From Cylindrotheca closterium (Eukaryota; Bacillariophyta; Bacillariophyceae; Bacillariales; Bacillariaceae), in the NCBI GenBank assembly GCA_933822405.4, contig CAKOGP040001858.1, positions 124,001-188,000 on the forward strand: DNA of 64,000 nt, written 5' to 3'. Position numbers and translations under genes: made by a program. The stretch's first letter is position 1. Every line of letters begins with the position of its first letter. A model generated the notes under the pieces. It made no database searches and had not been told where the DNA came from. It worked only from the letters and a program-made list of their open reading frames with translations. Below are positions 1 to 64,000 of the stretch, piece by piece.

Positions 1-772
1 TGTCATTGTGCAGATTGTCCAGCCAAATCAGAAAATGAATTACTATATTGGGTTTAATGCTGCCAAGGGTGCCAATTCGGGAGTCCGGGCTGGCCAGAAT
101 CAAGTCTTGGTATATGAAAGGCCAAGGCAGGATGGTAACGATTCCACACGAATCGCGGATCTGTCGACTGGCCAAACATTTACCATCAAAGACTTCAATG
201 GTGCCAAGGGAGACACGCTCGTAATTTCCGTCCTGGACATTTCACTGTCTTCCATTGCCAGTGAAGCGCTCGTGAGCATTATGCTGAATCGCCAAAACAA
301 TGGTGGCAATACTTCGCCTGCCACCAAGAGGCCGACTCGGCCACCCACTCGGCCACCCACTCGAATGCCCACTCCTAGACCTACACCAAGACCGACACCC
401 AGACCAACTCCCCGACCTACCCGTGCTACGCCGAGTCCTACCAGAGGAATCTTTGGAAGAAATCCTGGTTGGGACAATTTCAATTTTGTCGACAACAACA
501 ACAACGCGTCGAATTGTGGACGTGCCATGACGATTTGTGATATTGACAGTGACTGTTGTTCTGGATTGTCCTGTCGCCGCGTCTCCTTGGACGCTAGCTT
601 TGACAATGTGTGTCGACCGGTTACCAAAACGGACAAGAACAAATTGCCACGACAGAACATTAATTGGTGGGATCGTCGACGACGAGGACTAAAGGGGGAT
701 GACTCAGCCATTTTGCCACATGAGCTGGAGGATTTTGTTGTTGATGTTGATGATGCCACCGTTAGTGCCTAA
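1..772 (+). CDS. Secreted M11-type metallopeptidase paralog, C-terminal part (5' end outside window)
   Basis: The reading frame is open from base 2 to the TAA at 770-772, so only the C-terminal part is present. Residues corresponding to bases 2-300 align closely with the second exon of the complete gene at 1590-3599 (shared GFNAAKG, GQNQV, VYER and RIADLS blocks), which makes this a tandem paralog on the same strand. After that comes a proline/threonine repeat (PTRP, PTPR units) and then a cysteine-rich stretch with pattern C-x5-C-x5-CC-x4-C-x11-C, the spacing seen in knottin-like folds, which the neighbour lacks. A basic segment (WDRRRRGLKG) and an acidic end follow. The catalytic domain would lie upstream of the window. 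Secreted location is inferred from the neighbour's signal peptide. Confidence 0.75.
   Translation, partial: VIVQIVQPNQKMNYYIGFNAAKGANSGVRAGQNQVLVYERPRQDGNDSTRIADLSTGQTFTIKDFNGAKGDTLVISVLDISLSSIASEALVSIMLNRQNNGGNTSPATKRPTRPPTRPPTRMPTPRPTPRPTPRPTPRPTRATPSPTRGIFGRNPGWDNFNFVDNNNNASNCGRAMTICDIDSDCCSGLSCRRVSLDASFDNVCRPVTKTDKNKLPRQNINWWDRRRRGLKGDDSAILPHELEDFVVDVDDATVSA
332..446 (+). repeat. Proline/threonine-coding minisatellite (12-nt unit)
   Basis: In-frame degenerate 12-nt repeat coding for PTRP and PTPR tetrapeptides. It produces a long valine/glycine shadow frame on the minus strand. Confidence 0.85.
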
Positions 773-1589
773 ATGGGAAAGGGGAATAGTTGGGAAAGAC
801 ACAAACATGGCAAGTTTGATGCTGAGACTGGTGGAAGAGCAGAGATGAAGGTGATGGTGGACTGGCCATCTTGTAAAAACAAATGTTATCATTATTTTAA
901 TAAACATAGGACTAGCTTATGAAATATAACAAATACTAAAATGATTTGTAGAAACTATACAGTATTGCCAGTTCCTGGCGGTAGTCCTAATCTTAGTTTT
1001 TAGTGTGATAGCCTAGTGAGATGATACCGATACACATGACACTTTCCACTTGGCTTCCAAACTTCTCGTCAGCCGCCAGGCGTGGTCTTGTAAAGAGATT
1101 ATTTGACACGTGTCTCTCGAGTTGAATTGTCCGTTCAGGGATTCTCCCACTATTCGATTGGCACAATAGTAACGGCCACAGTTTGTCAGTCCAACGAGCG
1201 CACATAAGGAGGATTGCATCATTTGATCTAGGTTCGTTAAGTGTGGAGCCACCAACGGTCTTTCTCCGTGACATCGACAGTCGGAGTGCCGCCAAAAATT
1301 TGTATGTGATTCTCACAATCGTGTGACCCCAACGCACATCCGTTATTTTGCTTAGGTAGTTTCCGCGGCTAATTAGGTGGCAAGCCGTTTTTCAAAAATG
1401 TTGCTGGCGCTTGGAAGTTGTGTGAGTTGTAGAGGTGAAACAGTCGAAGTCGCGCTATGGAACGTTGCTTGAAAAATCAAACTCATCTGCAATAGTGTAG
1501 AAGGTACTGTGTCGACACATCACCTATATCGCACTCACTGCACACCATTCATCCATCCATCTAACCATCCATCCATAGATTGATTCGCG
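773..1589. other. Intergenic region between the two M11 peptidase genes
   Basis: No convincing gene. An AATAAA at 898-903 lies about 125 bases after the upstream stop and could be a polyadenylation signal. A CATC-rich stretch (about 1548-1577) lies just before the next start codon. Confidence 0.6.
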
Positions 1590-3599
1590 ATGACGTCGTC
1601 TGGCAACAGCAGATCATCGTCGTCATGGTTGCAGAAATTGGTGCATGTCGCATTCCTGTTGCTTGCCTGCAGTACCCTCCCTCTAAATGCGAAAGCAATC
1701 ACAACCTTGGAAGAGCCTTGTTTGGCCGTCGTCAAGGACATTTACGACAACGATGATGATGATGATAGTAGTAGTAGTAGTAGGTTAGAACAAAAGGAAC
1801 TAATGTGTCAGACACCCTCTGGAATGTTGTACAAAGTCCCATCGGTGGACGTAGATTGGATTGAACAAAACATGCTTTCGGGAGCCTTGAAAAGTGGTTC
1901 CACCATGCTCAACATTTCCAGTTCTACGTTGATGGATCCTGAAACGGCAACCTTGCAACTTGTCGATCCACCCGAATTCATTAATGACGATAATGCTAGC
2001 GACAATGACGATAACAACAGTGAAAGAAGACATCGCAACCTCATGGGCAAAACAGGTTCCAAAACTGTCTTGGCAGTCCGAGTGATTGCAGCCAATAGTG
2101 CCTTTTCCCGTACAGAAGACCAACTGAGTTGGAGTGTCTTTGGGGGTCCCGGGGATGCCGTCAATCTAAAGTCTCAATATGCTGCATGTTCTCACGGAAA
2201 GCTCAACTTTAACAAGCGCCCTAATAAAAATGGTCGTTCGACTAACATTCGAAATGGTGTCGTGACGATTCGATTGAGTGTTCCCGTCAGTGTGGGACAT
2301 TCCGCCATGGTCAATGCGGTTTCCACAGCATTGAGAAATGAGTTTGGCATGACGCGGAAAAACATTGCGGACCATGTCATGTACTGCTTGCCACCCGGTA
2401 CCTTTGGTGGTGTCGGTTACGCCTATGTCAATGAGGGATTGTCCATTTTCAATGATGTTTGGTGCACCTCGGTGACCTCCCAATTGCACGAAGTTGGACA
2501 CAACTTGGGATTGGGACATTCGAGTGCCAATGGTGATCCCTATGGAGATCTAAGTGGAGTCATGGGTCGCAATCGACAAATGTCAGAGGCTCCTCGCATG
2601 TGTTTCAAGTACGTACTGTGATGGACCATATTGTATCGAATTGAATTGAGAATATTGCATTGATAATATAGCATTGCACGACAACTGATGGCAACTAACA
2701 AACACTTTCTCCATTCTTTCCATTGCAGCGCTGCTAAAAGCTTTGAACTGGGATGGTATAGCGACAAGTCTGTTTCTTTGAATCCAACCCATAGCAGTTT
2801 CCGTGATGATCAAGTCATTGCGATTTCCAACATTGTGGACTATCGCTCCACGAGAGACCTCGTCTTGGTGGAAATTGTCCAACCATCGGTCCAAATCAAC
2901 TATGTCTTTGGCTTCAATGCCGCCAAGGGATTCAATGCGGGAGTGATGAATGGACAGAATCAAGTCATTGTCTACGAAAGGGCAGCCGAGATTGGAAATG
3001 CCTCGAAACGAATTGCTGATCTATCCTCGGGACAGGCCGTTACCATTAGCAATTTCAACCGGGTTCCAGGAGATATCCTGACCATCATGGTTCTGGGTGT
3101 CAATTTGGCGGCAGGCACGGCCACCGTCCGCATTCAGCTGGATCGAAGGATCAAACGCAACACTCCCAGACCCACGAGGCCACCGACTCGTCCACCCACA
3201 CGAATGCCAACCGCACGACCGACCCCTCGGCCCACGCAAAGGCCCACACCACCACCCACTCGCATGCCAACCCCAATGCCCACACCACGACCGACTCCAG
3301 GACCAACACTTCCGCCCACTCCTGGGCCAACGGCACTTCCCACACCGCCACCAACTCCCGGACCCACCCCACGGCCCACTCTTCCTCGCACACCACCCCC
3401 CACGTTTGCTCCCACTGGGCAGTATGACCGAAAGGAACGCTCCGTTTCGGGTGCGCTCAAGGAAGACCAGTTCAAATTGGCTCGTCAACGAGGTGGAAAT
3501 CGTCTCAAAGATTTGCAATTGATTTATGGGTTCAACCGTGGTGGGAACAATCGGCAATTATTGGAAGACATGGAGGAAGAGCATCCGTTAGAGAGATGA
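1590..3599 (+). CDS. Secreted gametolysin-like metallopeptidase (peptidase M11 family) with PT-rich tail, two exons
   Basis: Predicted secreted zinc metallopeptidase of the gametolysin (M11) type, a family that acts on extracellular matrix or cell-wall glycoproteins. Exon 1 is 1590-2608 and exon 2 is 2729-3599. The GTACGT donor at 2609 and TTGCAG acceptor ending at 2728 join the frame to give FNAAKSFELGWY, the conserved M11 block after the active site. The protein is 629 aa. Residues 1-36 look like a signal peptide (hydrophobic VAFLLLA core). The zinc motif HEVGHNLGLGH (HExxHxxGxxH) lies near residue 302, followed by a conserved GVMG Met-turn. The C-terminal part has about 80 residues of PT tetrapeptide repeats and a basic/acidic end. 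It is tandem with the partial paralog at 1-772, which has a different tail. An aspartate/serine run at about residues 53-65 is microsatellite-like. Family call is firm; substrate unknown. Confidence 0.88.
3164..3413 (+). repeat. Proline/threonine-coding minisatellite
   Basis: In-frame degenerate 12-nt units coding for PTRP, PTPR, PTPG and similar tetrapeptides, more than twice as long as the equivalent tract in the upstream paralog. Such repeats usually form an extended, O-glycosylated stalk. Confidence 0.85.
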
Positions 3600-4746
3600 C
3601 AATGACGATGTGCGTGGAAACAACAACAACAACAACAACACGTTTTTGTCGGTTATATTTGTTTTAGAATTAGAAAAAAGAAGCGAGGAGGGAGACTATA
3701 TATATATGGGTACCGTGAACGACCTGCCTCGCATGTGATTACAGTATATTGCCATATCGTTGGCATGGGTTCATTCATTCATTCATTCATTGATCCATGG
3801 TGATCGGATCAACATTGATCGATCATTCATGTTTTTTGCATGCATGCGTATTACACACGACACACACACACACACACTTTAGATACTTACAGTAGAGATC
3901 ATCATGTAGAATAGGAGTACAATGTATTGCTGGTCTATTACAATACTGTACAATTATTATTATTATTATTATACTACTGTTTGGTACCGGTACATTTTGA
4001 AAAAGTGCGAGGACGATGATGCATGATGCGAGCGGATGATACTATAATGAATGATCGGAGAAGATTATGATCGTCGATGATTATATATGCATCATATCAT
4101 TGATGATTGCCACCATGGGTAATCTAGCAAGGTATGGAAGACTATTAGAATCTCTTAATCTCCTCTGCATTCAAGATGAAGCTTCATTGCTGCAAACGCT
4201 ACACTAAGAAGACGGAGTAATAAGTTTGGATTGAAGTAACATACGAATCACATTGTATTCAGGATCATGAGCATATACTAGACCGCATCATCCTCCTCCT
4301 CCTCCTCCGAAAAACAACAGAACAATTGTTGCAGACACAACACAGTACGTATCGTCTCCGAACCCGACCCATTCCATGAATGATAGTTTTGCATGTTTGG
4401 TTCGGTCATATTGAATATTGCGTCGTGCTCTATAGATAAATTTTTTAGAGAGTCATATACTATAGTCGGACGAACGTGTATTATTTGCTTCTACTACTGT
4501 GACAGTGTATTGTCCTATGGTTCGACATTTCTACAGCACCACCAAGGTCATCATCATTTCTTGTAACTTGAAACTATTCCCTCGCTTTCACCAATCGGAG
4601 TCGTAATTACAGGCATACCATTCATCCAAGCGTCTAGAATTCTTTCCCTTGATGCCCGGTCGCTCCAAATCGTAAGGGAGCCAGCAGAATGTTGCGGCCA
4701 CTCTTGTTATCCAAGATGTCTTGTAGTCGAGGTGTAGGTGTATAGC

Positions 4747-4787
4747 CATACATACATACATACATACATACATACATACATACATAC
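4747..4787. repeat. (CATA)n microsatellite
   Basis: About ten uninterrupted CATA units. Confidence 0.95.
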
Positions 4788-5489
4788 GGAGACAAAGATT
4801 CCATTTTGTGCGCTGTGCAATTGAAGAATTCTTTCAGGGCAGTAGGCTCCATGGATGTGTGTAGTGATATTCTTTCTTTTGTTCGATTTCAGGTACACTG
4901 AACACTACCATAGACAAGCGCTTTTGGCCACACATGAACATGTTTCAGCAGCACCTATGGCTGAACTGCGTCTACATTTGGATCATGTCAAAACCCACCA
5001 CAATTTTAAGACAAACTTGGTTTCTTCATGTTCTTTTGGGGGGCTTGCTTTTCGATTGTCTACGACAGTGCTAGTGCCAACAAATGCTGGATGGATGTTC
5101 CACAAAGAAGAAGGATGCCAGGCAGAGTTTGTCCTTCGGAATCCCATTACTCCCGGTTGCAATAGATCCATTTCATATGGTTAACAATGATGCGTTAGAT
5201 GATGCGTTCTATCCCCGTAGTGTATCAGGCAGGTACAGCACAGTATCCTTTTTTATAGGTAGTGTGCTTCAGTAAAAAAAAAGTTGGCATGGCGTGGGGT
5301 GAATCAATCGTCCGATACGAATGGGACCGTTGCTGAAATAACGGTCGTTCAATAATTCCTCAACGTTCCAAAGGCATCTATGAAGTCATGTTTGGGGTCC
5401 GTTGGGTCCAGCCTGAAAAGGGATGCAAAACGCAAACACCAAGAACAGCTGACACGACGCGGTGGGCCAATCACCAAGCATACTGTAGC

Positions 5490-5531
5490 AAGCAATCAAG
5501 CAATCAAGCAATCAAGCAATCAAGCAATCAA
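5490..5531. repeat. Eight-base tandem repeat (AAGCAATC)
   Basis: About five copies of AAGCAATC, within 75-120 bases upstream of the start codon at 5606, probably in the 5' leader of that gene. Confidence 0.9.
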
Positions 5532-5605
5532 CTCAGTGAAAAGAAAGTCCTTTGTTTGCAAGTCCTTTGGTTCTATTTGGTATCTCATAAAATAAAACAG
5601 AAAGC

Positions 5606-6754
5606 ATGGACGCTACCGCTCAATTAAAGGGAATGTTGGGCATCAATGGTGCGGCAGCTGCTGCTTCTGCTGCTGCTGCAGCAGCAGCTCAACCTTCAGC
5701 TTCCAACAATGATGCAGTCAAGTCTGGACCAGCCAACGCTTCCAACGCTTCCAACAACAATAACCAAAACCAAAACCAAAAGAACAATAAGGGAAAGAAG
5801 AACAACAAGAACCGAAACAAAAAGCAACAGCAGAATCAGAATGCGAATCAGAATCAACAGCAGAATCAACAGCAGAATCAACAGCAGAATCAAAACAAGG
5901 GAAAGAATAAAAACAAAAAGCAACAAAAGGGAAACAATCAAAAGAACAAGGAACAACGTCCAGCACCAGATACCAACTTTGCATGGTCAGCCTTTCAGTC
6001 CTCACCTGATGCTTCCAAGCTTCCAATTCCTGCGTTTTCACCGAATCAGCCAAAACCCATCAAGCAGATCCCACCTGCTCGTCCTGCTCCTACTTCCTAT
6101 GCCAATGCTGTTGGTGGTGGCAATACTGCTACTGCTACTGATACAGCAGCAGCAGCAGCAAAGGCTAACACTAATACTAGCACTAGCACTAACACTGTCG
6201 CAAAGACTCCACCAAAACCACCGCAACCACCAACGCCACCACCAACGACGACGCCACTACCACCGCCACTACCACCACCAGTCAAGGAAAGCAACACGGG
6301 TGTCAATCTAATGGCAGCATTGAAATCACCATCTCAAATGCCGGCCCCACAGCCAAATCCAAACCCCCCATCCTATCCTCCCCCTCCGCATAATATGCAG
6401 CATCAACATCATCATCAACACCAGCAAATGCCACCACCGCCACCCCCTGGATTCATTACGATCCAAGTGCAAGTTCCTCCATTTCTGCCACCCAATCGAC
6501 AAATGCTGGTGCAGTCACCCATGGGTGGTGGATACCCCATTCAAGTGCAAGTCCCCGAAGGAATTCCTCCGGGGGCTGTCATTCCAGTTCACGTACCTAC
6601 CGTGCCCTTGCACATGATGCCACCACATATGCAACAACAACAACAACAGCAGCAACAACACATGCAGCAGCAGCAGCAACAACAACACATGCAACAACAA
6701 TATATGCAGCAACAACAATATATGCAGCAATATCCGCCACCGCAATCAAGGTAG
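5606..6754 (+). CDS. Q/N/P-rich low-complexity protein with PNRC/EDC1-like motif
   Basis: A 382-aa protein, mostly low complexity. Order: alanine run (about 14-27), a long N/Q/K tract (about 50-115), a short conserved motif near residues 122-143 (FAWSAFQSSP followed by LPIPAF), a proline-rich region, and a poly-Q/M end. The motif matches the pattern [FY]-A-G-x-x-F-x-x-S-P...LP-x-P-x-F of PNRC coactivators and yeast Edc1/Edc2, where it binds the Dcp1 subunit of the mRNA decapping complex. Near residues 275-330 there are two blocks of type IQVQVPEGIPPG, like the VPxGxxPG segments common in stramenopile proteins. A role in mRNA decay is inferred from the motif only. The TCAAG before the stop is followed by GTAGGA, so an additional spliced 3' exon cannot be excluded. 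Confidence 0.7.
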   Translation: MDATAQLKGMLGINGAAAAASAAAAAAAQPSASNNDAVKSGPANASNASNNNNQNQNQKNNKGKKNNKNRNKKQQQNQNANQNQQQNQQQNQQQNQNKGKNKNKKQQKGNNQKNKEQRPAPDTNFAWSAFQSSPDASKLPIPAFSPNQPKPIKQIPPARPAPTSYANAVGGGNTATATDTAAAAAKANTNTSTSTNTVAKTPPKPPQPPTPPPTTTPLPPPLPPPVKESNTGVNLMAALKSPSQMPAPQPNPNPPSYPPPPHNMQHQHHHQHQQMPPPPPPGFITIQVQVPPFLPPNRQMLVQSPMGGGYPIQVQVPEGIPPGAVIPVHVPTVPLHMMPPHMQQQQQQQQQHMQQQQQQQHMQQQYMQQQQYMQQYPPPQSR

Positions 6755-7122
6755 GAGCGTGGTAACAATGTGATCTGATTTGATGGATACCTTGTTTGTC
6801 TTGGCTGCATGTATGTATCCATGTATGTATGTACTGGTATTTACAAAGTATTGTGATACGCAGTCAGTACTTGTGTATACGATATGTCATCGCCGTCAAG
6901 TAGTAGTTTTGGAGGAAATGTAGTCAAAGTTGCAGCACTAGGGAATTTAGGGAAGGGAAAGCAACGAGAGCGATAATAGATGCAGCAATTAAAAAAGACT
7001 GTTGTTGCCTCATTGAGTAATCCGTTTATTATATTTTATATAATTAGTATATGATTATTCAAAGTGACTATCGTTTCGTATGCCAATCATATCATCAATC
7101 AGCTTCATTCATTCAACGGAGA
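6755..7122. other. Convergent intergenic region
   Basis: Short 3' flank between a plus-strand gene and a minus-strand pseudogene. It holds a short TGTATG-type repeat near 6810-6832 and AT-rich sequence near 7020-7055; no gene seen. Confidence 0.6.
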
Positions 7123-8613
7123 CTACTGCATGCGTCGGGACGAACCAATAGGAGTGTCCAAGAACTGCAATACCTTTGGAATTACAAAGCCAGCTCCACA
7201 GATAACTCGGTAACCGTTTCGATCCAAAGCATTATCATTGTTCCATTTAGATTTCAGTGTTCGTTTCCACAAGGCCTTCTCCAATATGGATGTGCTTTCC
7301 ACAGCTTCATACCGTTTCCAGGTGGACCATAATGTCTCCCTGAAAGCAGTCATTCTACGTTCCTTGTCATGATCTTCCGCTGGTAGTAGTAGTACTACTA
7401 GAAGATTGTCAATGAGGGAAATCATTCTACTTCGCCAAACGGTCGCACCCCAGCGCTCCAATCGATCCACCATCCATGCTTGAATCGTCATTTGAAATAG
7501 TATCATCTTGTTGTCATCTGAATTCCAAAAGTTACTCAATAATAGGTAGTCCACCGCCAGTTTGCCATTGGCATCCTTCCAGTCTAGAATGATACCACTG
7601 CATGGCAACTTGTCTAGAAGGACTTGAAGCAGATCTCGCCTTGGACTAATGGTGGAAAAGAGAATGTGAAATGGTGTCATTCCAAAAGCATCCACAAGTG
7701 ATGATGCTTCCATAGCACCTTGGTCTTTGCCGATCAAAAGTCGGAGCTCCTGAGCAGTAGTGGTTGTTGAGGAATGGTCGTAACAACACTTGTGAAGTGG
7801 GTAGTCATCGAACCGGGATATTAATCCTGCGATAACACTATCCATATCTTCACCAAAGCGATCTTGTAATAGTGGAGGACCAGGTGACGCGTTATACCTT
7901 GCCATGCTGACTTTGGTGGACCCTCGTGGGAGCACAAGGTTTGCAAGAGATCTGCAGAATTGGAAGGATGTTTCTTCAATCTCGATTGGTTGCTTCGAAT
8001 CCAGGGGTACAATGATTGTAACCAAATCGGTGCATTCCATAAATGAAGCGTGACCAATACGCTCCAATGACCTTGGTAGGCTCACTGTTTGCAAGGAGGA
8101 ACAAGCTTCGAACGCACACATGGGAATCTCCTTGATGGCCGTTGCAGATAGATCAACTTCTGCCAAGACTTGGCAGTGGGCAAAGACCCGTATGCCAATC
8201 ATGTTCACCGACGAGGGGATCTTCTTCACTTGTTGCAATTTAGGGCAATTCAAAAAGGCGGCGTGACCAATTGTCTTTAGCTGATTATGGGCGGCGGACG
8301 ACGACGACGACGACGACGACGAGGAACATTCCAATTCTACGTTCTCCAGGAGGGAACAATTCTGTCATGCCTCATCCCCAATGGATTCTACCGTGCAAAC
8401 AATATTGATTTCCAACAAGCTTTTGCAATATCCAAAGGCACCATCACAAATCTTGATTGATCCTTCCGGCAGAGTTACTTGCCGCAAAAGCTCACGAGAG
8501 TAGCACAATTGCGGAGGTACAACTGGAATGCCTGGATTGAAAGTCAGCTCTCGAACGCTGGTTGGAACTATTTCTCCTTCGTCACCTTGGAATTGGTAGA
8601 CGTTCATCCGCAT
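7123..8613 (-). pseudogene. LRR_5 (BspA-type) plus ankyrin-like protein, broken by one in-frame stop
   Basis: Read on the minus strand from ATG 8613, the frame begins with MRMNVYQFQGDEGE, the usual opening of diatom BspA-like LRR proteins. LRR_5 repeats follow with the pattern (I/A)G..AF..C..L..V.LP. An in-frame TGA lies at 8365-8367, inside an LRR where GDEAFQNC would be expected (alanine and glutamine flank the stop). The same frame then stays open to 7123 for about 410 residues: five further LRR units, then an ankyrin-like segment (FGMTPFHILF, DANGKLAVDYLL) and a conserved C-terminal block. These proteins normally mediate protein binding; no catalytic role is known. The downstream part alone (ATG 8334) could still be expressed, so calling it dead is an inference. 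It is tandem with a second broken paralog at 8898-10337. Confidence 0.75.
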
Positions 8614-8897
8614 CTTTCAATGCTGTACGTGGTTGTTCTTGCTTACTGCGATCCGTGCGGGGCGACCATGTCGATGATCTAATGCGTGTGCATTGAAAAA
8701 AACACAATCATTGTTCATATAGTACCTTTTATATCTCACGAATTCGTCGATGTGCATTGACCCACACGACTGTATTTTAGACCTTCAACCAACATTGATT
8801 AAAATTTTAAAGATTGTTATTATGATTATTCATAGGCGATTGAAATTGCTCATTGGGGATATAATTTCACATTTCAATCAATCAGATTCAATAGAGG

Positions 8898-10337
8898 TTA
8901 GGCAGAAGAACCCATTGGAATGTCCAAGAATTGCACTATCCTTGGAAGTATAACATCTGATCCACAGACAACTCGGCAACTGTCTCGATCCAGAGCTTGT
9001 CTCTTGGTAGTATCATGATTACTCCAGCCAGACGTTAGTTTTCCTTTCCACAGAGTCATCTCCAATATCGATGTGGCTTCCATTGCTTCGTATCGTGCAA
9101 AAGCAGCATATGCTTCTGTGCACAAAGGTGCCGTTTGATCCATTTCAGTTTCGGCAAGTATAGCTTGCATTCTACTGTTCATGCCTTTTTTTCAGGATGC
9201 AATCCCCCAACGATCAAATGGATCCAACATCCACTTTTGCAGTGTCATTTGCAATAGTATCTTGTTTTCCTCAGTCCAGTTGGCCATCAGGTAGTCCAGC
9301 GGTCGTTTGTCATTGGCGTCCTTCAAGTCTAGAATACAGCATGGCAGCTTTTCCAGAAGGACTTGGAGCAAGTCTTGTCTTGGGTCAATAGTCGAAGAAA
9401 AGAAGACGTGAAGTGGTGTCATTCCAAAGTCATCTACCAGGGATGATGCTTCCATAGCACCTTGGTCTTCGATCAAAAGTAACAGGAGCTCCTGAGCAGT
9501 GGTCGAGGAATGGTCGTAACAACGCTTGTGAAGTGGAAAGTCGTCGAACCGGGACATTAATCCTGCGATAATGCTTTCCGAATCTTTACCAAAGCGATCT
9601 TCAAAAAGTGTGCAACCTCCAAAAGGGTAGAAAGCGTCTGGATCGAAAATGGACCCTTTTGGAATGACAAGGTTTGCAAGAGAATCGCAGTGCACAAATG
9701 ATGAATCGCCAATATGGATCGGCTGTGAATGAAGAAGGGGCATTGTCACTGTCACTGCCACTGTCACTGTCACCAAAGATCCGCATTCATAGAATGCCAG
9801 CTGAGAAATACGCTCCAATGTCTTTGGTAAACTCACAGTTTGTAGGGCGAAACATTCTGGGAAACAATTCATCTCTGTAATGATGGCCGTTGCAGATAAA
9901 TCGGCTACTATCATGGCACTACAGGACTCAAAGGCATTTTCCCCAATTATGTTCACCGACGAAGGAATCCTGATTCGTTGCAGAGAGCCGCATGATGCAA
10001 AGGCGTATTTTCCAATTGTCCGTAGCTGATGGGGAGAAGATGACAATGACTGTTCAAACTCTACGTTCGTCAGCTGATGGCAGTGCTGAAATGCAAATCT
10101 ACCAATATGCTCCACAGTGGTACAAATTTTGATTTCCAACAAGTTTTCGCAATAATGAAAAGCACTATCACAAATCTTGGTTAGTCCTTTGGGCAGAGTA
10201 GTAACCCGTATGAACTCATATTAATAGCACAGTTGCTCCGGCACAACCTGAATGCCTGGATTGAAAGTCAATATTTCGACACTTTCTGGCACTTCTTCTC
10301 CTTCTTCACCTCGGAATCGGTACTCTGTTACCTCCAT
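8898..10337 (-). pseudogene. Second LRR_5 plus ankyrin-like paralog, broken by two in-frame stops
   Basis: Same family and orientation as the neighbour at 7123-8613. The minus-strand frame from ATG 10337 opens with MEVTEYRFRGEEGE and continues to PEQLCY, then meets TAA at 10221-10223, where the paralog has a serine codon. The frame stays open through five LRR_5 units and the ankyrin-like segment (FGMTPLHVFF, DANDKRPLDYL) until TGA at 9192-9194. It then continues in the same frame to 8898 with the C-terminal block (ARYEAMEATSILE, IVQFLDIPMGSS). About 10-15 residues seem to be missing around the second stop compared with the paralog. The stops lie at different positions from the neighbour's, so the copies decayed separately. 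Confidence 0.82.
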
Positions 10338-10515
10338 CTTTCAATGCTGTACTTGATCGTTCTTGCTTACTTCCGTGGGGAGTTGTGGCAGCAGGGACAA
10401 TATATAACCAAGGTATGATGAATGTGGCGAACTACTAGCCTCCAATACAATATCTTGTTCATTGCGATTCAAGGTCAATCCCGATGGTCAGTCAATTGAT
10501 GGCAGTATGGCCTTT

Positions 10516-11640
10516 TTATAGAACCACCGCTCGGACCAATCCATGATACGCAATATGCCACGGAGTATTGTTGGATGGCTTTGAATTGCCACTTCCACTT
10601 CCTTGGATCTCTCCTGGTCCACTCACAATGACAAAGGAAACCTTTTGACTATTTTGGCCGGTTGCATCAACGATCGAGGCTTGGATCAGTGCCGCATCTT
10701 GGCCATCCAAAAAGAGGGTACTTCCGCTTCCAATGTGAGGCGGAGGGCAATTGATACTTACTGGCGCGCCACAATTCATGAGTTCTGTAAAGGCGACAGC
10801 GTCGCCATCTTCTTCCATCCTAGCAACTGCTGCAAGAGAACCAGCCTTCCATTCCACGTCTTCGAATTCTGCATACGACCCTTCACCTCGCACCATGGTC
10901 GCAACAGGTAGTATTCCTTGGGAAGCATTGTTGACATACAATTCGATGATTGCCGCATTCGAGTAGGCATGAAAAATTCTTGGCGTGTTGCCCTTGGTGC
11001 AGTCCCAACTGGCGGGAGACTCCAACGATTCCACCAATACAATAGATCCTCGGCAAAGTCATCCTCACCATTAATTGCTTGCAGCCTGGCCTTTTCATAT
11101 TCCGACAAACTAGCACACGGACTACCGCTCGGACCAATCCATGTAGTGCAATGTGCCACGGAGCATTGTTGGCTTCCTATGATTTTGGATTGCCGCACAC
11201 TTCCTTGGATCTCTCCTGGTCCGCTCAAAATGGCAAAGGAGACATTTTGACTATTGACCATGTGTAGTACCACCTGCCCAGTTGCATCGACGATGGAGGA
11301 GGCTCGGATCAGTGCCGCATCTTGACCATTCAAAAAGAGGGCACTTCCTATTCCAGTGTGAGGCAAAGAGCAATGGATACTCAGTTTCAAAGCGAGTGGA
11401 GGACCACAAGCTGTGACTTCTGTGGATACTGCAGCGTCGTCATCTTCTTCCATCCGAGCAACTGCTGCAAGAGAACAATAAGCCTTCCATTCCATGTCTT
11501 CGAATTCCGCATACGACCCTTCGCCTAGGATCATGGTCGCAACGGGCAGTATTCCTTGGGAAGCATTGTTGACAAACAACTCGATGAATGGTGCATTCGA
11601 GTAGGCACGAATGGGAGACTTCCCCGATTGATTCCATCAG
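10516..11640 (-). pseudogene. Glycoside hydrolase family 2 C-terminal fragment, tandemly duplicated and frameshifted
   Basis: Two copies of the same roughly 170-residue segment lie on the minus strand. Copy A (about 11630-11130) reads AYSNAPFIELFVNNASQG...GEGSYAEFEDMEWKA...VDATGQ...SGPGEIQGS; its end (APWHIALHGLVRAVV) lies in another frame after a TAG. Copy B (about 11010-10516) reads AYSNAAIIELYVNNASQG through to NNTPWHIAYHGLVRAVV and a stop. The YSNAxxxELFVN block, the SGPGxIxGxGNG-type block and the HGLVRAVV end match the C-terminal beta-sandwich domains of GH2 beta-galactosidases. No catalytic domain is present. A spacer with an open frame (SLSEYEKARLQ) separates the copies. An open frame reaching up to ATG 12003 is serine/threonine rich and not recognised. 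This is a gene relic, not a working enzyme. Confidence 0.75.
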
Positions 11641-13072
11641 CTTGCCTTCGTACTTACTATGCGTACTCGTTGTAACGAGTACCTCCGGTAGTTCCAGAAG
11701 CGGTGCTGCTGGAGCCGCCCATCGCCGATGATTATTGTTCCATGGCAATCCCCGCGACTTGCAAAGACTCATCCATTCGGAACACCAGGAATCCCTAGTA
11801 ATGGACTGGGTCAAGGGCAAGGTCGTGGGTGGATTCAAGGTGACCGTAGCCGAGGTGCGCGGAGTAGTGCTCACAGTACTAGTATTGGAATCGTCCTCCA
11901 TGGATGTGCTGGTGGTGGATGGAATACTACAAGTAGTAGTAGGGGACTTGTTGTTGCTGTTTTTGTTGTTGTCCACTACTGCTCCTACAGCATCCGCCGC
12001 CATGAGCCTTTTCCACTTCCAAAGCCGGAGAGCCCAGACAGTTCTTCATTGTAGTAATCAAGATGCTTTTCCCAGCGAGGATTTTTGCGCCAAGGATAGA
12101 CTTGAAGATCCATTACCATTATCAATTACCGGTACTGGTGTCAAGAAGAAGGAGACCCGGAAGTAGATATGGTATCCAAACCAACTGCCCAACTTTCCAG
12201 TCTTTTTCCAAATAGGTAGGCAAGACTGCCTCCAGATTTGTTGAGATTTGGTAGGCCAGAGGTTCGGATTACTGGGTCATTTTGTGTTATTTGGTCCATT
12301 CATGTTCTCTGGTCCATATGTGTTCTCTGGTCCATATGTGTTCTCTGGTCCATATGTGTTCTCTGGTCCATATGTGTTTGGTCTTTTGGTCCACTTGTGT
12401 CGTCCATTTGTTTTCATTGGTCCATGAGTTTCTGTCTCTATGTCGACGGGTCTTATGCAGATGCAACTTTTAGTAGGTTTTCAGCCAATGAGAGTTAGTC
12501 AAATCACTAAAAAACAACCCACTTGTGGTCTGAACCAATCACAGCGGGCCATTCACTAAATATAGACTATCTGGTACGAGTTTAAGACCAATTATGTCCG
12601 TTAACATGTAGAACGTGTACCAGCGCAAAACGTGTTGTCGTTCGTAAAAACGGCGTAATCTGTCCGTTTTCCGACCAAGATTTCGAGTTTACCAGATCAC
12701 TTAGAGTAGCTTCTCCACCCCTTAGCCTTGTCTAGAAATGTCCAATCTACCTGAAGTCAGAATGCTGGTAGGTCTATAATTGCGAGCTCAGCTGAAGGGT
12801 TTCGTCGGATAGTTGTTGAATGAATTTACTGTAAATCGTGAATGGTAATCGACTCCCACGATCACTTCACCAAAGAACTTCATCCATCAGTACATATCCT
12901 ACGTACGATCGTATTTATGACGTGGTACACTTGCTGCCGTACTTTGTACCGGTATCCATGTTCCGCAAGCCGAACTGCAACTTGAAACTTGCACGAATCT
13001 TTTCTCCCAAAAAGCAGAAGAATCCATCTTCTCACAATTTCTTTTTGGAACAAGAAGTCAAAGTCAAACAAC
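11641..13072. other. Non-coding region upstream of the FCP gene
   Basis: Holds a palindrome at 11663-11682 (arms GTACTCGTT and AACGAGTAC), the 18-bp minisatellite at 12288-12378, and the presumed promoter and leader of the FCP gene. A minus-strand open frame ending at 11440 and starting at ATG 12003 covers its left part without a recognisable domain. Confidence 0.55.
12288..12378. repeat. 18-bp minisatellite
   Basis: Four near-perfect units of ATGTGTTCTCTGGTCCAT, flanked on both sides by decayed units that keep only GGTCCA at similar spacing (12294, about 12389 and 12419). Confidence 0.9.
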
Positions 13073-13705
13073 ATGAAGACCGCCGTCCTTGCATCCCTTA
13101 TCGCCGCCGCCAGTGCCTTCGCACCTGCCCAACAAGCAGCCACCAAGACCAGCTCCTTGAATGCTTTCGAGAGCGAGCTTGGTGTTCAGCCACCACTTGG
13201 ATTCTTCGATCCTTTCGGTATGCTCTCCGGAGATGCCACCGAAGAGCGATTCGAACGTCTTCGTTACGTCGAATTGAAGCACGGACGCATCTGTATGTTG
13301 GCCTTCTTGGGTCAAATCACCACCCGTGCCGGAATCCACCTTCCAGGATCCATCAACTACGCCGGAGACAGTTTCGACTCGTTCCCCAACGGAGTTGCCG
13401 CCATCTTTGGACCAAACCACATTCCTACCGCAGGAATCGTTCAGATGATCGCCACTGTTGGTATCTTGGAGTGCGCCTTTATGCGTGAGGTCCCAGGAAT
13501 GGCCGAATTCCCAGGTGACTTCCGTAACGGATACATTGACTTTGGATGGGATGACTTTGATGAAGAGACCAAGCTTCAAAAGCGTGCCATTGAATTGAAC
13601 AACGGACGTGCCGCTCAATTCGGAATCCTTGGACTTATGGTTCACGAGCTCATCATCCCATTGGGATATGATGCCGATCTTCCAATCATTGGACACCTCA
13701 AGTAA
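13073..13705 (+). CDS. Fucoxanthin-chlorophyll a/c binding protein (light-harvesting, plastid)
   Basis: A 210-aa antenna protein of the thylakoid membrane that binds fucoxanthin and chlorophylls a and c and passes energy to the photosystems. ATG 13073 is chosen because the next residues (MKTAVLASLIAAASAFAP) form a bipartite plastid presequence, with signal-peptide core and the ASAFAP cleavage motif; the frame is open further upstream but without a leader. Helix 1 carries the chlorophyll-binding ERFERLRYVELKHGRICML motif (E and H/R ligands). Helix 2 is around IVQMIATVGILECAFM. Helix 3 carries the mirrored motif KRAIELNNGRAAQFGILG (E, N, R). Length fits the Lhcf type, but the subclass cannot be decided by eye. 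It is intronless. Confidence 0.95.
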   Translation: MKTAVLASLIAAASAFAPAQQAATKTSSLNAFESELGVQPPLGFFDPFGMLSGDATEERFERLRYVELKHGRICMLAFLGQITTRAGIHLPGSINYAGDSFDSFPNGVAAIFGPNHIPTAGIVQMIATVGILECAFMREVPGMAEFPGDFRNGYIDFGWDDFDEETKLQKRAIELNNGRAAQFGILGLMVHELIIPLGYDADLPIIGHLK

Positions 13706-14191
13706 ATGCATGAAAATGATGCATACATAGATCTGTTGTGATATATTTTTAACATATAAAGATACACACTAGAATAAAACAAAAGATGTACCTTTCTTAG
13801 ATCGTAGATCGATTATACATTTCATATACATGTACCGTATCTTCATGGAATGTAATACTTTGTATGTCGTGATGTTCAGATATGCTAAGTAGAAACAAAG
13901 AAGTGACTACTGTACTATGATGTGGTCCTCAGGTTTCGATGTATTGATAGTGCGGCATCATCATCATTCCTCGCTCTGATCCAACACATACCGTACATAC
14001 TGATGCGTGCATTTGTCATTTTGAAACGGATTCTTCAATATTCTTTCAAAAGATAAATGTTTTGACGGTGTCTGATTGATTGACTGATTCATTCATTCAT
14101 TCATTCTTTCACACTTGCATTCATTTCTTCCTTCCTTCGCACCAACTGCACATTGATTCCCTTAATCCTCTTTTTTTTAATATTCTTTTTA
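13706..14191. other. Convergent intergenic region
   Basis: AT-rich 3' flanks, AATAAA at 13774-13779 as a possible polyadenylation signal for the FCP gene, and a (TTCA)n run at about 14089-14106. No gene seen. Confidence 0.6.
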
Positions 14192-14977
14192 TTATTCAAG
14201 TTTGGAACAACCTCTCTTTTCCCATTCCGCTCGCAATTGTTGAGTGTTGCACAAGGCAGGGAAAAAGTGAGCTTGCCCAGGAACCGCTCCCTTTTCTTTC
14301 GCTTGTTCCGAATTTGCAGCAGCACCTGGACCCTTTTCCCATTGATCCTTTGGAGTTTGAGTTTCTTTGAAATACACCAAGATAGGTCCCTGTGGTTGAT
14401 CAATCCAGCCCTTGGGAAAGAATTCGTAATTCACAAAAGAATTATACGTCCATCGATTTTGTCCACCCACCAGAATGTTTTCTCCTGATGCCTTGGAAGT
14501 GTTCAAAAGTTCAAAGGCTTGAGCGTCGCACACAAATTGCAACCGAAAGGTTTGTACTAAAAACAAGACTCCCAAAAGACCCGCGACTGGAGCCAGTACG
14601 AATTTCAAAATGGGAATTTGGGCAAATCCAACGGCGCCCAACAAGAAAATGCTGGCAACTCGAAAGTCCCGATCTATGACAGTAATCGCGTCACCACCAC
14701 CACCACCATCACCACCACCACCACCAGCAGGCTGCTGAGAAGAGAGCTTCAAGGTAGTGGTGGTGGAAGGTTTCCGTGATTTGAAGAATCTGTGTGATGA
14801 TGTGCTGCCGGGCGGAAGAACTCCCTTTTCGGTAGCTCCTCCTCTGCTAATCATACCTGCGGCGGTGGTGGTCGTGGAACCTTCTGGGACATGAAAGGCA
14901 GCGGTGAAATTTGGCTGATGCACAACAAGGACAAGGAAAAGTATGGAAAGGGCTTGGGTGAAAGCTGGCATCATCAT
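14192..14977 (-). CDS. DUF3119 family membrane protein, probably plastid targeted
   Basis: A 261-aa protein. The N-terminus has a hydrophobic signal core (ALSILFLVLVV) followed by TAAFHVPEG, like a diatom ASAFAP-type plastid presequence, then a low-complexity Ser/Thr and Gly linker (a GGGGGDGGGGGD run). Two adjacent membrane segments follow at about 106-142 (ASIFLLGAVGFAQIPILKF and VLAPVAGLLGVLFLVQTF). The C-terminal domain contains WTYNSFVNYEFFPKGW, PILVYFKET and HFFPALCNTQQL, matching the conserved blocks of DUF3119, a family of cyanobacteria and plastids with unknown function. A roughly 27-residue insertion separates YFKE from HFFP. Start could be any of three consecutive ATGs. Confidence 0.8.
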   Translation of the reverse strand: MMMPAFTQALSILFLVLVVHQPNFTAAFHVPEGSTTTTAAGMISRGGATEKGVLPPGSTSSHRFFKSRKPSTTTTLKLSSQQPAGGGGGDGGGGGDAITVIDRDFRVASIFLLGAVGFAQIPILKFVLAPVAGLLGVLFLVQTFRLQFVCDAQAFELLNTSKASGENILVGGQNRWTYNSFVNYEFFPKGWIDQPQGPILVYFKETQTPKDQWEKGPGAAANSEQAKEKGAVPGQAHFFPALCNTQQLRAEWEKRGCSKLE

Positions 14978-15527
14978 TTGTAGGTAGGTATAGTAGGTAT
15001 AGTAGGTATGGTAGGTATATTATGAATAGTGAAATAAGAGATGATGGAACCTTGATGCTTTGACTTTTTGGATCTTTTGAAAGGATGCTGATTGATTGCA
15101 GTACCGGTACCTTGTACCAGGTACCGCCGGTATGTCATTATTACACAATGATTATTAAAATCTTGATTGGCGGAATCCGGAATTCGGCGGATATTTTCGA
15201 ATTTTTGGCGAACAAATTTCGGAGTTTCCACGGTGGAAGGACGGAAAAAGTTTGGCAATTCAGAAATTTTCTTCCCGCCGGGCAAGCGAATTTGATATTT
15301 CATGCATGACACCATCTTCTCCTACCGGTATTAAGACTCATCATCATTCTTATCAAAGACCCATCCACCGTTAGACTAGGAACTTTGGCATATACTCAAC
15401 GCAAAAACACACATTTATATAAATAGTACTGAATCCCACCATTCCTTCCGCAGCAGAAGCATCATAAAAGAAGAAGAACACCAAGCAGCAGCAGATACAT
15501 ACTGGTACACCAAAAACGAACCCCAAG
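14978..15527. other. Divergent promoter region
   Basis: Lies between a minus-strand and a plus-strand gene. It holds a GTAGGTATA-type short tandem repeat at 14980-15019 and a GGTACC/TACCGG palindrome cluster at 15100-15132. No gene seen. Confidence 0.55.
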
Positions 15528-16370
15528 ATGACCGTCCGATGGGTATTAGAAAAGAAAGAAATAAACAGCAACATTGGAATCACTTTCGGTGGTCCGAAAT
15601 CAGATGATGGCAACGCGGTTCATCCGGTATTCATTTGGACTGTCAAGGGAGGAAGAATGAAAAAGATTGACATTATTCCAGGCTTGCGAGTGAGTAAGAT
15701 CTGTGACCATTGGGTTCGGAATGCAGAACAAGCCAATCGTTTGGTCAAGTTGGCACCGCCTGGGCCTGTTCCTGTCGAGACCTATGGCAAATACTATCCA
15801 GTCGAAAAGACTACCAAGGACGAAAAGGCAGGCCTAGCATTGAACATGACCAAATTTCCACTCGCCTTGCCCAATGGACTGCGGGCAATCCAAGAAGTGG
15901 TAGAGATCACCAAGGTCAATCCGAATGGAATGTATCCCGAGATTGCTGAAGGTCATATTTTGTGGGGAATCAATGGCACCAAGATTACTACCATGAAGCA
16001 AGCCATTAAATTGCTTCGAAAAAAAAGAAGTCTTCGATTGGTGGTGTTGGATCCAGAGACCCTAGATTCCACTGTCAAGTCGATTGTCGATGGTCCGAAT
16101 GCGTCATCATCTTCTTATTCTTCAAGTCCAACCAGTACCATGCCATCTGAGGAGCCCATGCCCCACGATGATGGCGACAAGAAGGATGTGGACAAGGATC
16201 CTACTGCTTCTACTACTGCTACTCCTGGTGACATGCCCAGTTCACCTGTCATGACAGTCCTGGAGAAATCGTTTGACCTTGACGAAGACTCGGCATCGAT
16301 TTACGATGATGAAACAACCCTTTTGGAAGGTGACGAAGAATTTGAAACAGGTCCGGCCCTTTGGTGTTAG
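15528..16370 (+). CDS. PDZ-like domain protein
   Basis: A 280-aa protein, apparently cytosolic (no leader). Residues about 8-80 (IGITFGG, VHPVFIWTVKGG, IIPGLRVSKI) and about 103-180 (AGLALNM, IQEVVEITKVNPNGMYPEIAEGHILWGINGTKI, LRLVVLD) each read like a PDZ domain: a carboxylate-loop analogue, a pGd-like turn and an INGTKI strand. The C-terminal 95 residues are acidic and Ser/Thr rich. PDZ domains bind C-terminal peptides, so a scaffold role is likely. The partner is unknown. Confidence 0.65.
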   Translation: MTVRWVLEKKEINSNIGITFGGPKSDDGNAVHPVFIWTVKGGRMKKIDIIPGLRVSKICDHWVRNAEQANRLVKLAPPGPVPVETYGKYYPVEKTTKDEKAGLALNMTKFPLALPNGLRAIQEVVEITKVNPNGMYPEIAEGHILWGINGTKITTMKQAIKLLRKKRSLRLVVLDPETLDSTVKSIVDGPNASSSSYSSSPTSTMPSEEPMPHDDGDKKDVDKDPTASTTATPGDMPSSPVMTVLEKSFDLDEDSASIYDDETTLLEGDEEFETGPALWC

Positions 16371-17138
16371 ACTACTGCTGCTGCTGCTGCTGCTTCTGCT
16401 TCTGTTTGTCCAACGACAATGACCAGCGACGACTGCTCGCAGTATAGGGGAGACATCATTGAAACAACCGATGGTGAATATCAAACAACTTGGCTTACTT
16501 TTATACTTATTTGGAACAAGGGACAATGCGTATATATTGGTGTTGAGTATAATACCAAGTCAATTATTAGTATAGGGTTATAGGATTAGGAAAGAATGCA
16601 GAATGCACTACTACTGTGAGTATTATATTTCTTGAATTATGTCCACATTCATAAGTGCTGTAGGTAGTAGACGAAATGCGCAGAATGTCATAGGAATGCT
16701 GTTGCTACTACCGTACATTCCCCGCCGCCAGCCGTGCAGTTTATATTCAGCAGTTCAAATTGGAGTATTAGTAAGTGAGGCTTTCCCTCCTACAGTATCT
16801 GTCATCAAAATAAAGGACTTGAGACTCTTTCAGTACATCGGATGGTTCCACCCAATGAAATCCCCGTTTTGAGTATTCCCTTTCCCGGTTTCCCAACGGA
16901 CCCATCGAATAATGCCAGTGCGATCGTACCAATTTTATCAAAAACGCAGGAAGAAAAGAAAGACTACCATCACACATCATACGTTGCCGCAGCAGCCCAC
17001 AGCTTTTTGTAATCTTTAATATAATCAATAGTCTTAGAAGTGGAATGAATGATGACCGTTGATCATTAATTCCAAAAGAATAGGGAATCAGCCAATCAAT
17101 CAATCAGTCTATATCAGACAGTCAGCATATAGAATAAT
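16371..17138. other. Intergenic region
   Basis: A (CTG)n tract (16373-16393) follows directly after the stop codon. The rest is AT-rich; short frames on both strands show no domain. Confidence 0.55.
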
Positions 17139-18482
17139 ATGTGGTCACCAGTCGCAGCAATCAAGAAGAGCTTCCGAAAGTCCGGTGACGACGCGAATCT
17201 TCCTCCACCAGCGCTTCTCAATGACGAGGATCTAGCGGATGCAAATGCAAACAGCAATTCAAACAATCGATCTACTGCTGAAATGTGGTCACCAGTTGCG
17301 GCATTAAAGAGAAGCTTTCGAATAAGGGCTTCGAACCAACAGCAGGATTCCACAACAACATCAACAACCGCTGGTCTTCCTCCACCAGCACTTCTCGATG
17401 AAGAGGATTTACAAGACGACGAGGACGCGAATAATAATAATGATGGAATTCACAGCAACGCTGATGAATCATCATCAAATGACCATCATCAGCAACAGCA
17501 AAGAACAAACAGCAGTCATAATGATAATGACAACAGTAACGGTGGGAATTTAGAACATAAAGACAATCCGGATGATAGCAATAGTAGTAACTATGACGAA
17601 CATCCAAACATTGATATTCCCGAAAACGATGAGACCGCACCACCTTCGCCTGGATTCAATACTCGACTTTCTGGATTCAATACGCGACTGTTGGCCGATG
17701 ACGATCTCGGCGATGTGGACAATGAAGAAAATGATAATGACGATGATTTGGATGACGTGGAAGAATATCAAGATGCCAGGCAAGAAGAGGAGTTCGACTT
17801 TTCGGGCCAAGACGACGACGATCTGATTGCTCGAGCTTTCGCTGGTGTAGATGTCAGTGACAACGAGGAATACGGGGAGGAATACTTTAATGAATGGTAC
17901 CTCATGGACGACGAAGAAGGTTTCTTGGCTCCAATTCTGTTTGAAGATGGCATGAACTCGGATGAATGTGACTTGTATTACATCACACTGGAGGAAGATA
18001 AATTGCTGATGCAAGACATTGATGGCCCCAGTCCGATTAGCACTCTGGCACGGCGGTCGTTGCCAACCCAATTTCGATCCGCATTGCCGTTACGACCATT
18101 GGAAGAGGAAGAATCAGATGAGCTGCCAAGCTGCTTACGAGAACCAAAGAAGCGACCTGTGGAAAATGAGTTGGTACCACTCCGACGCCGTTCCTTTGGA
18201 GGATTGCCAACGCTACAGGAGCTGCCAGAGTTCTACCGGGCACATTCCTGTCCAGATCTTTCCAACTTGCATTCTCCACAATTTAAGCCCAAGGTGAACT
18301 TTGATACGGAAGTGCAAGTGGTGAGTGTATTTGCGGCAAGTGACTATCCTCGGAGGATTCGTTCCAATCTGTGGTTGACCCGCAAGGAAATTCGTTCCAT
18401 TCGGAAAGAAGCATCCTACGAGAGGAGAAAGGAACGGCGGCAGAGAGAAAAGGACTATGCTGCCGGTCGTGGTACATTCTAA
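17139..18482 (+). CDS. Acidic diatom protein with N-terminal duplication and conserved LW module
   Basis: A 447-aa protein, not recognised by name. The first 100 residues contain a duplicated unit: MWSPVAAIKKSFR...LPPPALLNDEDL and MWSPVAALKRSFR...LPPPALLDEEDL. A long N/D/E/S-rich stretch follows (about 95-285). Near the C-terminus (about 380-430) is the module VNFDTEVQVVSVFAASDYP, then LWLTRKEIRSIRKEA, then a basic tail. The pattern V-x-F...V-x-V...(D/Y)...LW-x(3)-EI-x-x-I occurs also in the protein at 57476-58240 and, as I recall it, in many unnamed diatom proteins. Probably cytosolic or nuclear; function unknown. Confidence 0.75.
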   Translation: MWSPVAAIKKSFRKSGDDANLPPPALLNDEDLADANANSNSNNRSTAEMWSPVAALKRSFRIRASNQQQDSTTTSTTAGLPPPALLDEEDLQDDEDANNNNDGIHSNADESSSNDHHQQQQRTNSSHNDNDNSNGGNLEHKDNPDDSNSSNYDEHPNIDIPENDETAPPSPGFNTRLSGFNTRLLADDDLGDVDNEENDNDDDLDDVEEYQDARQEEEFDFSGQDDDDLIARAFAGVDVSDNEEYGEEYFNEWYLMDDEEGFLAPILFEDGMNSDECDLYYITLEEDKLLMQDIDGPSPISTLARRSLPTQFRSALPLRPLEEEESDELPSCLREPKKRPVENELVPLRRRSFGGLPTLQELPEFYRAHSCPDLSNLHSPQFKPKVNFDTEVQVVSVFAASDYPRRIRSNLWLTRKEIRSIRKEASYERRKERRQREKDYAAGRGTF

Positions 18483-18497
18483 TTGAAATAGAACTGT

Positions 18498-18700
18498 ACT
18501 GTACCTACGTAGATACGAACAAAAAGTATAATGATAAATGCTAATTATCAATTGTAAAGTATTATCTGTCCTGGTAGATATATCCAAAAGCTAAGTCTAT
18601 ACTGTACCTACGTAGGTAGAAACAACGAAGTGCAATGATAAATGCATATTAACACTTGTAAAGTATTATCTGCACTGTAGATATATCTAAAAGGTGAGTC
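18498..18700. repeat. Tandem duplication of about 102 bp
   Basis: Two copies start with ACTGTACCTACGTAG at 18498 and 18601. Both contain ATGATAAATGC, TTGTAAAGTATTATCTG, GTAGATATATC and end with a G-AGTCT element. The duplication covers the presumed 3' untranslated region of the upstream gene. Confidence 0.85.
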
Positions 18701-19176
18701 TCATGCGAAGAGGGATATCAAAAGTGGTACCCATTGTCCTGATGGGTCATTCTTTAGAACGTGTACATAAACGGCGTTTTTTCTGTCACTGGATCAGGCC
18801 AAGACTCAGCAGGCCAAGACTGCTAATGCATGAGCTGCCGGCAAACGAAAGACTGGAGACGATAGATTACTACAGTAGAGTTAAGATAAGATCATGCATA
18901 AAGAAGGAACATCTATGGTCTCTTATAGCTAGCAGTTCCATGAAATGGAAAATTTGAATGTATAGTCTTCAGTGGACAAGATGATCACTTGGCAAAGTCA
19001 AGGCTCTTTGCACTGAGTATATGGCATCCAAAAACAGGAATACAAGCTCTCAGTTAGCGAGGATGATTTACTCGTGTTTCGCGCTTGTTCGAATTTTTGC
19101 GTAATGCTGTAGCATAGTAGCAGTCCTGTGTTCTGTTGGACCTGGGCATCACGATCGATGCCCCGTAGCCACAGTC

Positions 19177-19398
19177 TTACTGTCTTTGGGATTCTTCCGT
19201 TCCATTGTCGTCAAAAATATCTTCCTCTAGGATGGCAAGCGCGGCATCGATGATGGCAAGAAGTCTCCTCCTTTCCGACTCTTCACCATTTCCTTCTGAT
19301 GTTGGAATATTCGAAGGCAAACGAAAGGGAGGAGGCGGAGGACTCATACCAGAGCTGATACTTGTCAATGGAATCGAATGACTTTGAAAGCAGGGCAT
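19177..19398 (-). CDS. Small acidic protein related to the 47-53 kb array family
   Basis: A 73-aa open frame from ATG 19398. The first 35 residues are S/P rich; the second half has RRRLLAIIDAALAILEEDIFDD, the same helix motif as ILDQALAVLETSDF in the tandem family at 48183-53121. It lacks the NNCQ N-terminus of that family. Being short, it could be a truncated member or an independent small gene. Function unknown. Confidence 0.5.
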   Translation of the reverse strand: MPCFQSHSIPLTSISSGMSPPPPPFRLPSNIPTSEGNGEESERRRLLAIIDAALAILEEDIFDDNGTEESQRQ

Positions 19399-20558
19399 TG
19401 TTGTTCTTGTGGTTGTTGTTGTATTCTTTCGAATGATGAGTAGATGGGTGCAGTATCAAAAGTTCTCGTTTTGAAATTTTATGGCAAAACAGTGTCTGTG
19501 GCCTCTGCCTGCGGTTTTAAGACCATCTGGCTTCGGAGCCTTATTGTTCTACTTTTGAAGTTGTGTAAAACGAAACTGTAGAGAGATCCACGTAAATGCG
19601 TTAAGTGAAACTCTTCTCAAAGTGAAGCTTTGCACTTTCCACGTGAATGCGTTAAGTCGAGAGTTTATCATTCGTCTCGTGTCGCTTGACATCTGTTCAG
19701 AAAGCGGAGTGTGATATTATAATTGTTCCACTCGCCAAAAAGCAATGCATTCCAGCCACCTGTTCTCCTCCTCGGACAACTCAAAGCTTACTCAGTACTT
19801 CTCCATTTTCTGAACAGCTGTCACGCTTTTTAGAAACATTTTAGGTACAACCCAGTCCAATCGTTCTTGTGGCTGTGAAGGATTCATTCGCGAAACGCAA
19901 AGTAGTCCAGTTAGACTTTTGGTATCCTCGCGAAACTTCAAGAAAGCCGTGACCCTTTTTTTTAAGCAACAAGGTGGGGCGCTTCGATGCGAAAACGGGG
20001 GTATACGGTAGTGCGTGTAGCAGCTCTAGCTAGTGAAAGTGGTACAAGTACCAATGCTTTTATGATGTACATAGAAGATAGCTAGCAGGTACCGAGACGA
20101 GGATTCGCTGAAGTTCAAAAGTGGACCGACAAACTTGTTCGAACTGAGCAAAATGCCGAGAATGTCGTTTTGCAATGGGAGAAAACAAAGTCACCGGAAT
20201 GAGGGGCTCTAAAATTTATCTTTTGAACCAAAGCGATCTCCGAACGCCAGTACCGCCGGTACCGGTACCAGGGTACCAGGTGGTACCGGTACCGATGGGA
20301 TGAGAGATCCAAATGGGTCGGGGGGTATTTTATTATGGGGATTATATATTCTGGGGATTACTGTTGAACCCCGACATTAAAGATGTTTTGATGATTCACT
20401 GACGTCACACACAAAAAAAAATTTGAAGCCAAAAAAAAAACGTAGGTACACATCGCTGGAATCCACCAAGTGCTGTCATATCCTATTGTCAAATCAGCCT
20501 TCGTTGACGAACGATATCACTGAATTCAATTGACTTTACAATCGGAATCTTAGTGAAG
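19399..20558. other. Intergenic region upstream of bestrophin gene
   Basis: Holds a 19-bp direct repeat (CCACGT[AG]AATGCGTTAAGT at 19588-19606 and 19639-19657), a cluster of GGTACCGGTACC-like palindromes at 20250-20293, and the bestrophin promoter. No gene seen. Confidence 0.55.
20400..20407. promoter_or_regulatory. Perfect CRE palindrome TGACGTCA upstream of bestrophin
   Basis: TGACGTCA lies 152 bp upstream of the bestrophin ATG. In diatoms, TGACGT-type elements bound by bZIP factors mediate CO2/cAMP response of the pyrenoidal carbonic anhydrase gene. Regulation here is inference from the motif. Confidence 0.45.
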
Positions 20559-21815
20559 ATGAATAACACAAGGCTTTCAGTTGCAGGGCTTTTGCTCATT
20601 CTGATGCACTGCTGCGCTTTCAGCAGGGCATCCACTGCCCACCGTCCATCAACCGCTCAACAATTTTCTTCACCCACGTCACAGATTGTGCATAATTCTC
20701 TTTCATCCAGCACATCCACCTCGTTGAAGGCCACTGTGCCGATCACCGAACCAACCGATGAATTCTTGCAGCCCATCCGAAGGAGACGACCACAATTGGA
20801 TTCCGGATTGCGGTATTCCAGCAATGATTGGTTGATCAACTTGTTGCTGACTCCAACCTCTTATATCTTGAAGCGTGTGCGATTCCATCTTCTGACAAAT
20901 GTCGTTGGGTGTATCCTGATTATCCTTGCGCACGAACGCTACCCCTGGATCGGAATCCCAATGGCTGGACATTCCCTAGTGGCATCATCCCTCGGTCTTT
21001 TGCTTTCTTACCGAACCAACTCGGCATACGCTCGATTCTGGGAAGCACGAGGACATTGGACCAATACCAAGGCAACCTGCCGCAATTTGGCAATGATGAT
21101 GAAGACTCATATTGGACCAAGCTCCCCAAAAGCTACCGAAAAATTTATGGAACTACTTGCTGCTTATCCTTTGACCTTGATGCATCTCTGTCTGGGAGGA
21201 GCTGCACGTCTCCCCGAATTCGCTGCCAAGTTGCTCCCAAAGACAGATATGGATTACCAGGTCAATCACGCCTGGCCTGGGATGCTGCTATGTACTGAAA
21301 TGCAAAAGACCCTCCACGAGGCGGAAAGGGAATCCAAGACGGCAAAATGGAACCTGATCGAATCTGCTCATCACAGCGCTGCATCCCACATGATTGACAG
21401 TTTGATGACCAAGTTTGCCAACTGTGAGAAGATTCTTCGCACTCCTGTTCCCTGGAGTTACTCACGACACACTTCTCGTTTCTTGAGTTTGTGGATTGGC
21501 ACTCTCCCACTTGCTCTAGTTGGAACAGTCAACAAGTGGCTGGTCCTTCCTATCACTGTTGCTACTGGTTACGCTATGCTTGGAATTGAAGAAATTGGCC
21601 ACTTGATTGAACAACCTTTCATGGGAGACAAGCTGGAGGGAGAAAATGCCCTTTTTGTGTCGGTTGGTGAGGACGGAGCGGCATCGGACATTATCACTCG
21701 GGGACAAAAGACTCAGCCTTACGATATTGGTATTCCTGTATGCTCCTTAGCATTGCAAATCCGAAATGAAGTACAAGCAATTGGCAATTTGGAATTGACG
21801 CACGATGATCATTAG
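20559..21815 (+). CDS. Bestrophin-family anion channel, probably plastid/thylakoid
   Basis: A 418-aa member of the bestrophin/RFP-TM family of pentameric anion channels, which in algae and plants pass chloride or bicarbonate, often at the thylakoid. ATG 20559 is the first in frame. The leader has a hydrophobic core (VAGLLLILMHCCAF) and an Ser/Thr-rich stretch, as in a plastid presequence. Diagnostic blocks: LLLSYRTNSAYARFWEAR (about 150-167), TPVPWSYSRHTSRFLSLW (about 294-311), then GIEEIGHLIEQPF and YDIGIPV near the C-terminus, with the acidic cluster typical of the calcium clasp region. Intronless. A CRE element stands 152 bp upstream, which would fit a place in the CO2-concentrating mechanism, but that is inference. 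Confidence 0.92.
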   Translation: MNNTRLSVAGLLLILMHCCAFSRASTAHRPSTAQQFSSPTSQIVHNSLSSSTSTSLKATVPITEPTDEFLQPIRRRRPQLDSGLRYSSNDWLINLLLTPTSYILKRVRFHLLTNVVGCILIILAHERYPWIGIPMAGHSLVASSLGLLLSYRTNSAYARFWEARGHWTNTKATCRNLAMMMKTHIGPSSPKATEKFMELLAAYPLTLMHLCLGGAARLPEFAAKLLPKTDMDYQVNHAWPGMLLCTEMQKTLHEAERESKTAKWNLIESAHHSAASHMIDSLMTKFANCEKILRTPVPWSYSRHTSRFLSLWIGTLPLALVGTVNKWLVLPITVATGYAMLGIEEIGHLIEQPFMGDKLEGENALFVSVGEDGAASDIITRGQKTQPYDIGIPVCSLALQIRNEVQAIGNLELTHDDH

Positions 21816-22379
21816 ATCAATCTCGCTGGCTGCTACACGAGGAAGCAGGAATGAATCAATCCGAATTTACGACCGGCATTGCATCTACTAGATGTCGCTT
21901 GAGATCCTGTGCTCAAAGGGCACGCAAATGTAAAACCTTTACTTATAAACTCCTCACATAGACAAAGGGAATTGTTATATTAGAAAACTGCAAATGCAAG
22001 AGACGATGGTCTTGCTCCGTCTACTCGTGTCGGTACAGAATGATGTAATACAAATCCACCAATTGTTGAAGAACATTGCAAAACAATTGGATGACAGCAA
22101 AAGTAGCAACAGAGGCTAATCCTTGATGAGTTTAGTATCGGGTCTTGCGGCATTTTTCGAGGAACAGTGAAATCAAAAGATGAATGGTCGTCCTCTGATG
22201 GTGACAGATGAGAATTGCGTGTCATTGTTATCCCAATGTCTTTCCTCCGTTCGAGAATCACGTATAATCACCACCTCTTTCAAACCGACAATAGAAGGTC
22301 GCATTTCAAAGCTTAAGACTACTGATCCACCTATGATTTTGCCCGTATGCTGCTAATGATTGATCTATTAAAAAGTGGA
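21816..22379. other. Convergent intergenic region
   Basis: 3' flanks of bestrophin (plus) and the HA-domain gene (minus). No gene or repeat of note. Confidence 0.5.
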
Positions 22380-23585
22380 TCAGCGGCATTTCGCCTTTGA
22401 CAAACGACCTTCGGCCACCTTGCGTCTCTTGATTTCCCGTCGAAGGTGATCCCTTTCTTCCAGCATGGCGGTCCTATGAGATTCTCGGATAGTTGCATTG
22501 CACTCCTCCAGTTCCATGTTCGTCTGCAAAAGTAAGTCCCTTTCCTTTTTAGATTGTTGCAGCTGATATCTCAACGCCAAATTTGCTTTCCTCTCTTGAG
22601 CAAGTTGGTGAAGTAGCTCCTTTCTGGTGAGTCCTTCCAATAATTTAAAAGGGTTACCAAGAACTGCAGTTCCCTTGTTCTTGGCCACTTTGGTTGCATT
22701 GGTCTGGTCCATTGTCTTTCGCTTTTTGCTTGACCCGGATGCCGCTTCTTGGCGCTCGTCCGTTTCGTGTCCTCCTCGAACTTGCCCAAAGCCTCCAGTG
22801 TTGTAACGAGGAGCTTTGCTGCCACCCTTCTTTGTAGTTCCAGAGGTCATTCGCGGTGTTTTGCGTGTCTCGCATACTAAATCATTAGACGACATTTCCT
22901 CATCGTCATCGCCATCGCTATCAATACTGGCTCCATCAAATCCAAGACTCTTGAGCTCAAGAAATCGCTCCTTTGTCAACCGCGATTCATTTCCCTTCTG
23001 GTATTTCTTGTAGTGATTTCGAGTGTTTCTGGCCCAGGTAGAAAGAAGTTGATTGCTTGGGAATTTTTGGGGAACTTTGCAATGGCCATGAAGTTCCTTA
23101 AAGGCTACCAGCTCTTGTATTAGAGTCTTCCAAGCAGCCTTCTGGGCGTCCCACACAAATCCAAGATTCTCAAGCTCACCAACGCGCTCTTGTGTCATCC
23201 AGCAGGAAGTCGTACCCTTCTTCCAAAGCGTGTATTCCGAACGTTGCTTGTGTACCCAGAACCCTAAGGTCTTGTTCTCTGAATAATATTGAGGCACATT
23301 GCAATGTCCGTGTTCCCTTTTGAATTGGATAAGTTCTTGGATTCGGAGCTTCCAATTTCTCTCCCTCCTGCCACCCCACTCAAATCCAATTCTTTCAAGC
23401 TTCGTCACCAATTCTTGTGTAATACAAGATGCTTTCTCTCCAGTCTTCCATTTCTTGTATTCCCGCCTTTGATGTGAGAGCCAATTTCCTAGTGCAGTCT
23501 TGCACGGTACATGGCAATGGCCATGTTCCTTTTGGAACTCAACAAGTTCGTTGATTCGTTTTTCTTGTTTCACTGAGAAAACCAT
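22380..23585 (-). CDS. Helicase-associated (HA) domain protein with C-terminal coiled coil, copy 1
   Basis: A 401-aa protein with three HA domains (PF03457-type) at about 7-67, 75-138 and 143-206. Each has the pattern LxxFxxxHGHCxVP...LGxWxxxQRxxYKKW...LTxERxxxLxxLGFxW; the third diverges (WARNTRNHYKKY). Then comes an acidic and basic linker, and a coiled coil from about 315 (LTRKELLHQLAQERKANLAL onward) to the end. HA domains are probably nucleic-acid binding; there is no helicase domain. The ATG at 23585 is preferred over 23654 because the paralog at 39097-40683 starts at the same place and its homologous upstream sequence is not in frame. The copies point away from each other and share promoter sequence. 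Confidence 0.82.
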   Translation of the reverse strand: MVFSVKQEKRINELVEFQKEHGHCHVPCKTALGNWLSHQRREYKKWKTGEKASCITQELVTKLERIGFEWGGRRERNWKLRIQELIQFKREHGHCNVPQYYSENKTLGFWVHKQRSEYTLWKKGTTSCWMTQERVGELENLGFVWDAQKAAWKTLIQELVAFKELHGHCKVPQKFPSNQLLSTWARNTRNHYKKYQKGNESRLTKERFLELKSLGFDGASIDSDGDDDEEMSSNDLVCETRKTPRMTSGTTKKGGSKAPRYNTGGFGQVRGGHETDERQEAASGSSKKRKTMDQTNATKVAKNKGTAVLGNPFKLLEGLTRKELLHQLAQERKANLALRYQLQQSKKERDLLLQTNMELEECNATIRESHRTAMLEERDHLRREIKRRKVAEGRLSKAKCR

Positions 23586-23722
23586 GACACTGATGCCTGA
23601 ATGATTGAACTGATTGAACTGATTGAACTGACTGGCTTGACTCCTGCTCTCCAATGTATGTAGTGTTGTATTGTAGTCAAGACGTCAAAAGGCTGAGCAA
23701 GATGGTTTCTATCACGCAGAGG
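23586..23722 (-). promoter_or_regulatory. Promoter/leader conserved with the second HA-domain gene
   Basis: Read on the minus strand, CCTCTGCGTGA, CATCTTGCTCAGCC, TTGACGTC, ACTACAATACAA and TTGGAGAGCA match in order the region 38961-39096 upstream of the paralog. The TTGACGTC core is at 23681-23688. Confidence 0.75.
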
Positions 23723-23954
23723 CCTATATATTACAGATTACAGTATTATTGTTGTTGTGACAATGACAAGAATTTTTAAAAATTCAGATGCGCGATCGAT
23801 GATGGGCGGCGGTCTATTGTAGTCGAATGAGACAAATTTTACGATTCATTCATTCATTCGTCTCAATCGAATGCGCGATCACGCGCATACACATGTGTGC
23901 GGTTGACGGTGTGAGAATGACTGCACCGTTACCGTCGTTAGTAGGAGTTTCCTA

Positions 23955-24673
23955 TCAAGTTCAATAAGGATTCAAAGCAGGAAACACCAGCTGGTAACGA
24001 TTTACTGGAAGCTCGTAAAGGAAAGTTACTCAATACTGAGTACTGTCAGATCTTTCATATTACTGCTGCAACGGGACTTTATGTCTCTAAGAGAGCTCGT
24101 TTGGATATCCATCCAACGATTACTATTCTTGCCTTGAGAGTTTGAGAACCTACAGAGTCTGATTGGAAGAAGTGTGTTTGCATGATGCGATATTTGTTTT
24201 GTACATTGTTGTATCACCTGACACTTTCCGCAGAATCACTACGAGTCATGAAATGGATGATAGGCGCATCATTTGCTGTGCATCCAGATTTCAAGAGCCA
24301 TACTGGCGGCACTCTGTCCTTTGGAGGAGGTGCAGCTCAAGTGATGTAAACAGCAGAAGCAGTACAGAAGCGGAACTGATTGCTGTTGACAATGTTGTCA
24401 CGATGATACTATGGACTAAGTTGTTCATGGAGTGGCAAGGGTATCTGATCGAGAAGAATATCTTGTATCAGATTCTACTGGAAGAGAATGGTCGCAAGAG
24501 CGCGGGCAAAAGAAGCCAAGCTATCAATATGTGTTATTTCTTTATCACAGATCAAGTGGAGAAAGGAAATGTTAAGATCGATACTGTCCAACTGACAATA
24601 TGATTGCGGATTTCATGACTAAGGTGAGAAGTTTTGCAAGTTCAGGGATCTGATTCTTGGTCCACAGGACTAG
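23955..24673 (+). mobile_element. Ty1/copia retrotransposon remnant (end of RT and RNase H)
   Basis: Conceptual translation across several frames gives, in order, KRARLDIHP...DWKKCVCMMRYL (end of reverse transcriptase), ASFAVHPDFKSHTGGTLSFG, SSTEAELIAVDNV (RNase H), NGRKSAGKRSQAINMCYFF, PTDNMIADFMTK and KFCKFRDLILGPQD, then TAG at 24671. This is the canonical 3' end of a copia polyprotein. There are an in-frame TGA near 24144 and frameshifts near 24345, 24595 and 24630. No gag, protease or integrase is present. A TGTTGGGATATG about 110 bp downstream (24780) could be the start of a 3' LTR, but no second LTR was seen. Confidence 0.85.
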
Positions 24674-25268
24674 GTCAGACAAGTATGTATATGTTCAAAA
24701 GAAAATACAAAACAAAATAAACAGTGAATGAGGGCATGTCCCATTGCTGCCAATGGTGACTGTCACAATGGCAGGAGTGTGTTGGGATATGACGAAATAT
24801 GACTTTTTATGTTCCAAGCAAAACTATTCAAGTACCCATTTTTGACACGCACAATTGGATTTTGATCGTGATGTCAGGATCCGACCCAAGTCTGCCGGAC
24901 AATCTGTATCCACATGAAAAGGGAAAGACCCAATACAAGTGGAATATCGATGTTGTGTACGATACAGTAGGGAATAATACAAGATGTCCCAAAGTACTGT
25001 ATTTGACACAGAATCCTTGTAGAAGCCAAATCAAGTTCTGTAAACAAGGGATTTTCCAAAGGAAAATTGCTGAACTCACTTTTGTGATTGAATCATCAAT
25101 TCAAGCCAAACATTAATCAAATAGGAACAATTTCACTCAAAGTATATCTAACACAGGAGAACTATTGTCGTGAAAGTGTTGTACAGTCGATTAGGAATTT
25201 AGATTGCAGAAAGTTTGTTCTGAGCGCTAAAGCCACTCATGATAGAGCACATTTTGCTTGATTCTAAC
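24674..25268. other. Possible 3' LTR region and unassigned sequence
   Basis: Starts with the possible LTR start TGTTGGGATA at 24780. An open frame at 24799-25116 has no recognised domain and may lie within the putative LTR. Confidence 0.35.
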
Positions 25269-25839
25269 AAGTGGTCAAGGAATACGAAGAGTTTTTGTAG
25301 AGATAAAGTTGGTCTGTTTTTTTTACGAGTGACACAGAAAGAGCAGCATACATTGAAATGATGAGAGACAAATACCAATGCGATTGGCCAGAACCCGGCT
25401 CCAGGGATTGAATCATCATGGAAACCAACTTTGCCATGGTATTGGCCACTGATGCTTCTGAAGCTGGCAGGTGGCAAACCACAACCAATCGGATCTGGTA
25501 GAATAGGAAAGCTCTCAGAGCAAAGCTTGGTATTCTTGACATTGCTTTCAAGTTGCTATGTTGGAGCTCATGGAACAACGAGGAGTACAACACTGGTATT
25601 GGTGAGCTGAAGCATGAGGAGCAAGTCTACAACATCTTGTGTCATCTTCAAAGGGTGGTGATTCCTTGATTTTTGTATGTTGGCTTGATAGTCAATGCAT
25701 CGTATTGGGTGATTCCTGAATGTGGCAAAATGGTTGCCTTTGCTACTACATATGAAGGTCAATCTCTTGAGGACATGGTCCCACCTCAGAGTGCAAAAGG
25801 CTTTTGATTGGAATCCAGTGTCTACGACCAAGCGTTTGC
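25269..25839 (+). pseudogene. Kinase-like pseudogene fragment, left arm of an inverted repeat
   Basis: This is an inverted, diverged copy of 27343-27927. It starts at GTGGTCAAGGAATACGAAGA and ends at ACGACCAAGCGTTTGCT. In pieces it codes for EEQVYNILCHLQ, YWVIPE and EDMVPPQSAKGF, the N-lobe part of a FunK1-like kinase. It has several frameshifts and stops, including the TTTTGATTGG stop that the right copy also carries, and lacks the catalytic loop. Confidence 0.8.
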
Positions 25840-27058
25840 TCTTGATCACTCAAGCCAAAACAAGGAATTCCAGGTTGAGATTGAGCTTCTCATATACAAG
25901 TACATTATATTTACCAAAAGGCACCAGCACTGTTAGTCTGACCTCCACCTCCCACACACAAGGAATAACCGCCTAGCTCACACAAATATTGCTTCCAGAA
26001 ACAGCCAAGACAAAATATTATATACACACATCTTGAGATCAAAGACATCACAACCACAACGCACTATTGCTATCCTTTTGTTTGTGTTGTTCCAACTGAA
26101 CCCTGTGAATAATCTGAAATCTTCCTTCTCCTTTCATCGGTACCAGCTAGTGGCATTTCCAATCTGCTCAGAGACAGGTTCCTCCATCCGCTTCTGCATA
26201 TAGAGCATTTTACATATCTGTTCCTCAACTTTCATTGTGGAAAGCGAAAACCAGTAGGTAGCATAAAATCTACATTGTGCCATGCCAAGTCCTCACTTTA
26301 ACAGGTTGGAGATTTAGGGCATTGAAGTAATGACAATGACAGGACCGTCTACAGATATGGATGCTACTGCTGCTAATGCCATGAAAAAAGGAGGGTTTGA
26401 CTATGACTGGTGATATCTCAGTTTCTAACAGTGTATCTTTTTCCACAAGTCTGAAGTCTTCATAGCTGCTGGATACGGTGGACGGGTATTTCCACACATT
26501 GGTACCAATATGGATCGTAGGGTTGGGGTTAGGGTTATTGTCGGTGGAAAGAAGGATCATATGCCCAAAAAGGAAACTGGAGAAATCAATCCAATTTGTG
26601 TGGTACTCAATGGGAACAAGATACGGAGCTTATTGACAATCAAAAGCTCTTGTATCCTAGTTATATGGAGGGTTTGGATGCCATTTTGTTGGATCCCCAA
26701 GCGCCCTGGAACCATAACAACAACAAACAAACAAATAAAAACAAACAAACAAACAATCAACAAACAAACAATCAACAACAAACAAACGAGAATTTTGGCT
26801 GTGTTCTCTCCCAAGTGCGAAATGTGTTGATTGATTCAATCTGTCTCCAATGCAGTTGCTTGATTCAATCCATCTCCTTCTCATATCCGCATACAAAATG
26901 ATCGTGCAAAGAGATGTACATTTTATCTTTATTTGCGTGTAACTAGTGTATCACAGTCTGCCTCACTTCAACAACTGCCCACCATACCTTGAATTGAACA
27001 TGATGGGACCAACCTTTGTAGCTTTATCCAGTCTTTGCCCTGCTTCTGTTTACATACT
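25840..27058. other. Spacer between inverted kinase-like copies
   Basis: No recognisable gene. Holds a (CAAA)n-like tract at 26719-26787 and a short GGTTGGGGTTAGGGTTA sequence at 26523-26539. An open frame around 26455-26640 has no known motif. Confidence 0.5.
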
Positions 27059-29338
27059 TCAATTATTGACAGGGGCGCACTCTTGTGTATGATCCTTATC
27101 TTGTGCGAACTGAGCCTCCCCCTTCTCTTGGAGAGGCCGAATCCAACTCAGAATCAATCTCAACTGTCTGAGATCCTTTTCCTTGTCCTTCTCCAACGAC
27201 TCAATGTCGGAACCGTACTCACTTTGAAGCAGCGCATTCCCAAAGTCAATAAACTTGATCTTCTCACCGTCAAAGACAAGATTGCGTAATTCCAAATCTC
27301 CGTGGACGACGCCAGCATCATGTACCGCTGCAAGGTCAGCAAACGCTTGGTCGTAGACACTGGATTCCAATCAAAAGCCTTTTGCACTCTGAGGTGGGAC
27401 CATGTCCTCAAGAGATGGACCTTCATATGTAGTAGCAAAGGCAACCATTTCGCCATGTTCAGGAATCACCCAATACGATGCATTGACTATCGAGCCAACA
27501 TAAAAAAATCGAGGAATCACCACTCCTTGAAGATGACACAAGATGTTGTAGACTTGCTCCTCATGCTTTAGCTCACAAATGCCAGTGTTGTAGTCCTCGT
27601 CGTTCCATGAGCTTCGACATAGCAACTTGCAAGCGATGTCGAGAATACCAAGCTTTGCCCTGACAGCATCCCCTATTCTGCCAGATCCGATTGGCCGTGG
27701 TTTGCCACCCTCAAGCTCGGCAAGTGTCAGTGGTCCAGATCGTGTTGGTGCTGGCTTCCACAATGATTCCCCCCCTCCTTGTCGACAATCAAAATGGTGT
27801 CAGGTTCTGGCCAATCGCATTGGTATTTGTCTCTCGTCATTTCAATGTATGCTGCTCTTTCCGCATCACTCGTAAACGAAAACAGACCAACTTTATCTCT
27901 ACAAAGCTCTTCGTATTCCTTGACCACTCCTCTGCTCGGCTGTTGTCAGTTGATTCTTTGCATGTAATTGTCGTACCACCTCAGCATCTCGGAAACTCGC
28001 ATGCATGATTGGGGGCGTAGTTGCTGATTGGAGCAAGAATTATCATCGTTCCCATGATCACCATCATCCTCATCAATACCGTCCTCTGCATGAATGCCAT
28101 CGTCCTCATGATCACCATCGTTGTAAGGTTTACTTTCCTGTCCGTCACGGCAATCTACCAGAACAGAAGCAGCAAAGAGGAAGCAAAACAAACCCACCAA
28201 GAAGGGATACTCGCCAATATTTGTTGTCCAAGCATCAGGGTCGCAAATGGAGACTTGGGTGTCAGGGTATTTGTGAATATGGGTGTAGTATTCGGTCGCT
28301 ATTCTCTTGCCTTCATCTCCTTGATCTTCGGTGATATAAGTGTTTAGTTGTTTTAAGGACCAAAAAGGACCTGCAATAATGTGAACAACCAATTTCCCGT
28401 CGTCTGTCACCTCGAGCTTGAGAAAGCAAATCAATACCCCGTTGACAAAATCCCGTATCGCGTCTTCATGGACAACATGTACGACATAATTTGACGCACC
28501 GGGAAGACGTTGTGTTTCATTGTGTACGTCCGGCTCTTTGAATGAGTCGGTACACTGCTGTTTGCTGCAGATTCGCCATTAGCCTCCTCGGGCATTGCTT
28601 CCACATGATCTTCACCTTCGTGAGGATTCCCAATGTCTATTTGTCCAGTGGTGTCTCTGTCTGCCCGGGAAGTAACTGGGGTGTCTGGTTTGAGATCATA
28701 TAGCTTCAGGTCCCGTCCAAGGCGGGCAAAATCTTTCTCACTTGAGGTCAACGATCCACCCGGAAAGTTCCATGGAACTTTGTTTTCCATGGGTACCAGT
28801 GCTACATGGTTATTGCCATTAGGCCGTATGTGTACAAAAATCATGTCGGAGGCACTGTCAGGGCCAACGCTCAAAACACTTTTTTGTTTCATTTCGCATT
28901 TCTGGCCAAAAAAAGCTCTTTATATTCCTCAGGCAGTTGACACGAAGCAAAAATCTTTTCCAGTTTTCCAAATCGTGTCATCATATATCCTTCCATAATC
29001 GATTCATTTCCGACTTCTTTATCCTCCATTGATCCATTAGTCATTGTCTTGTAGAAGCGTCGTACGGCATTCAATGATGCAAGGCCATTGTCCTCTGCTG
29101 AAATCGTTAGACCTGTCATGTCGGAATTTGCCAAATTCAAGAACCCAAAGAAATCATTTGGATCCCATCTTTTCATGCTAAAGTGTGCTGCTTTCGTGGA
29201 CGATGCTTTGGGTTTATGATCGGTATCTGCCCCTTATTCTGTACCAGTCACTCCCTTAGTGTTATCCTCAGCACGACGGCGCTTGTTGCTGTCATTGGAA
29301 GCGATCTCAAGACGTCTTTTGTTTGTGGTTGTGGACAT
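27059..29338 (-). pseudogene. FunK1/Crinkler-type protein kinase-like pseudogene
   Basis: Minus-strand reading from ATG 29338 gives a basic N-terminus (MSTTTNKRRLEI, SNKRRRAED), then an in-frame TAA near 29236. It continues with KRWDPNDFFGFLNLANSDMT to about 28890 (frameshift), then IMSYMLSMKTRYGILSTGY, which resembles the YxxxxGxxYGxLSTxxxxWF block of FunK1-like kinases. Next a frameshift (about 28435) leads into FLKLEVTDDGKLVV, then an in-frame TGA (near 27945), a frameshift in a G7 run (about 27770), the N-lobe (ILDIACKLLC...EEQVYNILCHLQGVVIP) and a TGA at 27371-27373. It ends with an intact catalytic loop VVHGDLELRN and IDFGNA. With at least three stops and three frameshifts it is a pseudogene. 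The parent family is known in fungi and oomycetes; function in diatoms unknown. Confidence 0.8.
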
Positions 29339-30359
29339 GCCGTGGGTCGCCCGTCATGTCAAAGAGTTGGTATGGCTTGAGCAAATCTTGTATCGTGATG
29401 GTACCACCATAAGGCTGCTGGTCCTCTTCAGAAGATTGCGCCTCGGAAGGTTCTTCTTGACGTTCATCGTCCACATTAAACCCGCAGCACTTTAGGAGCT
29501 GACGAAACATCGGCAAAGTGGCCCGTCTGCTTGTCCAGGAGCGGCCGGTAACCCGTAACCCGGAGGGCCGCACTTTTACGGGAATATGATTAGAGGGGAC
29601 GGGCATGCTTTTTTCCTGTCCATCTGCACTCCGCATAGCCGAGCCGTGCTATTTTGACTGACCGTTTGTGGACTGACTCACTCGCGGATAAGTTGGTCGC
29701 TTCAATGATTTTTCAAGATTCCGCCCGCAAGATTCTGAATTCCCTTTGTTAAAGTTGCTATTGCGCGTGAAATGACTAATCGGACCACAGTTCCTGACCA
29801 TTGCTGCACCATTACCGTCGTTACTCCAAAATCACAGGGTAAATCATATAGCAACCAACTTTTAAATATGGTGAGTATTGCAATGAGAAAGAAAGTTGAA
29901 AGAGGACACGGGATTAAGGAGCTCTATACTGTAGCGATCAGAAAGACCTAAAAGATGGGACGAAAGACAGAATGATTGGCCGACCAACACAATGATGATA
30001 CGATTTGTATAGTCAGTCCCATCGGCGGATGGATCACTTTTTTGTGATTGACGACGGCAGCAATGAGATCTTCATCTTGGCTCGACGGTCCGCTTTTGAC
30101 TAGGTCTATCATCAATCAGTCCATCTATCTATCAATCGATCAATACAATCAATACTGACACAGTCTCTCCCCTTTCTGCCTGTCTCTTGTTCAATCCACC
30201 ACGAATACACATGTTGGTTTGAACAATACGTGTTCATTGATTTTGCATATGCACAACCGATACGAATATTATTTCCCTCAACTTGGACACAATACTACTG
30301 CAACCATGATTTATTTATTGACTGATTGATCAATTGATTAATTGATTGGTCTACGCATC
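29339..30359. other. Intergenic region
   Basis: A frame at 29307-29636 on the minus strand overlaps the start of the kinase pseudogene and has no domain. The rest includes short repeats of ATCAATC type (30110-30150) and the presumed promoter of the RAMP4-like gene. Confidence 0.5.
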
Positions 30360-30656
30360 ATGCATATCGACAATCACAATCACCACAATACAAAATACCA
30401 AACACATACACAGCCACTTCCCAGAAACATTCGCAATCGCAACAAGAAATTTGACAAGAACATTACCAAACGTGGAAATGTTCCAGCTGGAAAGGCCGCC
30501 GAAAAAGAAGATGATCCACCCGCCAGTAGAGCATTGATTTACTTTTTCATGTTTGTGGTGATTGGATCCAGTGTGGTACAAATCTTCAACTTGTTTGGAA
30601 AGTCAGCACCCCCCTTGGGTGACGATGGTGCAGGCGCAGGCGGAGCAGCTCCTTAA
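30360..30656 (+). CDS. RAMP4/SERP1-like ribosome-associated ER membrane protein
   Basis: A tail-anchored protein of the Sec61 translocon (RAMP4 in animals, YSY6 in yeast) that stabilises nascent membrane proteins during ER stress. The conserved core RNIRNRNKKFDKNITKRGNVP is followed by a charged linker and a membrane segment (ALIYFFMFVVIGSSVVQIF), then a short Gly/Ala end. From the ATG at 30360 the protein is 98 aa, about 25-30 residues longer than usual, with a His/Asn-rich start. A CACAG directly before CCACTTCCC at about 30410-30416 could be a splice acceptor, so the true start may be a small upstream exon not identified. The core and the TM segment make the family call solid. Confidence 0.85.
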   Translation: MHIDNHNHHNTKYQTHTQPLPRNIRNRNKKFDKNITKRGNVPAGKAAEKEDDPPASRALIYFFMFVVIGSSVVQIFNLFGKSAPPLGDDGAGAGGAAP

Positions 30657-31189
30657 AAAAGTAATTGATGTTGTTTTCATGGGGGTGTGTCGGAAGGATA
30701 CTGAATGGAAAAGAAAGACTGGTTTCAATCAGAAATGGAAATGGAATAAGCAACGGTGAAAATTGCTACCTGCAAAGAAGAGCGAACAAGAAGTTACTAC
30801 AACTATGATACTGGGATTTCGTCGACTTTGTAGGATTTATATAATGGATAGAGTTCATCCGCGATGAAATGGACTGTTTCTAAAAATCGAGAGCCTCCTC
30901 TCTATCGTAGTCTCGTCCCCTTCACCTCATCGAGCGTCCCACTCCCAACTTTAACAGATCTATCTACCGCTACGATGAAAACTATTAAAATAGACTACCT
31001 CGACCACTCATTCGTGTCAGGATTCAACCGAGTTTTCGATTCGCTTCTATTGTCTGTCTGCAGTCCGTACTGCTTCTGTTTCTCCACCGCAGACAGGTGA
31101 AAGTTTGCTTCCAAGGAGTCGAGAATCGACCAATTTCCCTCCTCTCACATCTTTCTCGTTCATCATCAGAAGACAAATACAACACCAAG
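30657..31189. other. Intergenic region with HSP70 promoter
   Basis: Leads to the mitochondrial HSP70 start. No gene seen and no clear heat-shock element array recognised by eye. Confidence 0.5.
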
Positions 31190-33962
<2,773 letters not shown>

Positions 33963-34408
33963 ATAATGAGTCATCATCATGAAGAGTACTAATAGAAGAA
34001 ACCATATTTGATCCATGCATATGCTGTAAGCGTCTAGAAACTGTAGTACCAGTACAGAAGGGGTGATTGTAGATGGCAGGAGGATAAGGCGATTTATGGT
34101 TCTACAGTACCACCCCGCAAGGATAGTCCTCTATCTGGGATACACAGAGTTATTCATCCCTGCAATAAAGTGTCGAACACCCGACTGTCACTCATTGTGA
34201 AACGTACTATGGCCAGACTGACATCCATCACCAAGCAAATAAAATGAAAAATCTCAATCTGAAAGACTGCATTGAAAACAACACATCAATTGCATATCCT
34301 TCGTTCATTGCCCTGCACCATTCACCTTGATTTAATCAATAGCTGCAACGTAGCATTATACTAGCAATATCAATCAAACCAAGCAACTACAATACACTTT
34401 TATCAAGA
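33963..34408. other. Intergenic region
   Basis: AT-rich flank between two plus-strand genes; AATAAA at 34219-34224 is a possible polyadenylation site. No gene seen. Confidence 0.5.
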
Positions 34409-35179
34409 ATGAGGGCCACCGATGATGAAAACGCCGTCGAAACGGATGAGGAGACGAGGAAACAAGAACTTACAACGAAGGACAAGAAGAAGTCGAAAAA
34501 AGACAAGAAAGCAAAGAAATCAAAGAAGGAAAAGAAGGAGAAAAAGAAGCGAGACGTCGACGTTGAAGACAAATCAGCCCCAGACCACCACCAAGCTGAA
34601 GAGACTGTTATCAGTATTGGCGAACAGGAGCCAAAAAAAGAAGGAGCCGTCGAAGAAGTAGCCGATATTAGCAAAGAAGAAGAAGAAGGGGAAGATAATA
34701 GTATCTTTGAAGACCCGAAAATAAAGGAGCTAGAAGCATTCTATAGAAAGGCTCTGGAGGCATTCAAAACAGACAAAACCAGTAAAGATTTACGAAGAGC
34801 AAAAACTGCCGCCAAGAAAGCTTGGGACACAGCCCTGATCGAAGCAGCTGGTCCAGGATTTGAACCCTTGACTTGTCGAAACTGCAGCCAGCTGTTTTTG
34901 TTTGGAGATAAAGACAAGTTCAAAGAAAAGGGGTGGGCCAAGCCCTCTCAATGCAAAAAGTGCACTTTCAAAATAGGCATCGCTCGAAGCAAAGATCGGA
35001 AGAGGGTGGACCAGAAGCAGAACATGTGTTATGAATTTCAGCAGACAGGAGAATGCAGCCGCGGAGATCGATGCCGATTCAGCCACCTTGAACGTCATAT
35101 TGGGAAGAAAAGAAGGATAGAGCTTGATGCGGCTAAAGAGGAGGCTCTTGATGCAGCTAAAAAGGAAACTTCTGACTGA
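34409..35179 (+). CDS. Zinc-ribbon and CCCH zinc-finger protein
   Basis: A 256-aa protein. The N-terminal 60 residues are a lysine-rich tract (KKSKKDKKAKKSKKEKK) likely acting in nuclear or RNA association, followed by an acidic stretch. Residues about 148-180 form a C-x2-C...C-x2-C zinc-ribbon-like domain (LTCRNC ... KPSQCKKC) close to the probable zinc-ribbon family that often carries FLFGDKDKFKEKGW-type sequence between the pairs. Residues about 211-230 contain one CCCH finger (C-x8-C-x5-C-x3-H: CYEFQQTGEC then RCRFSH). CCCH fingers generally bind RNA. Intronless; target unknown. Confidence 0.82.
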   Translation: MRATDDENAVETDEETRKQELTTKDKKKSKKDKKAKKSKKEKKEKKKRDVDVEDKSAPDHHQAEETVISIGEQEPKKEGAVEEVADISKEEEEGEDNSIFEDPKIKELEAFYRKALEAFKTDKTSKDLRRAKTAAKKAWDTALIEAAGPGFEPLTCRNCSQLFLFGDKDKFKEKGWAKPSQCKKCTFKIGIARSKDRKRVDQKQNMCYEFQQTGECSRGDRCRFSHLERHIGKKRRIELDAAKEEALDAAKKETSD

Positions 35180-35530
35180 TATGAATTAGTGGCATCATTG
35201 GCGAAAGCGAACACTAAGTATCACTTTTAGGACTAGTCCTGTTCTGCTTATTTTCGTCTCTTATAGTATGGCAAAAGCAAGCTTTGCAGATGTATACTGC
35301 ATTCGTCATATAGCTACTCGATTAGAAAAAGACTACGAGTAGTTTTTGAATTCTGGGTTCGGACGCCTACTATATTGGTGTCCGTTACAAATACAAGGCG
35401 GGCATTTCAATCAACTTTGGATTCGGGACTTCATCAGTATGTCTTCGACATCAATCAATCTCTCTCTCGCCTTTTTATTATTTTATGTCATCATCGTCAA
35501 TATCTTTTCACTTCAATAACACATTTGACG
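35180..35530. other. Intergenic region
   Basis: The frame of the next gene is open up to 35375, but no leader-like sequence occurs before ATG 35531. No separate gene seen. Confidence 0.5.
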
Positions 35531-36295
35531 ATGAATCCATATCTTGTCGGTGACTCAAAGACGCAGATCCTTCTTTTGCTGTTGACTTGGTTTTCAATAT
35601 TTGTTGATATGTCAACTGGGCTATCAATAAGAAGCCCTTACCCGACGAAAGGAGCACAACAAACAGTAGAAAATTCCAAACCTTCCTCATGCATAAATTA
35701 TGCGCGTCGGTCCATGTTGGGAGGTATGGGGTCACTTGTTCTAGCTTCCTGGTCACTTTTTCCGGATTCTTCTTCTGCACGAGCCCCAGGATCGAATGAT
35801 GTTGGCGCATCAATTCAACAGATACAAGATGGTGCTCTGTCACTGAAGATGCTCCTGAACAATTGGTCGGACTATGCCTCGATTGACAGTGAAGGTCGAG
35901 CCCGAAGTACTGATGGGGCCCGACGCATACTGGGTGGTATTGCTCCACAGGCCGGAGCAGCAGCGATCGATGCCGCAAAGAATACACCGCTCTATCGAAT
36001 TGACGTTGCCTTTGTCACAGTCCGCAAGGCAGTATTGGAAGGGTCCAATAAAAATGATCCAGACACGGCATGGCGAGATAAATTCGACTTGGAACGCTTT
36101 GAAGAATTGGCAGATCGAGTGATCTATGGGACACAAAAAGCAGACGGAAATTTTTATTCAGTCCTCTTTGCTATGAAAGGTACGACTATGATAGCTGATA
36201 TCTTTGTGGAAACGAAAAAGTTGGTGCAACAAGGCATCGACGATCTAGATAGTATGGCGAGTCTCTTGCGAGAAGCAGGAGCACCTGGCGTATAG
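35531..36295 (+). CDS. Probable thylakoid-lumen helical protein
   Basis: A 254-aa protein. ATG 35531 puts a hydrophobic signal (ILLLLLTWFSIFV) at the start. A second signal with twin arginine follows at about 55-80 (YARRSMLGGMGSLVLASW...SSARAP), with an A-x-A-like cleavage site; this tripartite arrangement suggests delivery through the plastid Tat pathway to the thylakoid lumen. The mature part is predicted mostly helical (IQQIQDGALSLKMLLNNWSDY, ARRILGG, FEELADRVIYG, IFVETKKLVQQGIDDLDSM). It is reminiscent of lumenal four-helix PsbQ-like proteins, but I cannot confirm homology. Function unknown. Confidence 0.68.
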   Translation: MNPYLVGDSKTQILLLLLTWFSIFVDMSTGLSIRSPYPTKGAQQTVENSKPSSCINYARRSMLGGMGSLVLASWSLFPDSSSARAPGSNDVGASIQQIQDGALSLKMLLNNWSDYASIDSEGRARSTDGARRILGGIAPQAGAAAIDAAKNTPLYRIDVAFVTVRKAVLEGSNKNDPDTAWRDKFDLERFEELADRVIYGTQKADGNFYSVLFAMKGTTMIADIFVETKKLVQQGIDDLDSMASLLREAGAPGV

Positions 36296-36568
36296 CAATG
36301 ATGGTACGCTAGCTATTATAATATCAGCTACTAAAGATATTTCGCTATCCATCTGATGCCCATTATTCCACTGGCCCAGTAGTAGCCACATTTACCTTCT
36401 TTTTGAACCGATAGCTATTTCGAGGAACTCCGAGGGTAAGTGAATCAATACAAGTGATAGTCAAAAGGAATTTGTTATGAAGTTATAAACGAAGGCAAGA
36501 GCCCGTGCCATCTTTCCCCTTCCCCACAGATTTCCCGTCTCGAATTCAAATGTTTCCTTGCAGGTTTA

Positions 36569-38470
36569 TCAAGCAGAAGCTAGTTCGCCGATGGGATCCA
36601 GAGTTTGGTACGTTTCTCCTCTTCTTGCAGTAGCTCCTTTTTTGGTCTTGTGCCAAAGTTGTGCCATTCTGTTCTTCCGGGGTGGGTTATGCGCCTTGAG
36701 AGCTTTGTCTTCTGATTCAAACGGCTTGTCATTCATGTAAGCGGAGCTACTCAAGTCAAGAGTGGTGCTTGTGAAAGTTGAAGAATTCTCCGTATTGATC
36801 GAAGATGGAGTAATGGACAATAGTTTTCCAACCGTTTTGCCCACTTTGTTGCTGTTCCTCGTGAGTTTTTTCTTGAGCTTGCTTAGATTTCCCTTGTTGT
36901 TCAGGGTACTGAAAGGTTGTATACTCTCTTCCCTCGTGTTGTTCTTTTCAATCTTATGCTTTTTGTTTCTGTTTCGACTGAACATGCTGACTTTGTTTTC
37001 GCTGTTGCCATCTGCGACAAGAGGCCTATTTAGCAGGGCAACAATCAGGGAATCTTCAACGGTTGATGCGCTGATGCACGTCTTGTGTCCCATGGTGAGA
37101 GAACTCATCCCGCGTTCAAGCACAATGTCGTCCAAGAACAAGTCTGATGATGGGGCACTATCTCTATTTTCAGTTGAAACTGCTAGCTTTCGCTTGGTCG
37201 GTGCGTCGTGTCGGGACTCTCGTTGAACCCCTTTACGAACATCATCAAAGAAAAGGTCCAAATCGATCTCTTCAATTTTCCCCCCTGTCAATGACTTTGA
37301 CTTAGGATTGGCCTTTCGGATGCGCGAGCTCAAGTTCTCTAATGCTATGTTGATCGAGGGATCTTGAACGTCGTCCTCTTGAAAATGTTCCATAAGCGCA
37401 TCCATGTCGAAATTTTCGGAACATTTGGACGTTCTGCTAATGGTCTTGAGGAGTGTTCGAAGATGAGGATCTTCGATTTCTTCTATGCATGCTTGTCTTT
37501 CTGATCCTTCTTGTTCGTCTTCAACTTCCTGTTCGACGATCTGTGGCAGTGACAGTAGATTCCTTCTCTTGCTGCTACTCTTGGAGTGGTTTGGAAGGAT
37601 GGGAATTACTGTTGCGGCTGGTGCTGCTGGCATTGGAGGCAATGCAAATGTTGGCCGTAACCTCATGCTAATCGCGTCCATATGGGATGACCCATCCATC
37701 ATATCACCAACATGTATATCAATAAGACGGGTCAAAGCTTCATCATCGTCAATATCATCGTCGTCCACAAGTTGCATCACAAGATCGTCATCAGCATCGT
37801 AGACGAGTATATCATTATTTTGCTCATCATCGTCACCAAAACTTCCAACAAAGTCATCGTCAAATACAAGCGAATCATCGATATCTGAATCTTCGGTTTC
37901 CTCGGAGGCCTTCCGTTGCAATGGGCCGTTCCTTCGGTGGTCGTCATCTTCTTGGTCGTCGACCTCATCACTATTGTCTTGCCTTCGCTGTCGCCTCAGT
38001 CTCCGTTGTTTTCGTTCCTTGTCTCGTTGAACTTGCTCTTGTTCAAATTCATCCAAATCAACAAAGACGGATTTCGTGGACAGAGTCTTGCCTGAAACAG
38101 TGTTGCTGACAGTCCTTGTAGAATTTGTTTCCGTGGTCATTGTCGTTGACGTCCTGGATAAGCTTGTTGCGTATTTGTCTTTTTTGCCGCGCTTTTTCGC
38201 TCGTCGTTCTTCTACATGTTCCTCCAAGAGCAACGAGTTGGAAGGTTCAGAATATTGATCAAAGTGAGCCGATGGTTCTTCTTCGGCGGAATACGAATCG
38301 ACCGAGCATACTTCTTCTTCAAAGTAGGATGGATCGTCGCTGCTCAATGAAAATACTATTTCAATATCATCGTCACCAGTGATCTTGACTGCCATTTCAT
38401 GACATACATTCCTCTCTTGCGTTTTATCCAGGAATGAATCGAATATATCCCACATGGTGTTGGAAGCCAT
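36569..38470 (-). CDS. Large acidic, Ser/Arg-rich protein of unknown function
   Basis: A 633-aa protein from ATG 38470 (MASNTMWDIFDSFLDKTQER). The frame is open for 53 more codons upstream without an ATG, so the chosen start is the first one. It has acidic blocks (EEEVCSVDSYSAEEE, DDDDLVMQLVDDDD-type region), a KERKQRRLRRQRRQ basic patch near residue 180, and a K/R-rich C-terminal half. No domain is recognised and no membrane segment is seen. It resembles other unnamed diatom proteins in composition only. Probably nuclear or cytosolic. Confidence 0.65.
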   Translation of the reverse strand: MASNTMWDIFDSFLDKTQERNVCHEMAVKITGDDDIEIVFSLSSDDPSYFEEEVCSVDSYSAEEEPSAHFDQYSEPSNSLLLEEHVEERRAKKRGKKDKYATSLSRTSTTMTTETNSTRTVSNTVSGKTLSTKSVFVDLDEFEQEQVQRDKERKQRRLRRQRRQDNSDEVDDQEDDDHRRNGPLQRKASEETEDSDIDDSLVFDDDFVGSFGDDDEQNNDILVYDADDDLVMQLVDDDDIDDDEALTRLIDIHVGDMMDGSSHMDAISMRLRPTFALPPMPAAPAATVIPILPNHSKSSSKRRNLLSLPQIVEQEVEDEQEGSERQACIEEIEDPHLRTLLKTISRTSKCSENFDMDALMEHFQEDDVQDPSINIALENLSSRIRKANPKSKSLTGGKIEEIDLDLFFDDVRKGVQRESRHDAPTKRKLAVSTENRDSAPSSDLFLDDIVLERGMSSLTMGHKTCISASTVEDSLIVALLNRPLVADGNSENKVSMFSRNRNKKHKIEKNNTREESIQPFSTLNNKGNLSKLKKKLTRNSNKVGKTVGKLLSITPSSINTENSSTFTSTTLDLSSSAYMNDKPFESEDKALKAHNPPRKNRMAQLWHKTKKGATARRGETYQTLDPIGELASA

Positions 38471-38960
38471 GGTGATGATGTGATGGCCGTCAAAGTGATA
38501 GTATGAGGATTCTCCTGAATGAATGAATGAATGAATTGAGCTGCCGTCAGTTTTGAGATTGCCTTTTCTCTTAGTTGACAGAACCAATCCTCCGCCGTTT
38601 TGGCTGTGGTTCCCTGTAACTTTGCACACTTTTCGCCAAGGATGCTTTTACTTTCATCGATGGTGCGATTAGGTATATTGCTTTTTCCACACATAGAAAG
38701 CTTCCAAAATTCCAAAAAAAAGTTTTCGCGATGAACTGGCGATAGAGGTGCTGCAGGCGCGTTTTTCGAGAAAAATATTGGCCGACAGGATTGGATTTCA
38801 ATCCACCAATCAGAATGTCTGTATCTTGTCTGTCTGTCTCATCATATTCATCGTTTGAAACTCTTGTTTGAAATACGCTTATATTCTTTTCATCATATAC
38901 GGTCATACATGAACATCTCATCATCGCATGAACGATAGATAACCTCTGAACTACACTAGA
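38471..38960. other. Divergent intergenic region, left part
   Basis: Between a minus-strand gene and the second HA-domain gene. A (GAAT)n-type repeat lies at 38516-38537. A minus-strand frame at 38571-38981 has no domain. Confidence 0.5.
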
Positions 38961-39096
38961 CCTCTGCGTGACAAAAAGCATCTTGCTCAGCCTATTGACG
39001 TCTCAACTACAATACAATACTACACACATTGGAGAGCAAGAGTCAAGCCAGCCAGTTTAATCAATCATTTAAAAAATCAATCAATCAATCAATGTC
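38961..39096 (+). promoter_or_regulatory. Promoter/leader conserved with the first HA-domain gene
   Basis: Matches the upstream region of the minus-strand paralog (23586-23722) in order: CCTCTGCGTGA, CATCTTGCTCAGCC, TTGACGTC (38995-39002), AACTACAATACAA, TTGGAGAGCAAGAGTCAAGC. An ATCA repeat replaces the paralog's TTCAATCAG repeat next to the start. Confidence 0.75.
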
Positions 39097-40683
39097 ATGG
39101 TTTTCTCATTCAAACAATTGGAACGAATCAACGAACTTGTTGAGTTCCAAAAGGAACATGGCCATTGCAATGTACCGTGCAAGACTGCACTAGGAAATTG
39201 GCTCTCACATCAAAAGCAGGACTACAAGAAATGGAAGGCTGGAGAGAAATCTAGTATGTCACAAGAGTTGGTGACGAAGCTTGAAAGAATTGGATTTGAG
39301 TGGGGTGGCATTATGAAGACAGCGAATGAGAGAGCTTGGAATCTCCGAATCCAAGAACTGCAAGCCTTCAAGAAGCTTACTGGACATTGCAATGTACCAA
39401 TGCATTATTCAGAAAACAAAGTCCTAGGCAGATGGGTCAGCAGACAACGTCGCGACTACAAGAAATGGAAGAATAAGGCAGACGGCAAGTGCCCGATGAC
39501 ACAAGAGCGTTCTGTTGAACTCGATAATCTTGGATTTGTGTGGTCTGCCCAGAAGGCACTTTGGAAAACTCGACTCCTTGAGTTGAAAGACTTTAAGGAG
39601 TTTCATGGGCATTGCAATGTACCAATTTATTTTCCAGCCAACAGGACATTGGGGCTTTGGGTTCAAAAGCAGAGAAAAGAATACATGAAACGGAAGAACA
39701 AGGGAGAGGATAAGTCCTTGATGACGCAAGAGCGAATCATTGAACTCGAGAAGCTTGGATTTTTGTGGGTCGCCAAAAACAAGCGACCTCTATACCCCAT
39801 CAAATCCAATACGGTGGAAAACGCAATGGGGTTCCCTTCTCAACCGCAGCACCTCTCTGCAGATGAGGATGAAGATGAGCACCCCTCTGCAGATGAGGAT
39901 AAAGGTGATAATGACGAATCGTCGCCTGAAGAGCCAGTGTCTGTAACACGTCAAACACGGCGAATGGCTTCTAGAAAGAAGGGCAGCAGAAAACCTCCGC
40001 CTTGTAGCACTGGGGCCTTGGGGCAAGATGAAGGGGGGCACCAGGAGGACGAGCGTCAAGAAGCGGCATCCAGGTCAAGCAAAAAGCGAAAGGCAAGGGA
40101 TGCGACGAATGCAAAGAAGATGGCCCCTCGAGAATCAAAAAGAAGAAGACTACCACTGCGCAGGTCTCATGACAATGGCACACAAGGCGCTAGTATCATG
40201 TCGTCGAAGAGCTCATCCGTTTGCAACGATTCCAAGGATGAGAGGAGTCCAAGTGGTGGTGAAGATCTTGACAATGACACTGAGCTCGAATGGGAGGCTG
40301 GCAGTGAGGATGATGAAACCAAAATTGACGGTTCTTCCGAAGAGTCAACCGTCCAAGGGAGACAAACGCACATTGGCATGGATTCAAAGCACACTTACAA
40401 GGACAAGGGGACTGTAGATGTTGCTGGTAACACTGGTAACTTGGAAGGACTCACCAGAGAGGAGCTACTCAACAAAATCGCTCAAGAGTGGAAAGCAAAG
40501 TTGGCGTTGAGATCTCAGCTGCAACAATCCCAAAAGGAGAGAGACCTACTTGCGCACATGAACATGGAACTGCAGGAATGTAATGCAACTATCCGAGAAT
40601 CCCATAGGACCGCCATGCGAGAAGAAAGGGATCACCTTCGACAGGAAATCAAGAGACGCAAGGTGGCCAAAGGCGAAATATAG
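39097..40683 (+). CDS. Helicase-associated (HA) domain protein with C-terminal coiled coil, copy 2
   Basis: A 528-aa paralog of the protein at 22380-23585. It has three HA domains at about 8-68, 76-140 and 146-208, all with the HGHCNVP core and LGxWVxxQRxxYxKxK. A longer linker follows, with an acidic repeat (SADEDEDEHPSADEDKG) and basic nuclear-type stretches (RESKRRRLPLRR). The C-terminal coiled coil (EGLTREELLNKIAQEWKAKL onward) is nearly identical to the first copy, down to LQECNATIRESHRTAM. The ATG at 39097 follows the conserved leader. Probably nuclear and nucleic-acid binding by analogy with HA domains; no helicase domain. Head-to-head with copy 1, about 15 kb apart. Confidence 0.85.
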   Translation: MVFSFKQLERINELVEFQKEHGHCNVPCKTALGNWLSHQKQDYKKWKAGEKSSMSQELVTKLERIGFEWGGIMKTANERAWNLRIQELQAFKKLTGHCNVPMHYSENKVLGRWVSRQRRDYKKWKNKADGKCPMTQERSVELDNLGFVWSAQKALWKTRLLELKDFKEFHGHCNVPIYFPANRTLGLWVQKQRKEYMKRKNKGEDKSLMTQERIIELEKLGFLWVAKNKRPLYPIKSNTVENAMGFPSQPQHLSADEDEDEHPSADEDKGDNDESSPEEPVSVTRQTRRMASRKKGSRKPPPCSTGALGQDEGGHQEDERQEAASRSSKKRKARDATNAKKMAPRESKRRRLPLRRSHDNGTQGASIMSSKSSSVCNDSKDERSPSGGEDLDNDTELEWEAGSEDDETKIDGSSEESTVQGRQTHIGMDSKHTYKDKGTVDVAGNTGNLEGLTREELLNKIAQEWKAKLALRSQLQQSQKERDLLAHMNMELQECNATIRESHRTAMREERDHLRQEIKRRKVAKGEI

Positions 40684-40973
40684 TGATACATTGTTCCGAT
40701 TCCTCTAATAGACCAATGGTTATTGTAGGAACATAGGGATACTGTAGCACTAGGGGCAGATCATAGTTGTACGATAGCTAATATCATCGTTCGGGTATTT
40801 CTTTTTATTGTAAGGGCGTCGGTCTTCTCGAACGGGGGCAAGACGCATTGATGACCATTTTGTATCTATCATCATCATCAGAACTATACATATATAGTCA
40901 GTAGTGTTGCTTCCCCATCGACCATTTCCATCTTTTGATTTCATTATCGCTCGATTATGCCGCAAGACACAGT

Positions 40974-43900
40974 ATGAAAAAGGAACTATCGATATACCCA
41001 TTAAGGATGCAGCTTTTGTCGTTACTGTTGCTGATATCCAATCATCGTTTCGCAGTGTCATCCGTACCTTCTTCATCATCATCCGACGTATTAGCAACGG
41101 AAAGACAGACAACCACAAAATCCAAAGCAACAATATTAGGAGTCATTGAAACCATCCACCATGAGGAATCAATATCTTCCGGCAGCTACCAGCAAGGGAA
41201 ATCTTTTGAATATTCGCTCTCTGATCCACCTATTCAAGGAAGTTCCATTCTTAATTTGGATAACAACAATCAATATAAGGATTCCTCTGAGCAAAATCAA
41301 TGGAAACTGCTGACTGGTGACGGTGGCAGAATAATAGGTGCCAATGTTCCCGGTGATTTGCTGACAGATTTAGTCAATGCTGGTGTTTGGAACGAGCCGT
41401 ATTTTGAAAACAACTTTCAAGATAGCTACTTTTGTGATGAAGAAGATGGGAAACCATTTTGGGTCTACAAGATACAGTTCAATACTTCCAGGGAATTTCT
41501 TCTTCCAACTGATGGAAAAGGCGAATCAGTAAATGGGACCATTCCAAGTGATATGGTGGGTGAAGTTCTCTTGGTGCTGCGGATGGCATCAAAATGGGGG
41601 CTCGCATCGACTTGAACCAACAGCGGCTTGGAGTTGTTACGGACCAGTTTTTGCGGTATCGATACCCAGTCAAGGATTTGCTGAACTGGAACACCCTAGA
41701 TGATACAAACAATGTCACTGAGCAGTCATCATCAGTAACAACCAATGTCCTCACCATCACTTTTGATTCCAACATTCTGACCGATGGACGATTTTCAGCC
41801 TGCAGCGGTGGTTGGGATTGGGCACCCTTTTCCAGCTGCCCAATGACCCAAGACACTCACTCCCATCAATTTTCCAAGGGCATTACCAAATCGGTATACT
41901 TGACTCGGGTTTCTTCAGCTGCTATTACAGCAATTGTTCCTCAAGTCTACTACATGGGCGACTATCCAATGGAAGCTCTTCGAGATGGCCGTCATGCGGG
42001 GTTTGAAGTTGAGGTGACGATACACTTGTGGTCACCACCCGGGGAAATGAAGGGAAGACTCAACATATACGGTTCTTGGGGTGCCAATGAAACTCAAGTG
42101 GTGGAATGGATGGGCGGAGATTTCATTACCACGCTGTCCATCACTGCCACTGCCAAGAATATCAAGCTGTGGTGGCCAAACGGAATGGGAACAAATCCGC
42201 GTGAATCGGCCAAGCGCCCCATGTATGAGGTTCGAGTCGAGTTCGTTCCCGATCCTATGGAGGAAGGCGTCGAAGCTATTAGCGTTCAAGATTCCCGAAG
42301 AATTGGCTTTCGATACTTTGCATTGGTCACTGGAAACGACACGGATCCTGAATATGTTCACAATGCAACTGGACACGAAGGAACCGAGTTTAATGGTATG
42401 TATTATCGTGTGAATGGTGTTGCCATGTGGAGTCGTGGTGCCAATATGATCCCCATGGATGCGTTGGAGGGCCGCTTGAACGCTGAGGCCCATGTGCAAG
42501 TGGTTCAATCTGCTGCACTGGCAAATATGAACACCTTGAGGGTCTGGGGCGGAGGCATGTTTCTTCCATCAGCTTGGTACGATGCCTGTGATGACTATGG
42601 GATCATGGTGATTCAAGATCAAATGTACGCCCAAGGTGGTCATGATCCCAAGAAGACGGAGACACAAGAAATGGAAATTCGGCACAATGTCCGATTGCTT
42701 TCGCACCACCCGTCTATTGTCATTTGGGATGGGTGCAACGAATGCTTGGTCGAGATGGAGAAACCGAGTAGTATCTATGCTACTTTTGTGATGCGAGTTG
42801 TGGGAGAAGAAGATGGGTCACGATCGATATGGCCAAGTTGTCCGTCGAATGGCTGGCAGTCGGGTGTTGACAAATTGACGTCTCGGCCTATTCCAGACAA
42901 GGATTTGGTGACACCTAAAACAGCACCACGGCGTATCGAAGTCCATGGGCCATACATTCATGGCGGTGGCTTTCCGGCGGTTAATGGGAATGATGCTGGC
43001 GATGAGCCTGCCGCGGCCAAGTTACCAATAACAATCGACCCGAAGCCAGAGGAAATGGGCGTGGCAAAAACTTCAGTTTTTGCTTCCGAATTCGGAACTG
43101 GAGGTGTCATGTCGTCTTTTGAATCCATGTCCGCAACATTGGCCCCAGAGCACTGGAGTCTCCATGGCGGTGGTCCACCAGACAAGTGTTCCGATGGCTT
43201 CAACCGAAAATGTGAGGGGAACAATGTCATGGCACAACGCAACTATCCCTGCGACAGCATCATCAAGACATACTTCCAAACAGAATCAGATTACTTTGAC
43301 AAGGTCGGCAAAAACGAGTTCCAGCGACAGTTGTATCATTGCATGATCGCACAAGCGCTTCACATGAAGAGTATTATAGAAGAACGCCGCTCCAAGAATG
43401 AATTGGGTCACTTGGTGTGGCAGCTAAATGAAATTTGGCCTACAGGTGGATGGGGAAGTCTGGAATATGGAAATGGCGACATGTCAGGGCAGGTAGTCGG
43501 TGGTCGCTGGAAGCCATTGCACTACTTTTTTCGCCAATCGGTTTTTGCTGATATCATCGCTACATGCGATGGGAAAGGAGTAGGGTACATTCGAAATGAT
43601 GCAGCAGGTTTTGGCTTTCATGGAGGCGTAGTCATCCATGTTGTCAGCTTGGAAACTGGTGTAGCTGGCGATGCGCAGGTGTACCACAAGAACATCACCT
43701 TGCCACAGGGTCCTGGCTCCTTGCAGGTTTTTGACTGCCCCATTGTGGACGGAAGTACACATTTCTTGTCGATTGATATTCTAATGTACGGGAGCGACTT
43801 GATAGTTCACAATACGCCCATCCTTCTCAAGCCACCGAAAGAACTGACGAATCAAATAGCTTGCGATAGCGGTTTGAACTGGAGTATCCTGGCCACGGCT

Positions 43901-44128
43901 ATGAATGTGGTGACTTTGGAAATCACTGCATCCGTTCCAGTGGCACTGCTGGTGATGTTGACCACACAAGCTCCCGGTCGCTTTAGTGACAACGCTTTCA
44001 CTTTGACGGGAGGAGGCAAAAGCATACAGTTTCACCCCTTTGGCAACCATCCTGTAGATGTCGAATTATTAAAAGCAACTCTTCGAATTGAAGATATGGC
44101 GATGTATCAATATGGGCAGTGTCAATAA
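40974..44128 (+). CDS. Beta-mannosidase (GH2), secreted or vacuolar, with one frameshift
   Basis: Exo-acting glycoside hydrolase removing terminal beta-linked mannose. ATG 40974 starts a signal peptide (LRMQLLSLLLLISNHRFAVSS). The frame runs to 41579 (EVLLVL), then continues in the +2 frame from 41582 (DGIKMGARIDLNQQRLG ... TDQFLRYRY), so two extra bases (41580-41581) or one lost base break it; together 1,050 aa, the usual family size. Family blocks: CSGGWDWAPF, LWWPNGMG, RGANMIPMDAL, LRVWGGGMF, the acid/base site WDGCNECLVEM (E), the nucleophile region FASEFG (E), and HLVWQLNEIWPTGGWGSLEYG. All catalytic parts are intact, so a sequencing error, a recent mutation or recoding are all possible. 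No intron fits the break. Confidence 0.85.
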
Positions 44129-44405
44129 ATAAGAACAATACTGGCAATTACTCTATCTTGCAGCAGCCACTTCCACAATGCTCAATTGAGTATACATGAT
44201 ACACTATTATTATAATTTTGTTGCCGATATCTCTATTTCTACTCCTACATTTATGCGCAAGTTATGATCATCCACCATACACCATACTTGCAACCGAATG
44301 TATCCGTTGTTGGATCATTGCCCCCGGCTTTATGCTGTATAATCACCCCATCGCTGCAACAGACTGCATCTATTACGTGTATATTTTGGATCATTGCCCC
44401 GACTC
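44129..44405. other. Non-coding flank
   Basis: 3' flank of the beta-mannosidase gene; no feature recognised. Confidence 0.45.
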
Positions 44406-44632
44406 TTATTGTTGTTCCAATGACATGTAATCAGTATCGATCTCTCCAAAATGGACCATTCGAATGTCCAATCCAATCCCACATGGCTTTGTGACAAGGT
44501 CTTCCACTTGGTCAATGGCCTGCTTGATGGCTCCCATAATCCAAGAATTATTATTTTGGAAGACACCACCTCTCACTTGAGTCAGAAGCACGGTGACCGT
44601 CTTCGGATTGTCTTGCAACACAAACTGAATTC
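44406..44632 (-). CDS. Orphan coding-like fragment of unknown family
   Basis: Minus-strand frame that reads NERRIQFVLQDNPKTVTVLL, then TQVRGGVFQNNNSWIMGAIK and a helical end with FGEIDTDYMSLEQQ and a stop at 44406-44408. Composition is protein-like, but there is no in-frame ATG before the upstream TGA (near 44640). It may be a terminal exon (an AATTCAG precedes TTTGTG at about 44630) or a gene fragment. Not recognised. Confidence 0.35.
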
Positions 44633-44872
44633 GTCGTTCATTTCATTCATGTCTACGACTGAGACACGCGCACCTGCCTAGCACTGCCTGCCTCTCTCCA
44701 TGCACCCAATAGACGTGACTACATTTTTGCGGGAATTAACCGGCAGTGCAAAAAATGAATCATGATCATGGTGCGGCGAATAATGAATAATGCTTCCAGA
44801 CATGCCGAATGGATCCTACCATGTACCTCCGTTTCATAACTTTCAACGAATACACATTATTACAACTCTACA
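44633..44872. other. Non-coding flank upstream of the lectin-like gene
   Basis: Promoter region of the next gene; no other feature recognised. Confidence 0.4.
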
Positions 44873-46867
44873 ATGAAATCTATTGCCCTTTCCATCCTCC
44901 TGTGTGATGTATTGGCGACTGCCAAGCTTGGATCATCACTTGTGAATAACAATCGTCGTCGGAAAACACAGCAGCTTGGAACCCTTCGAGAATATGGCTC
45001 CAACCCACAGCACACACTTGGGCACTGTGAGGGCGACTGTGATAGTGACCAGGATTGGTGAGTTTGCAGATTGTCTTCGGTACACCTTGGATGGCTCTAT
45101 TCTGTCATTAACAATCTCGAATTTTCTCCTTTTATCATGCTGCTGCACAGCAATGGTGACGAACTTGTTTGCTTCCAAAGAGATGCACATGAGCCCGTTC
45201 CAGGTTGCTTGGGAGGCTTACAAGACGGATCGCTTAGTGACTATTGTGTTAGGAAAAGCGATTTGAATAGTGGGTCTACATTGGAGGACCTTACGCTGAA
45301 ATACACTACAGAATTTCCACTATCTCGTTGCGAAGGTAATCGTTCCGTTGTTTCCTTTATCACATCGTGCCAATTCATGCGAGCATCTCTCATATTCCTT
45401 GCTTCATTTACATACCGAATCTACTTTTAGGGGATTGTGATACCAATGATGACTGTATTGGTGACTTGATTTGTTTCCAAAGAAATGAACATGAAGCAGT
45501 TCCTGGCTGTATTGGAGGTGAAAATGACGGCAGCCGAACGGACTACTGCATCCCTCCGTCTTCTTTACCTCCAGCTGAACTCGCAATCCAATGGAGCACA
45601 ATCTTTCCTCTGGCACGCTGTCAAGGTGAGACTCCTCAATGTCATTTGTACTGCAATCTTTCGTTACGATCTCGACTGACAATCGCGTCTTCTTCCCTTT
45701 TCCAACAGGTGATTGCGATTCAGATTTTGATTGTACGTATTCACAGTTCCTGCAGATATACTCCTATTCTTATGCCTTCTGTAATGCTCATGCAAAGCCA
45801 TTCTTTCATCACAGGCCAGGGAAATTTGGTTTGCTTCCAACGAAATGAAAATGAACCCGTCCCGGGATGCTCTGGAGGGTCTGCTGATGGCAGCCGAACA
45901 GACTATTGTGTACCCCCAACGGTGGCAAGACAAGGTCAAATCTCTCCCCCGTCCACGAGCATCACCAGCGATGCCAACCAAATATCTTGGAGCACAAACT
46001 TTCCACTCGGGAAATGTGAAGGTAATAGCCAGTCGCAGTCATTTTGCCACGCTGTGTGGTCTGTTCGTTCCTTTTGTTCTCACCACAGGATTTCATTGCA
46101 TCATTCCTAAAAACTCTCAGGCGATTGCGATTACAATCACGATTGCCAAGATGGACTGATATGTTGGCAACGATCACACGGAGAAAGCATCCCCGGTTGT
46201 TCCGGGTCTGACAATTCCAGCACAGATTACTGCATTCCAAAGGAAAGCGCTCCTGCCAAAAAGCTGAAACTTTATTGGGACAACTACTACTGGCAGGAAT
46301 CGAATGATGAGACCTTTTGGTGCATGACCTGCACTGCATGTGATTCTCTCACCACGGGCGATGGATGGGAAGGAGGATGTGTTGTGCCTGAAAATGACAA
46401 ATGTGAAGAAGGTCATCTGATGTGGATCCAAAGGTGCCGTGAAACGAGAAAACGGTTTGAGATTATAGAAAATCCAAACTCTGGCGACCAAATCCGAGTC
46501 CATGGTTCCAACCTCTGTTTCTCCTCTATCAACAACCGGTTCCTTGAATTGAGAACTTGCGACAACACCAAATCCAATCAACTTTGGGCCGCAATGTCAA
46601 ACCGTAACAAGTTTGAAATCCGACCATATGATCAACGAAATCTCTCAGTGAATGAAGCGAAATGTCTTTCACAGCTGCATCATCCCAAACGTGAGTGCAA
46701 ATCGTTTCAATAATAATCTCACAAAAAATGATGGCAGATGAGATGATGTGCTCACCATGATTGATTCATTCTTCTCCATGTCTGCAGCGACAGAAGTAAT
46801 AGCGCTTCGATCATGCCGGGAGAACATTAACCATGAGACTAACTACTGGAGCGAGTACTACGGATGA
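44873..46867 (+). CDS. Secreted modular protein: four GDCD cysteine modules plus ricin-B-like domain, seven exons
   Basis: Exons 44873-45057, 45151-45335, 45431-45625, 45709-45732, 45815-46021, 46121-46690 and 46788-46867 join in frame to 481 aa. Residues 1-20 look like a signal peptide. Four modules follow, each with GDCD-x(2-4)-DC-x(2-5)-LVCFQR-x(2-4)-E-x-VPGC-x-G...DYC(V/I) and ending in (F/Y)PL-x-(R/K)C(E/Q)G; the fourth is less regular. All inter-module introns are phase 1 after the Glu/Gln codon. Modules 1 and 3 also carry an internal intron at the second Cys of the D-x-DC motif. The last about 200 residues (RFEIIENP, LCFSSINNRFLELRTCD, SNQLW, ALRSC) resemble a ricin-B/beta-trefoil domain, so carbohydrate binding is likely. 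No enzymatic domain. Probably extracellular or wall-associated. Confidence 0.8.
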
Positions 46868-47354
46868 TTGTTGTAATGTAAGTCCAACCTCAACATGTCG
46901 ATGAGCGCAGTACGCAATATTGTACCGGTAGATACCGCGGTAGGAATATATACACTGTACACGTGTACGGTACTGCTGGTATACCGCAGTATTTTTTAAA
47001 ATACGTGTTGCATTTTTTTTCACGGCCATGTTATGATCCGAGCAAGCACAGTATAGCACGCCCGTCGTTCACGCATTCGTCCTCTGTGAGGTTCAAAATC
47101 AGCATTCACATCAGAGATGGATGTCTCATCATAATCTTCCTAAAGCACCTACCGATTACGACATCTCTTGTCTCTATAGACACTATGGTAATACCGTATA
47201 TATGAATAGTAAGCCACAAGTATAGTAGTCATATTGGTCGACTATTCCATATTCTGACGTACCTATATATACCGAAACATATTCGATGTTTCATCGTTGG
47301 GCCATAATAGGTTGTACCAGATACCTGTACTCTACACGCATCTTTCTGCACCCA
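46868..47354. other. Intergenic region before the small-protein array
   Basis: Includes TACCGG/GGTACC-type and CGCGG palindromes at 46921-46988 and AT-rich DNA. No gene seen. Confidence 0.5.
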
Positions 47355-47465
47355 CTGGCTGATCCCATTGGAACAGAAAACTTGTTTACGACGAGAATGC
47401 GAAGGAACGAAAACCGGTAAGCTTTACTGAATACCAACAAGGCCTTCCGTCGCTACGGGTCATTG

Positions 47466-47677
47466 CCCGTTGAACACGTCGCGGTTCCTCATGACCATTC
47501 TTTGTGAGTCTGTTGATCCGCCCCATTGGAACAGAGAACTTTTTTACGATGCGAATGCGAAGGAACCAATAGTGAGTCTACCGGTACGGGTACAGGCCGG
47601 TACAAGGCAAGCTCGACCAAGTTCTTGCTGTTCTTGAGCCGGGAGACTTCTTGGTGGATGCAGGAGTAATGCAGTAA
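47466..47677 (+). pseudogene. Deleted array copy: upstream block fused to gene end
   Basis: The upstream block (to about 47570) is followed after 40 bases directly by the C-terminal coding end (LDQVLAVLEPGDFLVDAG, then VMQ and TAA at 47675-47677). Everything from the leader through the first 100 codons is missing, so this is a copy with an internal deletion. Confidence 0.8.
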
Positions 47678-48182
47678 CCAAAATATCGAAAGAGTCACTA
47701 CTGTAGTTCTGCGTTGCACATCCTAATCAAATGCAGGGAAAAGCAAAGTAAGATTCTTGTAACGACAGGCAGGAGCCAGATTACAGTAACAATGCAGGTC
47801 CTTTGTTCTTCTTGCACCAATTTGAAGTATCAAGATACTACAGACGTCCGTGAGTTAGGTTATTTGACTCGATCCCGAGCAGAAGTTATGATAGTACCAG
47901 TTGGTGGAAGAATCTCATTATTTCGAGAGGAACATACCCTTTGAACACGTCGCGGTTGCACATGACCAATCTCCGTGAACTTCTTGTTGGTCCCATTGGA
48001 ACAGAAACCTTTTTACGACGCGAATGCGAAGGAACGAATAGGGAATACGGGCTTTATAGGCGTCACTACAACGTACTGGTATCGGCTAGAACAAGAAAAG
48101 CCGTATGGTGAACTGATAGAAATGAGCGGGTCTTGGGATGAACACATATTTTCATCAGTTTCACAATTTCTAATTTGCAACA

Positions 48183-48581
48183 ATGAATTCTTCGACAACT
48201 GGAAACAACTGCCAAGTGGCGAACGTTTCTGCCCCTGACAGCAACGAAGGTCCAAATGATGATTCCATCGCAGTGGTCTATCAGAGGAGGATGCCAAACC
48301 CAAACCAAGTGCTCATAACGCTGCTTGATGCACTTAATGACAACATTGCCGGCAATGTCAGTCGAAGCGCAAGCATGAATTTATTGGGTTCATGCTACAC
48401 ACTACCCGAGGAATCAGGTCTTCTCGATTTGCACTCAGAGGAAGAACAACAGGTAAACCTAAATTCCATACTCGACCAAATTCTTGCTGTTCTTGAGACC
48501 GGAGACTTCTTGGAAACAGGAGAGTCCGAATACTATCCGTCTGGGCCCGGTTCCCTCACCACCACTGAACTAATGCAGTAA
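48183..48581 (+). CDS. Array gene 1: small acidic protein of unknown family
   Basis: A 132-aa protein, not recognised. It starts MNSSTTGNNCQV; NNCQ is shared with the other array members. The middle is polar and acidic (DDSIAV, LPEESG, HSEEEQ). The C-terminal third has the helix SILDQILAVLETGDFLETG, then a short polar end (SEYYPSGPGSLTTTELMQ). No signal peptide or membrane segment, so cytosolic or nuclear is likely. Promoter block at 47936-48045 and TTTCACAATTTCT just before the ATG. Closest relative is the next gene at 49047. Confidence 0.72.
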   Translation: MNSSTTGNNCQVANVSAPDSNEGPNDDSIAVVYQRRMPNPNQVLITLLDALNDNIAGNVSRSASMNLLGSCYTLPEESGLLDLHSEEEQQVNLNSILDQILAVLETGDFLETGESEYYPSGPGSLTTTELMQ

Positions 48582-49046
48582 ACCATAGTATCAAATATCA
48601 AAAGAGTCTTGTAACGACAGGAAGTAGATTCTAGTGACAATAATGTAGATCCTTTCTTCTTCTTGCAAACATATGAAATATCTTGATACTACAGACGTCC
48701 GTTGAGTCATTCAATTTGACTCTATATCCCGGGAAGAAGTTGGTACTTGGTACTTGGTAGAATCTCATTATTTCGAGAAGGAACATACCCGTTGACCACA
48801 CGTCGCGGTTGGTCGTGACCAATCTTCGTGAATCTTCTTGGAACAGAAAACTTTTTACGACCTGAATGCGAAGGAACGAATAGGGAACCTACCGTACACG
48901 TACAGGTGTACGGGTACAGGCCGTTCCAATATAAGACAGGCCGTATGAACTGACATAATTGAGCGCGCATTGGGATATCAACACGCATTTTCAGCATTTT
49001 CACAATTTCTGAAACTCATTTTTTTAAACCTCGTTTTTCGGCAACA

Positions 49047-49442
49047 ATGAACTCTTCTCCAACTGGAAACAACTGTCAAGTGGAGAACGTTTCTGCGCCT
49101 AACAGATATATCGAGGAGGGCAACGCAAGTCCAATTGACGATTCCATCGCAGTGCTGGTTGATCAGAGGAGGGTGCCGAGCCCCAATCCTACGGTGCTTG
49201 ATGACAATATTGCCGACAATGCCAGTCGAGGCTTCCCGGGTCCATACTATCTACTACCCGAAGAATCAGGTCCTCTCCACTTTCACTCAAGGGAACAAGC
49301 ACAACAGGAAAACCTAATTACCATACTCGACCAAGTTCTTGCTGTTCTTGAGACGGATGATTTCTTGGTGGATGCGGGAGAATCCGAATACTATCCATCT
49401 GAGCCCGGTTCGTCTCTCACTACCAATGAGCCAATGCAGTAA
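49047..49442 (+). CDS. Array gene 2: small acidic protein of unknown family
   Basis: A 131-aa protein, clearly a tandem paralog of the gene at 48183: MNSSPTGNNCQVENVSAP opening, shared DDSIAV, LPEESG and HSRE segments, helix TILDQVLAVLETDDFLVDAG and ESEYYPSEPGS end. The middle differs mainly by small indels, which keep the frame, a sign of selection on the protein. Upstream block at 48788-48886. Function unknown. Confidence 0.72.
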   Translation: MNSSPTGNNCQVENVSAPNRYIEEGNASPIDDSIAVLVDQRRVPSPNPTVLDDNIADNASRGFPGPYYLLPEESGPLHFHSREQAQQENLITILDQVLAVLETDDFLVDAGESEYYPSEPGSSLTTNEPMQ

Positions 49443-50155
49443 CAACCAAAGTATAAATAGACTCGCCAATGTAGCAATGCATTGCAAATGCTAATCGAAT
49501 ACATGGAAGAACAAAGTAACATTTCTTGCAACGACAGAAGCCAGATTACAACAACAATGCAGCTCCTCCTTTCTTGCACCAATATTAAATATTTTAATGC
49601 TACAGACGTCAGTTAGGTTATTTGACTGGATCACGAGCAGAAGTTTGTGGTAGTTATTTGTAGAATCACATTATTTCGAGAAGGAACAACATACCGTTGA
49701 CCGTTGTCGCGGTTGCTCATGACCAATCTTCGTGAATCTTCTTGAATCTTAAAATAATTGCTCAATCTGTGTTCCTTTAGAAAAAACCGACCACGTTCCT
49801 CACTTGGCAAGAGACATGCTTTAGCAATTTGGATGCCGGTTGGGTTCGTGCTTTTTGCGGATGTGATCAGTTGGATTTTCAAATTACTTATTGGTCCTTG
49901 ATATCTTCCAAATCGGCTCCTTTTAGTTCAGCTGGGTGGTGTTTGGTATGTTCCTGCTCCTTCCATTCTGGGTATTCGTGAGACGTTCCTCACTTGACAG
50001 CAAGTATGCTATTAAATAATTTGGAAGCCGATCAGATCTTGGAATACCGGGATCAAAAGTTGCGGGTTCAGGCGGATACAAAATTCCCGCACATGAGAGG
50101 CTGCAGTGAGTTTGTGATTCGTTTTCCGACAATCATAAAACATTCTCCAACCGCA

Positions 50156-50604
50156 ATGATATATTCTACACATGGAAACAACTGCCAAATGAACACTTCT
50201 GCGCTTAACACACCATACCAACTTGAGAGAGAAAAGAACAAAACCAATCTTCTTTTATACTAGCTAGTGGTCCAAATGACGATGCCGCCGTTGTAGGGGA
50301 TACGCTATTTGGGGGGTCTGAATACAATGCCCCCCAGAGGGTTGGTTTCTATTATTTGGGGCAACATTACCGATAAGGATGTCACTCAACGAGCAAGCAT
50401 GGCCACCAACCTGGGTCCATGCAATACAGTATGAGGAGAAATTGCGTCCTCCTCTCGTCCACTTTCGCTCAAAGGTAGAACAACAGAAAACTGCTTTTCA
50501 TTCTCGACCAAGAAGCGGTTGCTGTTATTGAGGCTGTTCATTTCTTGGAAGCAGAAGCACCCGAATTGCCACCTCGTGGTTCTTTCACTACTCAGCTACT
50601 GTAG
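50156..50604 (+). pseudogene. Degenerate array copy
   Basis: ATG 50156 opens MIYSTHGNNCQM, matching the NNCQ start, but meets a stop after 36 codons. Later pieces are homologous to other members: GPNDDAAVVGD (about 50270-50310), HFRSKVEQQ (about 50460) and, in another frame, ILDQEAVAVIEAVHFLEAEAPE up to TAG 50602. Several frameshifts separate them, so it is a pseudogene. Confidence 0.75.
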
Positions 50605-51578
50605 AGAGCAGCGCAGTACTGTAAAGCATCAAATGAGGAGCTACTGTCAGCTTCTGTCGGACAGTGCTTGCTCGCATGACGGACATAAGACGGACAACTG
50701 CACTATTCGCGGTTATGCCTTGTAGGAACTACCGTATATGGGGCGTGCATTGAAACATGGGCAATTGCATAAAGTCTATAAGACTGTGCGTCATGATGCA
50801 GGCTTGGCCTAGAGAGATTCCAAAAGCACGGAGTAGAAACGTAGCAGGAGTTTGGGAGCCTTCCAGCAGCAGCTTGATCAAAGAAAAGTAAGATTGAAGA
50901 CAACTTCCCTGACCACAATGGAGTATCTTACCGCAGATAGATTGATCCTATACAAAGAAGACCTAGTGATATATATTGAAGTAGGATGCTGAGCAGAATT
51001 TTTAATTTGAAGGAATGAGTGCCTCGCAGACCTGTTGCTGAGGTCACACTTGCTGCCTATCTTCTTGGAATGACCGAGTGCCTCGCAGACCTGTTGCTGA
51101 GGTCACACTTGCTTCCTATCTTCCTAGCAGAATTTTTAATTTGAAGGAATGAATGAATCGCAGATCTGTTGCTGAGGTCACACTTGCTGTCTATCTTCTT
51201 GAAACATCTCCTTGAATTCCTTGATACTTCGACATTCCGAAATGGAATAAGTTCCGGGGGAGAAACTGCCAAAGTTCCGTACTGGAACTTCGCAAGAAAC
51301 ATTTGGATCCCGAGCAGATTTTCGATTGCCAGCGATCACAATCAGAATTTTGATACCAATTAATTGTGTGTTTTCAAAATACTTATTGGATCGTTCTATG
51401 ACGTCAACACTGATTAGGAAAACTTTTATCCTTCAAATCGTAAAGGCGTTCGAGCCACCTTCGAGGAATCTAGGTTTTTCAATCCTTACTACCGTGTTTC
51501 TTCGAAGTGTCAATTGTTTCGAACTGTCAGCACAAAGTTTTCTCCCACAATTCGTAAAACATATTTTTCACCACAAAG
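50605..51578. other. Diverged inter-unit region of the array
   Basis: Contains the triple 50-bp repeat described separately. Other parts recall array flanks only weakly. No gene called. Confidence 0.45.
51016..51200. repeat. Three copies of a roughly 50-bp repeat
   Basis: Copies near 51016-51066, 51075-51125 and 51151-51200 share CGCAGACCTGTTGCTGAGG and TCACACTTGCTGCCTATCTT, with one to three changes each. A GCAGAATTTTTAATTTGAAGG element occurs before the first (50993) and third (51127) copies. Confidence 0.85.
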
Positions 51579-51962
51579 ATGAATCCTTCTACAACTGAAA
51601 GGAACTGCCAAGTGACCGCTTCCGTTTTCATCGGCGATGATGGCAACACAATGAATGATACTGTCTCAGCAGACCAGATGAGCCCGAATCCAATGCCAAG
51701 CCTGCTTTCCATTCTGAATGGCGACATCATCAGCCATAATGATGCCATTCCAAGAGCAACAAACAGTACGACATGCCCATATCCACTGCCCGAAGGACAG
51801 TGTCCTCTCCCTTTTCACTCAGAAGAGGAACACAAGAAACACCTAGTTTCCATTCTCGACCAAGCTCTTGCAGTTCTCGAGACTTCCGACTTTATGGATA
51901 CAGGCGCATCCGATTTTCCATCTGGTTCCTCTACTTTCACTTTTGAACTAGCACGGCAGTAA
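51579..51962 (+). CDS. Array gene 3: small acidic protein of unknown family
   Basis: A 127-aa protein. Opening MNPSTTERNCQVTAS is close to the others (NCQ kept). Then PLPEGQ, HSEEEHKKHL, and the C-terminal helix SILDQALAVLETSDFMDTG with a polar end. More diverged from genes 1 and 2 in the middle. No signal peptide or membrane segment. Function unknown. Confidence 0.7.
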   Translation: MNPSTTERNCQVTASVFIGDDGNTMNDTVSADQMSPNPMPSLLSILNGDIISHNDAIPRATNSTTCPYPLPEGQCPLPFHSEEEHKKHLVSILDQALAVLETSDFMDTGASDFPSGSSTFTFELARQ

Positions 51963-52653
51963 TGTACTCTATCAAACGAGGAGCTTTGCAATGCACAGCC
52001 AGACAGTCTGATCATATAGGAAAAACTTTAATATTGTAGACATAGCTTCATACCGTACTCTATTGTTCAAGCCACAATTCACAAACCCACTATCTACCAT
52101 CTACCGTCTGGACCCGTCTATCAGCAAATTCGATTAATTTTTTCGTGCACCAAGAGAAAGTGAAAAACATCTTGATATTACGGTACCACTGCCATGTTGT
52201 TTGATCGGATACCGATCAGAAGTTGTACTCTTAACCTATTTGTGAAGGAATCACACCTCCGTTGACCGCGTCGCGCTTATATCCTGCAGAAAATACTTCT
52301 GGAAATCTTCTGGAATCTTCTTGATACTTTGTCTTTTTGCTGTTCGTTTGGGGGAAACTGACAACTGACCATGTTCGTCATTGGGTCATGCGAACAAATA
52401 GGATGTCGAGCAGAATTTCGAACATCAAAACATTTAATCAATGGGACCCTCACTTGCTCGTGGTTTTATCAATATTCTTCTTCGCCAAGGCGTTAGAGCC
52501 CCACATTCGCCCCACAAAAGTTTTTTTCACTGAGACCCGACGAAAGATGGTCAATCGTCTGAAATGGTCATAAAGCTTAACGTCAGGTTTCGGAATTGTC
52601 ACTGTGTGTCTCTTGTCAGTGCACATTTCATCAAATTCTACTTCTTTGCAACG
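51963..52653. other. Inter-unit region upstream of array gene 4
   Basis: Contains a weak match to the upstream block at 52256-52330 (GTTGACCGCGTCGCG, GGAATCTTCTTGATACTT). No other gene. Confidence 0.5.
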
Positions 52654-53121
52654 ATGATGACTCCTTCTATAAGTGGAAACAACTGTCAAATGATCATGGA
52701 CGCTTCCGGTGCGTCAAACAGGAGATACATGATGGGAGACGGGGATGGTAACGAGATCAATCTTCGCGATGGTCCAAATGATGATGCCGCCCTGGAAGTG
52801 GATCCGATGAGTTCCAACAATGATCCAATGGCCAGACTGTTTCTTTCTATTCTCAATGCTGACAACACCATTACAAGTACGAACCACTATCATGATCATG
52901 CCATTCCACCAAGAGCAAACATGAGCTTGCCTGGTCCACTAGTGCTCGAAGATCTTTGTCCTCTTCACTTTCATTCAAAGCAAGAACAAAAGAACCATCT
53001 ACTCTCCATTCTCGACGAAGCAATTGCTGTTGTCGAGGAGGAAGACTGCTTCTTGGTGCCTGGTGGTGCTCCATCATCTGCTCATTCGCCCACTACTACT
53101 TCTGACGAACCAAAGCAGTAA
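52654..53121 (+). CDS. Array gene 4: small acidic protein of unknown family
   Basis: A 155-aa protein (ATG 52654, or 52657 for a start that aligns better with the relatives). It opens MMTPSISGNNCQM and has GPNDDAA, PLHFHSKQEQKNHL, then the helix SILDEAIAVVEEEDCFLVPG and a polar end (TTTSDEPKQ). The N-terminal half is longer than in the other members by about 25 residues, with an N/D-rich insert. The frame is open further upstream but without family sequence. Function unknown. Confidence 0.7.
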   Translation: MMTPSISGNNCQMIMDASGASNRRYMMGDGDGNEINLRDGPNDDAALEVDPMSSNNDPMARLFLSILNADNTITSTNHYHDHAIPPRANMSLPGPLVLEDLCPLHFHSKQEQKNHLLSILDEAIAVVEEEDCFLVPGGAPSSAHSPTTTSDEPKQ

Positions 53122-53805
53122 AGAATGGAATCAGAAGGGGAGGTAACCATGCTCTATTGTTTCCTCTCCCCCTTCAATAATGGGAACATTTCCATCCAAC
53201 GAGTCGAGCTTACTATAGACAACAAGAACGAGCAATACAATTATATAATACATCATATACTAGAAGTACTACATCTTTACTACACATCATCACGGTAGTG
53301 GGTTCTGCCAGTTCTATTGTCTATTGAAGAGATTGATCTTCTTTCTTACTAGCTAGCGCCGTTGAACGGTATCTGGAGTTCCTTTTGTTCGCTTCTGGGA
53401 CCTTTGACCTTAGCACTACCGCGCTTACGTAATTGGGTCGAAGGTGTCAAACTTGAATCAACCACGAATGGGTGAATGGGTGAATGAATCAATGAATCAA
53501 TGAATCAATCAATCCCGCATTCGTGGCATTGCAAAGTTTTCAAAAACCCACGTGTCCGTTATTATTTGCACACATACTGTACATTACGGCCTATAAAATA
53601 TATATCCTATAATCATTGAACATAATCTTTTGCACTGTACAGTAGTGTACTGCATTATTGATTCAACCAGCAGTGATCACCGCCTATCAACAGCACCAGC
53701 AGTATCAGCATCAGCATCAGCATTAGAATATCAGAATTAATCAGTCAGTTCGTTCACTGTCCTCCAGCCTTTTTTAAATAAATACAAAGACAGAACGAAA
53801 GAATA
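53122..53805. other. Intergenic region
   Basis: GAATGAATCAATC-type short repeat at 53470-53515 and CAGCACCAGCAGTATCAGCATCAG-type repeats near 53690-53720. No gene seen. Confidence 0.5.
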
Positions 53806-54843
53806 ATGGCCAAACTGATTACCAATCACGATCCATATCACATTCATAAGATTTTGGGAGTCTCTGTCTTGTTGCATTATTTGTACAGGTTTGCCTTGCT
53901 CTTTCAATATGGAACTGCCTTCCCTGCCTTTGAAAGTCCACAAAGAGCGGCTGCGGGTGTCTTTTTACACGCCATGCTGTCTTGGTCGTCACTCCTCCTG
54001 CCACTTCCGATCAAACGGAATTTTACCAAGCCCATGATTTGGCCTGAATTTCGATTGCATTCCATTGCGTTTGCGTCTCGGCACATTGTGACTACCATTG
54101 TTACCTTATTGGACTGGTGGCCCAATGAAGAGGCATCGATATTGGCGCATGCGCTCGCCCGAGGGTTGGTGTTGTGTGGTACCGTCAAAGCAGCTTCCTT
54201 TATTACAGACAAGTGGGGAAACCGGGAACAACGAACCACCAATTCCATGCCGTACCCCAGTACCGTCGATCCTGAAACCGAACGACCCGTGATTAAAAAG
54301 CAGTACATGCTTTCCCAATTTGCCGCCACGGCTTCTTGCCTACTTCCCGATGCTACCCTCAACTTTGCACCTCTGTTGGCCATTCAAATGGCTCCCCTCA
54401 TGATGACGTTGGTCCGCAAGGGCAAGGTCACATCCTTTGATTATCATCGAGTCTATGCGATCAGTTTGTATTTGGGTTATGTCATGGTCTTTTTCCGACT
54501 CTTGTACCCTGCAGACAGTATCTTGACCAAATCGGTCGGATTGAAGACCATTTTCATTATTTCCTTTCCCAGCTCCAAATTGCGACGACTCATGCCAGCC
54601 ATTTACGTCTGGGCAATCAACACTCTACTTTCAACAATCATCTACCCCTTGGTGCTGCAGAACGCTATTGATTCAATGATGTATAATGATCACGCCGCAA
54701 GACTTTTGTTTTGGTTTGTGGCCGTGGGTTGTACGTGGCGACAAGTATTCACATATGCTCCTCTCTTTGGCTACTCAATTCGCTTTCGAAGGATGGGGTC
54801 ATCGTCAAACAAGCCAAATGGAGCCACCAAAACGGTAGACTAA
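53806..54843 (+). CDS. Polytopic membrane protein of unknown family
   Basis: A 345-aa protein. Start MAKLITNHDPYHIHKILG is followed by several membrane segments: about 16-34 (GVSVLLHYLYRFALLFQYG), 50-67, 85-105, 125-140, 185-215 and 230-325. Distinct motifs are HDPYHIHKILG, LPIKRNFTKPMIWPEFRLHSI, and SFDYHRVYAISLYLGY. As far as I can recall these blocks occur in unnamed proteins of diatoms and other algae. No catalytic signature recognised. There is no leader, so the target membrane is unclear. Confidence 0.72.
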   Translation: MAKLITNHDPYHIHKILGVSVLLHYLYRFALLFQYGTAFPAFESPQRAAAGVFLHAMLSWSSLLLPLPIKRNFTKPMIWPEFRLHSIAFASRHIVTTIVTLLDWWPNEEASILAHALARGLVLCGTVKAASFITDKWGNREQRTTNSMPYPSTVDPETERPVIKKQYMLSQFAATASCLLPDATLNFAPLLAIQMAPLMMTLVRKGKVTSFDYHRVYAISLYLGYVMVFFRLLYPADSILTKSVGLKTIFIISFPSSKLRRLMPAIYVWAINTLLSTIIYPLVLQNAIDSMMYNDHAARLLFWFVAVGCTWRQVFTYAPLFGYSIRFRRMGSSSNKPNGATKTVD

Positions 54844-55408
54844 TTGTTGTGAAGTTTCAGGTGAAAAAAGAAAGCTATGTCGTGTTCCTGTGGTCCTGGT
54901 GCTGGTGTTCTTGTGTGCTAGTATGTTTTGGGTGGTGATGTGATAATGACGATTGATTTACGTGACAATGAATAATAATAATTCTACGTTGAAAAAAACC
55001 GTATCCAGTGTAGCATTTTGAAAACTCAGAAGGGGTTGCGGTACCCTTCTCGGTGCTCTTTTCAGCACTAGTACCTACCGTGTTATATCTCGTAACAAAT
55101 GCTAGACTACTCCGTTTCGCCAAAAGTGATTCATGATCATTCGCAAAAAGAGCTATGACGGCTTGCTCGCGAAACGGATGAAAGTTGCACGCACCAAAAA
55201 ATATTCCCAACGCCTATCTACGCAAATATGGTGCTAAATACATTTTGAACGCGACCTAAAACAATCGATACATAGTCCGTTTGACCATCACTCAATTCTT
55301 TCTCATCTGATCAACCAGAAGGCAGACGATGATCCTTCACAAAATACTTCCATCCAAATACCATAGGACTAGTACTGTAGTATACCTATACTATACTAGT
55401 TAAACAAT
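54844..55408. other. Intergenic region
   Basis: No gene or notable repeat seen besides a TACTATACTA-type AT-rich stretch at 55379-55399 just before the next start. Confidence 0.5.
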
Positions 55409-56992
55409 ATGCCCTTTGTCTCGAGAGCCTCTGATAACTTAGAGTCCGCTGCTGCCGGGGTAGAAGTAGAAATCAAGGTGAAAATCAAATTCAATCTGAA
55501 ACATGGCTTTTCGGCGGGTGACACAGAAGATACCACTCCCGAACAAAAGGAACTTGACAATGCTCTGGCAAAAGTTTGGGACAACCAAGGCGAAAACATA
55601 ATGTATGAACAGAACTTGATGGACGATGAGGAAGAGGAGGATGATTGGGAGGTGGACGAGAGGAGTACATATGACGATGAATCAGCGCATTATGATTCAG
55701 ATGAGGAAGAACGAGAGGAAGCATCGCACGACGACGACGACGACGACGACATGACAGTGAAGACAGGCGAATTCATTCTGAACGACAATGAAGACTCACC
55801 AGGTTATGCAGTACTCTCGACACATAAAGAGACCGAGGTGAAACTGGAAGAGATCAATTCCGCAGATATGGAACACGCTGATGCCTACCTCGATTCTGTT
55901 TTGCGTCCTCCCTCAAGGAGTGGCGAGGATGATGACAAGGATGCAGGAAATGATGGCGATGATATTCCTGCTGAGAACATGGAAGCCACCAAGAAAGCTC
56001 GCTCAAGGAAAGAAAGTTCATCCGAAATTGTCCGCTATGACAACCAAGACTATTTCTTGGCGGTCCTTTCGCATATTGGCAAAGAATATGCAACGAACGA
56101 AGATGTGGATAGGTCGATTGCTATTGTTGAAGACAATCCATATGAAGAACCTACCACAGAAGAAGAACTAGCGCCCAAAGAAGAAGCACCCGAGGACGGA
56201 AAAAAGACAATACAAAACGAAGACCAATTCCTCCTTGGCTGTGAAATGTCTTTGACAGAGCTTGGGCAGATACTTCTTTTAAATAATCGCTTCCCAACAC
56301 AGCATCACCAGAACAATCATGATGACACCATGCTTGGAGCATCTGATGCCATGGCAAGACAAATAAAACGCCTTATCAATCCCTTGCTAGAACTGGGATC
56401 CGATTCCAAAAGGTTCTACATGGACGACGACGTCGAATCCACTTCCTCTGAGGACCTTTCTGGCCTCAGTTTCGAGGACGAAAACGATGAAGACGTGGTG
56501 ATACCAAGAAGCATTAGCGAAGACCACGCCATTGATCATCGCTGCAGCAGCAGCAACAGTACCGCTCGCAAAAGTCGAAGCGGAGAAAATGAACATGTAC
56601 CCAGCTTACAAAAGGCATTATCCGTGGACAATGCCATTCCAGAACGAATTATCGGCCCGGGAGAGAGAAATATTGCCAACTTCCTCAAAACCCACTTTGG
56701 TGTTGATTTGTACGATACTAGGATCGACGAAAGAGAGTACAAAGACTTTGTCTCTACACACTTTTTGGATTCAAGATTGCTGAACTACCAAAGAATGAGG
56801 TGGCACGCTCCAAGAACAAGCAGCAGAGGCGAGAAGCAGAGAATAAGAAGCCAAAGTACGGATGGCCAAGGACGAAGAAGGAAACCTCAACAACAAAAGA
56901 AGTCCCGTGCAGTTTCATCCTCATCCACTGACTCTACCAAAAAAAGGACGGCTTCTTGTCAGAAGCATCGTCATCCAAAAATGGAAGTCTAA
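55409..56992 (+). CDS. Very acidic protein of unknown function
   Basis: A 527-aa protein, not recognised. N-terminal part VEVEIKVKIKFNLKHGFSAGDT resembles a beta segment. Long acidic tracts follow (EEEEDDWEVDE, a DDDDDDDMTV run from a GAC microsatellite). A conserved-looking C-terminal block has GERNIANFLKTHFGVDLYD, then EREYKDFVSTHFLDSRLLNY, and a basic, Ser-rich tail. No membrane segment or known domain seen. Probably nuclear or cytosolic. Confidence 0.65.
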   Translation: MPFVSRASDNLESAAAGVEVEIKVKIKFNLKHGFSAGDTEDTTPEQKELDNALAKVWDNQGENIMYEQNLMDDEEEEDDWEVDERSTYDDESAHYDSDEEEREEASHDDDDDDDMTVKTGEFILNDNEDSPGYAVLSTHKETEVKLEEINSADMEHADAYLDSVLRPPSRSGEDDDKDAGNDGDDIPAENMEATKKARSRKESSSEIVRYDNQDYFLAVLSHIGKEYATNEDVDRSIAIVEDNPYEEPTTEEELAPKEEAPEDGKKTIQNEDQFLLGCEMSLTELGQILLLNNRFPTQHHQNNHDDTMLGASDAMARQIKRLINPLLELGSDSKRFYMDDDVESTSSEDLSGLSFEDENDEDVVIPRSISEDHAIDHRCSSSNSTARKSRSGENEHVPSLQKALSVDNAIPERIIGPGERNIANFLKTHFGVDLYDTRIDEREYKDFVSTHFLDSRLLNYQRMRWHAPRTSSRGEKQRIRSQSTDGQGRRRKPQQQKKSRAVSSSSTDSTKKRTASCQKHRHPKMEV

Positions 56993-57475
56993 TTCGTGCT
57001 TTTATGCTTGTATACTTACATCTATTGAAAAAAACATGGCAGCTGCATAAGCCCTAGTGGGAAGCAAGACCGAGTGTCTTGTGCTTGTATGTGGCTTTGA
57101 ATTATTTATTACTAGCATAACATATCCACTGATAAACGTCAATGATGCAAGACTGACTAATGATAAGATCGGAACGTTTCATAGTTGACATGGGCTTCCA
57201 GCAACAAATTAAATGTTTGTAATCGATTGGCTTCTGGGCATCTTACATTATGGGAGCATGCTCATTCTAAATGCCAACATTTTGAATCATTTAGGCACTT
57301 TCCCTAAGTGCTGGATCACGGATGACATAAATATACATGTTCACATGTCATTGTTATCATTAAGTCCAGTCACGATGAAGATGATCTTGATAATTGTACC
57401 GCAATTAAGAAAATACCGTTTTGTGAGTCGAATTCTGTTTCACCGAACTTAGTTGCACAAAAACCTGATATTCGA
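56993..57475. other. Intergenic region
   Basis: No gene or repeat of note. Confidence 0.45.
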
Positions 57476-58240
57476 ATGAATAGCATAGGTCTATCTCCTT
57501 TGACATCTGTTCAAAATTCACTAAATTCAAACATCAGCAGAGAAGCCAACGAACTTCCAACTTGTAGAATCATCATCAACATGAATACCCCCACTAAGAC
57601 CGTGCATTTCAAGGACAAGGTCAGGGTGAGACGAGTCCCATCTCGTTCTGCCATATCAGACGATCTCAAGTCACAGCTTTGGGTGTCCCACGAAGAGATT
57701 CTGAAGCAAGCGCATGGTTGCAAAAAAAGTTTCAACTTTCTGAAGATGAATTCTATGCTATCAAGTAAGATGGTCGATGGTACAAGTAGACTGTACCTGG
57801 ATGGTCTCGAGTCGTCGGAAGAGAAACGAAAACGACATGTGCGCATGTTCCGGGCCATGCAATCGGTCCTGGATGAACAAAGTAGGTTATGGAGTGGACA
57901 AGACTTTTCAACAGCTGCTGCACCTATGGAACACGTGAAAATGGAAGAACAAATCGCCAGGATATACGGCAAGCACGCTGCCGAATCTTCAGACTTGGCA
58001 CATGAACGAGGATTGAACCAAGCACACACTCTAGTTTGTGGAAGAGAAGAAGGCAAGGCTGAATCGAAGAATACTACTAATAAGGTTTCCGAGAACGACA
58101 GCAATGGCCTGCAGGTCGACAAACGGGGGAGACAGAACCACCTATTCGATAGGCTGAAAGGTTCCTCTCGAAGATCACCGAGACCAGCCCGACGATCACC
58201 ACAGCCACATCACCGGGAACAGGAAAGACGGCCCCGCTAG
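57476..58240 (+). CDS. Diatom protein with conserved LW module
   Basis: A 254-aa protein. After about 40 residues comes VHFKDKVRVRRVPSRSAIS, then LWVSHEEILKQAH, the same V-x-F...V-x-V...LW-x(3)-EI pattern as at the C-terminus of the protein at 17139-18482. It continues with a helical segment (SSEEKRKRHVRMFRAMQSVL, QIARIYGKHAAESSDLAHER) and ends in an Arg/Pro-rich tail (RRSPRPARRSPQPHHREQ). As I recall, many unnamed diatom proteins share this arrangement. Function unknown. Confidence 0.7.
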   Translation: MNSIGLSPLTSVQNSLNSNISREANELPTCRIIINMNTPTKTVHFKDKVRVRRVPSRSAISDDLKSQLWVSHEEILKQAHGCKKSFNFLKMNSMLSSKMVDGTSRLYLDGLESSEEKRKRHVRMFRAMQSVLDEQSRLWSGQDFSTAAAPMEHVKMEEQIARIYGKHAAESSDLAHERGLNQAHTLVCGREEGKAESKNTTNKVSENDSNGLQVDKRGRQNHLFDRLKGSSRRSPRPARRSPQPHHREQERRPR

Positions 58241-59083
58241 ATCTTTGATCTCATGAGAAGGGGCCTATCTGCCTGATGAAAATACTGTGGCATATGTATT
58301 CGATTGAGCCCTCTCCTTGATGTCACCACGGTTTATATTATCGTGTGGTTCCTGAATTGAGGCATAACGATCAAAAAGCTGGACAAGGGTTTAAGAGTCT
58401 GCTATACCAAATTTTGAAACCTACATACTATACAAAGTCCAGAATCTTTATTATCTATTTTAAAAATGCATCATTCTATAGCAGTTTCGTCTAGTAGATT
58501 ACAATGGGTGAATGGAGAAAGTCCACCGTTTTGTCCAGCATGCTGTGATATCCGTGCCGATAGATATACTTTGATTCAAGACATATGGGCATGCCCAAGT
58601 CTTTTTTACTCTCTTTTGTATCGCCGTGAGCAGCCATGTGGTTGGCTATTAATGCAAACAAATACGCATATTAGTCAATCCAAAAGCCAAAGCGTATGAC
58701 AAATGATGCCTAGTATACACAGCCACGCGTATACCCAAGACAGATTTCAATGAAAGGTTCAACGACGACGAACACGGAAAGCAATCGATTGCAAGTGACG
58801 AGCATGATGGTTTTGATCTGAAGAATTGGCAGCAAAGGCTTCCGAAATAAGTAAGGACAGCCCGTTTGCTATTGACAGCAATACAAGGTGCAATCGTCCA
58901 CTGAAAAAAGTAAACTCGGATGTCCAGGATTACATAGCGAGCTTGGCTTCCGTGGCATGATCCTGGGAAAACCTGCAGCCTTCATATATTATTATGAATC
59001 CTATTTATACAATCTATCTTGCAACACTGTTGCAACTGCAAAATCCGGTCTGTTCGTCACAGTCATCGATACAAGTACTTTGT
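58241..59083. other. Convergent intergenic region
   Basis: A small plus-strand frame (58466-58699) has no domain and no family evidence. No other feature seen. Confidence 0.45.
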
Positions 59084-59758
59084 TCACTTCGTGTTGGTGA
59101 TCGTACTAGCATCTTGTCCTTTTTCCAGCCGAGGACGAGTCGACGTCGCAGCTGCTTGTCGACAAACATCCCATAGCTGAGTCTCCGCCCCCACTACCCC
59201 AATCAACAGAAGCAACCCCGGCCCCGTGAATCCTTCTTGGACTATCGATTCCCCCGCACTGTACAAGAGTCCCACATACAAAAATACCAAGCCGGCCAAT
59301 CCCAAAATAATTTGGATCCGATTCCACAATTGCATCGCATCGTAACTGGTAAATCCCAAGTCCAAATGTACAAAGGCAATGCATATATTGAGCAGCATCA
59401 TAGATCCACTGAGAATAAATAATATTGACAAAGGAAACAACATTGTGGATGATGTAAGTAAATAAGTGAATACATATACACAGCGGACGAGGATGCCATA
59501 TAGCCTACTATATCCACCAACAAGACATCATAGCATGACTGACCTTATCAGATTCAGACCAAACGCCAGAAACAGTATTCCAACGAAAAAGTTGTAGAGC
59601 TGAAATTCATAGGACGTGGACGTATTCTCATCCATCAAAATGTGTTCGGATATTCGCTTTCGAGTTATTGTTGATGCGTTATTGTTATTGTTATTGTTCG
59701 TGTTATTCTTGTTGTTCTTGTTCTTGTTGTTCTTTTGTCGTCTGGTAGTATTAGTCAT
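59084..59758 (-). CDS. Small polytopic membrane protein, two exons
   Basis: Minus-strand exons 59758-59544 and 59408-59084 join across a 135-bp intron (donor AAG|GTCAGT, acceptor TTCTCAG), turning LNLI into LISGSMMLLNI and linking two hydrophobic pieces; 179 aa. The N-terminus is N/K rich (an AAC repeat), then four membrane segments: about 55-75 (FFVGILFLAFGLNLI), 75-92 (MMLLNICIAFVHL), 105-125 (IQIILGLAGLVFLYVGLLY) and 135-150 (GLLLLIGVVG). No known family recognised. Confidence 0.68.
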
Positions 59759-60471
59759 TATTGTGGCAAGGTTTGATCTTTAACTCTGATGGGGTGAGGA
59801 AGAGATAGATTGGTTTCGTGTTTGTGGCTGTTGCTGCTGGAAAGTCGTCGTTGGGGGAAGAAACCGAATTGTCCTGACTGATGATGATTTATTATGCAAT
59901 AATGGTCGTGTTCCGAAATAGAAGAAAGTTATCACGTACGGTAATATGTATGTGCTCGCATTCATCACGCTTATTTATATTTGAATTTCTCATTTTCACG
60001 ATTTGAAATTTCAGCAGTGTCTGTCCATTGACCGAACAAAGGAACACATCATTGAATTGAATCGTGTCGATCGTACACGTACAGGTATTGATGATGACGA
60101 GTCAGAAAAAAGAAAACAAACAAATAATAGGAACAAGAAAGAAGCTCATTACGAAGGTGCAAATCACATTCCTTGATTTGTTGCCATTAGAAAGATCCAA
60201 CAGTACAAGCGTATCTATTTATCTTTCTGTCTTTCTGTCTTTCTCATCAGACAGACACCATCAAGTCACCTTCCTCCGTTGAAGCAACCAAAGCAGGCTG
60301 CAGTTTCAAGAATCATCATCCTCTATACGTCGTCAATTGTGACATTCTTTCTTATTTCCACACTCTTGCGGAACCGAAGTATTATTATTGACACGTGACG
60401 GTTCCATAAAGTATCATCCTCTGGCTCTGTGAATTATAATCACCATCACCATCACCATCACCATCACCACT
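59759..60471. other. Divergent intergenic region
   Basis: A (CACCAT)n repeat at 60441-60470 lies directly before the start of the transporter gene, and a TTTCTGTCTTTCTG-type repeat at 60221-60245. No gene seen. Confidence 0.55.
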
Positions 60472-62343
60472 ATGCCTCCTCAACATCAAGACATCACCAC
60501 TTCTAATACTTCTCAGAAACAGCAAGAACGAGAAGACGTCAGCACACCCCCCTCAGGCAGAAGCAGCTTTCTCTTTCCTAGTTCCCAACAAATGGATCCC
60601 AACCTTCCGCCACCCTCCCGCTCGATGCGCCGAGAATCCTTTATTGTTCAATTTGCCAAGACCAAAGGGCCTCCTCAGATTACCATGATTATGATGTTGG
60701 TGGCCATTGGATTGGGATCGACCATTGGCGTGGTTCCCGCCGTCATGTCGGATCGGTTTGCCCGATTGAATCATGGATACACTGGTTTGGAGGCGTGTGC
60801 GGCATTGAGTGTGAGCGAAAAACCGGCGGCTTGCTTTGCGGGGAGTGCGGATGCCCAAAATGCCGCGGCAGAAGCCAGTCTGGCCATGAATGTCTTGACG
60901 TTTTTGACATCCTCCTTGATGGGATCGTTGAGTGACGAACATGGTCGAAAAGGTACGCAAGACCATTATTGTCTTTTCTTTTATTGTTGTGGTGGCATAT
61001 ATTGAATATGCATGTATCTAATCATCATCGTGACTACTATCGTTACAGCGATTTTGGTTGTTGGACTCTTCATCTCCATGTTATCACCCTTGAGTCTCTT
61101 CGTGATTCAATTGGTCCCCACGCTGAATCCTTGGTGCTATTATGGAGTCCACATTACGACAGGCTTTGTCAATTGGGTGGCCGTCGCCTTGTCCTCCTTG
61201 AATGATGTCTTGCCCCAACGGTTCCGAGCTCCGGGATTGGGCTTGTTCTTGGCGGGATTCATGTTGGGATTTTCCTTGGCGCCCATCTTTTCCACCTTTT
61301 TGAGCAATGTGCACTTGGCGCTGGTTAGTTTTCTAGTATCCTTTGCGGGATTTGTCTGTACCATTTTTGTCGTGCCGGAAACCTTGCCACCCCACGTGGC
61401 GGCCGAAGCGAGGAGGCGACGCAGTGAACTATATCACAACCAAAACGACACAGGAGCATCCTTTCAAACCCGACTCCAAAATAACATCAAGTGGCTCATC
61501 ATTCGGCCGATTCGAGAACTTTCCATTCTCAATCGGAATACTTTTTTCCGTTTGATTTCTCTGCTTGCCTTTTTCTCTGGCATGGTCTCCTCGGGTGATC
61601 AATTGCTCTTGGTCTATTACCTCGAAGAACAGTTGGATTTCACGAACAAGGATGTGGCTACCATGTTTTTGATTATTGGTATCATGGGCATGATGGCCCA
61701 AGCCATTGTTCTAAAGCCATTGAATGAGTGTATCGGAGAGAAATTGGTTGTGGCCTTATGCTTTTTCATCGGGGCTGTGGACAATACCATGTATGGAATT
61801 GCGACCAATAAGGGAACCATTTTTGCCGCGGTGGCTCTCTCCGCCTTTACGGGAATGGCATTTCCAACCATTTCGGCAATTAAGAGTAACAATGTGGTAC
61901 GTTTGGTATCCTGGCTTTTGCGATTGGCCTGTTGTTGTTGTAGTTTTTATGAATTTTCACTGATCAGTGCCTTCTGTTCCTATTAGGACGAATCCGAACA
62001 AGGACGCATTCAAGGAGCCTTGTATTCTCTCCAAGCTTTGGCGTCTGGGGTTGGTCCAGTCTCACTGCGATATGTTAGTAGCATTACCAAGGATGGTCCA
62101 TTGGGTCCCGGAAGCATGTTTGTTTTTGCCGGTGGCTTGTACTTGTGTGCTGTGGCAGCAGCTCTGGCGCTACCCAAGGAGTTGGCCAATTCACGTCGGA
62201 ATCACGAGGATGACGATGATGGCCTATTTCTTGACGGCGGAAATAACGAAGACTACATTCCATTGTACGAAGCCTCCGGTCTCATGGATGGGGCTCCGAA
62301 CGAAGATTCCCTCCGAACCAATGGTTCCTATGGATCGACATGA
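60472..62343 (+). CDS. Major facilitator superfamily transporter, three exons
   Basis: Exons 60472-60952, 61049-61896 and 61987-62343 (donors GTACGC and GTACGT; acceptors TTACAG and TATTAG) give 561 aa. The first about 65 residues are a cytosolic, Ser/Pro-rich N-terminus. The first exon ends in SSLMGSLSDEHGRK, the MFS motif A (GxLsDxxGRK) between membrane segments 2 and 3. Segments continue with AILVVGLFISML and others, a central cytosolic loop (EARRRRSELYHNQND), and the second half with SEQGRIQGALYSLQALASGV, typical of the tetracycline-resistance-like and HIAT1-like MFS branch. Substrate cannot be inferred. A 60-70 residue insert with two cysteines (EACAALSVSEKPAACFAG) lies in the first luminal loop. 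Confidence 0.88.
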
Positions 62344-62842
62344 TAGCCGGCCGAGCTATCCACCAGGATAAAAAGTGGAGTGTTATTACATTACTGTATT
62401 GGCTCTTGTGTTATTACAGTATCTGTACGACCTTGTCTCCATCGAACTTATTTCTCATGCCAACAGTAGTAGTATAAAGGTACCACCTTCGGTGCACGCG
62501 AACCTATTCATGTACTACTCGCAGCATTCACGAATCGTTTTGGTACCATATATATAGTGACGAAGGTTCGAGGTCTATTTCTGTTCGAATCATAATCAAT
62601 TCAAATAAACACATGTAGAGATATGGGCAAGTTGGCTGTTACTATTGTGCCCGAAACTACATGCTCCTTCAATCGACAAGTAATAATTCTGATCATTACA
62701 TTTTGTTTCGTTTCTTGGTACTGTATTCTTTTATAAAATATAATATTATCTCTATCTTGAATCTGTCGTTCTTTTTATTTCTTTTCCATTGTACCATATA
62801 TTATTCTCTCAACAGTGACGGTAAAGCTACCTCGAATTTGGT
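62344..62842. other. Convergent intergenic region
   Basis: 3' flanks of the transporter and the surface protein gene; AT-rich, no gene seen. Confidence 0.5.
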
Positions 62843-63897
62843 TTAAATGGCGGCAACGGCAGCGACCGCACCCAAGAAAGCAAAACTGGCAACGCTGAAT
62901 GATGAAGGAGCAGAAGATTCCTCAATGGGCTCCACTTCAACACGCACATCAAACTCGTCCGCCCCGGTTTGCAAGATACGGGCCAAATGACGACGTCTCA
63001 AATTGTTGCTAGTAACGACCAGAGTGACAGTTCCAGCAATGTCAATGGTGTCAGTATCGGCAAAGAAAGTGCTGAATGGACGGGTTCCAACAGTCGCTGC
63101 AGCAGAGTTAGCTCCAAGCACCTCCGTGTTACCAGAAAGCAAGTTGGTCGAGGCCACATTGGTCTTGCTGCCCAAGAAAGTGTCAACAGACTGAATTACA
63201 ACACTGTCGTCATCCGTGTCAAGACAGATGAACAAGGTGGTTCCAAGGGCCAATGCAGGAGTGCTGATGGGGACGCGGGTGTCGTGACCGTCACATCTGG
63301 TAGCAGTGACGCCAAAGGTCTTTGTGTCGGTGGCAATAGTACCGCTGATTCCATCAAACTGTTCGGAGGTAATACCGGCAACGGTGAATCCGCCATCAGC
63401 CGTGAATGTAGCGCTGATCTTTTGACCTTGGTAGAACATTTCATTACCGCTTCCATCCTTCAAGCTGGTCAACAGGCAAAACTCAAAGGCTTCGGACGCC
63501 CCATCGGCTATGGTGAAGCCGGTGTTGAGGTCCACGGAAACTGTGCTGGCTCCAGCAACGGCAGTTGCCGTGGCAGCTGAAAGACTCATCTCAAGGTCAC
63601 GAGTGGCGGTTCCTGTACAGTCGCCATAGCCGGTGATGGAGAAAGCAAGGTTTCCAGTCAGAGGGAGGATACTGGCAAAGTCGCACTGCACATTGTCGTC
63701 AGCAGTGATGGCACAAGTGGGTGCCGCGAGAGAGTAGTCTATGATTTGACCAAATGCGGTAGGAGTTTGCAACAAGGCTAGTAGGGATGCGAAAAGGCCG
63801 GTGGAGATAGTCTGAAACGATAATTGATTGACATGGTTAGTGGTTGCTGCACTCTGCACAAGAAATGATGATTTCCTCGACGTACCGAGAGCTTCAT
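62843..63897 (-). CDS. Secreted or surface-anchored protein with 12-nt first exon
   Basis: Exon 1 is 63897-63886 (MKLS) and exon 2 is 63811-62843; a 74-bp intron runs from GTACGT (63885) to TTTCAG (63812). Splicing gives MKLSTISTGLFASLLALLQT, a clean signal peptide, while reading on without splicing gives no leader. Total 326 aa. The mature part is Ser/Thr/Ala-rich and beta-like with paired cysteines (TCAITADDNVQCDF, GYGDC, FEFCLL, ATRCDGHD, LFICLD). The end has a Ser-rich stalk (EEPIEESSAPSS-type) and a final hydrophobic segment (SVASFAFLGAVAAVAAI), like a GPI-anchor signal. No known domain recognised. Probably a cell-surface protein. Confidence 0.78.
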
Positions 63898-64000
63898 ATT
63901 GTTTGACTTCTTTTTCGTTTGTTTTTTGTTTCAGTGAAATCTGAAATTGTGAGAAAAGCAGAGACAAAAACCAGCACCAGAAAATCTTTCTATTGTACTT
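63898..64000. other. Upstream flank at window edge
   Basis: Promoter side of the surface-protein gene; nothing else recognised. Confidence 0.4.

Follow-up and report, generated by a model that had tools for sequence, protein, structure and literature searches.

The tandem array of short genes at positions 47355-53121 of the analysed window, a 64,000-nucleotide stretch of Cylindrotheca closterium DNA, belongs, as one branch, to a larger family that appears to be undescribed and consists of short, mostly unstructured proteins. The family, the array included, has 28 members. They are dispersed over nine contigs, in at least five clusters and as single genes, and their ends are conserved. Numerous diatom genes lack a known function, and those that are short are often overlooked or mis-modelled. 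A shared helix motif together with a glutamine-stop end unites 28 such scattered genes into one family.

All the intact and broken copies of the array lie on the forward strand. Gene 1 (48183..48581) encodes 132 residues ending in Met-Gln-stop, as does gene 2 (49047..49442, 131 residues), which is its nearest relative (dS 0.30). Gene 3 (51579..51962) encodes 127 residues and ends in Arg-Gln-stop, and gene 4 (52657..53121) encodes 154 residues and ends in Lys-Gln-stop. The start of gene 4 at 52657 is the ATG that aligns with the other copies. An extra ATG immediately upstream, at 52654, gives an open reading frame of 155 residues (52654-53121), and a longer frame beginning at 52564 is absent from the other copies. 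The database model of gene 4 (P0004, 141 residues) is shorter and lacks the conserved start. Of the first broken copy (47612..47680), the helix end and the beginning of the tail are all that remains, and the second (50154..~50642) has retained both its helix region and its GNNCQ start, separated by changes that break the frame. In the repeat unit, the alignable flank around the coding sequence amounts to more than 400 bp. Upstream (5') flank pieces of the unit occupy 47355-47411 and 47466-47596 on the forward strand (47355..47596 in all), and the 5' flank of unit 2 (47931..48182, forward strand) aligns with that of unit 3 at 73.8%. The interval that separates broken copy 2 from gene 3 contains a dispersed short repeat.

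The alignment of the four array proteins has 27 invariant columns, among them M1, S4, N9 C10 Q11, H84 S85, the last Gln and a large part of the helix. The middle region varies strongly in length. The first-pass annotation had described four intact genes and at least two broken copies with a common GNNCQ start and a C-terminal helix, and the reading frames, their coordinates, the two remnants and the invariant columns (n=4) confirm this description. The duplication had also been called recent, which is true of the 48183/49047 pair but not of the other five pairs (dS 0.78-1.11). The view of the genes as a single local tandem array proved too narrow, as the array is only one of the clusters of a dispersed family.

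The array is connected to the rest of the family through a distant single member in the same window, the 19180 gene (19177..19398, reverse strand), which encodes 73 residues ending in Arg-Gln-stop and whose database model, P0128, ends differently. Compared with the whole genome, the 19180 protein matches contigs C517 (E 0.0016) and C361 (E 0.026) and the window array (E 0.028). In profile comparisons, the array matches 19180 with a probability of 93.8 and the C517 set matches 19180 with a probability of 86.6. The direct match between the array and C517 is weak (59.9); the kinship link goes via 19180. The other clusters and single genes are at C517, C212, C79, C134, C19, C371 and C157, and the members are 73-155 residues long.

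A DNA pattern of the nine-residue core has 22 matches in 47.6 Mb, versus two for the reversed pattern; 15 of the 22 are already-known members, three are new members and four were rejected. The pattern is thus present in 18 of the 28 genes, and the ten others were found by sequence. The least certain member, C157:220242 (E 0.31), was included on the strength of its motif and its Arg-Gln end. The end looks damaged or altered in two C79 copies. Motif matches on C51, C90 (two) and C135 lie in long or unrelated frames and were rejected, as were a genome match on C193 and candidates on C113, C425, C535, C529, C190 and at C212:172543, most of which are proline runs. A weak C361 fragment (L055:6575, E 0.02) was left out of the count.

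The loose form of the core motif, [IV][IL]xx[AVI][LI]x[IVLM][LIVM], was written after the members had been collected and is present in all 28, versus only 12 for the strict form, I[IL]D[EQA][AVI][LI]x[IV]L. The core begins 23-44 residues ahead of the protein end. In AlphaFold models of one window gene (gene 3) and one C517 gene, the motif lies in a helix (residues 82-102 in gene 3) that has a pLDDT of about 85, and confidence is lower elsewhere; the protein end is not helical in either model. These two models suggest that the members are mostly disordered, with one predicted helix of about 20 residues. The amphipathicity of the helix does not exceed that of shuffles of its own residues, as 10.6% to 52% of the shuffles equal it in the nine helices tested.

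The C-terminal Gln, which played no part in finding the members, is present in 21 of the 28, versus 4 of 57 long open reading frames of the genome (p 2e-10, where the members are not independent of each other and the long frames are unverified as genes). Its codon is CAG or CAA, followed by TAA, TAG or TGA. As both the glutamine codon and the stop codon vary, the Gln is kept at the level of the protein. The residue ahead of it is Arg in ten members, Pro in three, and Met, Lys, Ser and Gln in two each (n=21). Of the seven members that do not end in Gln, four belong to the main C517 array, which has six copies.

The array proteins are under mild purifying selection, to which dN/dS lends modest support. 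The coding sequences of the 48183/49047 pair are 83% conserved, versus 73-74% for the flanks. A script counted eight gaps in their coding interval, of which seven are multiples of three and the eighth, of 2 nt, is at the stop codon. If the latter is assigned to the flank, frame-keeping gaps amount to 7/7 in the coding sequence versus 6/14 in the flanks (one-sided Fisher p 0.015); if it is assigned to the coding sequence, they amount to 7/8 versus 6/13 (p 0.074). The earlier claim that the indels in the middle preserve the frame is thus upheld within the coding sequence of this pair, at a significance that depends on the placement of the one gap. The true frame of the array genes contains no stops, whereas each of the five remaining frames has 4-17 per pair.

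The dN/dS estimate for the array varies with the type of alignment, being 0.44-0.62 in codon alignments and 0.62-1.0, significant in none of the six pairs, in nucleotide alignments built without knowledge of the protein. In independent pairs, neither the core alone (dN/dS 0.62, 2dlnL 1.6) nor the N-terminus alone (0.52, 2dlnL 0.8) is significantly below 1. The proposal of protein-level selection is sustained by the coding sequence being better conserved than its flanks, by the frame-keeping indels, by the open true frame and by the codon-based ratios, but not by the nucleotide-based ratios. Elsewhere in the family, the C134 member compared with seven related copies has an omega of 0.19-0.33 (2dlnL 9.2-19.0). 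Among the 21 pairs formed by six C517 copies and C19, none reaches a 2dlnL of 3.84; 18 of them have an omega of 0.48-0.91, and three pairs of near-identical copies have an omega above 1.

The proteins fit no known family in the databases searched. In Pfam and NCBIfam, the best score of the four window proteins is 12.5 bits (on one protein) against a cut-off of 27, and none of the four has a transposase or reverse transcriptase domain. A wider scan of 15 proteins (14 of the 28 members and the metagenome protein P0130) gave no NCBIfam match and three Pfam families with one member each: PRIMA1 (3.7e-6), PF22812 (6.5e-4) and PF05308 (0.088). The PRIMA1 match, to the C361 member, was attributed to a proline run. 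The array profile has no match in the PDB at E <=1 and, against 5.8 billion proteins, it finds the four window proteins alone among 7792 candidates. The core-motif profile finds eight proteins at E <=10 among 101 candidates, all of them weak (best E 0.25); seven are labelled C. closterium and the eighth, P0130, is from an ENA metagenome contig, is 62 residues long, closely resembles a C517 member and ends in Pro-Gln. Both protein searches require shared exact five-residue words and may therefore miss distant relatives in other diatoms. The database does contain related diatom proteins, as the neighbouring gene 53806, used as a positive control, matches 357 of 2450 candidate proteins, counting its own, at E <=0.001, the top non-self match being a Bacillariaceae MAG protein with 82% identity. 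The viral_contigs and genome_contigs sets gave 54 and 31 pattern stretches, none of which was confirmed. No long hydrophobic run was seen by eye in the conserved frames of the array proteins, and no description of the family was found in a literature search limited to open-licence PMC articles. The first-pass annotation had called the family unrecognised and had suggested a lineage-specific function; within the databases searched, the lack of a known family and the restriction to one lineage are both supported.

The most likely explanation, in which confidence nevertheless falls somewhat short of even, is that of a coding family with fast turnover and repeated local arrays, whose members would be disordered intracellular adaptors. 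The helix would fold onto a partner protein, acting as a docking peptide, and the variable linker would set spacing and specificity. The C-terminal Gln would be read separately by a second factor, such as turnover or terminal-recognition machinery. A comparable known system is the ubiquitin ligase TRIM7, which is described as binding a Helix-PhiQ C-degron, a C-terminal helix terminating in a hydrophobic residue and Gln (PMC9394474). Like the TRIM7 substrates described there, the family has a terminal Gln and a helix in its C-terminal part; unlike them, its predicted helix does not reach the end, and a clearly hydrophobic residue (Met) precedes the Gln in only 2 of 21 members. A bolder and rather improbable extension is that these short disordered proteins, with one docking helix and a C-terminal Gln tag, might form a diatom-specific regulatory system, an undescribed stramenopile analogue of end-rule signalling, in which tandem duplication would have produced arrays each serving a different partner or signal. 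If the terminal Gln were indeed a recognition signal, it would indicate a protein-end code in stramenopiles. If it is not, the genes are still a well-marked, lineage-restricted and tandem-expanded family, and the diatom that carries them has a public genome and public RNA-seq data.

Other explanations have to be weighed against that of docking adaptors. The family may once have been functional and now be relaxed, turned over by unequal crossing-over, with remaining reading frames of little present function. This has perhaps one chance in several of being correct, and it accounts for the two broken copies in the array, the truncated or altered C79 copies, the length variation of the middle region, a dN/dS of 0.44-0.62 or higher, and the lack of significant constraint among the C517 copies. 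Decay is harder to reconcile with four frames that have stayed open at a dS of 0.3-1.1, when stops abound in every other frame, with in-frame indels in multiples of three, with the recurrence of the helix motif and the terminal Gln across branches, or with the low omega of the C134 member against its seven relatives. The least probable alternative is that the array is a non-coding or transposon-derived tandem repeat and that its reading frames are fortuitous. The long alignable flank belongs to the unit, and a dispersed short repeat is present, as such an origin would have it; yet the coding sequence with its 3' flank and the 5' part of the unit match this locus alone (best candidates scored), conservation of the coding sequence exceeds that of the flank, and the proteins are related, in their amino acids, to the products of short genes elsewhere on different contigs.

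It is also conceivable, but very unlikely, that the reading frames are first exons, in which CAG-TAA would serve as the 5' splice site (CA|GTAA) and splicing would remove the stop. All four array genes terminate in CAGTAA, and in P0128, an 81-residue model of the 19180 gene, the Gln-stop is replaced in a manner compatible with splicing at CA|GTAAGA. Against this, 5 of the 14 Gln-ended members checked use CAA, so that there is no GT at this position, and others stop with TAG or TGA. Retention of Gln-stop through these codon changes makes a protein end the better explanation. Similarly doubtful is a role in sex or strain recognition, by analogy with lineage-restricted mating-type proteins such as MRP3, described as a mating-type determinant of Pseudo-nitzschia multistriata (PMC6261938). 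Lineage restriction, rapid divergence and local expansion would suit such a role, and MRP3 is likewise described as a diatom protein of narrow distribution with no recognised domain (PMC6261938). The comparison is by description, and MRP3 is reported as one sex-determining gene (PMC6261938), whereas 28 members on nine contigs are unlike a single mating-type locus.

A parallel for the arrangement of the genes is given by the tandem families reported for Seminavis robusta (PMC7335047). Known domains characterise the families named there, which include LRR proteins, heat-shock factors, lectins and rhodopsins (PMC7335047), whereas the C. closterium proteins are very short and have no recognised domain. 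Like the C. closterium arrays, they are local and largely species-specific, and in both diatoms the tandem copies are less constrained than the dispersed ones (PMC7335047).

The following observations indicate that the tandem array at 47355-53121 belongs to a protein family that is real, restricted to its lineage, apparently undescribed and wider than first reported. Its four intact open reading frames (genes 1-4, starting at 48183, 49047, 51579 and 52654) and two broken copies are present where the first-pass annotation placed them. The repeat unit around genes 1 and 2 is about 860 bp long and its flanks are alignable too, while genes 3 and 4 show greater divergence. Genes 1 and 2 are identical at 305/369 positions of coding DNA versus 312/425 of the flanks jointly (172/233 and 140/192; Fisher p 0.002). 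The claim that indels keep the frame holds for all seven indels within the reading frame between these two genes, which are multiples of three; an eighth gap, of 2 nt, lies at the stop codon. When this gap is counted as flank, multiples of three make up 7/7 coding and 6/14 flanking gaps (p 0.015); when it is counted as coding, the figures are 7/8 and 6/13 (p 0.074). The database model of gene 4 (52654-53121), P0004, is shorter, with 141 residues, and begins 3' of the conserved start motif. Between the second broken copy and gene 3 lies a short dispersed repeat (50655-50868), which matches contigs C224, C38 (twice), C146 and C109 of the same genome at about 69-77% identity. A repeat of about 79 nt, present three times at 50992-51204 (80% and 92% identical to the reference copy), apparently lies outside the gene family.

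We conclude from the following tests that a genuine protein is encoded and that purifying selection on it is mild. With a protein-guided codon alignment, dN/dS for the six array pairs is 0.62, 0.56, 0.44, 0.52, 0.61 and 0.44, and 2dlnL against 1 is, in the same order, 2.4, 4.8, 10.4, 6.0, 3.7 and 10.4. Nucleotide alignments made blind to the protein sequence give 0.63, 1.00, 0.74, 0.77, 0.64 and 0.62, with none of the six pairs significant (largest 2dlnL 3.18). In these alignments the true frame contains no stops, while each of the remaining five frames has 4-17 per pair. By region, two independent array pairs give 0.52 for the N-terminus (2dlnL 0.8), 0.51 for the middle (5.4), 0.62 for the helix core (1.6) and 0.29 for the tail (5.8); both ends pooled give 0.49 (7.2). 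Among six copies on contig C517 and the C19 copy, omega is 0.48-0.91 in 18 of 21 pairs and exceeds 1 in three near-identical pairs, and significance is reached in none. The more distant C134 copy gives 0.19-0.33 against these seven, significant in every comparison.

The first-pass annotation described a local array; the cluster is there, but the family extends to nine contigs and five clusters. When the window was searched permissively, a similar helix turned up on the opposite strand, 29 kb upstream of the array, in a 73-residue reading frame (19180-19398, minus strand; 19177-19398 with the stop) ending Arg-Gln-stop. Other members were reached by whole-genome search with this 19180 protein and then with its matches as queries. 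Because the searches of the 47.6 Mb assembly (572 contigs) in which the window lies scored only the best candidates, the count is a lower bound: at least 28 members, with four in the array, one at 19180, seven on C517, five on C212, four on C79, two each on C361 and C157, and one each on C134, C19 and C371. At C212:266250-267950 two copies, whose proteins are 95% alike, form an inverted pair facing each other; the other copies of the cluster that contains them are on one strand.

Because the core is short, single links of kinship are weak. In the whole-genome search the 19180 protein matches other branches with E values of 0.0016 to 0.028. Profile-profile probabilities are 93.8 for the array and 19180, 86.6 for the C517 set and 19180, and 59.9 for the array and the C517 set. 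As a DNA pattern the core has 22 genome matches versus 2 for the reversed pattern; 15 of the 22 were already known when the pattern was designed, and the other seven comprise three members and four non-members. AlphaFold places a helix on the motif in one window gene, whose input alignment included C517 members, and in one C517 gene, whose alignment was free of window genes.

The protein end is shared as well. A terminal Gln is found in 21/28 members versus 4/57 long reading frames, with a p of 2e-10 that is overstated since the members are related and the long frames are not confirmed genes. This residue played no part in the searches, except that it helped to admit one weak match, C157:220242. 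As its codon (CAG or CAA) and the following stop (TAA, TAG or TGA) both vary, it is a feature of the protein. The residue before it is Arg in 10/21; the seven members with other ends are C517_208420, C517_206551, C517_204661, C517_209563, C361_23837, C79_550981 and C79_552019. In the database the 19180 gene is modelled as P0128, with another end in place of the conserved Gln-stop; judged by the family pattern, this suggests that the model is wrong, its end being possibly a mis-annotated intron.

In the midpoint-rooted tree, whose deep forks are not resolved, arrays mostly group with themselves (support 95/93 for the window array, 98/97 for C361). The C19 copy falls within the C517 group and C157_464029 within the C79 group, where inner forks are weakly supported. 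Copies may have dispersed first and multiplied locally later; alternatively, the arrays may have been homogenised.

A profile of the array found no relatives outside the array in the protein database. A core profile found, besides C. closterium, one unlabelled metagenome protein, P0130; the adjoining gene 53806, used as a control, yielded 357 proteins, itself counted. Other diatoms probably lack the family, but relatives may have been missed because both profile searches require identical words in common and many short genes go unannotated.

The two AlphaFold models have mean pLDDT of 58 and 64, with the helix near 85 and the rest mostly of low confidence; the C517 model has one more helix, short and of low confidence. 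Neither visual inspection nor Pfam revealed a catalytic motif. The simplest role for a short, disordered protein in which a single helix and the end are conserved would be that of an adaptor or inhibitor docking through the helix. Specificity might then be varied by the changeable middle region and by tandem duplication, and the terminal Gln suggests that the end may be recognised. That the helix is no more amphipathic than its shuffled versions counts against a simple docking face. The known precedent for recognition of such an end is TRIM7, which captures a C-terminal helix ending in hydrophobic-Gln (PMC9394474). The Cylindrotheca closterium family does not fit that pattern, and the precedent therefore transfers as a general idea only.

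Elsewhere in the window, two similar long reading frames, at 22380-23585 (minus strand) and 39097-40683 (plus strand), carry repeated units around FQKEHGHCNVP; they appear to be paralogues with helicase-associated repeats. Two adjoining similar frames, at 7123-8202 and 9192-9914 (both minus strand), appear to encode proteins of the leucine-rich-repeat type.
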